A stretch of DNA of 43,152 bases. Origin: Nitrosopumilaceae archaeon. GTDB taxonomy: Archaea; Thermoproteota; Nitrososphaeria; Nitrososphaerales; Nitrosopumilaceae. Under the pieces are notes generated by a model that had not been told where the DNA came from, searched no databases, and saw only the letters and a list, made by a program, of their open reading frames with translations. The translations under genes and the position numbers were made by a program. Position 1 is the first letter of the stretch. The number at the start of each line of letters is the position of its first letter. Location: the NCBI GenBank assembly GCA_900620265.3, contig UYNY03000084.1, positions 1 to 43,152 on the forward strand, in the 5' to 3' direction. Shown here in pieces: positions 1 through 43,152 of this stretch.

Positions 1-46
1 GCGTCATCCTCCTTATGTGACTGCGCATCTCTCTTGCGTTCGTCAT
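1..46 (-). CDS. Possible 5' end of a gene running off the left edge
   Basis: An ATG at 46-44 on the minus strand opens a frame that stays open to the window edge (15 codons, beginning MTNAREMRSH). A TATA-like CTAAAAACC (plus-strand view) lies about 28 bp upstream, the spacing seen at most starts in this window, which is why I report it. Too short to identify; the only character visible is a basic N-terminus. It could be a chance ORF. Confidence 0.35.
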   Translation of the reverse strand, partial: MTNAREMRSHIRRMT

Positions 47-69
47 GGCCGACCCCCTGCACGGGGGAT

Positions 70-78
70 CTAAAAACC
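70..78 (-). promoter_or_regulatory. TATA-like box for the left-edge gene
   Basis: On the minus strand this reads GGTTTTTAG and sits about 28 bp upstream of the ATG at 46. The rest of 79-214 shows no convincing gene on either strand. Confidence 0.35.
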
Positions 79-214
79 TTTCAACGTGCGCCTTTTTCTT
101 TTGAAAATTAATTATGAGCTGCACTATAGACCCAGCACGGGCCCCGTACCCGCATCGTCCGCCCTTGCCCGAGGCAGCGGGGGAAATCGCCGCCAAGCAG
201 GATCCGGCCCCGAT

Positions 215-655
215 CTATGCGGCCACGGCACCCTGCCCGGCAGCGTCCACGACTGGCTCCGGCCCGGCTCCGGGCACCGTGGATCCGCCGGCCCCGGAGC
301 GCCTCTTATACGGGGCGAACCTGGCCCCCTTCAGGGTCCTGCGCACCAGCCCCGTAAAGCGCCTCCCGTGGGAGAGGTAGGGGAACCGGAGGTGGACCAG
401 CTCGTGCACGACGGTCCTCTCCATCTCGGCCTCGTCGGGTATCTTGCGGACGTTCAAAAAGACGCAGTTCCCCTTGAAGTATGTCACCCCGTAGTACTTG
501 TAGGCGGACGTCCGGCACCCCTCCGTTATCTCCCGCGGCAGGTCCAGCACCTCCCGGGTCGCGAACAGGATGCGCGGCTCCGGTATCGAGAGCCGGGCCG
601 AGTAGACCCCGACCTGCTCGAGCACGCGGAGCCGGAGGTCGTCGTCGAGCTTCAC
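215..655 (-). CDS. SprT/YgjP-like zinc metallopeptidase
   Basis: A 146-residue protein with a clear zinc-peptidase motif, HELVH at residues 84-88, and a probable third ligand at His96 (SHGRRF). The order of a short alpha/beta N-terminus, a strand reading CVFLNVRKI and then VVHELVH is typical of SprT/YgjP (DUF45-like) minimal metalloproteases. The C-terminus (from about residue 118) is Gly/Pro/Ala-rich and probably disordered. The start is GTG at 655; a TATA-like CGATAAACG lies about 27 bp upstream. Family members act in protein quality control or in cleaving DNA-bound proteins; which applies here cannot be told. It stands alone, downstream of the dephospho-CoA kinase/mrp unit on the same strand. 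Confidence 0.75.
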   Translation of the reverse strand: MKLDDDLRLRVLEQVGVYSARLSIPEPRILFATREVLDLPREITEGCRTSAYKYYGVTYFKGNCVFLNVRKIPDEAEMERTVVHELVHLRFPYLSHGRRFTGLVRRTLKGARFAPYKRRSGAGGSTVPGAGPEPVVDAAGQGAVAA

Positions 656-761
656 GCGGGCAGGTGGGCGGGCCGGCGTTTATCGGGCGCGGTCAAATCT
701 TGCCCCGCGCGTTGTGCATTTTGATCGGGAGGGGTCAGAGTTAGTGATTATCATCACAGGG

Positions 762-1280
762 TCAGCCAGCCACCGTCTCATCATCACCCTCCTCCATCGA
801 GGCGAGCAGGGCGGCGGTCTTATTTCTAACTTGGGGGCCGACCGTCACGGCCACCATCCCCTCCCCCGGCTGCCCGTACAGCACGACGGCCCCGTCCGGG
901 GCGTGGATGCAGGCGGGGATGACCAGCAGGTCCTCCTCGCCGGTGACGTGGATCCGCACGGGGGGCTCCATCCCCATGGCCCTCCTGATGGCGTCAGCAG
1001 CCCCCCGGGTGACGTGGGCGGCGGGGTTATCCACGCGCAGGACGTGCGCGCCCCCGGGATCCGGCGCCGCCCTGGCCGAGCGCCTCTCGAGCCCGTCGAC
1101 TATCTGCAGCGACGGGACGGCCCCCATGGAGAGGAGGCGCTCAGTCGTCCGGTCCCCCACCGTGATGATCCGCGCAGCACCGCGCAGCAGCATGGCGAGC
1201 CTCCCGTCGACGTCCCCGTCCGGTATGAGCTCGCCGAGCGGGGCGCGCGCCGCATCCCGCATGGACTCTGGCAGCCTCAA
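762..1280 (-). CDS. GTP-dependent dephospho-CoA kinase (archaeal DUF359 family)
   Basis: A 172-residue protein matching the archaeal GTP-dependent dephospho-CoA kinase family, which performs the last step of CoA synthesis and is unrelated to bacterial CoaE. Visible family features are the N-terminal RLPESMRD...PLGELI, VGDRTTERL, VDNPAAHVT, GEEDLLVIPA and LYGQPGEGMV. The length fits the family (~170-180). The frame is open further upstream, but the extension is Arg/Pro-rich shadow of mrp. The TTG at 1280 gives the family-like N-terminus and overlaps the mrp stop in a TTGA junction; ATG at 1262 is the alternative but would remove conserved RLPES. Expected to be co-transcribed and coupled with mrp. 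Confidence 0.85.
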   Translation of the reverse strand: MRLPESMRDAARAPLGELIPDGDVDGRLAMLLRGAARIITVGDRTTERLLSMGAVPSLQIVDGLERRSARAAPDPGGAHVLRVDNPAAHVTRGAADAIRRAMGMEPPVRIHVTGEEDLLVIPACIHAPDGAVVLYGQPGEGMVAVTVGPQVRNKTAALLASMEEGDDETVAG

Positions 1281-2419
1281 GCCGGACCGGCCGGGGGAGG
1301 GGCGGAGGGCGGGGCGGAGGGCGGGGCAGGGGGCGCGGCGGGCGGGGGGGCCGCCTCCTGCGGCTGGTCGCGCAGGCGCGCCGCGATGATGCTGCACTGG
1401 GCCGCCACGTTCTTTGCGCACGACCTGAACGCCTCGGAGCTCGGCGAGTCGGGCGCCGATATCACCATGGGCGTCCCCCTGTCGGAGCCCGACCTTATGC
1501 CGGTATGCAGCGGGACGGCCCCGATGAACGGGATGTCGTGGTCCTTGCTTATCCTCTCGGCGCCGCCCTCGCCGAATATGCTGTGCTTCATGCCGCACCC
1601 CGTGCACTCAAAGTGGCTCATGTTCTCGACCACCCCTATCATCGGCACGTTGAGCTTTGAGAACATGCCGAGCGCCTTTACGGCCACGTTGCTTGCGACG
1701 TCCTGCGGGGTCGTGACGATCAGTATGCCGGTTATCGGGATCGTCTGCGCCAGGGTCAGCGGTATGTCGCCGGTCCCCGGCGGCAGGTCCACTATGAGAT
1801 AGTCAAGGTCAGACCAGTTCGTATCCACGAGGAACTGGCGCAGTATGCCCGATATTATCGGGCCCCTGTATATTGCGGCCTGGTGCGCCTGCTCTGAAAA
1901 GAACCCGAACGAGACGACGCGCAGGCCGCCGGACTCTGCCGGCTGGAGCTTGTTGTCCTCGACCTGCATGTACCCGTCCTTCATCCCGAGCATGAGAGGT
2001 ATGCTGGGGCCGTATATGTCCGCGTCAAGCAGGCCAACCTTTGCGCCCGCCTGCTGGAGCGCCATCGCCAGGTTGAGCGAGACCGTCGACTTGCCGACGC
2101 CGCCCTTGCCGCTGGCCACCCCGATGATGTTCTTTACCGTCGCCATGCTGGTGTCATCCTCAAGCGACCTGCCCTCCATCACCTTTGCCGTCACGTTCAG
2201 GTCAAAGCCGGCAAGCCCCTCGAGCTCCCCCACGGCCCTGCGGACGTCCTCCTCGATCTCGGCGTTGAACGGGCAGGCGGGGGTGGTCAGCTCGAGGGTA
2301 AAGCCGAGCCGGCCCCCCTCCAGCTTGAGGTCCTTTATCATCCCCATCGAGACGATGTCCTTCTTGAGGTCGGGGTCGATGACCGTCGCAAGCTTCTCCA
2401 GTACCTCGTCGATGCCCAC
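1277..2419 (-). CDS. mrp: Mrp/NBP35-type Fe-S cluster carrier P-loop ATPase with N-terminal MIP18 domain
   Basis: A 380-residue protein: an N-terminal MIP18/DUF59 domain (about residues 1-85, with DPDLKKDIVSMGM and TTPACPFN), then a deviant P-loop ATPase with GKGGVGKST at about 104-112, DADIYGPS switch, and a CTGC pair at about 272-275 that in Mrp/ApbC proteins bridges a 4Fe-4S cluster at the dimer interface. Role: scaffold or carrier in cytosolic Fe-S assembly, relevant to NadA and the radical-SAM enzyme in this window. The last ~30 residues are a low-complexity Pro/Ala/Ser tail. The frame is open to 2518, but a TATA box at 2446-2453 falls inside that extension, so GTG 2419 (or TTG 2422) is the credible leaderless start. 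Overlaps the dephospho-CoA kinase gene by 4 nt. Confidence 0.92.
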   Translation of the reverse strand: MGIDEVLEKLATVIDPDLKKDIVSMGMIKDLKLEGGRLGFTLELTTPACPFNAEIEEDVRRAVGELEGLAGFDLNVTAKVMEGRSLEDDTSMATVKNIIGVASGKGGVGKSTVSLNLAMALQQAGAKVGLLDADIYGPSIPLMLGMKDGYMQVEDNKLQPAESGGLRVVSFGFFSEQAHQAAIYRGPIISGILRQFLVDTNWSDLDYLIVDLPPGTGDIPLTLAQTIPITGILIVTTPQDVASNVAVKALGMFSKLNVPMIGVVENMSHFECTGCGMKHSIFGEGGAERISKDHDIPFIGAVPLHTGIRSGSDRGTPMVISAPDSPSSEAFRSCAKNVAAQCSIIAARLRDQPQEAAPPPAAPPAPPSAPPSAPPPAGPA

Positions 2420-2445
2420 CAACGGGCCCGAGGCCCGGGCGACCG

Positions 2446-2453
2446 TATTTAAA
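2446..2453 (-). promoter_or_regulatory. TATA box of mrp; decides its start
   Basis: Minus strand TTTAAATA, 27 bp from GTG 2419. It rules out the longer ORF reaching 2518. Confidence 0.7.
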
Positions 2454-2478
2454 GATAATTCGGGGGCTCCAAAAGGTT

Positions 2479-2487
2479 CATAAATTA
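2479..2487 (+). promoter_or_regulatory. TATA box of the rpo7-spt4-nadC unit
   Basis: CATAAATTA centred 26 bp before the TTG start at 2509. It is divergent from the mrp promoter, the two boxes being about 30 bp apart. Confidence 0.7.
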
Positions 2488-2508
2488 AGCCCCGGGCCCC
2501 GCCGGCAG

Positions 2509-3090
2509 TTGTTTTCAATATCGACCCTCGTCGACGTGGTGAGGATCCCCCCGAGCCTCTTTGGCACCACCCTCAAGAGGGCGGCGGTCAACATCCTCAA
2601 GGAAAAGTACGAGAGCATGATAAACGCCGACCTCGGCTATATCATCATGATACTTGACGCAAAGGTGGACGAGATGGGCAGGATGATGGCCGGCGACGGG
2701 GGGACGTTCCACAGGGTCGAGTTCGAGGCCCTCACCTTCTACCCCAGGATGCAGGAGATCGTCCGGGGCGAGATAGTCGACATCACGGACTTTGGGGCCT
2801 TTGTGAGGATCGGGCCGACCGACGCGCTGCTCCACCTCTCCCAGGTGATGAACGACTACCTAAAGAGCGACGTAAAGTCGGGGATAATACTGGCAAACCA
2901 GTCCGGGAGGACGCTCCGCGTCGGGTCCATGCTCAGGTCCAGGATAACCGCCGTCTCGCTCGGCAAGGGCGCGGCGATGGGCAAGATAGGCATCACGTGC
3001 AGGCAGCCGTTCCTTGGCGCCGACGAATGGATAGCCGAGGAGATAAAGGGCGGCGGCCCAAAGCAAGAGGCAAAGGCGGAGGCAAAGTAG
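2509..3090 (+). CDS. rpo7: Archaeal RNA polymerase subunit Rpo7 (RpoE')
   Basis: A 193-residue protein with the Rpo7 layout: an N-terminal RNP-like domain (STLVDVVRIPPSLFG and, around 45-55, GYIIMILDAK) and a C-terminal S1/OB domain (EIVDITDFGAFVRIGPTDALLH). With Rpo4 it forms the stalk of archaeal RNA polymerase that binds nascent RNA and aids open-complex formation. The C-terminus ends in a Lys/Ala/Glu-rich tail (KQEAKAEAK). The start is TTG at 2509, supported by the TATA box ~26 bp upstream and by the family N-terminus beginning at once. spt4 follows with no gap, so the pair is surely co-transcribed; rpo7-spt4 adjacency is the usual archaeal arrangement. Confidence 0.95.
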   Translation: MFSISTLVDVVRIPPSLFGTTLKRAAVNILKEKYESMINADLGYIIMILDAKVDEMGRMMAGDGGTFHRVEFEALTFYPRMQEIVRGEIVDITDFGAFVRIGPTDALLHLSQVMNDYLKSDVKSGIILANQSGRTLRVGSMLRSRITAVSLGKGAAMGKIGITCRQPFLGADEWIAEEIKGGGPKQEAKAEAK

Positions 3091-3279
3091 GTGGCCCGCG
3101 AGATGGCATGCCGCAAGTGCAAGTGCGTCACGACGGGCAAGGTATGCCCCGCGTGCAAGTCGTCGGACTTGACGCCTGACTGGAACGGCATCGTGCTGGT
3201 CGTCGACCCCTCAAACTCCGAGATATCAAGGACGCTGGGCATAACGCAGAGGGGCAAGTACGCGATAAAGGTGACCTGA
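3091..3279 (+). CDS. spt4: Transcription elongation factor Spt4 (RpoE'')
   Basis: A 62-residue zinc-ribbon protein: CRKC near residue 8 and CPAC near residue 19 form the four-Cys zinc site, followed by DWNGIVLVVDPSNSEI, typical of archaeal Spt4, the partner of Spt5 in the processivity clamp of RNA polymerase. The start is GTG at 3091, directly after the rpo7 stop. Its stop codon shares one base with the nadC ATG (TGATG), so translation of the three genes is probably coupled. Length and motifs match the family; no oddities. Confidence 0.94.
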   Translation: MAREMACRKCKCVTTGKVCPACKSSDLTPDWNGIVLVVDPSNSEISRTLGITQRGKYAIKVT

Positions 3280-4094
3280 TGGGCTCCGCCGGCCAGGTGG
3301 GGGGCTTTTTATCCGAGGATATAGGAGGGGGCGACGTAACAAGCGCCCTGCTTCCCAACAGGAGGATATCGGCGGTGGTGACGGCCGGCGAGCCGTGCAC
3401 CGTGGCCGGGCTGGAGGAGGCGCGGCGGGCGTTCAGGTCGCGCAGGTGCGCCGCCGGCGGGGAGATCTCTGACGGCGACGCCGTGCGGGCCGGCGACGCC
3501 GTGCTGCGCGCGACGGGGCCGGCGCGCCGGATCCTCGAGTGCGAGAGGACGGCGCTCAACATACTGTCGAGGATGAGCGGCGTGGCGACGGCCACGCGCG
3601 CCATGGCGGACATGATGCCGAGGGAGGGCATGCTATACTGCACCAGGAAGACGATGCCGGGCCTGCGCGGGATGGACCAGAGGGCCGTCCTTGCAGGCGG
3701 CGGGCTGGTCCGCAGGGGGTCGCTTGACGAGTCGATCCTCATAAAGGACAACCACCTTGCCGTGCTGCCGCTTGCCGAGATCATGAGGCGCGCAAGAGAG
3801 GCCGGCGGGACGATCGAGGTCGAGGTCGAGGACGCCGGATCCGCGGCCGAGGCGGCAAGGCTCGGCGCGTCGACCATCATGCTTGACAACATGGGGCCGG
3901 CCGCCATATCGCGCGTCATAGCAAGGCTCGAGAGGGAGGGGCTGCGGGACGGCGTCAGGATAGAGGCATCAGGCGGGATAACCCCCCGCAACGCCGCAAG
4001 GTATGGGAGGTCGGGCGCCGACATCATATCGTCCGGCTATATGACGAGGTCCGCCCCGGGGATCGACTTTTCACTCGAGGTCGAGGCGCCCTAG
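3279..4094 (+). CDS. nadC: Nicotinate-nucleotide pyrophosphorylase, carboxylating (quinolinate phosphoribosyltransferase)
   Basis: A 271-residue type II phosphoribosyltransferase converting quinolinate plus PRPP to nicotinate mononucleotide and CO2. Visible family motifs are EDIGGGDVTS near the N-terminus, ERTALNILSRMSGVAT, TRKTMPGLR, LIKDNH, EVEVE, and EASGGITPRN near the C-terminus. It starts at ATG 3279 in a TGATG junction with spt4 and therefore shares the rpo7 promoter. It faces nadA across the convergent TPR gene, whose 3' end it overlaps by 24 nt, so the NAD pathway genes lie together but on opposite strands. Confidence 0.95.
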   Translation: MGSAGQVGGFLSEDIGGGDVTSALLPNRRISAVVTAGEPCTVAGLEEARRAFRSRRCAAGGEISDGDAVRAGDAVLRATGPARRILECERTALNILSRMSGVATATRAMADMMPREGMLYCTRKTMPGLRGMDQRAVLAGGGLVRRGSLDESILIKDNHLAVLPLAEIMRRAREAGGTIEVEVEDAGSAAEAARLGASTIMLDNMGPAAISRVIARLEREGLRDGVRIEASGGITPRNAARYGRSGADIISSGYMTRSAPGIDFSLEVEAP

Positions 4095-4451
4095 CAGCTC
4101 GGCCGCGGCCGCGTTGCCGGGGTCCACCTCGCGTATCTTTTCACAGCAAGCCGAGGCCTCGGCCGGCTCGCCGAGCCGCTCGTGCGAGTACGCCTTTAGG
4201 ATGAGGGCCTCCGTGTCGTACGAGCCGATCTCAAGGGCCCTGTCCAGATAGGAGAGCGCGTCCCGGTACCTTCCCCCCACGTAGTGGATGCCGCCCATCG
4301 TGAACAGCACGTCGTGGTTGTGCGGCACCCTCTCAAGGTACCTCCTGCCGGCCTCGAGGGCCCCCCGGTACTTTTTGGCGGCGGCCAGCCCCTTGAACTC
4401 GCGCAGCATCGCCGCGTTCTCGGACCCGCCGCGCCCGCCAAAGAGCCCCAT
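4071..4451 (-). CDS. Small TPR-repeat protein
   Basis: A 126-residue protein starting MGLFGGRGG. About three tetratricopeptide repeats can be read: LREFKGLAAAKKYRGALEAG, DVLFTMGGIHYVGGRYRDAL and EALILKAYSHERLGEPAEA. TPRs bind other proteins; no enzymatic domain is present and the partner is unknown. The frame extends upstream into nadA, but ATG 4451 lies 2 nt after the nadA stop, so this is the natural start and the gene is cotranscribed with nadA. Its last 24 nt overlap the 3' end of nadC on the other strand. Confidence 0.8.
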   Translation of the reverse strand: MGLFGGRGGSENAAMLREFKGLAAAKKYRGALEAGRRYLERVPHNHDVLFTMGGIHYVGGRYRDALSYLDRALEIGSYDTEALILKAYSHERLGEPAEASACCEKIREVDPGNAAAAELLGRLDLE

Positions 4452-4453
4452 GG

Positions 4454-5404
4454 TCAGCCTATTTCCAGCATGCGCGTGATGGCGGCGCGCGCCCGGTCGG
4501 CAATCCCGGCCGGCACCCGGACCTCGTGCCTCCCGTGCAGCAGCGAGTCGCGCACCTTTTCGGGCGTGATCATCTTCATGTACTGGCACTCGGCCGCCTC
4601 GGAGGCGGGCGTGAACCTCTTGCCCGGGTTCTGCCGCCTCATGCGGTGCAGTATGCCCGTCTCGGTCGCCACCACAAAGCTCCGGGACGTGGACTCGGCG
4701 GCGCGGCGCATCATACCCTCGGTGGACAGGATCGAGACGGTCCTGCCGCCGTACCCGCCGGACGCGGCATCATACATCATCGGCGTCGTGCAGCCGCACT
4801 CGGGGTGCACGAGCAGCTCCGAGGCGCCGGCCCCGCTCATGACCTCCTCGACCTGGGCGGGGGTGATGCCGGCGTGCACGTGGCACTCGCCGGCCCATAT
4901 GCGGATGTTGGAGCGCCCCGTCACGCGCGCCACGTACGACCCGAGGAACATGTCGGGCAGGAAGAGCACCTCCTTCTCGCGCGGTATGGACGAGACGACG
5001 GCTGCCGCGTTTGACGACGTGCAGCAATAGTCAAGCTCGGCCTTTACCTCGGCCGTCGTGTTGACGTACCCGACCGTGACGGCCCCGGGGTGCTCCTCCT
5101 TCCACGCCCTCACGTCGGCGGCGGTCACGGACTCTGACAGCGAGCAGCCTGCCTCCGCATCCGGTATGAGGACGCGCTTTTCCGGGCTGATTATCGAGGC
5201 CGTCTCTGCCATAAAGTGGACGCCGCAGAATATGATCGTCGACTGGGGGGCGCCGGCCGCGCGCCTCGAGAGCCCGAGCGAGTCGCCGACATAGTCGGCC
5301 ATGTCCTGGACCTCCGGCACCTGGTAGTTGTGGGCCAGGATCACGGCGTCACGCTCCTCCTTTAGCCTGCGGACCTCGGCGGCGAGGCCGTCCCGTGCAG
5401 CCAT
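4454..5404 (-). CDS. nadA: Quinolinate synthase
   Basis: A 316-residue enzyme that condenses iminoaspartate with dihydroxyacetone phosphate to quinolinate. The three cysteines expected to bind the 4Fe-4S cluster are visible at about residues 60 (FCGVHFMAE), 174 (GECHVHAG) and 273 (AECQYMK). Other family motifs are ILAHNYQVPEVQD, DYVGDSLGLS, VGYVNTTAEVKA and HPECG. Start ATG 5404 was chosen because a TATA box (5429-5436) lies 25-32 bp upstream and the family N-terminus follows; the frame is open to 5482 but without similarity. NadX, which makes its substrate, is the next gene upstream. Confidence 0.95.
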   Translation of the reverse strand: MAARDGLAAEVRRLKEERDAVILAHNYQVPEVQDMADYVGDSLGLSRRAAGAPQSTIIFCGVHFMAETASIISPEKRVLIPDAEAGCSLSESVTAADVRAWKEEHPGAVTVGYVNTTAEVKAELDYCCTSSNAAAVVSSIPREKEVLFLPDMFLGSYVARVTGRSNIRIWAGECHVHAGITPAQVEEVMSGAGASELLVHPECGCTTPMMYDAASGGYGGRTVSILSTEGMMRRAAESTSRSFVVATETGILHRMRRQNPGKRFTPASEAAECQYMKMITPEKVRDSLLHGRHEVRVPAGIADRARAAITRMLEIG

Positions 5405-5428
5405 GCCGGTACCTGCCCCCCAAGTCGG

Positions 5429-5436
5429 ATTTAAAG
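5429..5436 (-). promoter_or_regulatory. TATA box of nadA
   Basis: Minus strand CTTTAAAT, about 28 bp from ATG 5404. nadA-TPR can thus be transcribed apart from nadX despite the 89-nt spacing. Confidence 0.65.
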
Positions 5437-5493
5437 GGCGCCAACGCGGCGCATTGGGCACCGGGACGGGACGGGACGGCAATTATTGCCGCA

Positions 5494-6309
5494 TCAGGCG
5501 CCCGGCCTCGGGCCGCCCGAGCAGTACGCGCCGAGCGCCTCTATGGCCGACAGCGACGCCAGGAGGCTGGTCCCGGGGTTCTGCGGATCCGGCCTGTTCC
5601 TCACCGTGATATCAAGGCCGCCGAACGGGCCGGATGCCTCGATGTGGTGGGTGTTGGAGTCCGCCCCAGGATCGGCGACGATCCTTGCAAGGGTCCTCCC
5701 CCCGCCGATGCCGGCAAGGGAGAGCAGCGCCGCCACGTTGGCGTTGGCCGGGAACAGCCGGACGGCCTCGGAGGCCGGCCCCTCGTACAGGACGGTCCGC
5801 GATGTTATCGAGGAGGGGTCGGCCGCATTTTCCGCAAAGTAGGCGGCGCCGCGGTAGGATCTTGGGTGCTTTGTGGTGGTGATCGAGACGGACTCGAGGC
5901 CGTCGCGCGCCGCGCGCACGGCGTCAAGGCCGGCGATGGCGCCAGACGGGAGGACGAGCCTGCGGTTATAGTCGCGGCACGCGTCCTGCAGCACGTCGCG
6001 GACGGCATCATCAAGCAGGGCGCCCGTGCTCATTACAAGCAGGTCCCTCCTGTCCTGGAGTATCCCGAGCGCCGACTGGCGGACGGCCTCCTGCGAGGCG
6101 GCCTCGACTATGATGTCAAGCGGCATGGAGGAGAGCAGGTGCACGTTGCCGGCAATCTCGGGATCCCCGTGCGCGGCCGCCAGTCGCTCGGCCGCGTCCC
6201 TCGACGTGTCATACACGGCCACGAGCCTTGCGGGCACGGCCCCCGACGTGACGGCCCCCGCTATGCGCGCCCCCATCGCGCCGCAGCCGAGCAGCCCTAT
6301 GCGCTTCAC
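5494..6309 (-). CDS. nadX: L-aspartate dehydrogenase (NadX type)
   Basis: A 271-residue NAD(P)-dependent oxidoreductase: Rossmann motif GLLGCGAMG at the extreme N-terminus, then DIIVEAASQEAV, LPSGAIAGLDA, FPANANVAALLSLAG and a C-terminal HHIEASG with the probable catalytic His. These match archaeal aspartate dehydrogenase, which produces iminoaspartate for NadA and replaces the oxygen-using NadB. GTG 6309 places the Rossmann motif at the start and has a TATA-like ACATATT about 27 bp upstream. Homoserine or other amino-acid dehydrogenases share the fold, but the neighbouring nadA and nadC support NadX. Confidence 0.9.
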   Translation of the reverse strand: MKRIGLLGCGAMGARIAGAVTSGAVPARLVAVYDTSRDAAERLAAAHGDPEIAGNVHLLSSMPLDIIVEAASQEAVRQSALGILQDRRDLLVMSTGALLDDAVRDVLQDACRDYNRRLVLPSGAIAGLDAVRAARDGLESVSITTTKHPRSYRGAAYFAENAADPSSITSRTVLYEGPASEAVRLFPANANVAALLSLAGIGGGRTLARIVADPGADSNTHHIEASGPFGGLDITVRNRPDPQNPGTSLLASLSAIEALGAYCSGGPRPGA

Positions 6310-6334
6310 GGGAGGGGGCGGCCGTCCTGCGGGC

Positions 6335-6342
6335 AATATGTG
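6335..6342 (-). promoter_or_regulatory. TATA-like box of nadX, next to the stop codon of the giant gene
   Basis: Minus strand ACATATTG, about 27 bp before GTG 6309 and only 6 bp beyond the stop of the upstream giant gene. It is a weak box, so read-through from the giant gene is possible. Confidence 0.4.
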
Positions 6343-6347
6343 TACCG

Positions 6348-9300
6348 CTAGCGGCCCAGGTATTGGAGGGCCCGGGCCTCCTCGGAGCGGAGCAGTTCGA
6401 GCAGCTCGGGGGTCAGGCGCTCTGTCTTTACGGGGGCGTCGAACGAGAACGACTCGCCGACCGTGTTCTTGATCGAGCCAGAGTCAAAGACGGCCCTTGC
6501 CTTCTCCCTCTCGCCCTCGATGAGGGCCCCAAAGCCGTCGTGGATCCTCGTCATGACGGTCACCTCGGGGTCCTGGAGCCTCTCAAAGCCGGCGTGGGTG
6601 AGCTGGAACCAGGACCCGTAAGAGTTGCGCAGCCACGCAAAGCCGTCCTGGTCGGTCCAGATATCGTACCTGCGGTCGTCCTGGACGAGGCGGACCGTCT
6701 CGACGGGGTGCTGGTTGCCGCGCTTTACGGAGAACTGGGCCGTCTTTGCAGGCAGGGTCGGCTCGCCGGTGAACTCGACGCCGTCGTTGACGTAGGTGGT
6801 CGTGGCCCGGCGCTCCGTGTCCATCGCGGATATGGCCATGACGTCAGATACCAGCGGGGCCGTGACGGCAAACGTAATGGTGAACTCCTGGCAGGTCACC
6901 TCCTGGTCGGCGTTGCACGTGGCGCCGGCCATCGAGACGGACGTCACGTCCTCGTCTATTAGCGCCTCGTCCTGCTCGTGCCGGACCGCCGATATCACAT
7001 AGTGGCCGTCCGCGTCATAGTCGGGCAGGACGTCGACTGCTATCTCGGCCTCGGCGTCGGTGACCCGGGAGAGGTCGGGTATGCCCAGCGAGAGCGTCAC
7101 CGTCTCGAGGATCATCGGGGCGTGCACCTTTATGGTGACGGTGTTCGCGCTGCCGATCTCGGACGTCTGGCGGACAAAGTCGACGTGGAAGTTGTCCGTC
7201 ACGTCAAAGGCCTCGCCGTTGAACGAGAACCCGCCCCGGACCAGCTGGTCGTTGCCGGCCCACGTCCTGCCGAAGGTCGGGGTCAGCTTCCAGTCGTCGT
7301 CGGAGATGCGCTGTATTATCAGGATGTCCAGCGAGACGCGGGCCGCGATGTCGTTGGCAGGATCGTTGCAGTCGTAAAATGCCACGTACCTGCCGGGGGG
7401 AGCCTTGCGGAGGAACTCAGAGACCGTGATCCCGTCCTCGCCGAGGTCCACGTCGGCCCTGGCAGGCAGGCCGTACCTGATGGTGCTTGCAAGCACGTTG
7501 AGCAGGGCGCCGGCCTCTATCTGGCCCATGTTGCCGCTGACGGCGATGTCGGGCCTGCCGTCGCCGAGCCGGGCGGCCGGCACCTTTAGGGGGTTCTCGT
7601 CTATAAAGGCGGCCGCCGTGATGAGCGGCAGCAGCTCGGGGCCGCCCTGCGCCGGGGAGACGCACCGGATCCGCTCCTCGTCAAACTTTGCCCCCGGCGC
7701 CTGGGTGATCCTCATGGACCCGAAGAAGGGCTCGCCGTCAAGCGTGAATACGGGCCGCATCATCTCGCGCTGCTCGGCCTCGTCCACCTCGGTGATGGTG
7801 ACGGCCCTCTCGACGGGGTCCGCCGTTGCCCCGTCGTCGAACCGGCAGGTATACGTCACCGTATAGGTGCCAAGCTCCGTGGTCTTTACGCGCTCGCCCA
7901 CGACGGTGGCGTTCTTGGCCATCGGGTTCTCGAACGTGCCGAGGTGGTGCAGGCAGAGGGCCCCGGGCTCCCAGTAGAGCTCGCCCTGCTCGAGCGTGAC
8001 CTCCTCGGTGCCGGCCTCCTCGCGGGTGTCGGGCCGGACGTACTCGTTGAGTATTATGACGGGGCGGCCGATGACGCTCACAAGGGACGTGTGCGCCCGG
8101 GCGGGGTTGCCAAAGTTGTCGTGGCAGGTGAACGTGGCGTTCATCTGGCCCACGAAGATGGCGCGCGGCGACTCTATGGCCCCAAGGTAGCTGTGCACGA
8201 ACTCCTGCACGAACGACTTTGCGGGCGGGGGCCGCAGCGGCAGGGGGTGCAGCGGGATGTCGTTCTCGGAGTCGGGCGGGTCGTTCGGGAGGTTGTCGGT
8301 GCAGGTCGGGTTCAGCGCGGGGTCCAGCGAGTCGTCCAGCAGGACCATGGATGTCGCGGGGGCGGTGATCACGGGCGGGACGTCGTCGTTGGCAACCATC
8401 ACGACGCCCGACGCGGTCTGCGGGTTGCCGCGCGAGTCCGTGCACGAGTACGTGACAGGATAGTCGCCGACCATCATCGCGTCGACGTCCCCCACGGCGT
8501 CCGTGGTGTCATAGCCGTCGCCGTCAAAGTTGTCGTTGCAGATGGCGACCGGCGCGGCGTACGTGATGTTCAGTATGTGGGTGAAGGGGGTCACAAAGTC
8601 GATCGTGGGGGCTATCAGGTCCTCCACCTCGAACCTGTACCTGATGGAGGAGGGGTTGCCGAGGGAGTCCTCGCACGCGAAGGTTATGGTATAGTTGCCT
8701 ATCGTGTCGGCGTTGCCGGCGCTGTCCACCGGTATGGCGTGGCTCACCGTGGCATCGACGCTCATCACGCCGGAGGGGTCCTCGCACCTGGCGCTGATAT
8801 CCGGCAGCGCCGTGTCCCACTGGTGGAGGGTGTTGTTCATGATGCTCGGGGTGATGGTGGGCCCCTGCCTGTCGGCCTGGGTGGCGATCCGCGTGGTGAA
8901 CGCCTGGTTGCCGCCGCTATCCTCGCACATATAGTGCACATAGTAGACCTGGGCGGTGCCGGGTAGCGGGTCGCCGTCCGAGACGCCGATCGGGTAGAAC
9001 GTCTCGACCTCGAGCGCGCCGTCCTCGGGGTCGCCGCAGGACGCGCCGTCCTCAGAGTACGTGGTCCCCTCCGGATGATCTATCTTGGCATCGCCCTTTA
9101 GGCGGATGACGGGGTGCATGTCCTCGGGGGGCGGGTCCGCCTCGCGGACTATGACCCTGCGGGACTCTGTGTACATGGACACGCCGCATTCGTATTCGTA
9201 TGAGCGTTCACGCACCGTGACCCGATCGATCACGGGATCGGGCATGGGCTCGTTGCCGCCCTTGCACTCGATGGAGAAGGGGTTCGGCAGCTGGCCGTTG

Positions 9301-10622
9301 GGCCTCAGGTACAGCGGGTTGGGGCCGGTCAGGAACCCGTCCACGGTTCCCGCGGTGTTCACGGTCCTGGTGTTGACGGTGCCGGCGGCGCTGTCCGTTA
9401 TCGCTATGTTGCCCGCAGAGTCGGAGCACTCGTAGGCGACCCTCCACGTCGTGGGCAGGGACGAGTTTATGGCGTTGGGGCGGCCCTGCTCGAACCGGTG
9501 CTGGGCCAGCGAGTACGAGACCTGGCTCACGGGCAGGTCGCCGTCCACGTGGTCCCTGCAGGTGGCCCCGAGCTCCTCGTACGTGCCCATCTCCGGGACG
9601 TTGATGGTGGTGTCCTCCGCCCCCTCTATGGTGATCACCGTGACGTTGGGGCGCACGGTGTCGACGGGCCCGTCGTAGACAAAGACGTTCATCCTGATCT
9701 CGGGCGAGGCGTTGCCGGCAATGTCCACGCATGCATAGTTGATGAGGCTGGCACTCGTCCGGGTGTCCACCACGGAGGCGGTGGACGGCAAGTTCGAGAG
9801 GGCGCCCACCTCGTACGGGCCGGACGACTCGTCATAGCAGGTGGCCTTTGGGTCCGTTATCGTCGAGTCCTTGCGGACGGTATAGATGTCGTACGGGTGG
9901 TTCAGCAGCACCGCCGGCGGGGTGGTGTCGTCGTTGGTCGAGGCGCCGAACATTATGCATGCCTCCCCTACCTCGCCAGAGATGGAACTCCCGGGACGCT
10001 CGGTGGGGGTGCCCCCCACGTTCTCCACTATCACCAAGTCCCCGGTAAAGTTGAGGGCGGCCCAGTTGGGTTTGGATCCAAATGAATCGAATTCGGCGAC
10101 GCTGATGTCCGGGTTCTCGATAATTTTTATGGTGGAAAGCGTGCCGGCAAGGTTGCCGGTCTTCTTTACGGCCCTCGCCCCGTAGATGTCGTCCTCCGGG
10201 CTATCCTCGTCGGACAGCTCTGCAAGCACGGATGCCGGGGCGTAGAACGAGTACGTGTCGTCGTCCGGGTCGTGGGTAAAGTTGTACACGCGGACCACCT
10301 TGTCCGACGAGGCGGCCTTTATCTCAAAGTATGCAAGGTGGAAGTTTATCGCCGTGGAATCTTCGCCGGAAAGCACGAACGAGACATCAAGGCCCGCCGC
10401 GTCAAGGGACGCGGTGGTGGACTGGGAGGTCACCCGCAGGAGGGTATTGACGCAGGGAGAGGTCACCTCGTCCCCCACATGCAGGAACAGCCCCCCGTCC
10501 ACGTGCTCCTCCGGGAACGCCGCCTCCGCCTCCCCGGCACCGGCGAGGGCCAGGGCGGCTGCCGCCCCGAGGAGGGCACATATTGTGAACCTCGGCATCC
10601 CCCGCCCCCCAAAGCCGGCCAT
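6348..10622 (-). CDS. Giant secreted HYR/Ig-like repeat protein (paralogue 1)
   Basis: A 1424-residue protein. A signal peptide is clear (basic start, ALLGAAAALALAGAGEAEA, then AFPEEHVDGG). The N-terminal ~200 residues precede a series of Ig/HYR-like modules, each carrying a G-A-x-C-x-D start and a Y-x-C-x-D-S-x-G-N end (for example EELGATCRDHVDGD, VTYSCTDSRGNP, ATFTCHDNFGNP), so each module probably has a disulfide. The C-terminal ~450 residues are a distinct conserved region ending in a helical, charged tail; no membrane anchor or sorting signal is visible. Probable surface or matrix protein. ATG 10622 lies 25 bp from a strong TATATATA. It is a close paralogue of the protein at 37970-42358. 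Confidence 0.9.
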   Translation of the reverse strand: MAGFGGRGMPRFTICALLGAAAALALAGAGEAEAAFPEEHVDGGLFLHVGDEVTSPCVNTLLRVTSQSTTASLDAAGLDVSFVLSGEDSTAINFHLAYFEIKAASSDKVVRVYNFTHDPDDDTYSFYAPASVLAELSDEDSPEDDIYGARAVKKTGNLAGTLSTIKIIENPDISVAEFDSFGSKPNWAALNFTGDLVIVENVGGTPTERPGSSISGEVGEACIMFGASTNDDTTPPAVLLNHPYDIYTVRKDSTITDPKATCYDESSGPYEVGALSNLPSTASVVDTRTSASLINYACVDIAGNASPEIRMNVFVYDGPVDTVRPNVTVITIEGAEDTTINVPEMGTYEELGATCRDHVDGDLPVSQVSYSLAQHRFEQGRPNAINSSLPTTWRVAYECSDSAGNIAITDSAAGTVNTRTVNTAGTVDGFLTGPNPLYLRPNGQLPNPFSIECKGGNEPMPDPVIDRVTVRERSYEYECGVSMYTESRRVIVREADPPPEDMHPVIRLKGDAKIDHPEGTTYSEDGASCGDPEDGALEVETFYPIGVSDGDPLPGTAQVYYVHYMCEDSGGNQAFTTRIATQADRQGPTITPSIMNNTLHQWDTALPDISARCEDPSGVMSVDATVSHAIPVDSAGNADTIGNYTITFACEDSLGNPSSIRYRFEVEDLIAPTIDFVTPFTHILNITYAAPVAICNDNFDGDGYDTTDAVGDVDAMMVGDYPVTYSCTDSRGNPQTASGVVMVANDDVPPVITAPATSMVLLDDSLDPALNPTCTDNLPNDPPDSENDIPLHPLPLRPPPAKSFVQEFVHSYLGAIESPRAIFVGQMNATFTCHDNFGNPARAHTSLVSVIGRPVIILNEYVRPDTREEAGTEEVTLEQGELYWEPGALCLHHLGTFENPMAKNATVVGERVKTTELGTYTVTYTCRFDDGATADPVERAVTITEVDEAEQREMMRPVFTLDGEPFFGSMRITQAPGAKFDEERIRCVSPAQGGPELLPLITAAAFIDENPLKVPAARLGDGRPDIAVSGNMGQIEAGALLNVLASTIRYGLPARADVDLGEDGITVSEFLRKAPPGRYVAFYDCNDPANDIAARVSLDILIIQRISDDDWKLTPTFGRTWAGNDQLVRGGFSFNGEAFDVTDNFHVDFVRQTSEIGSANTVTIKVHAPMILETVTLSLGIPDLSRVTDAEAEIAVDVLPDYDADGHYVISAVRHEQDEALIDEDVTSVSMAGATCNADQEVTCQEFTITFAVTAPLVSDVMAISAMDTERRATTTYVNDGVEFTGEPTLPAKTAQFSVKRGNQHPVETVRLVQDDRRYDIWTDQDGFAWLRNSYGSWFQLTHAGFERLQDPEVTVMTRIHDGFGALIEGEREKARAVFDSGSIKNTVGESFSFDAPVKTERLTPELLELLRSEEARALQYLGR

Positions 10623-10642
10623 GCCGGATGGCCGGAATCAGG

Positions 10643-10653
10643 TATATATAAAA
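10643..10653. promoter_or_regulatory. TATA element, possibly bidirectional
   Basis: TATATATAAAA on plus, TTTTATATATA on minus. It is correctly spaced for ATG 10622 on the minus strand. For the plus gene it would place the RNA start near 10673 with a ~27-nt leader containing GGAGG (10678-10682). No other TATA-like element precedes the plus gene. Confidence 0.6.
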
Positions 10654-10699
10654 AGTCGATTCGGTGGCAGTTTTATGGAGGCAGCATGCCACGGGCGGC

Positions 10700-11704
10700 A
10701 TGATCCCTGCCGCCGCCACGGCGATCCTGATCCTTGCGATCACCCACGCCTACGCGGATCCGGGGTCCCCGAGGCAGCAGGCAGAGGCCGGGACGGCCCC
10801 CCATGAGATCGTCTGCCCCCGCGGCCTCGATTTGGTGCTGATCGGCGATATCCGGGGGGCGTGCGTCACGCCCGGCACCGCCGTAAAGATGCTCGCGCGG
10901 GGCATCGCCACGGAGGTCATCGGGCCCACATGGGTGGAGCCGCCCGATCCTGCGCCGGAGCCGGTGGCAGAGCCCGAGGCGGTGATAGAGCCAGAACGCG
11001 ATCCGTGGCGCGCGCATGCAGGCGGGGCGCAGGTCAGGGGCGTGCCGGCCGGCGGCACGGCCTACTTTTACATCACGGACCGGGACCTTGACACGGGCCC
11101 CGGCATCGACAGGGTGGAGGCGGCCGGCATCCTCGTCTTTGAGATAGGCGGCCAGCGGATACCGGGCCCGGATATAATCATCGAGACCGGCCCGACGACC
11201 GGCGTCTTTCTTGCAGAGGTGGAGATCCCGGCAGGCGCCGGCGGCGTGCTCACGGCCACGTACCTTGACGAGTCGGGCGCGTCGGGGCACCCGGGGAGCG
11301 TGACCGGGTCGGTACGCGTCGAGAGCACGTTCGCGAGGCTCGATGACGGCGGGGCGCCCGCGCGCATCGGGCGCGAGGTGGCCATACGGATCCATGACGC
11401 CGACGCCAACCTCGACTCGAGGGACGAGGACAGGCTGCCGCTCGAGGCCCTCCGGTTCAGGTCGGAGGGCGGGCTCAGGACGACCCTGGCCGATCCGGCG
11501 TTTGACGCAAAGCGCCCCTACCTGCTGGAGACGGGCAGGGATACCGGCGTATTCGAGGTGCTAGTAGAGATCCCAAGGACGGTGGGCGGCCACACCATCC
11601 ACATCGGGCACTGGTACGAGATATCATACATTGACCCCAACAACCCCGCCGGCGTCCCGGAGGAGACCGTCCTGCGGGGTACCATAGGCTCGCGCCCGGG
11701 TTGA
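10700..11704 (+). CDS. Secreted protein with two S-layer-like domains
   Basis: A 334-residue protein. It starts with a signal peptide (MIPAAATAILILAITHAYA), then a short domain with two Cys, a Pro/Glu linker (about residues 85-105), and two related domains. Each has a D-x-D-x-(N/D) turn (ITDRDLDTGPG; IHDADANLDSRD) and an ETG-(P/R)-x-TGVF motif followed by VEIP. This ETGxxTGVF pattern is what I know from thaumarchaeal S-layer-type proteins; the protein is much shorter than the main S-layer protein, so it may be an accessory envelope protein. A GTG at 10664 in frame is an alternative start but lies too close to the TATA element. Divergent from the giant HYR gene and perhaps co-regulated with it. 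Confidence 0.75.
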   Translation: MIPAAATAILILAITHAYADPGSPRQQAEAGTAPHEIVCPRGLDLVLIGDIRGACVTPGTAVKMLARGIATEVIGPTWVEPPDPAPEPVAEPEAVIEPERDPWRAHAGGAQVRGVPAGGTAYFYITDRDLDTGPGIDRVEAAGILVFEIGGQRIPGPDIIIETGPTTGVFLAEVEIPAGAGGVLTATYLDESGASGHPGSVTGSVRVESTFARLDDGGAPARIGREVAIRIHDADANLDSRDEDRLPLEALRFRSEGGLRTTLADPAFDAKRPYLLETGRDTGVFEVLVEIPRTVGGHTIHIGHWYEISYIDPNNPAGVPEETVLRGTIGSRPG

Positions 11705-11707
11705 ATC

Positions 11708-11730
11708 GGAGCTGACCCCGGGTCAGCTCC
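11708..11730. repeat. Perfect 11-bp inverted repeat upstream of nurA
   Basis: GGAGCTGACCC (11708-11718), one central base, then its exact reverse complement (11720-11730). It lies 4 nt after the stop of the S-layer-like gene and about 15 bp before the nurA TATA-like box. As RNA it gives a 10-bp stem with a 3-nt loop but no T-tract follows, so an operator for the nurA operon is as likely as a terminator. Confidence 0.75.
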
Positions 11731-11744
11731 CGGAGCTTGGAAAG

Positions 11745-11753
11745 CGATAATAG
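11745..11753 (+). promoter_or_regulatory. TATA-like box of the nurA-herA-mre11-rad50 operon
   Basis: CGATAATAG about 28 bp before ATG 11777. The only candidate promoter before the four overlapping genes. Confidence 0.5.
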
Positions 11754-11776
11754 GCAGGCAGCGCAGAGCCGCCCGC

Positions 11777-12865
11777 ATGTCAGAGCATCCCGTAAGGGAC
11801 CTGGTCGAGGACCTGGGCGGCCACCTTGGCAGCGTTGCGCACGTGGACCGGGCGCTCACGGCCAGGGACGAGAAGAGCCGCGACATCACGCCCCGCAAGT
11901 TCAGGGGGATCCTCGACGTGGACGATCCGGCAAGGATGGCGTTCATCGACGGCGGCGAGGCGACGCTCGAGGAGTCCTCAAACTTTATGGTCACCCTGAA
12001 CAGGATCTACTTTTCAATGTTCAGGGGCGGCAGGAGGATAGCGCCGGCCGGCAGGTCGCGCGTGCAGTTCTTTGCAAGCGTGACGTCATCATTCGAGCCG
12101 GGCGGCAGCGTCAGGTACGGGACGAGGATCTACCCGCACAGGCCCGAGGACGCCGCCTTCCTGCCAGACGCGGCGACGCTCTCCTACAAGAGCACGGGGC
12201 AGTCGATGATCCAGGGATCCAGGATAACGTCGCTCGGGCGCAGGTTCGCAGAGTGGAGGCTGGCGCGCCACGTGGTAGAGTCGGAGCTCGAGAGAGGCGA
12301 CATGCTGGTGATGGACGGCTCGCTGCAGGCAAACTTTGACAATGAAAAGGCGTACGCCAACGCGCTGTATGCTGCGGCAATGTCAAAGGGCGTGACGCTG
12401 TGCGGGCTCTCAAAGACGAGCCGGCTGGTCACGAGGTCCGGCGAGCACCTGCTGACCCGCATATCAGAGGTCGCATCAGGGGTCACGTTCGGCAGGTGGT
12501 ACGTCGAGGTGGCAGAGGAGACGGAGCCGGACAACAAGGGGTTCGTGCTGGCGACAAAGCTGCACCCCCGGTCGGCCTATACGTTCAGGTTCGAGGTGCT
12601 CCGCGACCAGTACAACAACATGTCCTGGGACCAGAGGGACCACGTCCTCGGCAGCATCGCTGCCAACTCCAACGACGTGGCCATGCTCGGCTACCCATAC
12701 GGGCTGATCGACGCGGACAGGTTCGCCCAGGTCAGGAACGACGAGCTGGGCCTCTACAAGGGATACCTTGATACGGAGATGATGCGGCACCCCGACGGAA
12801 GGAAGATGCTCAGGCACAGCGCGGCGAACGGGGCCCACGGGCACCTCAACGGGGTGACCAGCTGA
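11777..12865 (+). CDS. nurA: NurA 5'-3' nuclease
   Basis: A 362-residue RNase H-like nuclease. The first active-site Asp is in AFIDGGEA (about residue 58), the second in LVMDGSL (about 178), followed by [11 protein letters not shown], the characteristic NurA pattern. In archaea NurA works with the HerA translocase and Mre11-Rad50 to resect DNA double-strand breaks into 3' overhangs for RadA. Here it leads the operon; its TGA overlaps the herA ATG (TGATG). Length is normal for the family and all key motifs are present. Confidence 0.92.
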
Positions 12866-14412
12866 TGGACGACCTTGACGTGGTGGGGCAGGTCGTCGGG
12901 GGGAGCTTTGGCAGCGTCGTGGTGCGGCAAAAGTCCGGCAGCGGGCTCGAGATAGGGGACCTGATGGTCTCGGAGGAGCAGGGCTCGTTCCTGATACTCC
13001 AGGTCTTCGAGCTGGAATACGGCTCGCAGATACAGGACAGGATGCAACAGATGATGTCAGGCTCCAACCTCGAGCACGGCGTGTCCGACGCGTTCTACGA
13101 GCCAGAGTTCGTAAACTATGTGCTCGCAAAGATAAAGCCGCTTGCCAGGATACGGGGCGGCGACGAGGTAAAGGTCCCAAAGTCGATGCCCTCGTTCTTT
13201 AACAAGCTGCGCATGGTAACCAGCGGGGACCTGCGGTTCCTGCACAGGGGGCGCGACTCTGTCTTTGTGGGGCACATCAGGAGCGGCAGCAAGGTGCTAG
13301 AGGACGCCGAGGTCTGGCTGCCGGCCGAGGACGTGTTCGCGCACCACGTGATGATACCGGCGACGACGGGGCGCGGCAAGTCCAACCTGGTAAAGACGGT
13401 CATGTGGAACGTAATCGGGACCGGCAGGGTGGGCGCCCTGATACTTGACGCGCACGACGAGTACTATGGGAGGCACGCGCCCGGCCTAAAGGACCACCCG
13501 GGCGCAGACACCGGCCTGGCATATTATACGCCGACGGACCCACCGCCGGGCGCCACGCGACTTGCGATAAACCTCCAGGCGGTGAGGCCGGAGCACTTTG
13601 AGGGGATCGTCAACTTTTCAGAGGCGCAGTTCCAGGCGCTCCGTACCTACCACTGGAAGCTCGGCGAGGGGTGGCTGACCACCATGATGCTCACGTCACC
13701 TGACACGGCCGAGGACAAGATAGCTGCCAGCACGATGGGCGCGATCCAGCGCAAGATGAGGCTGGTGCTCGGGCTCGGCAGGGACGAGAAGGGGCGCCTG
13801 GTGTCAAAGCACGAGGTGTTCGACTCTGAGACAAAGGGCTTCACCACGGTCGATGATATAGTCCGGCAGATAGAGGAGGGCAGGGTCGTGATACTTGACA
13901 CGTCAAGGCTTGGCGACGAGGCAGAGCTGATAATTGGCAACATCATCGCATCGAGGCTCTTTGAAAAGTACAAGGGGTACAAGGCGACCGGCGAGCTGGG
14001 CTCAAAGCCGGTGGCCACCATCGTGATAGAGGAGGCGCCACGCGTCATCAGCAAGGACGTGCTTGCCTCCAACAACGACAGCATCTACGCGACCATAGCG
14101 AGGGAGGGGCGAAAGTTCAAGGTGGGGCTGACTGCCATAACGCAGCTGACCAGCGTCATACCTAGGACAATCCTTGCCAACATGAACACAAAGATAATAC
14201 TCGGCAACGAGATGAAGCAGGAGCGCGAGGCCATAATCCAGTCGGCGGCCCAGGACCTCTCGGAGGACGACAAGAACATCGCCAGCCTCGACAAGGGCGA
14301 GGCGATAATCACCAGCATCTTCGTCCCGTTCGCCATGCCGGTAAAGATACCCCTGTTCGAGGATTTGGTGGGCGGCACCCGCAAAAGCGAGAGGGTAAAG
14401 GTGCTCGGATGA
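12865..14412 (+). CDS. herA: HerA bipolar DNA helicase/translocase
   Basis: A 515-residue hexameric FtsK/HerA-type ATPase. An N-terminal HAS-barrel-like domain ([16 protein letters not shown]...) precedes the Walker A loop ATTGRGKSN at about 166-174 and Walker [10 protein letters not shown] at about 192-200. A later [11 protein letters not shown] and the [11 protein letters not shown] stretch match the HerA C-terminal ATPase core. It pumps DNA into NurA. It starts at ATG 12865 overlapping the nurA stop, and its own stop overlaps mre11 (ATGA), indicating translational coupling. Confidence 0.95.
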
Positions 14413-15662
14413 GGTTCGCGCACGTCTCGGACCTCCACCTCGGGTTCCAGAGGAAGAGGTCCCTGCAGGAGGCCGAGCGCCGGATCTTCGAGGGGATGGT
14501 GGACGGGTGGATCAAGGGTGGAGCCAGGTTCGTGCTGATGGCAGGGGACATCTTCCACGTCAACATACCGGAGATGAGGGTGCAGAGGTACGTCTTTGCA
14601 AAGTTCCGCCAGCTGCACGAGGCGGGCATCCCCGCGTATGCCATATACGGCAGCCACGACTTTTCGCCAGTCTCAAACTCCGTCATAGACCTGCTGGTAT
14701 CGACCGGCTACGTGACAAAGGTCACGGATGCAGTCACTGGCGAGGACGGGGTGATAACCCCAAAGTTTACCACCGACCCCGGGACGGGTGCAAAGATATG
14801 CGGGATATCTGGGCTAAAGGTCGGGAGGGACATTGACTATTACAAAAAGCTCGACAGGAAGGGCATAGAGGCAGAGCCAGGGTTCAAGATATTCATGTTC
14901 CACGGATCGATATCTGAGATGAGGAAGGCAGCGGACGAGGGGGACCACATGCCAATGTCGATGCTGCCGGCAGGCTTTGACTATTACGCGGGCGGGCACG
15001 TGCACGAGTACGGCACCGGGGGCGATGACTCGCACGGGGTGGTAGCGTATCCGGGAACACCGTTCGCTGGAAACTATGCTGATTTTGTGGCAAGCGCCGG
15101 GGATACGAAGCGCGGGTACATCATGGCCGACTCGTCGGGGGACAAGGTATCGGTAGAGTTTGTGGAATCCGGTAGTCCGGAGCATGTGCCCATCACCGTG
15201 GACGCAAATGGCAGAAGCCCGCAAATCGTGAACGAGAGGCTGGAGGAGAAGGCTGGCGCAGAGGATCCGGTCGGCAAGATCATGGTCGTGCGCGTGTATG
15301 GGCAAATGTCCGAGGGCAGAACAGCCGACGTTGACACGGCGAGGGTGTCGTTGGGGCTGCTCGAGCGCGGGGCTCTCGCCGTCGAGGTGGGCAGGAACAT
15401 GCTCACGTCCCGCGAGTACGACGTCGTTCGGGTACGCGGCGAGAGCAGGGATCAGATAGTGAGGGGGGTGCTGGAGACGAACATCGGGCAGGTCAGGACG
15501 GGGATAGAAAGGCTGGAGGGCGGCAGCGGGGTGAGGATTGCAGAGGAGCTGCTCAGGAGGATAGGGCAGCCAAAGATCGAGAACGAGGACAACAAGACTT
15601 ATGATGCAAGGATGATCACTGACGGAAGCAAGACCATGGGGCTGTCGCTGGATGATCCTTGA
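14409..15662 (+). CDS. mre11: Mre11 nuclease subunit
   Basis: A 417-residue calcineurin-like phosphoesterase. Metal-binding motifs are SDLHLG (7-12), GDIFH (46-50), GSHD (81-84), the FHGS stretch near 164 and GGHVHEYG near 197. Motif III reads GSHD where the family consensus is GNHD; the Asn is normally a metal ligand, so this is a mild deviation worth noting although other motifs are intact. Forms the Mre11-Rad50 complex for end processing. It starts 4 nt before the herA stop and overlaps rad50 by 11 nt. Confidence 0.93.
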
Positions 15663-18069
15663 GCGGCTGGACCTTGAGAACATACGGAGCTGGAAGAGCT
15701 CAAGTATCACGTTCCCCGAGGGGATCACCCTCTTCGAGGGCGAGATAGGATCCGGCAAGTCGAGCCTGCTGATGGGGATCGAGTTCGCCCTGTTCGGGTA
15801 TGGAAAGGCAGAATCGCTGCTATCAAAAAAGGCGCACATGGGGAGCGCCACGCTCTTCTTTTCCGTCGACGGGAAGAAATACGAGGTAAGGCGCGTACTT
15901 GAGAGGAAGAAGGGCAAGGTCGGCCAGAACTCGAGGGGATCGTACATCGTGGAGGACGGGGAAAAGGTGCCGCTCTCGGCATCGGAGCTAAAGCAGAGGG
16001 TTCTCCACATATTGCGCTTCAACGAGAACCCAAGGCCCAATGCCAACAGCAGGATATACAGGTATGCGGTCTTTACGCCGCAGGAGGAGATGAAGGCGAT
16101 CCTTGCCGACGACAAGACGAGGTTCGAGGCGATACGGCGCGCGTTCGGCGTGGAGGACTATGCGTGCGCCGTGACAAACTCTGCCTTGATATCATCAAGG
16201 ATACGCGACAAGGCAAGGGTCCTGGCAGGCATGTTCAGCGGACTCGAGGATGCAAAGGCAAGACTCAAAGATGCCGAGAAGGAGGCGGGGTCGGGGGCAT
16301 CCGGGATCAGGGAGCTGGAGGCGGGTGCAGAGTCGGCCAGAAAGAGGCACGATATAGCAAAACAGAGGCTAAAGGAGGCGGGCGAAAGGTGCAGCAGAAT
16401 GACGGGACTGTCCACGGACTTGAGGAACGCGGAGGAGAGGATGGAGAGCGGAGGATCGGGTGCCAGAAGACACGAGGAACAGGCGGCAGATGAAGAGGCG
16501 CAGGCTGCAAGGTCCAAAAAGGAGCTGGAGGGGATACCGTCAAGTCCGCCGTCAGATACATCGTCCTCGGAGATCGCATCCAGGTTGAAGAGCGTGGAGG
16601 AGGCGCTGCGTGAAAGAGACACGGCGGCTGCAAGGTACGAGGAATGCAGGAGGATGGTCGAGGATGACGACCTGCCGGATGATGCGGAAAACGCGCAGGA
16701 GAAGGTGGCCGAGGCGGCGGCCGGGATCGATGGGAAGAGGGAGGAGATCAGCTCGGCAAGATCCACCATGGAGGGCCTCGTAAAGGGAGCCACAGAAAAG
16801 AGGACGCGCGCCAGCACGTTAAGAAAAGATCTAAAGGAGATTGAAAAACTTGGAGACAAATGCCCCACGTGTGATCAGGTCATAGACGTGGAACGCACCA
16901 CAGAGATAAAGAACGCAAAGGCGGAGGAGATCAAAAGGCTTGACGCAGAAGCTTCAGAGACAGACGACAGGATCAGCGCATACAGGAATGAGATCAAAAA
17001 ATTGGACAGGGTGGTAACAGATCTAGCGGACGAAAAGACGAGGTGTGAGGTTTTGGCGTCACGGATGAAGGACCACAAAAAGGCAATAGGTGATATGGAG
17101 AGTGCAAAAAAGGCGTCGGACGGGGCGGCCGCTGAGTATTCAAGGTTGGCCGCGTCATACGGCCTGGGCGACGACCCGGTGGGGGAGCTCGGTAGAGCCA
17201 GGGACGCGATGGCAGAGTATGAAAAGGCCCAGGTTCGCGCGGAGGGGCTCAAGGACACCATAAGGGCGCGCGACGAGGCGGCGGCATCGCACAGGGCGGA
17301 GGCGGCAAGGCTCAGAAAGGACGCGGAGGAGGCCGGGGCGGAGCTCGACGGGATAAGGGCCAAGATGGAGGGGTTCGAGGGAGCAGAGAGGGAGAGGGAC
17401 GACGCCGAGGTAGAGGAGCAAAAGGCGGGCCGCGAGATGGTCGACGTGTCAAGCAGGCTGGCCACGGCAAGGGAGGCGCTCAAGGGAGCGGAACGCAGGA
17501 TCAAAGAGTACGGCGAGGCGGTAGCGGACGGGCAGAGGCGCAAGGAGGAGCACGACAGGCTCGGGGGCCACGCGGGGTGGCTGGACGACTATTTCGAAAA
17601 ATCAGCCAGGATAATAGAGCAGGAGGTGCTCACGTCGACGAGGCAAGAGTTTGACGCAAGGTACAGGGAGATCTACTCCGCCCTGATAGACGACCCGTCA
17701 AAGGAGTCAAGGATTGACGAGGACTTTGGGCCGCTGGTCTCGCAGGATGGCATAGAGCAGGACCTGGAGTACATGTCGGGCGGCGAGAAGAGCAGCATCG
17801 CGCTGGCCTACAGGCTCACCATCAACACGATGCTGCGCAGGAGCATTGACACGCTAAAGTCCAACCTGCTCATACTGGACGAGCCGACGGACGGGTTCTC
17901 AAAGGCCCAGCTTGCAAAGGTCAGGGGCGTGCTGGAGGGGCTCGGATCACAGCAAGTCATACTAGTATCGCACGACGCGGAGCTAGAATCGTACGCGGAC
18001 CACGTCTTCAGGGTGTCAAAGGAGGGCGGGGCGTCGTCGGTAGCTAAAGTGGAAAAGGCAACCCCCTAA
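15652..18069 (+). CDS. rad50: Rad50 ATPase (SMC-like)
   Basis: An 805-residue SMC-family protein: Walker A GEIGSGKSS at about residues 30-38, a long charged coiled coil, the zinc hook CPTC at 404-407 in its centre, a returning coiled coil, ABC signature YMSGGEKSS at about 707-715 and Walker B LLILDEPTDGF near 739. The central hook and symmetrical arms indicate a full-length protein. It ties DNA ends and controls Mre11 nuclease by ATP. Its start overlaps mre11. Its last 4 nt overlap the convergent gene at 18066. It closes the nurA operon. Confidence 0.95.
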   Translation: MILERLDLENIRSWKSSSITFPEGITLFEGEIGSGKSSLLMGIEFALFGYGKAESLLSKKAHMGSATLFFSVDGKKYEVRRVLERKKGKVGQNSRGSYIVEDGEKVPLSASELKQRVLHILRFNENPRPNANSRIYRYAVFTPQEEMKAILADDKTRFEAIRRAFGVEDYACAVTNSALISSRIRDKARVLAGMFSGLEDAKARLKDAEKEAGSGASGIRELEAGAESARKRHDIAKQRLKEAGERCSRMTGLSTDLRNAEERMESGGSGARRHEEQAADEEAQAARSKKELEGIPSSPPSDTSSSEIASRLKSVEEALRERDTAAARYEECRRMVEDDDLPDDAENAQEKVAEAAAGIDGKREEISSARSTMEGLVKGATEKRTRASTLRKDLKEIEKLGDKCPTCDQVIDVERTTEIKNAKAEEIKRLDAEASETDDRISAYRNEIKKLDRVVTDLADEKTRCEVLASRMKDHKKAIGDMESAKKASDGAAAEYSRLAASYGLGDDPVGELGRARDAMAEYEKAQVRAEGLKDTIRARDEAAASHRAEAARLRKDAEEAGAELDGIRAKMEGFEGAERERDDAEVEEQKAGREMVDVSSRLATAREALKGAERRIKEYGEAVADGQRRKEEHDRLGGHAGWLDDYFEKSARIIEQEVLTSTRQEFDARYREIYSALIDDPSKESRIDEDFGPLVSQDGIEQDLEYMSGGEKSSIALAYRLTINTMLRRSIDTLKSNLLILDEPTDGFSKAQLAKVRGVLEGLGSQQVILVSHDAELESYADHVFRVSKEGGASSVAKVEKATP

Positions 18070-18701
18070 CTGGCACCGGGTGGAACAAACCCCTCTATGT
18101 CCTCGGCCACGTGCGTGGCAACCCCGCGGTCATGGAGAATGTACGCAAGATCGTCGGACCTCATGCCCGCAACCGATGCGGCCAGTGAGAGAGTGGCCTT
18201 TTCCTTTACAAACAGCGAGCAGGCGACATCCACCCTGTGCCTCTCATAGTCATCAAGCAGGGAGGAGTTCTCCGCGGTCTCCGGAAATGTCGAATAGATA
18301 TAGAACATCATCTCGCGGTATTCCATGTCGTTCATGAACTCTTTTATTCCAATCACATGTTCCCTGATCAGATCAGGCTCACTGTCCCAGACAACCCTGG
18401 CGGCGTTTAGCCCCTTGTCGGTAAGCTGCAGGCAGCCTCCATCAAGCATCCGGATGGTGGAATCGACCTCTATGCAGCAGTCTTTTACGCAGGAGAGCCG
18501 CGGGTTGTACGGGCCGGTCGGCCAGTTTTCGAACCTGATCGAGCCGCCGGGAAGCTCCTTGGACAGCACGAACAGCTGCTTGTGGAGGTGCTCGGTGCCG
18601 GGCACCGGCACGTTGAACTTTGATCCGTCCACGGGCGCATAGAGCAGCATGTACATGTACCACCTCTCGATCTCGTTGTGCAGTTCTTGCAGGGTAGCCA
18701 T
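18066..18701 (-). CDS. Uncharacterised protein; antitoxin/regulator-like modules (tentative)
   Basis: A 211-residue soluble protein I do not firmly recognise. Residues ~1-80 (LLYAP...LHKQLFVLSKEL...ENWPTGPYNPRL) recall the KLQKLLF...GP layout of SocA/DUF4065-type domains. The C-terminal ~45 residues (KEKATLSLAASVAGMRSDD...ILHDRGVATHV) resemble UPF0175-type antitoxin domains, where LS-x-AA-x-x-AGM is the core. These are impressions from motifs, not a search. ATG 18701 sits 26 bp from the TATA box at 18723-18731. It converges on rad50 with a 4-nt overlap. It could be a transcriptional regulator or part of a toxin-antitoxin pair without an obvious toxin next to it. Confidence 0.6.
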   Translation of the reverse strand: MATLQELHNEIERWYMYMLLYAPVDGSKFNVPVPGTEHLHKQLFVLSKELPGGSIRFENWPTGPYNPRLSCVKDCCIEVDSTIRMLDGGCLQLTDKGLNAARVVWDSEPDLIREHVIGIKEFMNDMEYREMMFYIYSTFPETAENSSLLDDYERHRVDVACSLFVKEKATLSLAASVAGMRSDDLAYILHDRGVATHVAEDIEGFVPPGAS

Positions 18702-18722
18702 GACGGCCGTCGTACATGTACC

Positions 18723-18731
18723 GATTTAAAG
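18723..18731 (-). promoter_or_regulatory. TATA box of the gene at 18066-18701
   Basis: Minus strand CTTTAAATC, about 26 bp before ATG 18701. The spacer 18732-18865 carries a small TTTTGG-AG-CCAAAA hairpin (18743-18756) and no gene that I can see. Confidence 0.6.
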
Positions 18732-18865
18732 ATTTTATGGGATTTTGGAGCCAAAATGGCCCCGGATACCCGGAAAAGCCACGGGGTCGGCAGTGTTCCG
18801 CTGCGGGCCGCCCGCGCCGATCTACCCGTTCCCACGATGGCCGGAACCAGCCGTGTTCGGGACTG

Positions 18866-20110
18866 TCAGAACCTAGACTTTGCGCCGTGCTCCGTCGAGC
18901 AGTCCTTGCAGTAGACCGCCTTGAGGAAGAGGAGCCGCCTCTTCCAGTACGCGCACGGCCGGCAGATGGTCTTCTCGCACGACCTGCACTCGAACCCGTG
19001 CGGCTTCCATCTCTTTGGAGCGTGTGAGACGGCCCCGCACGCGTTGCAGAGCAGCGCGTCGTCCTTGGCTGGCTTTTCGCACACGCAGCACGTCCAGAGC
19101 GGCGCACAGTCCACCACCACGTCGTCGTTGCCGGAGATGATCCTGCCGGAGTACTTGCGGCCCACAAGATCCAGCTCGGCCAGGTACACGGGCGCCAGGG
19201 CCATCGTGGTGTCGGTGATCTGGACGCTGCGCGGCCCTATCTCGCAGTCCTTTGTGTACGTGCGCCCGTTCCTCCCCTTGTAGCTGTGGACGGACGAATA
19301 GTCGTCAATGATTTGCTCCCTCACGATCTCATGGAGCCGGTCGATCCCGACGGAGAACTGCTGCCTCTCCACCGGGCACTCTGGCATCTCGGGGGAGACG
19401 GCGTCCGAGAGCCGGGTCGCGGCAAAGCGCCTAGCCCAGTCGCTGCCGACCACCTTGCCGTCTGTAGCGCGCACGGCGTACGCGAGCCCCCTCTCGTCCA
19501 CGGAGTGGATGTGGTAGGTGGCCGTGCTGAACTCCTGCGAGACGTCGGCCCTTACCAGGTAATACGGCTCCAGGGTGACCTGCCGCACGTTCATCTCCAG
19601 GATCTCCGAGACCGGGCGCGGGTGGCTCTTATGCCGCATCGTGGCCGCCACGCGCGCGGCCGTCTCTGCGCCCGACGGGGACGGCCAGTACCGCACTGAC
19701 GCCGTGCCGCCGTCAACCACGAGCGCGATCCCGGCGCTATCCGCGGCGCTCGCCAGCCGCCCCATGTCCCATAGCTCCATCCTGATGTCGGAGATGGCGG
19801 CAGCCTCCTCGCGCGCGCTCTTTGAGTACTTGCCGGTGGTGATGACGATCCCCTTCGAGGCGCCCGACGTGATGCACGCCGAGTGGAGCTTTTGGATCAC
19901 GGGCCTGCCGACGGTGGCAGACATGTAGTGCTTGCACTCGACCACGGTGACGCCGCCGTCGCCCCGTATGAGCAGGTCCCGGCCCCGGTCCGCCACGCCG
20001 CCTATCCTCTCGACGCTGCTCGAGTGCAGGAGCCTCGAGAGTATGCGCTCGCAGAGCTTTTCAAACTCAAAGCCGTCCAGCCTGTCAAGGTGGACCGTCT
20101 CGCGGGCCAT
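18866..20110 (-). CDS. Mrr-type restriction endonuclease domain protein with C-terminal zinc fingers
   Basis: A 414-residue protein. Residues ~8-110 are an Mrr_cat/PD-(D/E)xK domain: GFEFEKLCERILSRL, RGRDLLI with the catalytic Asp at 45, VVECKHY with E58 and K60, and GIVITTGKYSKSA. A middle region (~150-340) is unassigned. The last ~70 residues hold paired CxxC motifs (CCVC, CNAC, CRSC, CRPC, CKDC) consistent with two zinc modules of RING/FYVE-like spacing. Mrr nucleases cut modified or foreign DNA; the zinc tail may recognise DNA or protein. ATG 20110 lies 22-31 bp from a TATA box. Alone on its strand. Confidence 0.8.
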   Translation of the reverse strand: MARETVHLDRLDGFEFEKLCERILSRLLHSSSVERIGGVADRGRDLLIRGDGGVTVVECKHYMSATVGRPVIQKLHSACITSGASKGIVITTGKYSKSAREEAAAISDIRMELWDMGRLASAADSAGIALVVDGGTASVRYWPSPSGAETAARVAATMRHKSHPRPVSEILEMNVRQVTLEPYYLVRADVSQEFSTATYHIHSVDERGLAYAVRATDGKVVGSDWARRFAATRLSDAVSPEMPECPVERQQFSVGIDRLHEIVREQIIDDYSSVHSYKGRNGRTYTKDCEIGPRSVQITDTTMALAPVYLAELDLVGRKYSGRIISGNDDVVVDCAPLWTCCVCEKPAKDDALLCNACGAVSHAPKRWKPHGFECRSCEKTICRPCAYWKRRLLFLKAVYCKDCSTEHGAKSRF

Positions 20111-20131
20111 CGGGGCGGGGCCCCGGGCTCT

Positions 20132-20141
20132 GTATTTATAC
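20132..20141 (-). promoter_or_regulatory. TATA box of the Mrr-type gene
   Basis: A perfect palindrome, GTATAAATAC on the minus strand, 22-31 bp before ATG 20110. Confidence 0.65.
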
Positions 20142-20201
20142 CGTCACGGATCCGCGGCCCGGCACATGCCATCGCCGTCCCGGTGCAGGCGGCTCTCGTA
20201 G

Positions 20202-20210
20202 GTTTATATG
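20202..20210 (+). promoter_or_regulatory. TATA box of the 38-aa ORF
   Basis: GTTTATATG centred 27 bp before GTG 20233. Its presence is the main reason to believe the small ORF. Confidence 0.55.
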
Positions 20211-20232
20211 AAAAGCCGCCCAGGGAACCGCC

Positions 20233-20349
20233 GTGAAGCCGATCCGGGAGATGACCGCAAAGGAGCTCTGTGACGCGGTAAGGACGGGCAAGATAAAGTC
20301 CACCACATACAGGTCCTTTTCAGAGTACGTAAGGGACATGGAGTCCTGA
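20233..20349 (+). CDS. Small protein, 38 aa, unknown
   Basis: A GTG-started ORF of 38 codons (MKPIREMTAKELCDAVRTGK at the N-terminus, SFSEYVRDMES at the C-terminus). It is hydrophilic, probably two short helices, with one Cys and no signal or membrane segment. It is preceded at the expected distance by a good TATA box and ends 88 nt before the next small gene. I do not recognise a family. The helix-rich charged character is compatible with a small regulator or antitoxin-like protein, but nothing proves this. Confidence 0.5.
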   Translation: MKPIREMTAKELCDAVRTGKIKSTTYRSFSEYVRDMES

Positions 20350-20404
20350 GGCCCTACTGCACGGGGCTTGGCGGCAGGCGGTATCCGGCCACCGCGATAT
20401 GCAA

Positions 20405-20413
20405 CGTATAAAG
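20405..20413 (+). promoter_or_regulatory. TATA box of the 63-aa membrane protein gene
   Basis: CGTATAAAG, about 29 bp before GTG 20438. It lies inside the longer open frame that starts at 20399 and so argues for the shorter protein. Confidence 0.6.
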
Positions 20414-20437
20414 CCCGAGGCCCCGCCCCCGCCGCCC

Positions 20438-20629
20438 GTGTCAGAGATCGTCGCCTCGGTCGCAATCCCGTCCATGGTGCTGACCATGATAGCATCCATC
20501 CTGCTGATCGAGAGGATCGGGAGGGGGCACAGGATAATACGCGACTTTGTCCCAGCATGGGCCGTAATCCCCACCATGGGGGTCGTGATAGCAGTCGACT
20601 ATGTCTATACTGGCAACTTTATCCCCTAG
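20438..20629 (+). CDS. Small two-TM membrane protein
   Basis: A 63-residue protein beginning MSEIVASVAIPSMVLTMIAS. Two hydrophobic segments (about residues 4-23 and 41-56) are joined by a basic loop (ERIGRGHRIIRDF), suggesting a hairpin with the loop inside the cell. It ends ...YVYTGNFIP. GTG 20438 fits the TATA box; an in-frame upstream start would add a Pro-rich leader. No family recognised. It lies 46 nt upstream of the CARF-like regulator gene, which has its own TATA element, so coregulation is possible but not required. Confidence 0.65.
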   Translation: MSEIVASVAIPSMVLTMIASILLIERIGRGHRIIRDFVPAWAVIPTMGVVIAVDYVYTGNFIP

Positions 20630-20643
20630 GGACGCCTCGCAGG

Positions 20644-20652
20644 TTATTATAT
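20644..20652 (+). promoter_or_regulatory. TATA box of the CARF-like regulator gene
   Basis: TTATTATAT, about 28 bp before ATG 20676 (34 bp before the alternative ATG 20682). Confidence 0.55.
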
Positions 20653-20675
20653 GGGATTCGAATAGTATCCATACA

Positions 20676-21428
20676 ATGGACATGGACGGCATGACGGCGC
20701 TCAGGGTCCACGTGGCGCCCCTCGGGTTCGAGGTCGACAGGATAGTCCTGCCGCTCAAAAAGACAAAGGCCGACAGGCTCTGGCTGATAATCCACGACAA
20801 CGTCGAGGAGTCAAGGGTGTCCGACACGTACCAGGAGAGGATCGAGAGGGCGTGCAAAAAGGAGGGCGTCGAGGTCGGGATCGGGCGGGCCGACAGGATG
20901 AGCCTCTTTGCGACCATCAGAAAGACGAGGGAGATCATAGAGGGGGAGGAGGGCAACTCCGTCTTTGTCAACGTCTCGTCCGGCTCCAAGATCCAGGCGA
21001 TAGCGTGCATGATGGCGTGCATGGTGCTCAACAGGCCCAACGTGCGCCCGTTCTACGCGGAGCCTGACAGGTACGCCGCGTTCGACGGCAAGCAGCAGTC
21101 GTTCGGGCTGAGGGACATGCACCGGCTGTCCACCTACGAGCTGCAGACCCCCAAGCCCAAGCTTCTAGAGGCGCTGCGCATAATCGCGTCCCAGGACGGG
21201 CAAAGGATAACAAAGAAGGAGATGGCCAGGCTGGCCGACGAGCGCGGGATAATAAAGGTGAACGCGTCGGTGGACAACTATTCGCAGGCCAGGTTCGCGA
21301 GCCTCGACAAGAACATCATCGCGCCGCTGGAGAGGGAGTGGGGGTTCGTGAGCGTCGAGAAGATAGGCAGGACGCGCTGGATAGGCATGACCGACGACGG
21401 CAGGAACGCGGCAGAGTTCCTGGCCTAG
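20676..21428 (+). CDS. CARF-like (HFX_2341/DUF6293-type) sensor with C-terminal winged helix
   Basis: A 250-residue protein. The N-terminal half has a Rossmann-like start ([19 protein letters not shown]), then [10 protein letters not shown] and [19 protein letters not shown]. The N-V-S-S-G-S-K element is equivalent to the ligand-binding motif of CARF domains that sense cyclic oligonucleotides. The C-terminal ~90 residues ([25 protein letters not shown]...[23 protein letters not shown]) form a winged helix. This architecture matches archaeal HFX_2341-family regulators. No CRISPR array or cas gene is in the window. ATG 20676 was chosen from the TATA spacing; ATG 20682 or 20691 are alternatives. 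It overlaps the convergent cupredoxin gene by 4 nt. Confidence 0.75.
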
Positions 21429-23023
21429 CGGACCGTTACGATGCCGGACGTCCACGGGTGCAGCGTGCAAAAGTAGCCGTACGTGCCCGGCTCCTCAAAG
21501 ACGGCCTCGAACGTGCCGAGCGGGCGTATGTGGCCGGACTGGAAGCTCCCGTCGGGGATCGGCGCCTTGCCGCCCACGATGGTATGCATCACGGAGTCGC
21601 CGTTGGTCCACGTCACGGGCGATCCGGGCGAGACGGTAACCTCGTACGGCTCAAAGCACGACCTTGACACCTCGCACCCGAGGGAGCCGGTACCGGCCGG
21701 TATCACGACGTCCGCCGGGCCCGGTGCGGCGGAGGGGCGCGGGGCCGGCTCTGGCTCAGGCGCAGTTTCAGGGGCAGGTTCAGGCGCCGGCTCTGGTTCA
21801 GGTTCCGGCTCGGGCTCCGGTGCGGGTTCGGGCTCTGGGGCCGGCTCTGGTTCAGGTTCTGGCTCGGGTTCGGGGGCAGGCTCTGGCTCCGGTGCGGGTT
21901 CGGGCTCTGGGACAGGCTCCGGTGCGGGCTCCATCTCCCCGGATGCGGCCACCACCGTGACGGATCCGACCATCCACGGGTGCACTATGCAAAAGTAGTC
22001 GTACGTGCCAGGCTCGTCATACGTGTACGAGAACGTGGCGTCCCCGAATATCAGGCCGCTGTCATAGAGCCCGTCGATCCCGGTCTCAAGGCTCCCGGCG
22101 GTCACCGTGTGGGCCGGGGCGTCCATGCTGGACCACTCGACCGTGTCGCCGGCGGATATGGTCAGCCGCGCCGGGACATAGCACTCGTCGTCGGCCTCGC
22201 ACCCGGGGACGGCAGTGCCGGCCGGAATCACCACCTCGTGTACGGACGGCGTGGCGGACGCGGATGGTTCGGGTTCCGGTGCAGGTTCGGGGGCGGGTTC
22301 CGGTGCAGGTTCCGGCTCTGGCTCCGGCTCTGGCTCCGGCTCTGGCTCCGGCTCTGGCTCCGGTGATGGCTCCGGTGCAGGCTCGGGCTCTGGCGCCGGC
22401 TCCGTAGCGGACATGGGCGGCGCGACCTCCCCCGCCATCGCGCTGCCGGCGCCCGCCGGCACAGAGTCGAGCACCGTCACGGTGCCGGTCATCCACGGGT
22501 GCACGATGCAGACATAGTCGTACGTGCCCACCTCCTCGAACGTGAACCCGAACACGTCGCCGGGCAGGAAGAGCCCGCTGTCAAAGACGCCGGTCTGCTC
22601 GGCCACGGATGAACCGGCCGTCACCGTGTGCGCCGCCGTGTCATCGTTGGTCCACTCGATCGTGTCCCCCGCCGCTATGGTGATCCGCGCCGGGTCATAG
22701 CACGAGTCGTCCTCCTCGCATCCCGGGAGCGACGTCCCCTCTGGTATCCCGACCGCGTGGATCACGGGATCCCCGGGGGCGGGGGGCTCGTGCGTCCCGG
22801 CGCACTCGCCGATGTGGGCAAGGCTGACGCCCGCCATATCGATCTTGCACATGTTCGAGTACGTCGCGCCGTCCACGCCGCAGACGGGGTCGTACTCCTC
22901 GGTGCACGACACGTCGGCAAAGAGGGGGCCGCCGGGCACCTCGTCCGGGGCGATCCCTATCAGTGCTATTGACACGGCGGCCAGCACGCCCACCGCAGCT
23001 ATGACGCCGTGCGCGAACTGCAT
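21425..23023 (-). CDS. Membrane-anchored Kazal plus triple plastocyanin-like cupredoxin protein
   Basis: A 532-residue exported protein. An N-terminal TM segment ([20 protein letters not shown]) is followed by a Kazal-like Cys module (C40, C48, C59, C74) and three cupredoxin domains separated by long Pro/Glu linkers. Type 1 copper ligands are H132/C172/H175/M178 in domain 1 and H305/C345/H348/M351 in domain 2. Domain 3 has H480/C519/H522 but Thr525 in place of Met (HPWT instead of HPWM). Each domain also has two extra Cys near its start ([10 protein letters not shown]-like). Probably carries electrons outside the cytoplasmic membrane, as expected in copper-based AOA respiration. ATG 23023 lies 1 nt after the HEAT gene stop; GTG 23032 is an alternative. 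Confidence 0.88.
21722..21931 (-). repeat. Pro-Glu linker coding repeat 2
   Basis: Simple-sequence coding DNA (GGCTCTGGCTCC-like hexamer and dodecamer units) encoding the ~70-residue P-E/P-A linker between cupredoxin domains 2 and 3. Prone to length change; not a CRISPR array. Confidence 0.8.
22259..22408 (-). repeat. Pro-Glu linker coding repeat 1
   Basis: A linker of ~50 residues between cupredoxin domains 1 and 2. Between about 22311 and 22365 the 12-bp unit GGCTCTGGCTCC is repeated almost perfectly. Confidence 0.8.
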
Positions 23024-23024
23024 C

Positions 23025-23513
23025 CTATCCACCCGTCAGCCTGGCAAACTTTTCGTTCTTGCTGAGCTTTTCCATGAACTCAATGTTGGAGAGGGCCACG
23101 ACTGCCGACTCGACGACCGGCTTTTCTGGATCCTCGAGCGCCCTGTTCAGTGCCTCGCGGGCCTCGGCCGAGCCCACCACGCCGAGCGCGACTGCCGCCT
23201 CGTGGCGTACGAACATGCTCGGATCACCGGTTGTCGCCTCCGCCAGCGGCCCCACGCAGCTCGAGTAGCACATCTGCCCCAGCGAGAACGCCGCCTCGTG
23301 GCGGACCAGCTCGTTCTCGTCGTCCTTTAGCACCCTGGCGACGTGCTCGACCTTGTCCTCGCCCCCAAAGTCCACCAGTATGCACGTGGCCCGGGTCCGG
23401 ACCACATAGTCCGGATGGTCCAGCAGCGAGACAAAATAGGCCGTGTCGTGCTTTTCGTACCTTGACTCCATCTCCGCGAATAGGGCCAGCCTGTCCTCGG
23501 TAACCGCCTGCAA
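23025..23513 (-). CDS. HEAT-repeat protein
   Basis: A 162-residue all-helical protein. About four HEAT/PBS-lyase-type repeats can be read, with the D-x-x-V-R-x-x-A-x-x-x-L-x pattern: [54 protein letters not shown] and [17 protein letters not shown]. Such repeats form protein-binding superhelices; no catalytic motif is seen. TTG 23513 lies 27 bp from a TATA-like box (23537-23545), consistent with a leaderless TTG start. It is followed without a gap by the cupredoxin gene, so the two are probably cotranscribed, and it may help assemble or regulate that protein. That link is inference. Confidence 0.8.
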
Positions 23514-23536
23514 CTTGGGCGGGGGCCGGGCGCGTC

Positions 23537-23545
23537 CTATATTAG
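23537..23545 (-). promoter_or_regulatory. TATA-like box of the HEAT-cupredoxin unit
   Basis: Minus strand CTAATATAG, about 27 bp before TTG 23513. A GCGGGG-CCG-CCCCGC hairpin (23557-23571) lies between this and the divergent promoter at 23606. Confidence 0.55.
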
Positions 23546-23605
23546 CCTACTTGGCAGCGGGGCCGCCCCGCGATCACGTGCCCGGGGGCCTCTTGGCGCC
23601 GCTAT

Positions 23606-23614
23606 CTATTTAAT
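23606..23614 (+). promoter_or_regulatory. TATA box of the thioredoxin-like gene
   Basis: CTATTTAAT centred 27 bp before ATG 23637; it excludes the in-frame ATG at 23613. Confidence 0.6.
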
Positions 23615-23636
23615 GCAAAAAGCCGCGGGCGGCCCC

Positions 23637-24299
23637 ATGAAGGCGGTCGTGGGGGAGAGGGCCCCCAACCTGGGCATATCGGAGTGGGTGCAGGGCGCCC
23701 CCACCAACCTCGACCAGGAGAAGGACCGCATCGTGCTAGTCGACGTCTTCCAGGTCAACTGCCCCGGCTGCTTCATGGGGGCCATCCCGGAGGCCATCGA
23801 GATCTACAAAAAGTACGGGGACGAGGGCGTGCGGGTGCTGGGCCTGGCGACGGCCTTTGAGGACTATGACAAGAACACGCTTGGGAACCTCCGGATGCTG
23901 CTCGAGACCGGCGAGGTGGTCGGCGACACGAGGGAGGCGCTCACCCAGTACGGCCAGCTCCGCGACGGCCGCCTCCCGTACAAGATACCGTTCCCCGTCG
24001 CCATGGACAGGCTGGAGAGGAGGGCAGGGGGGGCGACCGCCGAGCAGGTGATGGAGGTCATCTACCCGCAGATCCCCGACTTTGACTCAAAGCCCGAGGA
24101 GTACAGGCAGCAGGTAATCCAGAGGGCCAGGGCGTACCTTGAGGCAAAGGAGTACAGCGCCGAGACGTTCGAGAGGTACTCGCTCCAGGGAACGCCGTCC
24201 ACCATACTGGTCGACAGGAGGGGCGTGCTGCGCGACGTCTCGTTCGGCGGCAGGGGCAGGACGGAGCAGATGGTAAGAAAGCTAATCAGCGAAGGATGA
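23637..24299 (+). CDS. TlpA/AhpC-like thioredoxin-fold protein
   Basis: A 220-residue cytoplasmic protein (no signal peptide). It begins VGERAPNLGISEWVQG, has a CPGC active-site pair at C42/C45 (FQVNCPGCFMGAIPEA), a long helical insertion (about 75-165), and the cis-Pro loop YSLQGTPSTILVDRRG with VSFGGRG near the C-terminus. This is a redoxin fold of TlpA/ResA type. The role is probably thiol-disulfide exchange; absence of an export signal argues against cytochrome maturation outside the cell. Its last 14 nt overlap the microprotein gene on the other strand. Confidence 0.82.
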   Translation: MKAVVGERAPNLGISEWVQGAPTNLDQEKDRIVLVDVFQVNCPGCFMGAIPEAIEIYKKYGDEGVRVLGLATAFEDYDKNTLGNLRMLLETGEVVGDTREALTQYGQLRDGRLPYKIPFPVAMDRLERRAGGATAEQVMEVIYPQIPDFDSKPEEYRQQVIQRARAYLEAKEYSAETFERYSLQGTPSTILVDRRGVLRDVSFGGRGRTEQMVRKLISEG

Positions 24300-24366
24300 G
24301 CACCAGTATCGAGAGCGCCGCGACTAGCGCGAACCCCGATATCAGCGCCGCCTTTGCAGGATCCAC
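24286..24366 (-). CDS. Probable 26-aa single-TM microprotein
   Basis: A GTG-started ORF of 26 codons: a short polar start (MDPAKAAL), then one uninterrupted hydrophobic helix (SGFALVAALSILVLIL) and a terminal Arg. It overlaps the 3' end of the membrane-anchored protein gene by 25 nt in another frame, and the convergent thioredoxin-like gene by 14 nt. The clean TM pattern, positive end and position directly after an operon partner suggest a real membrane microprotein, perhaps a subunit of a membrane complex. It could also be chance reading in a GC-rich overlap. Confidence 0.45.
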   Translation of the reverse strand: MDPAKAALISGFALVAALSILVLILR

Positions 24367-24824
24367 CCCACGGCCCCCGCCGACGCCGCGGCCCCGGCTA
24401 TCGCCCACCACAAGTACCCCGGGTCCCCGGGATCGGGCGCGCCCGCGCCGGCGGGGCGCACCTCGAGCACGTGCTCGCCCCTGCCATCAAACTCGAGCGT
24501 GGCAAAGACGACCTCCCCGTTGGACTTTACGTCCGGCTCTATTACCAGGCCGTCGAGCGCGAACACCGGGGAGGGGCCGGCGAGCGCGGCCGGCAGCACG
24601 ATCTCGCCTAGGCTCGAGTTGAGCCCGCTGCTGATGCGCACCTCGAGCACGCCGCCCTCGAGGCCGTACCCCGTAACGTCAAAGTTTCCCACGATCCTGC
24701 CCTCCAGCCCGGGCCCGAGGTCCAGCTGGCTGACGAGGCCGGTCCTGTCAGAGAGAGGCGCGGCCGCGGCGAGCGGGAGGAGCAGCGCCACGTGCAGCGC
24801 GGCAAATAGCGCCACGCGCCGCAA
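24342..24824 (-). CDS. Exported protein with C-terminal membrane anchor
   Basis: A 160-residue protein. A signal peptide (ALFAALHVALLLPLAAAAPL) is followed by a ~110-residue beta-rich domain with a VGNFDVTGYGLEGGVLEVRI stretch, then a Gly/Ala/Pro spacer and a C-terminal TM helix (LWWAIAGAAASAGAVGWIL) ending in QRRR, which places the C-terminus inside. No family recognised; this topology is common among thaumarchaeal surface proteins. TTG 24824 directly follows the eL15 stop codon, so it is probably co-transcribed with the ribosomal protein gene; GTG 24815 is an alternative start. Confidence 0.7.
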   Translation of the reverse strand: MRRVALFAALHVALLLPLAAAAPLSDRTGLVSQLDLGPGLEGRIVGNFDVTGYGLEGGVLEVRISSGLNSSLGEIVLPAALAGPSPVFALDGLVIEPDVKSNGEVVFATLEFDGRGEHVLEVRPAGAGAPDPGDPGYLWWAIAGAAASAGAVGWILQRRR

Positions 24825-25277
24825 CTAGGACGCCCTTGCGCGCGTCCTCATCTCCGGATCCCCGGAGACGCGCGGGTGCTCCGGGTCCGCAAGTATGACC
24901 TCGTACCAGTAGTGCTTGCCGTCCTTGTAGACAAAGTACGACCCGAGCAGCCTCATGTTCGGGTGCCGCTCCATGACGCGCCTCTCGGCGACCTCCTTCA
25001 TCCCGACGTCGGCCTTTATGCGCACGACGCCGAGGTGCTTTGGGCGCCTGCCGCCGGTCGGCCTCTTCTTGCGCATGCCGCCGGTCCCCACGCGCATCCT
25101 CACGACCGTTATCCCCTGCTTTGCCTTGTAGCCGAGGCGCCTTGCCCGCTGGGGCCTGCTGGGCCTCTCTATCCGGCAGATGGCCGGCTGCCTCCGCCAG
25201 GCCACCACGCGCTCGCGCAGCTCCGGCGCGTTCTCCCTCCAGAGCCGCACCCACGTCCTGTCCTGACTTCCGGGCAT
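24825..25277 (-). CDS. rpl15e: Ribosomal protein eL15
   Basis: A 150-residue basic protein of the eL15 family: WVRLWRENAPELRERVVAWR, IERPSRPQRARRLGYKAKQG, VRMRVGTGGMRKKRPTGGRR, and a C-terminal MRLLGSYFVYKDGKHYWYEV. Part of the large subunit; found only in archaea and eukaryotes. ATG 25277 lies 23-31 bp from a good TATA box. Two membrane-related small genes follow on the same strand without a gap. Confidence 0.95.
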   Translation of the reverse strand: MPGSQDRTWVRLWRENAPELRERVVAWRRQPAICRIERPSRPQRARRLGYKAKQGITVVRMRVGTGGMRKKRPTGGRRPKHLGVVRIKADVGMKEVAERRVMERHPNMRLLGSYFVYKDGKHYWYEVILADPEHPRVSGDPEMRTRARAS

Positions 25278-25299
25278 GGCGCGGGGCCCGCGGCGCCCC

Positions 25300-25308
25300 C
25301 TTTATAAC
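25300..25308 (-). promoter_or_regulatory. TATA box of the eL15 unit
   Basis: Minus strand GTTATAAAG, about 27 bp before ATG 25277. Confidence 0.65.
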
Positions 25309-25334
25309 CGTCCACACCGGGGCCTCGCCCGGGA

Positions 25335-25343
25335 TTTTTATAG
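25335..25343 (+). promoter_or_regulatory. TATA box of the secreted protein gene at 25365
   Basis: TTTTTATAG, about 26 bp before ATG 25365. Confidence 0.6.
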
Positions 25344-25364
25344 ACCGGGCAGGGGCCGCCCCAC

Positions 25365-25997
25365 ATGGGAAAGCTGCTGCCTGCCTGCGCGGCCGCCCTG
25401 CTTGCAGCCTGCGCCGTGCCCGCCGCCTCTGGGCTCGGGATAGAGATGGAGAGGGAGGTGTTCGGGTACTGTGAGCGGCTCTCGTACGTGGTGACCGTGG
25501 ACGAGGTCGCCGGCGGGCCGGCGTACGTGGTGATACGGGACTCTGGGGGCACGGCGGGGAGCCCCATACCGCTGCCGATCAGGTCAGAGACGACGGTCGA
25601 GACGGCCCCGTTCCCGTTCGAGAGGGAGGTCTTTCCGGAGGGCGCCTATGCGGTCGAGATATCATATGCCGGGAGGACGGCGCAGGCCGGGTTCGAGGTC
25701 GCCGACCTTGGGATCGTCTGCATACCGGGGACGGCAAGGCAGGTCGTGCTGGGGTGGGCCACCGGGGGGGCGTCCGACGGGTTCATGGTCGACGCGCTGC
25801 AGAGGTACGTCGGGGCTGCAAGGATCCCGTTCGAGATAGAGGGGGATATCATATACGAGATATCGCTGCCGGGGTGGGTGCGCGGGGCGGGCGCCCTCTG
25901 GGCGGCGGGGGCGATAACTGACGCCGACCTAGTCGGGATCATCAACTACGTGGCAGGCATGGGCCTGCTGCTTCCGGGGGAGGAGGACAGGGCCTGA
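25365..25997 (+). CDS. Secreted beta-sandwich protein with thaumarchaeal C-terminal domain
   Basis: A 210-residue protein: a signal peptide (LLPACAAALLAACAVPAASG), an Ig-like ~100-residue domain (EVFGYCERLSYVVTVDEV...YAVEISYAGRTAQAGFEV), a middle segment, and a C-terminal ~35 residues of the form P-G-W-V-R-G-A-G-A-L-W-A-x-G-x-I-T-D-A-D-L-V-x-x-I-x-Y. That C-terminal pattern (W...WWxxGxIxDxxFxxxIxYL) is a short domain I know from many thaumarchaeal secreted proteins; its role is unknown. ATG 25365 fits the TATA box. The next gene begins about 30 nt later. Confidence 0.7.
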   Translation: MGKLLPACAAALLAACAVPAASGLGIEMEREVFGYCERLSYVVTVDEVAGGPAYVVIRDSGGTAGSPIPLPIRSETTVETAPFPFEREVFPEGAYAVEISYAGRTAQAGFEVADLGIVCIPGTARQVVLGWATGGASDGFMVDALQRYVGAARIPFEIEGDIIYEISLPGWVRGAGALWAAGAITDADLVGIINYVAGMGLLLPGEEDRA

Positions 25998-26026
25998 ACG
26001 GGCAGGCGGCCGCGACGTGGGCGGCG

Positions 26027-26494
26027 GTGGCAGCCATTGCCGCCGCGGCCGCGTACTCTGCCGTCGGGGTGGCCGCGGCGCACCTTGTCGAGTACGGGTG
26101 GGCCGGCCCCTACGAGTTCTCGTTCTTCAACCTCTCAAACCACGGCACCGTCGAGTTCTGCAACAGGGTGCCCTTCTGGGCCGAGCACACGGGGTCGGTG
26201 TTCGAGCTGCACATAGGCGAGGAGGTGCTAGGGCAGTTCAGCACCGAGAGGGCCATCTTCGAGCCGCTCGGGAGGCTGGTCCAGGAGGGCAGGTTCACAA
26301 GCGAGCAGTTCCCGTACGCGCAGCACACAATGTCGACTGCGGACATCGGCCTCGAGCTGCCGGACTCGTTCGACGTGAACGAGATCAGGGTGATCCACAG
26401 GATGGGGACCAGCCTGCTGGGGTTCATCCCGTACCACGCCGAGCACGTGATGTCCGGATCGACGTTCTACGTGAGGATGTCAGAGCCCTGCTAG
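26027..26494 (+). CDS. Exported protein of unknown function
   Basis: A 155-residue protein with an N-terminal Ala-rich hydrophobic segment (AAIAAAAAYSAVGVAAAHLV) serving as signal or anchor, then a domain with YEFSFFNLSNHGTVEFCNRV, VFELHIGEEVLGQF and YVRMSEPC. The pattern suggests a beta-sandwich fold; two Cys (one near the start, one at the extreme C-terminus) could pair. GTG 26027 is the earliest ordinary start; the frame continues upstream through a CTG at 25994 that overlaps the preceding gene, so the true start may be a few codons earlier. Probably co-transcribed with 25365-25997. It overlaps the convergent gene by 4 nt. Confidence 0.65.
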   Translation: MAAIAAAAAYSAVGVAAAHLVEYGWAGPYEFSFFNLSNHGTVEFCNRVPFWAEHTGSVFELHIGEEVLGQFSTERAIFEPLGRLVQEGRFTSEQFPYAQHTMSTADIGLELPDSFDVNEIRVIHRMGTSLLGFIPYHAEHVMSGSTFYVRMSEPC

Positions 26495-27351
26495 AGGCGG
26501 TGGGCCCTGGCCGCTATGCCCAGCACGACGCCGATGATGCCGGCGCCGATGAACGCGACAAAGAAGCCGACGCCGAGGTCGCGGCCGAGCGTCCGCAGCG
26601 TTATGGGCTGGGCCGGCGCCTCTTGTATGACGCACTGCCCGTCCTTGAACACGGTGCCCGGGCCGCAGCGGTCGTCAAGCACGCAGGCGCCGTCACGCAG
26701 GATCGTGCCGGGGCCGCACTGGGTCGCGGTCGGGGCGGGCGCCGGTGCCGGCGCGGGTGATGGCGCGGGTGTAGGCGCAGGCGCGGGTGTAGGTGCCGGA
26801 GCTGGCGCCGGGGCGGGAGCTGGAACCGGCTCGGGCTCGGGTTCTGGCTCCGGTACAGGTTCGGGCTCCGGCTCGGGCTCTGCATCGGGGCACTGACTTA
26901 CGCCGGCAAGCGTGCTGCCGAATATCTCGATCTCGGCCGCCCCGGCCTGCACGTCAATCGACAGCATCCTCGCGGCGTCGGTCTTTTCACCCTCGGTCAC
27001 GGAGGACGGGTCGTCCTCGCCGTCCACAAGAATCAGGAACTCGCCGTCAAGGCCGCCGCAGCTCTCGTCAATAAGGGATCTTGGCAGCGTGAGATCCAGC
27101 GTGCCCCCGTCAGCGGCGTCAAGCATGAAGCGGAGCGAGATAAAGTCAAGGTCAAACTCGGTGCCCGTCACCGTGACATCGCCGGTAAACTCTACGTCGA
27201 ACGACTCGCCGTTGACGTCCACCGTGGTGGTCTCGGCGTACGCCGCGGCGAACCCGAGCCCGGCAAGGACTGCCAGCCCGAGCGATATCTTGAGGATCGC
27301 GCCCTGGCCCGGCAGGCGGATCTCCTCCTGGCGCCCCTCCGCTGCTATCAT
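26491..27351 (-). CDS. Exported, C-terminally anchored protein with Pro-rich linker and paired CGPGT modules
   Basis: A 286-residue protein. It has an N-terminal hydrophobic signal/anchor (ILKISLGLAVLAGLGFAAAYA), a ~110-residue beta domain (VDVNGESFDVEF...LDLDFISLRFML), a ~53-residue P-E/P-A/P-T linker, two tandem 12-residue modules C-G-P-G-T-(I/V)-(L/F)-(R/K)-D-G-x-C, and a C-terminal TM helix (VGFFVAFIGAGIIGVVLGI) with basic end. The surface domain would thus be held off the membrane by the linker. ATG 27351 was chosen over ATG 27357 because it lies 27 bp from the TATA-like box. Unknown function. Confidence 0.75.
   Translation of the reverse strand: MIAAEGRQEEIRLPGQGAILKISLGLAVLAGLGFAAAYAETTTVDVNGESFDVEFTGDVTVTGTEFDLDFISLRFMLDAADGGTLDLTLPRSLIDESCGGLDGEFLILVDGEDDPSSVTEGEKTDAARMLSIDVQAGAAEIEIFGSTLAGVSQCPDAEPEPEPEPVPEPEPEPEPVPAPAPAPAPAPTPAPAPTPAPSPAPAPAPAPTATQCGPGTILRDGACVLDDRCGPGTVFKDGQCVIQEAPAQPITLRTLGRDLGVGFFVAFIGAGIIGVVLGIAARAHRL
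26725..26883 (-). repeat. Pro-rich linker coding repeat
   Basis: Short GC-rich repeats (GGCTCCGG- and GGCGCGGG-like units) encoding the P-E then P-A/P-T linker. The style matches the linkers of the cupredoxin protein. Confidence 0.75.
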
Positions 27352-27372
27352 ACCCATGCCCCCGGATCGCCG

Positions 27373-27383
27373 CCTAAATAAGG
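27373..27383 (-). promoter_or_regulatory. TATA-like box of the gene at 26491
   Basis: Minus strand CCTTATTTAGG, a near-palindrome centred 27 bp before ATG 27351. Confidence 0.5.
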
Positions 27384-27393
27384 GGACGGTGGT

Positions 27394-27399
27394 AAAAAA
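27394..27399 (-). terminator. T-tract downstream of serA
   Basis: On the minus strand a run of six T (27399-27394), 35 nt after the serA stop, in an otherwise GC-rich spacer. Archaeal termination commonly uses such T-tracts without a hairpin. Confidence 0.4.
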
Positions 27400-27433
27400 T
27401 CACGTCCAAGTCAAGCTTTTTTGCCCGGCACGG

Positions 27434-28366
27434 CTAGATCACGCCCCGCAACGCCTGCACGATCTTCTCGGCGGCCACGTTGGCGGCCAGGGACTGGGCC
27501 TCCCTCGTCTGGGCGCCGACGTGGGGGGTCAGCACCACGTTGTCAAGCCCGGCGAGGCGGGACCCGGTAGCAGGCTCCTCCTCAAAGACGTCGAGCCCGG
27601 CCCCTCCGAGCCGGCCCGCCTCGAGGGCCTCGTAGAGGGCGTCCTCGTCCACGACCCCGCCACGGGACGTGTTTATGAGCACCGCCGTGTCCTTCATCAG
27701 GGCGAGCTTTTGGGCGCCGAGCAGGTGGCGCGTCGAGTCAAGCAGCGGGACGTGCAGCGACACATAGTCGGAGCTTGAAAGCAGGGTGTCAAGGTCGGCC
27801 CGCATCAGGCCAACCTCCTTTGCGAACGCGGGGTCTATATCCACCACGTCGTACCCGATGATGTTCATGTTGAGGGCGCGCCCCATGCGCGCAAGGCGCC
27901 GCCCGATGTTGCCAAGCCCCACTATCCCGAGGTACTTGCCGGCAAGCTCCGTCCCCTTTAGCTCCTTCTTGAGCCACTTTCCGTCCCGCATGCCGCGGTC
28001 GCCCCTGCACGTCTGCCTCGCAAGGGATAGCATCATGGACAGCACGAGCTCGGCGACGGCGTTGATTGCGCCCTCGGCCGCGTTGAGGACGCGGATATTC
28101 CTGGCGGAGGCCGCATCCTTGTCGATGTTGTCAAGCCCGACTCCGACCCGCGCGACGACCCTGCACTTTGTCGCCTTTGCGATCACGTCGGCAGTTATCC
28201 GGGTGCGGCTGCGTACAACCAGCACGTCATAGCCGGCGGCCCGCTCGAGCAGCTGCTCGGGGGTGATGGACGGCTCGTAGGAGACGGACAGGCCGTTCTG
28301 CTTTAGGATCTTGCCGAGGACGGGGTCCACCTCGTCGCAGACCAGGACGGAGCCTTCAAGGGACAC
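27434..28366 (-). CDS. serA: D-3-phosphoglycerate dehydrogenase
   Basis: A 310-residue D-2-hydroxyacid dehydrogenase, the short form without the ACT regulatory domain. Motifs visible: VVRSRTRITADVI, RVGVGLDNIDK, the NAD-binding GLGNIGRRLARMG, LHVPLLDSTRHLL, INTSRGGVVDEDAL, GLDVFEEEP and LTPHVGAQT, giving the Arg/Glu/His catalytic set. Oxidises 3-phosphoglycerate to start serine synthesis. Other 2-hydroxyacid dehydrogenases are possible, but the sequence is most SerA-like. GTG 28366 lies 26 bp from the TATA box. No serB or serC is adjacent. Confidence 0.9.
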   Translation of the reverse strand: MSLEGSVLVCDEVDPVLGKILKQNGLSVSYEPSITPEQLLERAAGYDVLVVRSRTRITADVIAKATKCRVVARVGVGLDNIDKDAASARNIRVLNAAEGAINAVAELVLSMMLSLARQTCRGDRGMRDGKWLKKELKGTELAGKYLGIVGLGNIGRRLARMGRALNMNIIGYDVVDIDPAFAKEVGLMRADLDTLLSSSDYVSLHVPLLDSTRHLLGAQKLALMKDTAVLINTSRGGVVDEDALYEALEAGRLGGAGLDVFEEEPATGSRLAGLDNVVLTPHVGAQTREAQSLAANVAAEKIVQALRGVI

Positions 28367-28387
28367 GCGCGGCCGTCCCGGCCCTCC

Positions 28388-28396
28388 GAATATAAC
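28388..28396 (-). promoter_or_regulatory. TATA box of serA
   Basis: Minus strand GTTATATTC, about 26 bp before GTG 28366. Confidence 0.6.
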
Positions 28397-28528
28397 TGTG
28401 GCAGATCGCGTCCCGGGCGGATCCGCCGCCGGGGGATGCGCCCGGCAGAAGCCGCCGGATCCGAGCCGCCCGGCCCGGGCAGATACGAGCTGCAGGATGG
28501 TGCGCAGGGCCGCGCATGCGGGTGTCTG

Positions 28529-28547
28529 AAAAAAGGCGTAATACGCC
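28529..28547 (-). terminator. Stem-loop plus T-run terminator of nirK
   Basis: On the minus strand GGCG-TATTA-CGCC (28547-28535) is followed directly by six T (28534-28529). The stem begins inside the nirK stop codon, so transcription would end a few bases after translation does. The rest of 28398-28528 shows nothing. Confidence 0.6.
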
Positions 28548-29953
28548 TAGGGTATTGGCGGAAGCGTAGGTATGAGTTCCCACAGAGCCACGTTACCAGC
28601 GTCCTTCTTCTGCTGCACGACTTCGTCCGTGTACAGGCCGTGGATGTTCACCCTCGGATGCTCAATGCTGTTCATCCCCATCGGGGGCACGGCGCTGCTC
28701 GGGTTACCAAGTACGTGTGCGTACGAGTCTACCGGAGCATCGATGATCCCCGCCTCCATCAGCCTCGGGTTGAGGCCGAACGGATCCCCTGCGACAAAGA
28801 TCCCTATGGCGCCCGTGTAGATGGCGGCATAGTCGTGATTCACGAACGCGTACGTGCCCGGCTCGTCAAAGACCAGGTCGACGATCATGTTCTGCGACCC
28901 GCCCAGGTTCCACGTCTCCGTGGCGGCCGACTGGACCCTGTTGCCCTGGGTGATGCGGTCGAGGATCTCCCCCACGATGTGGAAGAAGACCGGCTCGTTG
29001 CCCTGGTTCTCGACGAAGATCCTCACGTGCTGGTCGAGCTCCACGTATAGGAGCTGCGACTGCAGGTGCTCGTTCTCGATGTCCCTCCACGGCTGCGCCG
29101 GCACGAAGACGTTGCTTTTCTCGTCTCCCTTGACCAGCTGGTTGTGCAGCGTGTTCGGAGTGTACGCGAACTGGATCCCGTTCACGACGGTGTGCTTGTT
29201 CTGGTGCTTGAACATGGCCGCCGCGTCGTAGAAGCCCTCGTCGGTCAGGTACAGCTGGTTGAACTGTAGCTGGAACTCGAGTGCGTCCGCTGGGTAGAAC
29301 TTGCGGTCGATCACGCCGCTGCCGCTCGTCTTCTCTACCATCAGCTTCTTGTATCCGTTGGCCGGATCAACGATCGCGATCCCGTACATGCCGGAGAGCA
29401 CGTGTTGGTCCATACTAACTAGTTGGACACCAGAGCAGTGGTACTTGAAGACGCCCGCTGCCTCTGCAATGTAGCAGTACGTGGTTGATTCGCCTGGAAG
29501 GACTGACTCGAATGCGCCCGACGTGATCTGCGACGAGTGCATGTCGTTGCCGTGCCCGACGGCCTCATCCGGGGGTATCGTGAGCGTCATCTTTACGACG
29601 TCGCCCTGCGTCACCCGGAGCGTGGGACCCGGCACCTGACCGCTGAAGGTCATGGCCTGGTACGTCTTGCCGCCCATGATGGGTAGCTCGACGCTCTCGC
29701 CCGTCAGGTTGAACTCGTGGACCTGTCGTCCAGAGTTCTCCAGTACGTCACAATCGGTCTCTGCAAATGCCTTTGGCATGTTGAGCTGCAGCCCGCCCAT
29801 CCGGTGGACGTGTTCCAGCGCAGAAAGGTCTGCCTCTGCGACGTTCAGAACCTGTCCGGCCATCTGGGACTGCGTGAACGTGCTTCCGAATAAGGTAGCG
29901 CCCACCACGGCCACTGCCGCGACCGTAAGGAGCGTGCTTGCTCGCTTATTCAT
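28547..29953 (-). CDS. nirK: Copper nitrite reductase / two-domain multicopper oxidase (AOA NirK)
   Basis: A 468-residue exported protein. The N-terminal signal is TLLTVAAVAVVGATLFG. Two cupredoxin domains follow. The full copper set of NirK is present: type 1 site H134, C173, H184, M189; type 2 site H139, H172 in domain 1 and H325 (FFHIVGE) in domain 2, with the H-x4-H and H-C adjacency of NirK. It should reduce nitrite to NO, or act as the related oxidase proposed in ammonia oxidation. A ~70-residue C-terminal extension follows domain 2 as in AOA homologues. ATG 29953 sits 27 bp from a TATA box; the frame extends to 30076 without similarity. It diverges from fumC. Confidence 0.92.
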   Translation of the reverse strand: MNKRASTLLTVAAVAVVGATLFGSTFTQSQMAGQVLNVAEADLSALEHVHRMGGLQLNMPKAFAETDCDVLENSGRQVHEFNLTGESVELPIMGGKTYQAMTFSGQVPGPTLRVTQGDVVKMTLTIPPDEAVGHGNDMHSSQITSGAFESVLPGESTTYCYIAEAAGVFKYHCSGVQLVSMDQHVLSGMYGIAIVDPANGYKKLMVEKTSGSGVIDRKFYPADALEFQLQFNQLYLTDEGFYDAAAMFKHQNKHTVVNGIQFAYTPNTLHNQLVKGDEKSNVFVPAQPWRDIENEHLQSQLLYVELDQHVRIFVENQGNEPVFFHIVGEILDRITQGNRVQSAATETWNLGGSQNMIVDLVFDEPGTYAFVNHDYAAIYTGAIGIFVAGDPFGLNPRLMEAGIIDAPVDSYAHVLGNPSSAVPPMGMNSIEHPRVNIHGLYTDEVVQQKKDAGNVALWELIPTLPPIP

Positions 29954-29976
29954 GGCCGGGGGGGCTAGATCGTGCC

Positions 29977-29984
29977 CATATAAC
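29977..29984 (-). promoter_or_regulatory. TATA box of nirK
   Basis: Minus strand GTTATATG, about 27 bp before ATG 29953; it excludes starts further upstream in the frame. Confidence 0.65.
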
Positions 29985-30043
29985 AATTGCCCTCCAAAAT
30001 GGCCCGGATCCGGCCCCCGATCAGCCCCCGGAGCGAAAAAAGA

Positions 30044-30053
30044 GTGAATAATG
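30044..30053 (+). promoter_or_regulatory. TATA-like box of fumC
   Basis: GTGAATAATG, about 27 bp before ATG 30075. The 60-bp stretch between this and the nirK box would carry any joint regulation. Confidence 0.45.
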
Positions 30054-30074
30054 GGGGGCCAAGGGGGCCCGGCC

Positions 30075-31436
30075 ATGAGGTACAGGACGGACGAGGACTC
30101 GCTCGGGAGGGTGAGGGTCCCGGCCGACGCATACTATGGCCCATTCACGGCAAGGGCCGTCGCCCAGTACGTGGCGACAGGCACCCCGTCCCACCCGGAC
30201 CTGGTGGCCGCCTTTGCCATGATAAAGAGGTCGGCGGCGGCGGCCAACGTCAAGACGGGGGCGATCGACAGGACCCGCGGCAGGGCCATCATGGCCGCCT
30301 GCGACCGGATACTCGGCGGCAGGTACGCCGACCAGTTCGTGGTCGACTCGATAAACTCGGGGGCCGGCACCGCCGTCAACATGAACGCCAACGAGGTGAT
30401 AGCCAACGTGGCCCTGTCCATCCTCCGCAAGAAGAGGGGGGCGTACGGCCACCTGCACCCCAACGACCACGTCAACATGTCCCAGTCAAGCAACGACACG
30501 TACCCGACGGCGATGCACGTCGCCATCCTGCGGGCGCTCTCAAGGGCGCTCCCCGCCGTCAGGACCCTCGAGGGATCCCTCTCGAAAAAGGCGCGCGAGT
30601 TTGCCTCCCACACAAAGGTCGGGCGCACCCACCTGATGGACGCGCTCCCCGTCACCCTGGGGTCGGAGATTTCCGCGTACGCCACGGCAGTATCCCGCGC
30701 GCGCGGCGGCATCGAAGAGGCGCAAAAGGGGCTCCACAGGGTAGCGCTCGGCGGCACCGCAGTGGGGACGGGCGCCAACGCGCCGCGCGGGTACAGGAAG
30801 GAGGCCGTGCGCCAGCTGGCCCGCATATCGGGGTTCCCGCTATCCCCCGAGCCGGACATGCAGTACGGGCTGCAGAGCAGGCACGCCGTCGCGCGCGTCT
30901 CCTCGTCGTTGAGGAACCTGGCCTCCGAGCTGGGCCGGATATCAAACGACATCAGGCTGATGGCATCAGGGCCGATGGCGGGGCTGGCCGAGGTCGGGAT
31001 ACCGGCGGTCCACGCAGGATCCTCCATAATGCCCGGCAAGGTGAACCCGTCGCTGGCCGAGTCCATGAACATGGTCTGCTTTGAGATATCGGGGTGCGAC
31101 CACGCCGTCTCGCTGGCGGCCGGCGCCGGCCAGATGGAGCTCAACGTCATGCTGCCGGGGATGCTCAGGTGCGTCCTCGGGCCGCTCGGGATGCTAGAGA
31201 GGTTCGTGCCCGTGTTCGCGGCCAACCTGGTCGACGGGCTGACGTCCGACAGGAAGAAGCTGGCAGAGAGGGCCGCCTCGACCCCCGTGATAGTGACCCT
31301 GCTTGCCCCAAAGATAGGCTACCAGAGGGCCTCGGGGCTCTTCAAGGAGTCGCTCAGGACGGGCCGGACGGTCAGGGACCTTGCCGTCTCGGCGGGGCTG
31401 GTAACGGAGGCGCAGGCGGACGCCCTGCTAGGGTGA
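30075..31436 (+). CDS. fumC: Class II fumarate hydratase
   Basis: A 453-residue member of the fumarase/aspartase superfamily: INSGAGTAVNMNANEVIAN, QSSNDTYPTAMH, KVGRTHLMDALPVTLG, GGTAVGTGANAP and the signature GSSIMPGKVNP. The Gly in MPGKVNP fits fumarase better than aspartase, which usually has Ala there. Interconverts fumarate and malate in the TCA and carbon-fixation cycles. ATG 30075 chosen from the TATA spacing; an upstream in-frame start (30051) adds a Gly-rich leader without similarity. Its stop overlaps the next ATG (TGATG). Confidence 0.9.
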   Translation: MRYRTDEDSLGRVRVPADAYYGPFTARAVAQYVATGTPSHPDLVAAFAMIKRSAAAANVKTGAIDRTRGRAIMAACDRILGGRYADQFVVDSINSGAGTAVNMNANEVIANVALSILRKKRGAYGHLHPNDHVNMSQSSNDTYPTAMHVAILRALSRALPAVRTLEGSLSKKAREFASHTKVGRTHLMDALPVTLGSEISAYATAVSRARGGIEEAQKGLHRVALGGTAVGTGANAPRGYRKEAVRQLARISGFPLSPEPDMQYGLQSRHAVARVSSSLRNLASELGRISNDIRLMASGPMAGLAEVGIPAVHAGSSIMPGKVNPSLAESMNMVCFEISGCDHAVSLAAGAGQMELNVMLPGMLRCVLGPLGMLERFVPVFAANLVDGLTSDRKKLAERAASTPVIVTLLAPKIGYQRASGLFKESLRTGRTVRDLAVSAGLVTEAQADALLG

Positions 31437-32698
31437 TGGCCCGGATATACGTCGAGGGGCACGGGTGCTCTGCAAGCCACGCCGACACGGAGATGATAGC
31501 CGGGATCGTGGCGGCCGGCGGGCACGAGATAGCAGGATCCCCGGAGGGGGCGGACCTGAGCATGCTGGTCACCTGCTCTGTAAAGGACCCGACGGCCGAC
31601 AGGATGGCGTACAGGATAAGGGAGCTTGGCAGGGGCAGGCTCGTCGTGGCCGGCTGCCTTCCAAAGGCAGAGCCTGGCGCCGTCGAGAGGCTGGCCGGCG
31701 GCGCCAGCATGATGGGGCCGGGCGCCGTCGCGATGGCGCTCGAGGTCGCAGAGTCGGCGCTCGCGGGCGAGAGGCGCGTCGAGCTCGGGGACGCCGGCCC
31801 CAAGGTGGGCCTGCCGAGGATCAGGATGAACCGCGCCATATCCATAGTAGAGATAGCAAGCGGGTGCCTCAGCGAGTGCTCGTTCTGCCAGACAAAGCTC
31901 GCAAAGGGCGGGCTTGAGAGCTACAGGCCCGCCGACATCGCGGCGCAGGTGGAGCGGGACGTGGCAGACGGCTGCAGGGAGGTCTGGCTCACCTCGACTG
32001 ACAACGGCTGCTACGGGCTTGACATCGGGGCGGACCTGCCGGGGCTCGTGCGCAGGGTCGCTGCGATCCCCGGCGACTTTATGGTGAGGGTCGGCATGAT
32101 GAACCCCATGTACCTCCCCCGGATGGCCTCCAGGCTGCTTGATGCCATGTCATCCCCCAAGGTCTTCAAGTTCCTGCACGTCCCGGTGCAGAGCGGCAGC
32201 GACCGAGTGCTGTCCGAGATGGGGCGCGGCCACACGGCAGACACCTTCCGGGAGGTGGCCGCCGAGGCGAGGGAGAGGATAGGCGCCACCATATCGACTG
32301 ACATCATCGCGGGGTTCCCCGGCGAGACGGAGGAGGACTTTGCAGAGACGGAGCGGCTGCTCGGCGAGGTCCGGCCCGACGTGGTCAACCTCTCAAGGTA
32401 TTCCAAGAGGCCCGGCACGGAGGCGGCCCGGAGGGACCAGCTGGATGCTGCCACCATCAAGGGGAGGAGCGGCAGGCTGCACGGGCTGATCAGGGGGATG
32501 ACGCTCGAGGCCAACAATAGGTGGATCGGCTGGAGGGGCAGGGTGATCGCAGACGAGGCCACCGACGGCGGCATCAGGGGCAGGAACGCCGAATACAAGC
32601 CGATCTATATCACGGGTGGAGCCGAGATCGGCGCGTGGTCCACTGTGGAGGTGGTCGGGGCGACCCCCAACGCGCTGCAGGCCGTGATCGCAAGCTAA
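31436..32698 (+). CDS. Threonylcarbamoyladenosine tRNA methylthiotransferase (CDKAL1/e-MtaB type)
   Basis: A 420-residue radical-SAM enzyme. An N-terminal UPF0004 domain has cluster Cys at 11, 47 and 74; the radical-SAM motif C144-x3-C148-x2-C151 (GCLSECSFCQTK) follows; then VPVQSGSDRVLSEM, DIIAGFPGETEEDF, and a C-terminal TRAM-like domain (GWRGRVIADEATDGG). The archaeal/eukaryotic branch methylthiolates t6A37 of tRNA for ANN codons. Start ATG 31436 overlaps the fumC stop; the open frame further upstream is a shadow of fumC. Needs two Fe-S clusters, consistent with the Mrp carrier encoded nearby. Confidence 0.92.
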   Translation: MARIYVEGHGCSASHADTEMIAGIVAAGGHEIAGSPEGADLSMLVTCSVKDPTADRMAYRIRELGRGRLVVAGCLPKAEPGAVERLAGGASMMGPGAVAMALEVAESALAGERRVELGDAGPKVGLPRIRMNRAISIVEIASGCLSECSFCQTKLAKGGLESYRPADIAAQVERDVADGCREVWLTSTDNGCYGLDIGADLPGLVRRVAAIPGDFMVRVGMMNPMYLPRMASRLLDAMSSPKVFKFLHVPVQSGSDRVLSEMGRGHTADTFREVAAEARERIGATISTDIIAGFPGETEEDFAETERLLGEVRPDVVNLSRYSKRPGTEAARRDQLDAATIKGRSGRLHGLIRGMTLEANNRWIGWRGRVIADEATDGGIRGRNAEYKPIYITGGAEIGAWSTVEVVGATPNALQAVIAS

Positions 32699-32757
32699 AC
32701 TTTTTCGATCCCCCGTACCACTAAAAGAACGTAAGAAGGTTTTTTATCCAACGATCC

Positions 32758-33690
32758 ATGGGGGTGCCGTTGGATCTCCGGATAAGGGCGCCCGTCCTGC
32801 TAGCAGGCATCGGCGGGGCCGGCTCGCGCATGGCGGCGCTGATGTCAGAGGCGTCCGGGATCGACCACGTCAGCATCGGCAGGGGCGACCTCGGCGGCAG
32901 GCAGGCCCGCATAGGGACCGGCGGCGTGGTGAACCCGTCAGTGAGGCTGCTCAGGGCGGCCGCGTGCGGGGCCGAGGACCAGATAGAGGAGATGATGGAG
33001 GGGTACGGGACGGTCGTGATGGTGGCCAACCTGGCCGGCAAGGACGGGGCGGCGATAGCACCGGTCGTCTCCGGGATATGCTCAAGGACCGGCAGGGGCC
33101 CGGTATCAATAGCGGTCATGCCGTTCGGGTACGAGGGGGCGCGGCTATTCGAGGCCGGCATCGCCCTGCGCAGGCTCAGGGAGGGATCGGATGCCACGAT
33201 CGTCATCGACAACGACTCGATGATGCAGAGCAACCCCGACCTTGCGCCGGAGCAGTGCTATGATATCGCAGACTCTGCGGCAAGGCACCTTGCGTGCTCG
33301 CTCGGGTCGCTGGCCGAGGGCGGCACCGGGATACTGGCCGCCGGCAGGGCCGGCAGGGACGCCGAGGAGTCGCTCCGGGACGCGCTCCGCACGCTGTACG
33401 GGAGCGCCCCGCCCGGCTCTGTCAGGAGGTCGCTCCTGTATGTGATGGGCGGCGGGCTCTCTGCAGGCGCCATCGGGCGGATAACAGAGGTGGCAGGCGG
33501 CATGCTCGGGGGCGGCGGCCTGCACGTGGATCCTGCCGCGTCAGAGTCAGGGGTGGTGGTGCTGTCGGCCGTCCAGGGGGCCACAAAGTTTGACGGGTAC
33601 GACCCGCTCGGTGCCATCGGGCAGGAGCTTGACTGGGACGTGCCGGAGTGCAGCATCGACTGCGGGCTGCAGATGTACCAGATGGAATAG
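32758..33690 (+). CDS. Divergent FtsZ/tubulin-superfamily protein
   Basis: A 310-residue protein alignable by eye to FtsZ: GIGGAGSRM (17-25), the region YGTVVMVAN before the signature loop, PVSIAVMPFGYEGARLFEAGIALRRL (PFGYEG at 122-127), and TIVIDND (147-153). The tubulin signature GGGTGTG is replaced by AGKDGAA (93-99), so normal GTP binding or hydrolysis is doubtful. The C-terminal domain is short and lacks an FtsZ tail. Thaumarchaea divide by Cdv/ESCRT, and their FtsZ homologues are known to be divergent. Start uncertain: ATG 32758, GTG 32764 or TTG 32770; a T-rich TATA-like stretch (32740-32748) favours 32770. It converges on eL31 with a 5-nt gap. Confidence 0.82.
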   Translation: MGVPLDLRIRAPVLLAGIGGAGSRMAALMSEASGIDHVSIGRGDLGGRQARIGTGGVVNPSVRLLRAAACGAEDQIEEMMEGYGTVVMVANLAGKDGAAIAPVVSGICSRTGRGPVSIAVMPFGYEGARLFEAGIALRRLREGSDATIVIDNDSMMQSNPDLAPEQCYDIADSAARHLACSLGSLAEGGTGILAAGRAGRDAEESLRDALRTLYGSAPPGSVRRSLLYVMGGGLSAGAIGRITEVAGGMLGGGGLHVDPAASESGVVVLSAVQGATKFDGYDPLGAIGQELDWDVPECSIDCGLQMYQME

Positions 33691-33695
33691 TCCCG

Positions 33696-34472
33696 TCAGG
33701 GTTTTGCGTCTTTTGGATCGTCCTTCGGGTCTGGCGCGGGCCCGTCCGTCCGCGCGTCCTTTGGCGGATCGGCCGGCTCCTTTGGGGGATCGGCCGGCTC
33801 CTGCTTTGCTGTATCGGGCTTGTCGGCGGGCGCCGGCTTTTCGGCCGCCGGCGGGTCGGCCGGCTTTGGATCGGCCGGCTTTGCTGTATCGGGCTTGTCG
33901 GCGGGCGCCGGCTTTTCGGCCGCCGGCGGGTCGGCCGGCTTTGGCGGGGATCCGGGCTTTGGCGCGTCAGGATCCGAGCCGGGCTGCGTATCGGGATCGG
34001 GCCCGGCGGCCGGCGCGTCCTCAGGCTTTGGGGTTTCAGTATCAGGCCCGGTGGAAGGCTCGGCGGAGGGTGCGCCGTCAGGCTTTGGGCTTTCAGCGCC
34101 AGGTTCTGCAGAGGGGGCATCTCCAGGCGGGCCCTCTGCAGTTTCCTGCGCGCCGGCATCCGGCGCGACGGGCGCCGCGTCATCATCCCCGCCGAGCACC
34201 TGGCCCGGGACGAGGTCCCCGTCGTAGAGCGAGACCAGCGTGTCGCCGTCATCGGTCCTGCCGATCATCACGCGCACGCGGCGGGGCGGGCTCCGGGCAC
34301 CGCGGGCCCAGACGCGCCTTGCCAGGTCCTCGTCTATCTTTACCGCCTCGGTCCCGGCGTGGCGCCTTGCAAACTCGCGTATCATGTTTATCGCCCGGAC
34401 GGCCCGGTGCTGCGGCTGGGACAGCAGCACCTTGCCCAGGTTGATCGTGTGGATTCGCTCCTCGGCGGACAT
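33696..34472 (-). CDS. rpl31e: Ribosomal protein eL31 with long low-complexity C-terminal extension
   Basis: 258 residues. The first ~88 are eL31 (TINLGKVLLSQPQHRAVRAI, IREFARRHAGTEAVKIDEDL, then RVRVMIGRTDDGDTLVSLYD). The normal family protein ends about here. The remaining ~170 residues are acidic and Pro/Ala/Asp/Lys-rich (runs such as KPADPPAAEKPAPADKPDTA), with a 25-residue unit duplicated. There is no stop or frameshift between core and tail, and the tail reading frame stays open for 500 nt. The tail would protrude from the large subunit near the tunnel exit. ATG 34472 lies 1 nt after the eL39 stop, so they are coupled. Confidence 0.88.
   Translation of the reverse strand: MSAEERIHTINLGKVLLSQPQHRAVRAINMIREFARRHAGTEAVKIDEDLARRVWARGARSPPRRVRVMIGRTDDGDTLVSLYDGDLVPGQVLGGDDDAAPVAPDAGAQETAEGPPGDAPSAEPGAESPKPDGAPSAEPSTGPDTETPKPEDAPAAGPDPDTQPGSDPDAPKPGSPPKPADPPAAEKPAPADKPDTAKPADPKPADPPAAEKPAPADKPDTAKQEPADPPKEPADPPKDARTDGPAPDPKDDPKDAKP
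33803..33869 (-). repeat. 67-bp perfect direct repeat, copy A, in the eL31 tail
   Basis: Identical base for base to 33878-33944; spacing 75 bp, i.e. 25 codons in frame. Encodes the KPADPPAAEKPAPADKPDTA unit. Confidence 0.9.
33878..33944 (-). repeat. 67-bp perfect direct repeat, copy B, in the eL31 tail
   Basis: Second copy of the unit at 33803-33869, separated by 8 bp. Perfect identity including silent positions implies a recent duplication. Confidence 0.9.
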
Positions 34473-34473
34473 C

Positions 34474-34632
34474 CTAGCCTACCCCCGTGTGGGCCGACCG
34501 CCACGCCCTGCGCTTTGGGTTCGTCCGGACGCTCCTCTTGGTCTTTATGATTATCCAGGCGGGGACGGGCTCCGCCTGCTTTGCCTTCTTTATCAGCCTC
34601 ACCTTCCGGGGCGAGGACTTTCGCGCGGCCAC
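34474..34632 (-). CDS. rpl39e: Ribosomal protein eL39
   Basis: A 52-residue, very basic protein, GTG start at 34632: MAARKSSPRKVRLIKKAKQA at the N-terminus, then PVPAWIIIKTKRSVRTNPKR and RRAWRSAHTGVG at the end. This is the eL39 pattern (K-x-R-L-x-K-A-x-(K/R)-Q, then P-x-W-(I/V), then R-x-N-P-K-R-R-x-W-R). Located in the exit tunnel of the large subunit. A TATA box at 34653-34662 lies 21-30 bp upstream. eL39-eL31 is a normal archaeal pair. Confidence 0.92.
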   Translation of the reverse strand: MAARKSSPRKVRLIKKAKQAEPVPAWIIIKTKRSVRTNPKRRAWRSAHTGVG

Positions 34633-34652
34633 GCGGGGCGGCCCCGCGCGGC

Positions 34653-34662
34653 TCTTTTTAAG
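34653..34662 (-). promoter_or_regulatory. TATA box of eL39-eL31
   Basis: Minus strand ACTTAAAAAG, about 25 bp before GTG 34632. It overlaps the last codons of the upstream NUDIX gene. Confidence 0.6.
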
Positions 34663-35203
34663 TCAACCCGTCGGGGCCCGCCAGGGGCAGCAGCTGCTCA
34701 AGTATCCGGGCCGAGGCCCCCCAGATCACCGTCCCCCCGTGCTGGAACGCCCCCGCCCCGCGCACCCGCCCCCCGTCCGGATCCGGATCCGGGGCCAGGG
34801 TGGCAAGCAGCGGCAGTAGGGGCATCTCAAGCAGCCTGTCCACCTCGGGGCCGGCCTCGAGGGGCGGCCTCGCCGGCAGCCACGCCAAGAACGGCAGTAT
34901 GACGAACCCCGTGTTCAGAGTCCTGACGGGCTCAAGCACCCGCGCGACGCCGGCGCGGCCCACGCGGAGCCCCACCTCCTCGCGGGCCTCCCGGAGGGCC
35001 GTATCCAGCAGGTCGGCGTCCCCGGGATCCCGCTTGCCGCCGGGGAACGCGGCCTCGCCGGCGTGTATCCGCATGGATCCCGGCTTTACTGTCATTATTA
35101 TCCGCGGCCCCGTCCCGTAGAGGACGGCCAGCACCGCCGCCTGCCTGCCGGGGGGATCGGGCACCTTCCCGCCCACCGCCGATCCGACGCGCCAAAGGTC
35201 CAC
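34658..35203 (-). CDS. NUDIX hydrolase, CoA-diphosphatase (NudL) type
   Basis: A 181-residue protein. The NUDIX box is FPGGKRDPGDADLLDTALRE followed by AREEVGL, with the RExxEExGL core; the preceding KPGSMRIHAGEAAFPGG is the extended motif that marks coenzyme-A diphosphatases (NudL/UPF0035 type). The first conserved Glu of the canonical box is replaced by Asp, as is common in this subgroup. Likely cleaves CoA or its derivatives to 4'-phosphopantetheine and 3',5'-ADP. GTG 35203 lies 19-28 bp from the shared TATA element. Its 3' end overlaps the eL39 promoter. Confidence 0.82.
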   Translation of the reverse strand: MDLWRVGSAVGGKVPDPPGRQAAVLAVLYGTGPRIIMTVKPGSMRIHAGEAAFPGGKRDPGDADLLDTALREAREEVGLRVGRAGVARVLEPVRTLNTGFVILPFLAWLPARPPLEAGPEVDRLLEMPLLPLLATLAPDPDPDGGRVRGAGAFQHGGTVIWGASARILEQLLPLAGPDGLT

Positions 35204-35221
35204 GGGGTCCCCTGCGCATTC

Positions 35222-35231
35222 AAATATTTAA
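35222..35231. promoter_or_regulatory. Single TATA element shared by two divergent genes
   Basis: AAATATTTAA, nearly palindromic. Its centre is about 24 bp from the minus start (GTG 35203) and 28 bp from the plus start (ATG 35255). The two start codons are 51 bp apart and no second TATA-like stretch fits. Confidence 0.65.
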
Positions 35232-35254
35232 CCGGGGGGCCCGTGCCCGGCCCC

Positions 35255-35968
35255 ATGACGGTGAGGTACGAGGCGAACCCGCCAAAGAGGGCAGCCGGGG
35301 AGGCGGCGATGGAGCGGTTCGTAAGGAGGGCCGCCGACGCGGCCGACCTCTGCGACGCCATACACATAACGGAGAACGTGCTGGGGTATGATCGCGTCAC
35401 GCCGCTCGAGGCCGGCAGGGCAGTAGCCGCGGCGGCCCCCGGCACCAGGATGACTGCCACCATGAGGACGCGCGACAAGGACGCCGCCACCATAGACGGG
35501 TTCGCCGCCTCGTGCGCCGGCGCCGGTTTCTCGGGGCTGCTGGTCGTCAACGGTGACCCGCCGCGGGACGGCAGACCCGACTCGGGGCAGGTGCCGAGCG
35601 CCGTCGTCTCGAGGCTGTCCGGGGTGGCATCGCCTGCGCTCTACCTCTCGGCGCCGGCCAGCCCCGACTATGCCAGGATGGGCGCAAAGGTGCGGGCGCG
35701 CCCGCGCGGGTTCTTTACGCAGGTCATCCGGGACGCCGGCCAGGTCAGGGCGCTGGCCGAGAACCTGGCCGGGTTCGAGGTGATACCCACGCTGCTCTAC
35801 CCGTCGGAGAAGAACAGGAGGTCGGCAGAGTTCCTGGGGCTGGACCTTGACGCGTACGGGCCGGGGTTCCCGGCGCTCGCCGAGGAGGCGCTCCAGATGA
35901 CGGGGGACGTCCTGGTGACCTCGCCGGCCGACTATGAGGGCGTGCGCGGGTTTCTAGGGACGCTCTGA
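35255..35968 (+). CDS. MetF-like (methylenetetrahydrofolate reductase superfamily) protein
   Basis: A 237-residue TIM-barrel protein. Features: MTVRYEANPPKRA (E and P-P-K near the N-terminus as in MTHFR), CDAIHITENVLGYDRVTPLE, MTATMRTRDKDAATIDGFAA (the R-D after the folate strand) and LLVVNGDPPRDG (the GDP loop). It is shorter than bacterial MetF (~290), so it may be a divergent flavin-dependent or corrinoid-pathway enzyme using a different C1 carrier. ATG 35255 fits the shared TATA element. Nothing of the methionine pathway lies beside it. Confidence 0.75.
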   Translation: MTVRYEANPPKRAAGEAAMERFVRRAADAADLCDAIHITENVLGYDRVTPLEAGRAVAAAAPGTRMTATMRTRDKDAATIDGFAASCAGAGFSGLLVVNGDPPRDGRPDSGQVPSAVVSRLSGVASPALYLSAPASPDYARMGAKVRARPRGFFTQVIRDAGQVRALAENLAGFEVIPTLLYPSEKNRRSAEFLGLDLDAYGPGFPALAEEALQMTGDVLVTSPADYEGVRGFLGTL

Positions 35969-36105
35969 GCTGCAAGAGTGATGACATCGGGACGATCAGA
36001 TATTGTGGTGTCAACAGAGGCTATCCGTAATCGAACATAACAAAGGCTCATGCCTAGCACGATCCTACAAGGACGCCGGGATTTGGACTGGCCGCGAGTG
36101 TGTGA

Positions 36106-36140
36106 GGCGTGATCGTGTCCAGACAGGTGACGATCACGCC
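36106..36140. repeat. Perfect 11-bp inverted repeat
   Basis: GGCGTGATCGT (36106-36116) and its exact reverse complement (36130-36140), separated by 13 nt. It lies in non-coding DNA just past the 3' end of the decayed gene, and could be a terminal structure of a lost element or an RNA hairpin. Confidence 0.75.
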
Positions 36141-36183
36141 GCAAGCCGGGGGGGGAGTCCGAACCTCGGGTGTGGCTCGCGCC

Positions 36184-36830
36184 GCCGGTCTGCGTCACCC
36201 GGATCAGGCTCCTGCTGAGCGCCTCCAGCCATATGCAGATCCAGAAGACATACTGCAGGTGCATGAACTTGCGCACGTCCATCAAGTCCAAGTTTACCAT
36301 GCCCACGACGGTGTCGACGTTGTCGTTGATCTCCCCGTGCGCGCCCTCATGTACGCAGGATATCGTCCTGAACCTCTTCAGCGGCCATATGCCGTACTCC
36401 GCATCGAGCCCCCGGATCGCGACACCGCCGTCGTACTGGTCCGCTGTAAGATCCTGTGCCTTACCGTCCCTGTTCTCCCTACTCTTGACCGGTTTCCTCA
36501 CGTACGGCATCGGGAGGGCGTAGGCGAGCCCCCGGACCCCCTGTCAGTGATTATCATGTACGCGAGGCCGAGGTTTGCCGCACATTTCTTGAGATCTGCC
36601 AGCAGATTCTTGCACAGGGCGATGTCCGGCACCTTGGCCGGACGGTCTAGGTTATTGTCACGATCCACTTTAGCCTGTTTGCCACCACGACGACGTTGGC
36701 CGATAACTTTTTCCCGCGCCCGTACCGCGGGTCGCCTCCTTCCTAGGGCATTCTTCTTTCAAGACAGTGTTCTCGGCCTCCAGCCGAGTCATCCCCCGGA
36801 CCGCGCTCTGAGAATCCCCCGTGCTGCCAT
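36184..36830 (-). pseudogene. Frameshifted remnant of an unidentified gene, perhaps a transposase
   Basis: Protein-like stretches occur in order on the minus strand but in different frames. From 36792 there is MTRLEAENTVLKEECPRKEA (coiled-coil like); near 36730-36655, GRGKKLSANVVVVANRLKW; 36662-36535, DNNLDRPAKVPDIALCKNLL followed by LADLKKCAANLGLAYMIITD; from 36546 to 36184, VRGLAYALPMPYVRKPVKSR, EYGIWPLKRFRTISCVHEGA and LQYVFWICIWLEALSRSLIR. At least three frame changes are needed to join them. The coiled-coil start and the basic, Trp-rich C-terminus would suit a transposase, but I see no sure DDE set. Position between accessory genes and low GC support decayed mobile DNA. Confidence 0.45.
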
Positions 36831-36906
36831 CTTGCGTAGGATGGGATCAGGTTGATCTTAGATCTTTAGATCAAAGCTGGATCCTAGTTGCACGTGGTCT
36901 TTCCGA

Positions 36907-37000
36907 TTATGCATAGGATTTAGCTGCCCCCACCGGAAACGTGTCAGAGGTATTGTCGGTGATCGTTGGTGCCGGAATCTGCCAATCAGACACACTTGCT
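36907..37000 (-). pseudogene. Possible HYR-domain remnant
   Basis: On the minus strand one frame reads VSDWQIPAPTITDNTSDTFP followed by VGAAKSYA and a stop. The T-I-T-D-N-T-x-x-x-F-P-V-G pattern is what HYR domains show before their final strand (compare KFPVGNTTVTF in the neighbouring gene). It lies just downstream of the stop of the HYR/Fn3 gene, in AT-richer DNA with no intact gene. It may be a leftover of a longer protein. 36841-37067 otherwise holds no gene that I can support. Confidence 0.3.
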
Positions 37001-37067
37001 ACGCCCAGAGAGACTTTGGTATTTCGAGATCACACTGCCTTGGTCATATTATTGGGGCATCAATATA

Positions 37068-37871
37068 TTACGGCGGAGGAGGATCCAGCGTGGTAATTGT
37101 TTTCTTCACCACTGTGTCCTTTTCACCACGAACACCCACTGTCACCGTATATTCTGTGCCTGAAGATACATTGGAGATCACGTGTGACGTCATGATGATC
37201 TTGGCGGTATATTTATTCTCGGTTCCAATTTCCGTTATTACCAGCCGGTATACTGGATCGCCGGGATAGGGATCCCATGAAACGCTAATGGTGTCGTGCG
37301 TGGCATCTATCTGGAGGTTTTTTATGCGCGGATCGACCACCGACACGGTCATGTTTACGACTGAGGTGTTGCCTGAATCATCGGTGGCGGTAAACGTCAC
37401 GGTCGTGTTGCCGACCGGGAACTTTGCGCCGGGGCGATGTGAGCTCGACACGTCCACATCTATATCCACGGCGTCCCGTGCCTCCGGCATCTCAAAATGA
37501 ACCCTGGCTTTTCCTGTAGATTTTTTGGTTATTTCCGCTGGTACTACCGTGGAAAAGACCGGAGGGACGGTGTCTTGCACCGTGATGGCCTGCCGGTATA
37601 CTTCTTTGCGCCCGTCACTGTATGTCAAAAGCCACACAACCTCGGTGTCGCCCACTGCCACGTATGCCGGGATGTTGTATTGGATTAGGCTTATAGGCCC
37701 GTGTGCCTCTGGCGTCTCGATCAAGCCGCGGTCAAGCGCGGTCAGCGGCCCGGCTGCCTCAATGGTCAGGGCGGGCAGAACGTGCTCTATGCCGCCGTCA
37801 GTGGCATGTGCCACGGAGGTCGCATACATGCAGACTGCCACAAGCCCGAGTACGGCCAATTTGCAGTCCAC
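37068..37871 (-). CDS. Secreted HYR plus fibronectin type III protein
   Basis: A 267-residue protein: a signal peptide (MDCKLAVLGLVAVCMYATSVAHA), a region ~25-90 with a Y-V-A-V-G-D-T-E-V-V-W strand, an HYR domain (about 95-180: DTVPPVFSTVVPAEIT...RPGAKFPVGNTTVTFTATDDSGN), and a fibronectin type III domain (about 183-260: ISVSWDPYPGDPVYRLVITE...SGTEYTVTVG). It ends in PPPP. GTG 37871 lies 25 bp from the TATA box. Base composition is lower in GC than most of the window. It precedes the decayed zone and lies downstream of the second giant HYR gene; probably an extracellular adhesin-like or matrix protein. Confidence 0.8.
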   Translation of the reverse strand: MDCKLAVLGLVAVCMYATSVAHATDGGIEHVLPALTIEAAGPLTALDRGLIETPEAHGPISLIQYNIPAYVAVGDTEVVWLLTYSDGRKEVYRQAITVQDTVPPVFSTVVPAEITKKSTGKARVHFEMPEARDAVDIDVDVSSSHRPGAKFPVGNTTVTFTATDDSGNTSVVNMTVSVVDPRIKNLQIDATHDTISVSWDPYPGDPVYRLVITEIGTENKYTAKIIMTSHVISNVSSGTEYTVTVGVRGEKDTVVKKTITTLDPPPP

Positions 37872-37891
37872 GCTCCTGCGGATCGCCGTGC

Positions 37892-37900
37892 CCTTAAAAC
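37892..37900 (-). promoter_or_regulatory. TATA box of the HYR/Fn3 gene
   Basis: Minus strand GTTTTAAGG, about 25 bp before GTG 37871. Confidence 0.55.
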
Positions 37901-37969
37901 TCTTGTGCGGCCGGAGCCCCGCATCTATGCCTGCTCGGTGCTTGGCATCCGTTCCAGCCTCAGGACCCT

Positions 37970-40900
37970 CTAGCGCGAGTGCAGGTACTGGATGGCGCGG
38001 GCCTCCTCTGAGCGCAGGAGATCCATCAGCTCGGGGGTCAGGCGCTCGGCCTTTACGGGGGCGTCGATGGAGAAGGACTTGCCGACGGTGTTCTCGATGG
38101 ACCCAGAGTCGAACACCAGCCTGGCCTTTTCGCGCTCGGCCTCGAGCAGGTCCTCAAAGCCCGCGTGGATCCTCGTCATGACGGTCACCTCGGGGTCCTG
38201 CAGCCGCTCAAAGCCGGCATGGGTGAGCTGGAACCATGACCCGTACGAGTTGCGCAGCCACGCGAACCCGTCCTGGTCGGTCCAGACGTCGTACCTGCGG
38301 TCCTCCTGGACGAGCCGGACCGTCTCGACGGGGTGCTGGTTGCCGCGCTTTATCGAGAACTGGGCCGTCTTTGCCGGCAGGAGCGGGTCGCCGGTGAACT
38401 CGACGCCGTCGTTGACGTAGGTGGTAGTTATCCGGCGGTCTATATCCATGGCAGAGATCGCCATCACGTCCGACTTTAGCGGGGCAGTCACCCGGAACTG
38501 GATGGTGAACTCGTGGCAGACGGCGTCAGTCGACGCGTTGCACCTCGTGCTGCTGGCCGACACGGCCGTGCCCTCCGGGTCCAGGAGGCCCTCCTCCTGC
38601 TCGTGTATTATATCCTCGATGGTATACTCGAGGTTCTCGCCGTACTCGACCCCGAGGCGCACCTTTATCTCGGCCTCGGCGTCGGTCACGCGCGAGAGAT
38701 CCGGAACGCCGAGCGAGAGGATCACCTCCTCGAGCGGCCAGTCGGAGAAGGCCTTCATGGTGACCGTGTTGGTCTCGCCGATCGGGGCTGACGCCCTCTC
38801 AAAGTCGACGTGGTAGTTGTCAGAGACGGTGAACGTCCTCCCGTTGAACGAGAACCCGCCGGCGACCAGCTGCTCGTTGCCGGCCCACGTCCTGCCGAAC
38901 GTGGGGTTGAACTTCCAGTCGTCGTCAGAGACGCGGCTCTGTATCAGGATATCCAGCGAGACGCGGGCCGCCGAGGTCATCCCGGCCTCATAGTCCTCGC
39001 AGTCGTATATGGCCACGTACCTCCCGGGGGGGGCCTGTCTGAGGAACTCCGAGACGGTGATGCCGTTCTCGCCAAGGTCCACGTCGGCCCCGACCGGCAC
39101 GCCGTACTGGATGGTCCTGTCAAGGACCTTCAGGATGGCGCCCGCCTCGGCCTGGCTCATCCTGTTGCTCACCGCGATGTCCGGCTTGCCGTCGCCGAGC
39201 CTGGCGGCCGGCACCTTTATGGGGTTCTCGTCGATGAACGCGGCCGCCGTGATGAGGGGGGTGAGCTCGCGCTGGCCGGTGATCGACGCGATGGCGGGGT
39301 TTGACATGCACTGTATCCTCGTCTCGTCAAACTTTGCGCCCGGCCCCTGGGTGATCCTCATCGAGCCGGTGAACTCCCTGCCGTCGAACGTAAAGACGGG
39401 CGCCTCCAGCTGCCTGATCAGGTCGGTCTGCTCGACCACCGAGACCGCCCTGCTGACGGGGGCCGCCGTGCCGCCGTTGAACTCGCACTGGTAGATGACC
39501 TCGTACTCGCCAAGCTTTGTCGTGTCGACCCGCTGGCCCACCACGGTGGCGTTCTTTGCAAGCGGCGCGCCGAACTCGCCGTCCGGGTGCAGGCAGAGGG
39601 CGCCCGGCTCGAGGTAGAGCTCGCCGAGCCCGAGCTCCAGCGGCTCGAGCTCGTCGACGGGCACCACGTCCTCAAAGACCGGCTCCGCCGAGCTTTCCGC
39701 CCCCACGTACTTTCTTGGCAGGATGGTGGGATCATCTATCGAGCTCGTGATCATCGTATAGTTGGTGGCCGTGTTGCCAAAGTTGTCGCGGCAGGTGAAC
39801 GTGGCGTTCATGGCACCGACGAACTCGACCTTTGGCTCGTCGATCACCCCGAGGTAGCTGTGCACGAACGTCCTGGCGAACGACTTTTCGGGCAGCGGCT
39901 TTAGTGCGGTCCCCTCGAGGGGTATCACACGGTCGCCGACGGGGGTCACCGGAAAGTTGTCGACGCACGTGGCGCCCGGAAGGTCGGCGACGGGCGGCAG
40001 CGGGGGCGAGTACTGGTCGTCCGTGTCAAGCAGCACCGACTCGTGGTCCGGGGTTATCACGGGGGCCGTCCTGTCGTCGATGACCATGACGGTGCCGCCC
40101 ATGCTGGCGGAGTTCCTGCGTTCGTCGACGCACGTGTACGTGACCGGATAGTCGCCCTTTTCCATGACATTGACCGTCCCCACAGCATTCACCTCTGCGT
40201 ATCCAGTCCCGTCCCGGTTGTCGTTGCAGTCGGCCACCGGCGGGACGTACGTCTCGTTGAGGACCTGCATGTACGGTTCAACCCGGGGGTGGACGGTCGG
40301 CTGGGTCCTGTCATCGACGTCCGCTATGATGGACTTGACGGATTCGTTGTCCTTTGCATCGGTGCACATGAAGGTGATCGTCTGGTTCCCTATCATGTTG
40401 ACGTCCACGTCGTCCGACGTCCTCGTGGCATCCGTCATGTCATCCTTGAGGCCGGACGGATCCTCGCACGTGGCCTCGATCTCCGGGTTCTGGGCATCCA
40501 TGGCAGAGCTCAGCGCCACGCCCCACTCGTACTTTGTAAAGTTCGCGATGTTGAACATGAAGGTGGGGCCCGTGATATCCTGCTGGATAATCCGCGACAC
40601 CTGGGCGGCGTTGCCGTCGCTGTCCACGCACGAATATTGCCCGTAAAAGACGTCCGAGTCAGCCGGCAGCGGGGAGCCGTCGGCCAGGCCGCCCGTGTAC
40701 CTGGTGGTCACGTCGAGGTTGCCGTCCTCGGGATCGCCACAGGTGGCGCCGAACTCGTGGTAGTTGATGTCCTTGTCCACTATCTGCACCACGTCGTTCA
40801 GCAGGCGTATTGACGGCCCACCCATCTCGACCGGATCATCGTCGAGTATCTCCACCGTGCGGGTGAGCGGGGGCAGGTTGCTGGGATCAGTGCAGCGGTA

Positions 40901-42358
40901 TTCGACGGTACTGGTGCGCTCGCTCGACATGGTATCGATCGTGGGAAGCGCGGCGGCGATCCCCGAGGTGCCAATTTTGACGCAGATGATCCCGAGGTTG
41001 GGCAGCGCCGACGGCTCGGTGCCGTTCTTTATGCGCAGCGGGTTCGGGCCAAGCAGAAAGCTCGTGTTGCTGGTGGCGGAGACGGTCACGCGCCGAAGCT
41101 CGCTCGTGTCAGCCTCGTTGCCGGCCGAGTCCACGCACTGGTACTCGACTAGCCAGTTCTGGGGTATGGACGTGTCCAAAAAGTTGGACCAGCCCACGTT
41201 GGTAGGATTGTCGGACAAATAGTACCGTATGTGCGATATCGGCAGGTCGCCATCCTGCGCGTCGTGGCAGGTGGCCCCGTGCTCCACGTACGTACCGCCC
41301 TGGTTCAGGTTAAGGCCCGTACGGGTCGCCCCGGGCGGGGGGAGGATCGTCACCACGGGGGCCTCCGTGTCGGCACCCTCCCGGACAAAGACGTTCAACG
41401 TAACCGTCTTTGCCTTGTTGCCGACAAGGTCTATACAACGGTATGTAAGCTTGTGTGTGTCAACTTCCATGTCGACGACCGCCGCGGTGGATATCGCCGG
41501 ATCCGCGATGCCGGTTATATCCTGAGGCGAGGTCTGGTTGTCGTAGCATTTTGCACCCGGATCCTCGAACGTGGAGTCCTTTGCCACGGTATAGATATTA
41601 CCGGGGTGGTTCAGTATGATGACGGGATCCTCGGCATCAGGGCCCAGTGTCGTAGATCCGAACATGATGCACGGGACAAACGTGGCCAAGGGATGCACCG
41701 TATCGGTCTGGACGGTGGTGGTGCCTCCGACGTTCCGCACCACTGTGTCCATACCACCGAACGTGAGCACCGACCAGGAATCTTCAGCGTTGGAACCAAA
41801 TGTCCTGTATTCCGCAAGATCCACGTCGGTGTTTACAATCCGCTTTACTATATCCTGCGCGATGTTATTAAGCGTGGCGGAGTTCTTTATGCCCCTTACC
41901 GCGTAGATGTCGTCCTCGGGGTTATCCTCGTCCGACAGCTCTGCAAGCACTGTCGCGGGTGCAAAGAACGAGTATGTGCCAGAGACCTCCTGGCTAAAGT
42001 TGTACACATGGACCACCTTGCCTGTGGAGACTGCCTTTATCTCAAAGAAGGCAAGGTTGGCGTTGGAACGGCCAATATCGTTGTTCCCGGTCAGGACAAG
42101 CGTGACATCAAGCCCGCTGGCATCAAGGGATACGGACGTGCCGGCTTTCGTATCAAAGAATATGCCGCAGGCATTAGGTGCCTCGTCCCCCTCGTGCAGA
42201 AAGAGCCCGCCGTCAATATGCTCCGCGGGGAACGCCGCGTGGGCCTCCCCGGCTCCGACAAGAGCGAGGGCCAGCACGCCAAGAACCGCTGCAGGGATAC
42301 AGGCACCAGAGACACCAACGCCCCCCGCCCCCGATCGAAGGGCATTGCGGCCATTCAT
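37970..42358 (-). CDS. Giant secreted HYR/Ig-like repeat protein (paralogue 2)
   Basis: A 1462-residue protein with the same plan as the one at 6348-10622: a signal peptide (VLGVLALALVGAGEAHAAFP), AEHIDGGLFLHEGDE start, a series of Cys-paired Ig/HYR modules (GATCHDAQDGDLP, VTYTCVDERRNS, ATFTCRDNFGNTA), and a conserved C-terminal region ending LLRSEEARAIQYLHSR. Similarity to paralogue 1 is highest in the C-terminal part, where long blocks are almost identical even at DNA level (about 38000-38440 against 6370-6810). No membrane anchor. ATG 42358 is 23-32 bp from a strong TATA box; TTG 42361 is the alternative. Likely a surface or matrix protein. Confidence 0.9.
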   Translation of the reverse strand: MNGRNALRSGAGGVGVSGACIPAAVLGVLALALVGAGEAHAAFPAEHIDGGLFLHEGDEAPNACGIFFDTKAGTSVSLDASGLDVTLVLTGNNDIGRSNANLAFFEIKAVSTGKVVHVYNFSQEVSGTYSFFAPATVLAELSDEDNPEDDIYAVRGIKNSATLNNIAQDIVKRIVNTDVDLAEYRTFGSNAEDSWSVLTFGGMDTVVRNVGGTTTVQTDTVHPLATFVPCIMFGSTTLGPDAEDPVIILNHPGNIYTVAKDSTFEDPGAKCYDNQTSPQDITGIADPAISTAAVVDMEVDTHKLTYRCIDLVGNKAKTVTLNVFVREGADTEAPVVTILPPPGATRTGLNLNQGGTYVEHGATCHDAQDGDLPISHIRYYLSDNPTNVGWSNFLDTSIPQNWLVEYQCVDSAGNEADTSELRRVTVSATSNTSFLLGPNPLRIKNGTEPSALPNLGIICVKIGTSGIAAALPTIDTMSSERTSTVEYRCTDPSNLPPLTRTVEILDDDPVEMGGPSIRLLNDVVQIVDKDINYHEFGATCGDPEDGNLDVTTRYTGGLADGSPLPADSDVFYGQYSCVDSDGNAAQVSRIIQQDITGPTFMFNIANFTKYEWGVALSSAMDAQNPEIEATCEDPSGLKDDMTDATRTSDDVDVNMIGNQTITFMCTDAKDNESVKSIIADVDDRTQPTVHPRVEPYMQVLNETYVPPVADCNDNRDGTGYAEVNAVGTVNVMEKGDYPVTYTCVDERRNSASMGGTVMVIDDRTAPVITPDHESVLLDTDDQYSPPLPPVADLPGATCVDNFPVTPVGDRVIPLEGTALKPLPEKSFARTFVHSYLGVIDEPKVEFVGAMNATFTCRDNFGNTATNYTMITSSIDDPTILPRKYVGAESSAEPVFEDVVPVDELEPLELGLGELYLEPGALCLHPDGEFGAPLAKNATVVGQRVDTTKLGEYEVIYQCEFNGGTAAPVSRAVSVVEQTDLIRQLEAPVFTFDGREFTGSMRITQGPGAKFDETRIQCMSNPAIASITGQRELTPLITAAAFIDENPIKVPAARLGDGKPDIAVSNRMSQAEAGAILKVLDRTIQYGVPVGADVDLGENGITVSEFLRQAPPGRYVAIYDCEDYEAGMTSAARVSLDILIQSRVSDDDWKFNPTFGRTWAGNEQLVAGGFSFNGRTFTVSDNYHVDFERASAPIGETNTVTMKAFSDWPLEEVILSLGVPDLSRVTDAEAEIKVRLGVEYGENLEYTIEDIIHEQEEGLLDPEGTAVSASSTRCNASTDAVCHEFTIQFRVTAPLKSDVMAISAMDIDRRITTTYVNDGVEFTGDPLLPAKTAQFSIKRGNQHPVETVRLVQEDRRYDVWTDQDGFAWLRNSYGSWFQLTHAGFERLQDPEVTVMTRIHAGFEDLLEAEREKARLVFDSGSIENTVGKSFSIDAPVKAERLTPELMDLLRSEEARAIQYLHSR

Positions 42359-42380
42359 CAAGATAAGCCCCCATGCCTAG

Positions 42381-42390
42381 TATATAAAAA
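42381..42390 (-). promoter_or_regulatory. TATA box of giant gene 2
   Basis: Minus strand TTTTTATATA, about 27 bp before ATG 42358. The same kind of box precedes giant gene 1. Confidence 0.7.
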
Positions 42391-42540
42391 CATAGATCAA
42401 AAACCAGCCATTCGGGGTGAGAAAGCCGCCGTGCCGTCACGTATGATCGATCTTGGATCGGGCAATCCGCTGAACGCACGGGCCGATCGGCATATCGTCA
42501 TCGACCCCCCTGACGTAACGGCAGGAAGACGTGCCGAACA

Positions 42541-42567
42541 CCGCCCTGGGGCCGCCCCGCAGGGCGG
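42541..42567. repeat. 8-bp inverted repeat in the spacer before the transposase gene
   Basis: CCGCCCTG (42541-42548) and CAGGGCGG (42560-42567) around an 11-nt GC-rich loop. It is the only structure I see in the ~300-bp spacer 42391-42680, which otherwise lacks a supportable gene. Confidence 0.5.
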
Positions 42568-42680
42568 GTCCGGGAAGAGGTCGGGGGGGATTTCGGGGAG
42601 GCACCAGCAAGCAGGACTGCCCCACCACATGCCTATAGTTACGTGCAAAAGTTTCTGAACTAGATCCAATCGTCCATAAC

Positions 42681-42690
42681 AGTTATTGAT
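42681..42690 (+). promoter_or_regulatory. TATA-like box of the transposase gene
   Basis: AGTTATTGAT, about 26 bp before ATG 42711. Confidence 0.5.
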
Positions 42691-42710
42691 CGCGCCCCCC
42701 GTGTAACGGC

Positions 42711-43152
42711 ATGCACCAGTTGGACAAGGAGGAGTTCAGGAGGGCGTACAAGGCAGAGCGCGACCCGAACATGTGCAGGAGGCTGGCGGCGGTATGGCAC
42801 TTCGTGTATCTTTGCAAGGACATAGAAGACGCCGCCGAGGACTCGATGTGCAGCAGGAACACCGTGTATGATTGCAGGTGGAAGTACCTGTCGGGCGGCA
42901 TTGACGCCCTCCGGGACTCCCCCCGGTCCGGCAGGCCGCCAAAGGCGGGTAAAAACACGATGATGCGCATAAGGAGGATCGTGGAGTCCATGGACGGGAT
43001 CATGCCAAAGGACGTGCGTGACCTTATACACGAAAAGTCAGGGACGTGGCTGCACACCAACACGGTGAGGCGCCACATGCACAAGTGGGACATGTCTCCA
43101 AAGACGACCACCAACATACACGTAAGGGCCGCGTCACCGGGGGAGGTCCGCA
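42711..43152 (+). CDS. IS630-family transposase, N-terminal part (runs off the window)
   Basis: 147 codons, open to the window edge. The N-terminus is a helix-turn-helix with the IS630/Tc1 layout: MCRRLAAVWHFVYLCKDIED, NTVYDCRWKYLSGGIDALRD, then SPRSGRPPKAG, followed by a second helical DNA-binding part (PKDVRDLIHEKSGTWLHTNT and VRRHMHKWDMSPK). In this family the pattern (T)VYxWxxxxxxGGxxxLxDxxRSGRPPK precedes the DDE domain, which lies outside the window. The frame is intact as far as visible. ATG 42711 fits the TATA box. Whether terminal repeats flank it cannot be checked here. Confidence 0.75.
   Translation, partial: MHQLDKEEFRRAYKAERDPNMCRRLAAVWHFVYLCKDIEDAAEDSMCSRNTVYDCRWKYLSGGIDALRDSPRSGRPPKAGKNTMMRIRRIVESMDGIMPKDVRDLIHEKSGTWLHTNTVRRHMHKWDMSPKTTTNIHVRAASPGEVR

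Follow-up and report, generated by a model that had tools for sequence, protein, structure and literature searches.

A long, low-complexity C-terminal tail, predicted to be disordered, on ribosomal protein eL31 of a Nitrosopumilaceae archaeon and its relatives

The eL31 Gene and Its Neighbours

The window analysed here, the whole stretch of 43,152 nucleotides from a Nitrosopumilaceae archaeon (contig UYNY03000084.1 of a 113-contig draft genome, 64.5% GC), encodes the ribosomal protein eL31 on its minus strand (33696-34472; ATG start, 258 a.a.). Residues 5-80 match the NCBIfam entry for 50S ribosomal protein L31e (NF002258, 81.2 bits against a cut-off of 68) as well as PF01198 (56.3 bits, cut-off 25), exceeding both curated cut-offs. 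Upstream, on the same strand and after a 1-base gap, lies the gene for eL39 (34474..34632; PF00832, 60 bits; NF002316, 62.5 bits, just below the cut-off of 63), which has no tail; the eL39-eL31 pair is as expected for an archaeal eL31 and recurs in relatives (e.g., genome G017). The property that departs from the family is length, with 258 a.a. here against a typical archaeal range of about 85–105 a.a. Given that length is typical rather than defining, and that the extension lies outside the domain, the assignment to eL31 is unaffected.

The core domain comprises residues 1-83 (34224..34472, minus strand), as supported by the two profiles, the AlphaFold2 confidence values, and an alignment with relatives in which Tyr83 is the last core residue. 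It is followed by 175 in-frame residues (84-258), which together with the stop codon make up the acidic Pro/Ala/Asp/Lys tail (33696..34223, minus strand), recognised by its composition, its pLDDT, and comparison with relatives. Convergent with eL31, and separated from it by a 5-base gap, is a gene for a highly divergent protein of the FtsZ/tubulin family (32758-33690, plus strand), which scores 43 bits with the Pfam Tubulin profile (cut-off 33) and 57 with the NCBIfam ftsZ profile (cut-off 295).

Composition, Repeats, and Predicted Structure of the Tail

The tail consists of 48 P, 33 A, 29 D, 16 K, 14 G, 11 E, 8 T, 6 S, 4 Q, 3 V, 2 L, and 1 R, with 40 acidic (D/E) and 17 basic (K/R) residues giving a net charge per residue of -0.13. 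Its sequence entropy is 2.97 bits, compared to 3.92 bits in the core. Using Tandem Repeats Finder (TRF), we noted an exact tandem duplication of a 75-bp (25-codon) unit present in 1.9 copies (33803..33944, minus strand; 100% matches, score 284) and a 21-bp (7-codon) unit present in 2.2 copies (33757..33802, minus strand; 96% matches). By its entropy, its repeats, and its C-terminal position, the tail is a low-complexity segment at a ribosomal-protein terminus.

In an AlphaFold2 model built from 11 aligned sequences, the core is folded (pLDDT block means of about 75-92 over residues 1-80), and the tail, with pLDDT of 41-60 and no secondary structure beyond residue 82, is predicted to be intrinsically disordered. 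An earlier note, made from the letters alone, had described a disordered acidic P/A/D/K tail of ~170 residues, in frame, repetitive, and longer than the core, and the residue count, the TRF repeats, and the modelled disorder bear this out.

Distribution Among Ammonia-Oxidising Archaea

We sampled 200 genomes of the family and found an eL31 match in 173, where the open frame usually spans 120-280 codons. Residues beyond the core are present in all 94 distinct complete Nitrosopumilaceae eL31 proteins and number at least 30 in 91 of these (median 80 a.a., range 15-432), with three shorter tails of 15-20 a.a. The tail in our genome is the fourth longest of the 94, and those of two genomes of the same genus measure 187 and 193 residues, so we rejected the idea of a feature unique to this genome. 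The longest eL31, in G023 (L139), has 517 a.a. in total and a tail of 432; this tail is of an ATD / PEPEPPAA type with a basic, amphipathic-looking segment at its C-terminus (KKSGFLSRFRTRIAQPKPSEDEDQ). In the 0.8-Mb genomes of genus g5, eL31 tails of just 15-20 a.a. coincide with uL24 frames of 118-120 codons.

Elsewhere in the order, tails have a median of 42 residues in f3, which we take to be Nitrososphaeraceae (14 genes), 25 in f2 (four genes), and 6 in f4, presumably the hot-spring family Nitrosocaldaceae (two genes), and one f5 member has 99. Outside the order, the median is 5 residues after the core in f7 (six genes) and 12 in 13 other members of the phylum. Given that f3, f2, and f5 are tailed and that f4, f7, and the others are short, the long tail is a trait of one side of the order, and it appears from these sequences to belong to mesophilic ammonia-oxidising archaea, Nitrosopumilaceae above all. 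The earlier statement that archaeal eL31 is normally under 100 residues thus holds outside the clade, where archaeal eL31 chains among the PDB matches listed have about 89-95 a.a. (none of these listed chains is from this clade). Charged low-complexity extensions of eL31 also occur elsewhere in the phylum, at the C-terminus in f8 and at the N-terminus in f7, f15, and f22; the long charged extensions of L205, L206, L208, and L212, from several other families of the phylum, are N-terminal rather than C-terminal.

About 90 related genes hold the same frame open, some of them in genomes with a GC content near 33%, in which 80 codons without a stop are unlikely to arise at random. This comparison with related thaumarchaeal eL31, which the earlier note had proposed, finds tails family-wide and excludes a stop near codon 90 hidden by a sequencing error. 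Of the recent low-complexity expansion that the note had also suggested, only a part stands: a recent origin of the whole tail is rejected, as every complete eL31 sampled from the family is tailed, although the exact 75-bp duplication does suggest that some of the length was gained recently.

Most relatives have tails rich in K/E/P/A, while those of our genome, its two same-genus relatives, and several other GC-rich genomes are acidic; the tail in the Cenarchaeum-like genome G001, which we take to be Cenarchaeum symbiosum, is slightly basic despite this trend. Net charge per residue ranges from about -0.24 to +0.18 in the family and differs in sign between species; a function requiring an acidic tail is weakened by the many neutral or basic relatives. 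Hydrophobic and aromatic residues stay rare in tails from 27 to 77% GC. Per-gene GC showed no significant correlation with tail charge or with P, A, D, E, or K content, and, without correction for relatedness, a weak one with tail length (rho 0.31, p = 0.003).

The eL31 tails of genus g3 (L247:1018-1710, L248:976-1710, L249:1456-1929) contain a module, LADFVDPKKGTQHYIDRYNKEKKYKAWFDKNFPNLTIEEAVGL, that is about 45 residues long. The module also occurs, often in tandem, in proteins of the family with signal-peptide-like and membrane segments (L251, L252, L254-L258), and a further protein that carries it (L250) has a charged tail. It was not seen in other eL31 tails; no Pfam family scored above cut-off with it, and a PDB search gave nothing convincing.

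In one relative, G092 (L141:480-1040; a one-contig assembly), a frameshift removes most of the tail. A single base that differs behind six consecutive A shifts the frame after 'ETKK', and eL31 ends at 104 a.a., with eight identical 30-bp repeats intact behind the frameshift. Either the tail was lost recently, or the sequence contains an error, or the A run is a slippage site; a one-base back-slip on the AAAAAA would restore the tail frame.

Selection on the Tail

Using the Nei-Gojobori method on 46 independent closest gene pairs, we obtained a dN/dS of 0.078 for the core and 0.407 for the tail, the latter being alignment-dependent, as is any dN/dS over repeats. The tail value was 0.36 for the first 25 residues and 0.43 for the remainder, 0.37 when only pairs with at most 10 gaps were used, and 0.44 with a nucleotide alignment, and it lay below 1 in 37 of the 43 usable pairs. 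Neutral simulations with the same codons gave 0.88 (minimum 0.76) at a kappa of 1.25, estimated from fourfold sites, and 0.62 (minimum 0.52) at a kappa of 6, with the observed value lower still. The same alignments read in the two wrong frames gave 0.62 and 1.47, and composition may therefore explain some of the reduction in the tail.

With the tail retained in 94 distinct family members at a dN/dS of 0.41, we conclude from these comparisons that it is translated and weakly constrained. As length, sequence, and sign of charge vary freely, the constraint seems to fall on a hydrophilic, disordered make-up rather than on any of these.

Other Ribosomal Proteins

We compared the ribosomal-protein clusters of this genome, about 27 proteins, with those of four others, one of which (G244) is tail-less. 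Long C-terminal additions in this genome are confined to eL31, uL24 (+148), and uS3 (+103 to 107), with none in about 24 others. The uL24 tail (G000:C113:29887 onward) is acidic here, with 148 residues; uL24 tails recur in Nitrosopumilaceae (19-157 a.a. in the sampled loci) and vary in sign, being basic in most AT-rich and acidic in most GC-rich species. In uS3 (L181:9785-10684), the added acidic segment has about 100 residues, and a terminal charged stretch is common to relatives. An apparent uL22 tail in Cenarchaeum-like genomes was discarded as merely a stop-to-stop length, the aligned protein having no tail.

Both eL31 and uL24 lie beside the tunnel exit in the archaeal ribosomes known so far. 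Tails occur in two of seven tunnel-rim proteins and one of 20 others, an enrichment that is suggestive but falls short of significance (Fisher p = 0.16). We also rejected a co-variation in tail length between eL31 and uL24, as the correlation between frame lengths is absent once four extremes are omitted (rho 0.02). Elsewhere in the window, we noted two minus-strand genes for other proteins with linkers, a secreted-looking protein (21425-23035) with repeated copper-protein-like segments and long EPEPEP linkers of 12- and 24-bp repeats, and a membrane-anchored-looking protein (26491-27399).

Possible Role of the Tail

Yeast eL31 belongs to the second universal adapter site, which serves exit factors, and contacts NatB (PMC10118133); it is also contacted by the RAC subunit Zuo1 (PMC7083937). 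Judging by where eL31 sits in other ribosomes (PMC10118133), its tail would be exposed on the ribosome surface. We lean, by a little, towards the view that the whole clade carries a disordered brush or tether at the tunnel exit, placed there because eL31 sits at the exit rim, its presumed position on this ribosome too, and that in-frame growth of repeats has made it longer here. On this reading, the gene makes an ordinary eL31 whose C-terminal extension is translated and predicted to be intrinsically disordered. The extension gains and loses length by in-frame tandem duplication and has in this way reached 175 residues in this species, P/A/D-rich compared to K/E-rich in most relatives, with selection apparently maintaining its hydrophilicity and disorder. 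Together, the eL31 and uL24 tails may form a flexible hydrophilic surround to the exit that would reduce the unspecific contacts made by nascent chains or ribosomes and would offer loose docking to exit factors.

Several observations favour such a brush or tether: tails are family-wide, their dN/dS is 0.41 (0.08 in the core, 0.88 in the neutral simulation), few ribosomal proteins carry them, disorder is predicted, charged eL31 extensions have arisen independently, eL31 and uL24 are short together in g5, and yeast eL31 contacts exit factors. Against it count the changes of charge sign in both proteins, the lack of an eL31-uL24 length correlation, the frameshift in G092, the non-significant rim enrichment (p = 0.16), the EPEPEP-type linkers in other proteins of the same genome, the alignment dependence of dN/dS over repeats, and the shifted-frame value of 0.62.

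The main rival, which we consider possible, is that the eL31 C-terminus faces solvent and that repeats there vary almost without effect, giving a translated but functionless tail whose length and composition track mutation and GC drift. The exact repeats here and the eight identical 30-bp units surviving behind the G092 frameshift are what tolerated slippage would leave, as are lengths of 15-432 a.a., charges of either sign, short tails in the reduced g5 genomes, and other repetitive linkers in this genome. However, the tail dN/dS of 0.41 lies well below the neutral 0.88 and under the simulated minimum even at a kappa of 6, retention in the family is near-universal, hydrophobic and aromatic residues remain rare across the whole GC range, and just 3 of about 27 ribosomal proteins are affected. 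A more elaborate proposal, in which the lineage-specific eL31 and uL24 tails form one shared disordered brush around the exit, with a role in handling nascent chains or in tethering ribosomes, and in which the envelope-type module gained by the g3 tail may dock some of these ribosomes to a specific partner, strikes us as rather unlikely.

The recruitment of factors to the nascent chain, as the earlier note had it, could also be specific, with short tail motifs binding a defined factor such as archaeal NAC, SRP, or its receptor. This we regard as improbable; eL31 is a factor-binding site in eukaryotes and the g3 tail module is common to surface proteins, but sequence, charge (-0.24 to +0.18), and length vary freely, the g3 module was not seen in other eL31 tails, and no conserved terminal or repeated binding motif was found across the family tails, as judged by eye. 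What survives of the suggestion is a general tether, with which the tail dN/dS of about 0.41 is compatible, though it does not prove it. Lastly, that a frameshift, missed stop, or assembly error created the extension can be dismissed for practical purposes: the assembly of a 113-contig draft might conceivably have introduced the exact 75-bp duplication by mistake, but such an error could alter the copy number by about 25 residues and could not create the tail, and some 90 independent genes, many of them in genomes assembled as one contig, have equivalent tails.

Comparison with Known Systems

Ammonia-oxidising archaea are among the most abundant marine microbes, and archaeal ribosome models from other groups miss parts that they have. 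We found no paper in the open-licence literature searched on the eL31 tail of these archaea, and likewise none on that of uL24, and within that literature both appear to be undescribed so far. A clade-wide tail on a tunnel-exit protein, weakly selected yet unconstrained in its sequence, provides a natural test case for whether disordered tails on the ribosome surface do anything.

The nearest comparison for how such a tail might work, and for that only, is the archaeal/eukaryotic stalk protein P1, a flexible charged tether of the large subunit. P1 ends in a conserved factor-binding peptide, unlike the eL31 tails, in which no conserved end motif was seen. Low-complexity C-terminal regions are known on prokaryotic ribosomal proteins, with archaeal L12, L10, S24e, and S3 named in the passages and table of a survey that we consulted and eL31 and uL24 not among the proteins named there (PMC6821194). 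The eL31 tail resembles these regions in being C-terminal, of low complexity, and built from few residue types on a ribosomal protein; it is far longer than the archaeal average of 36 a.a. given there, and P and D are abundant in it. A long lineage-specific extension is also found on eukaryotic eL31 (PDB chains of trypanosomatid type, 169-188 a.a.), but at the N-terminus. Other archaeal eL31 proteins (PF01198 / NF002258) share the same core and the eL39 neighbour, and the difference lies in what follows the core, about 5-12 residues in theirs and 175 here.
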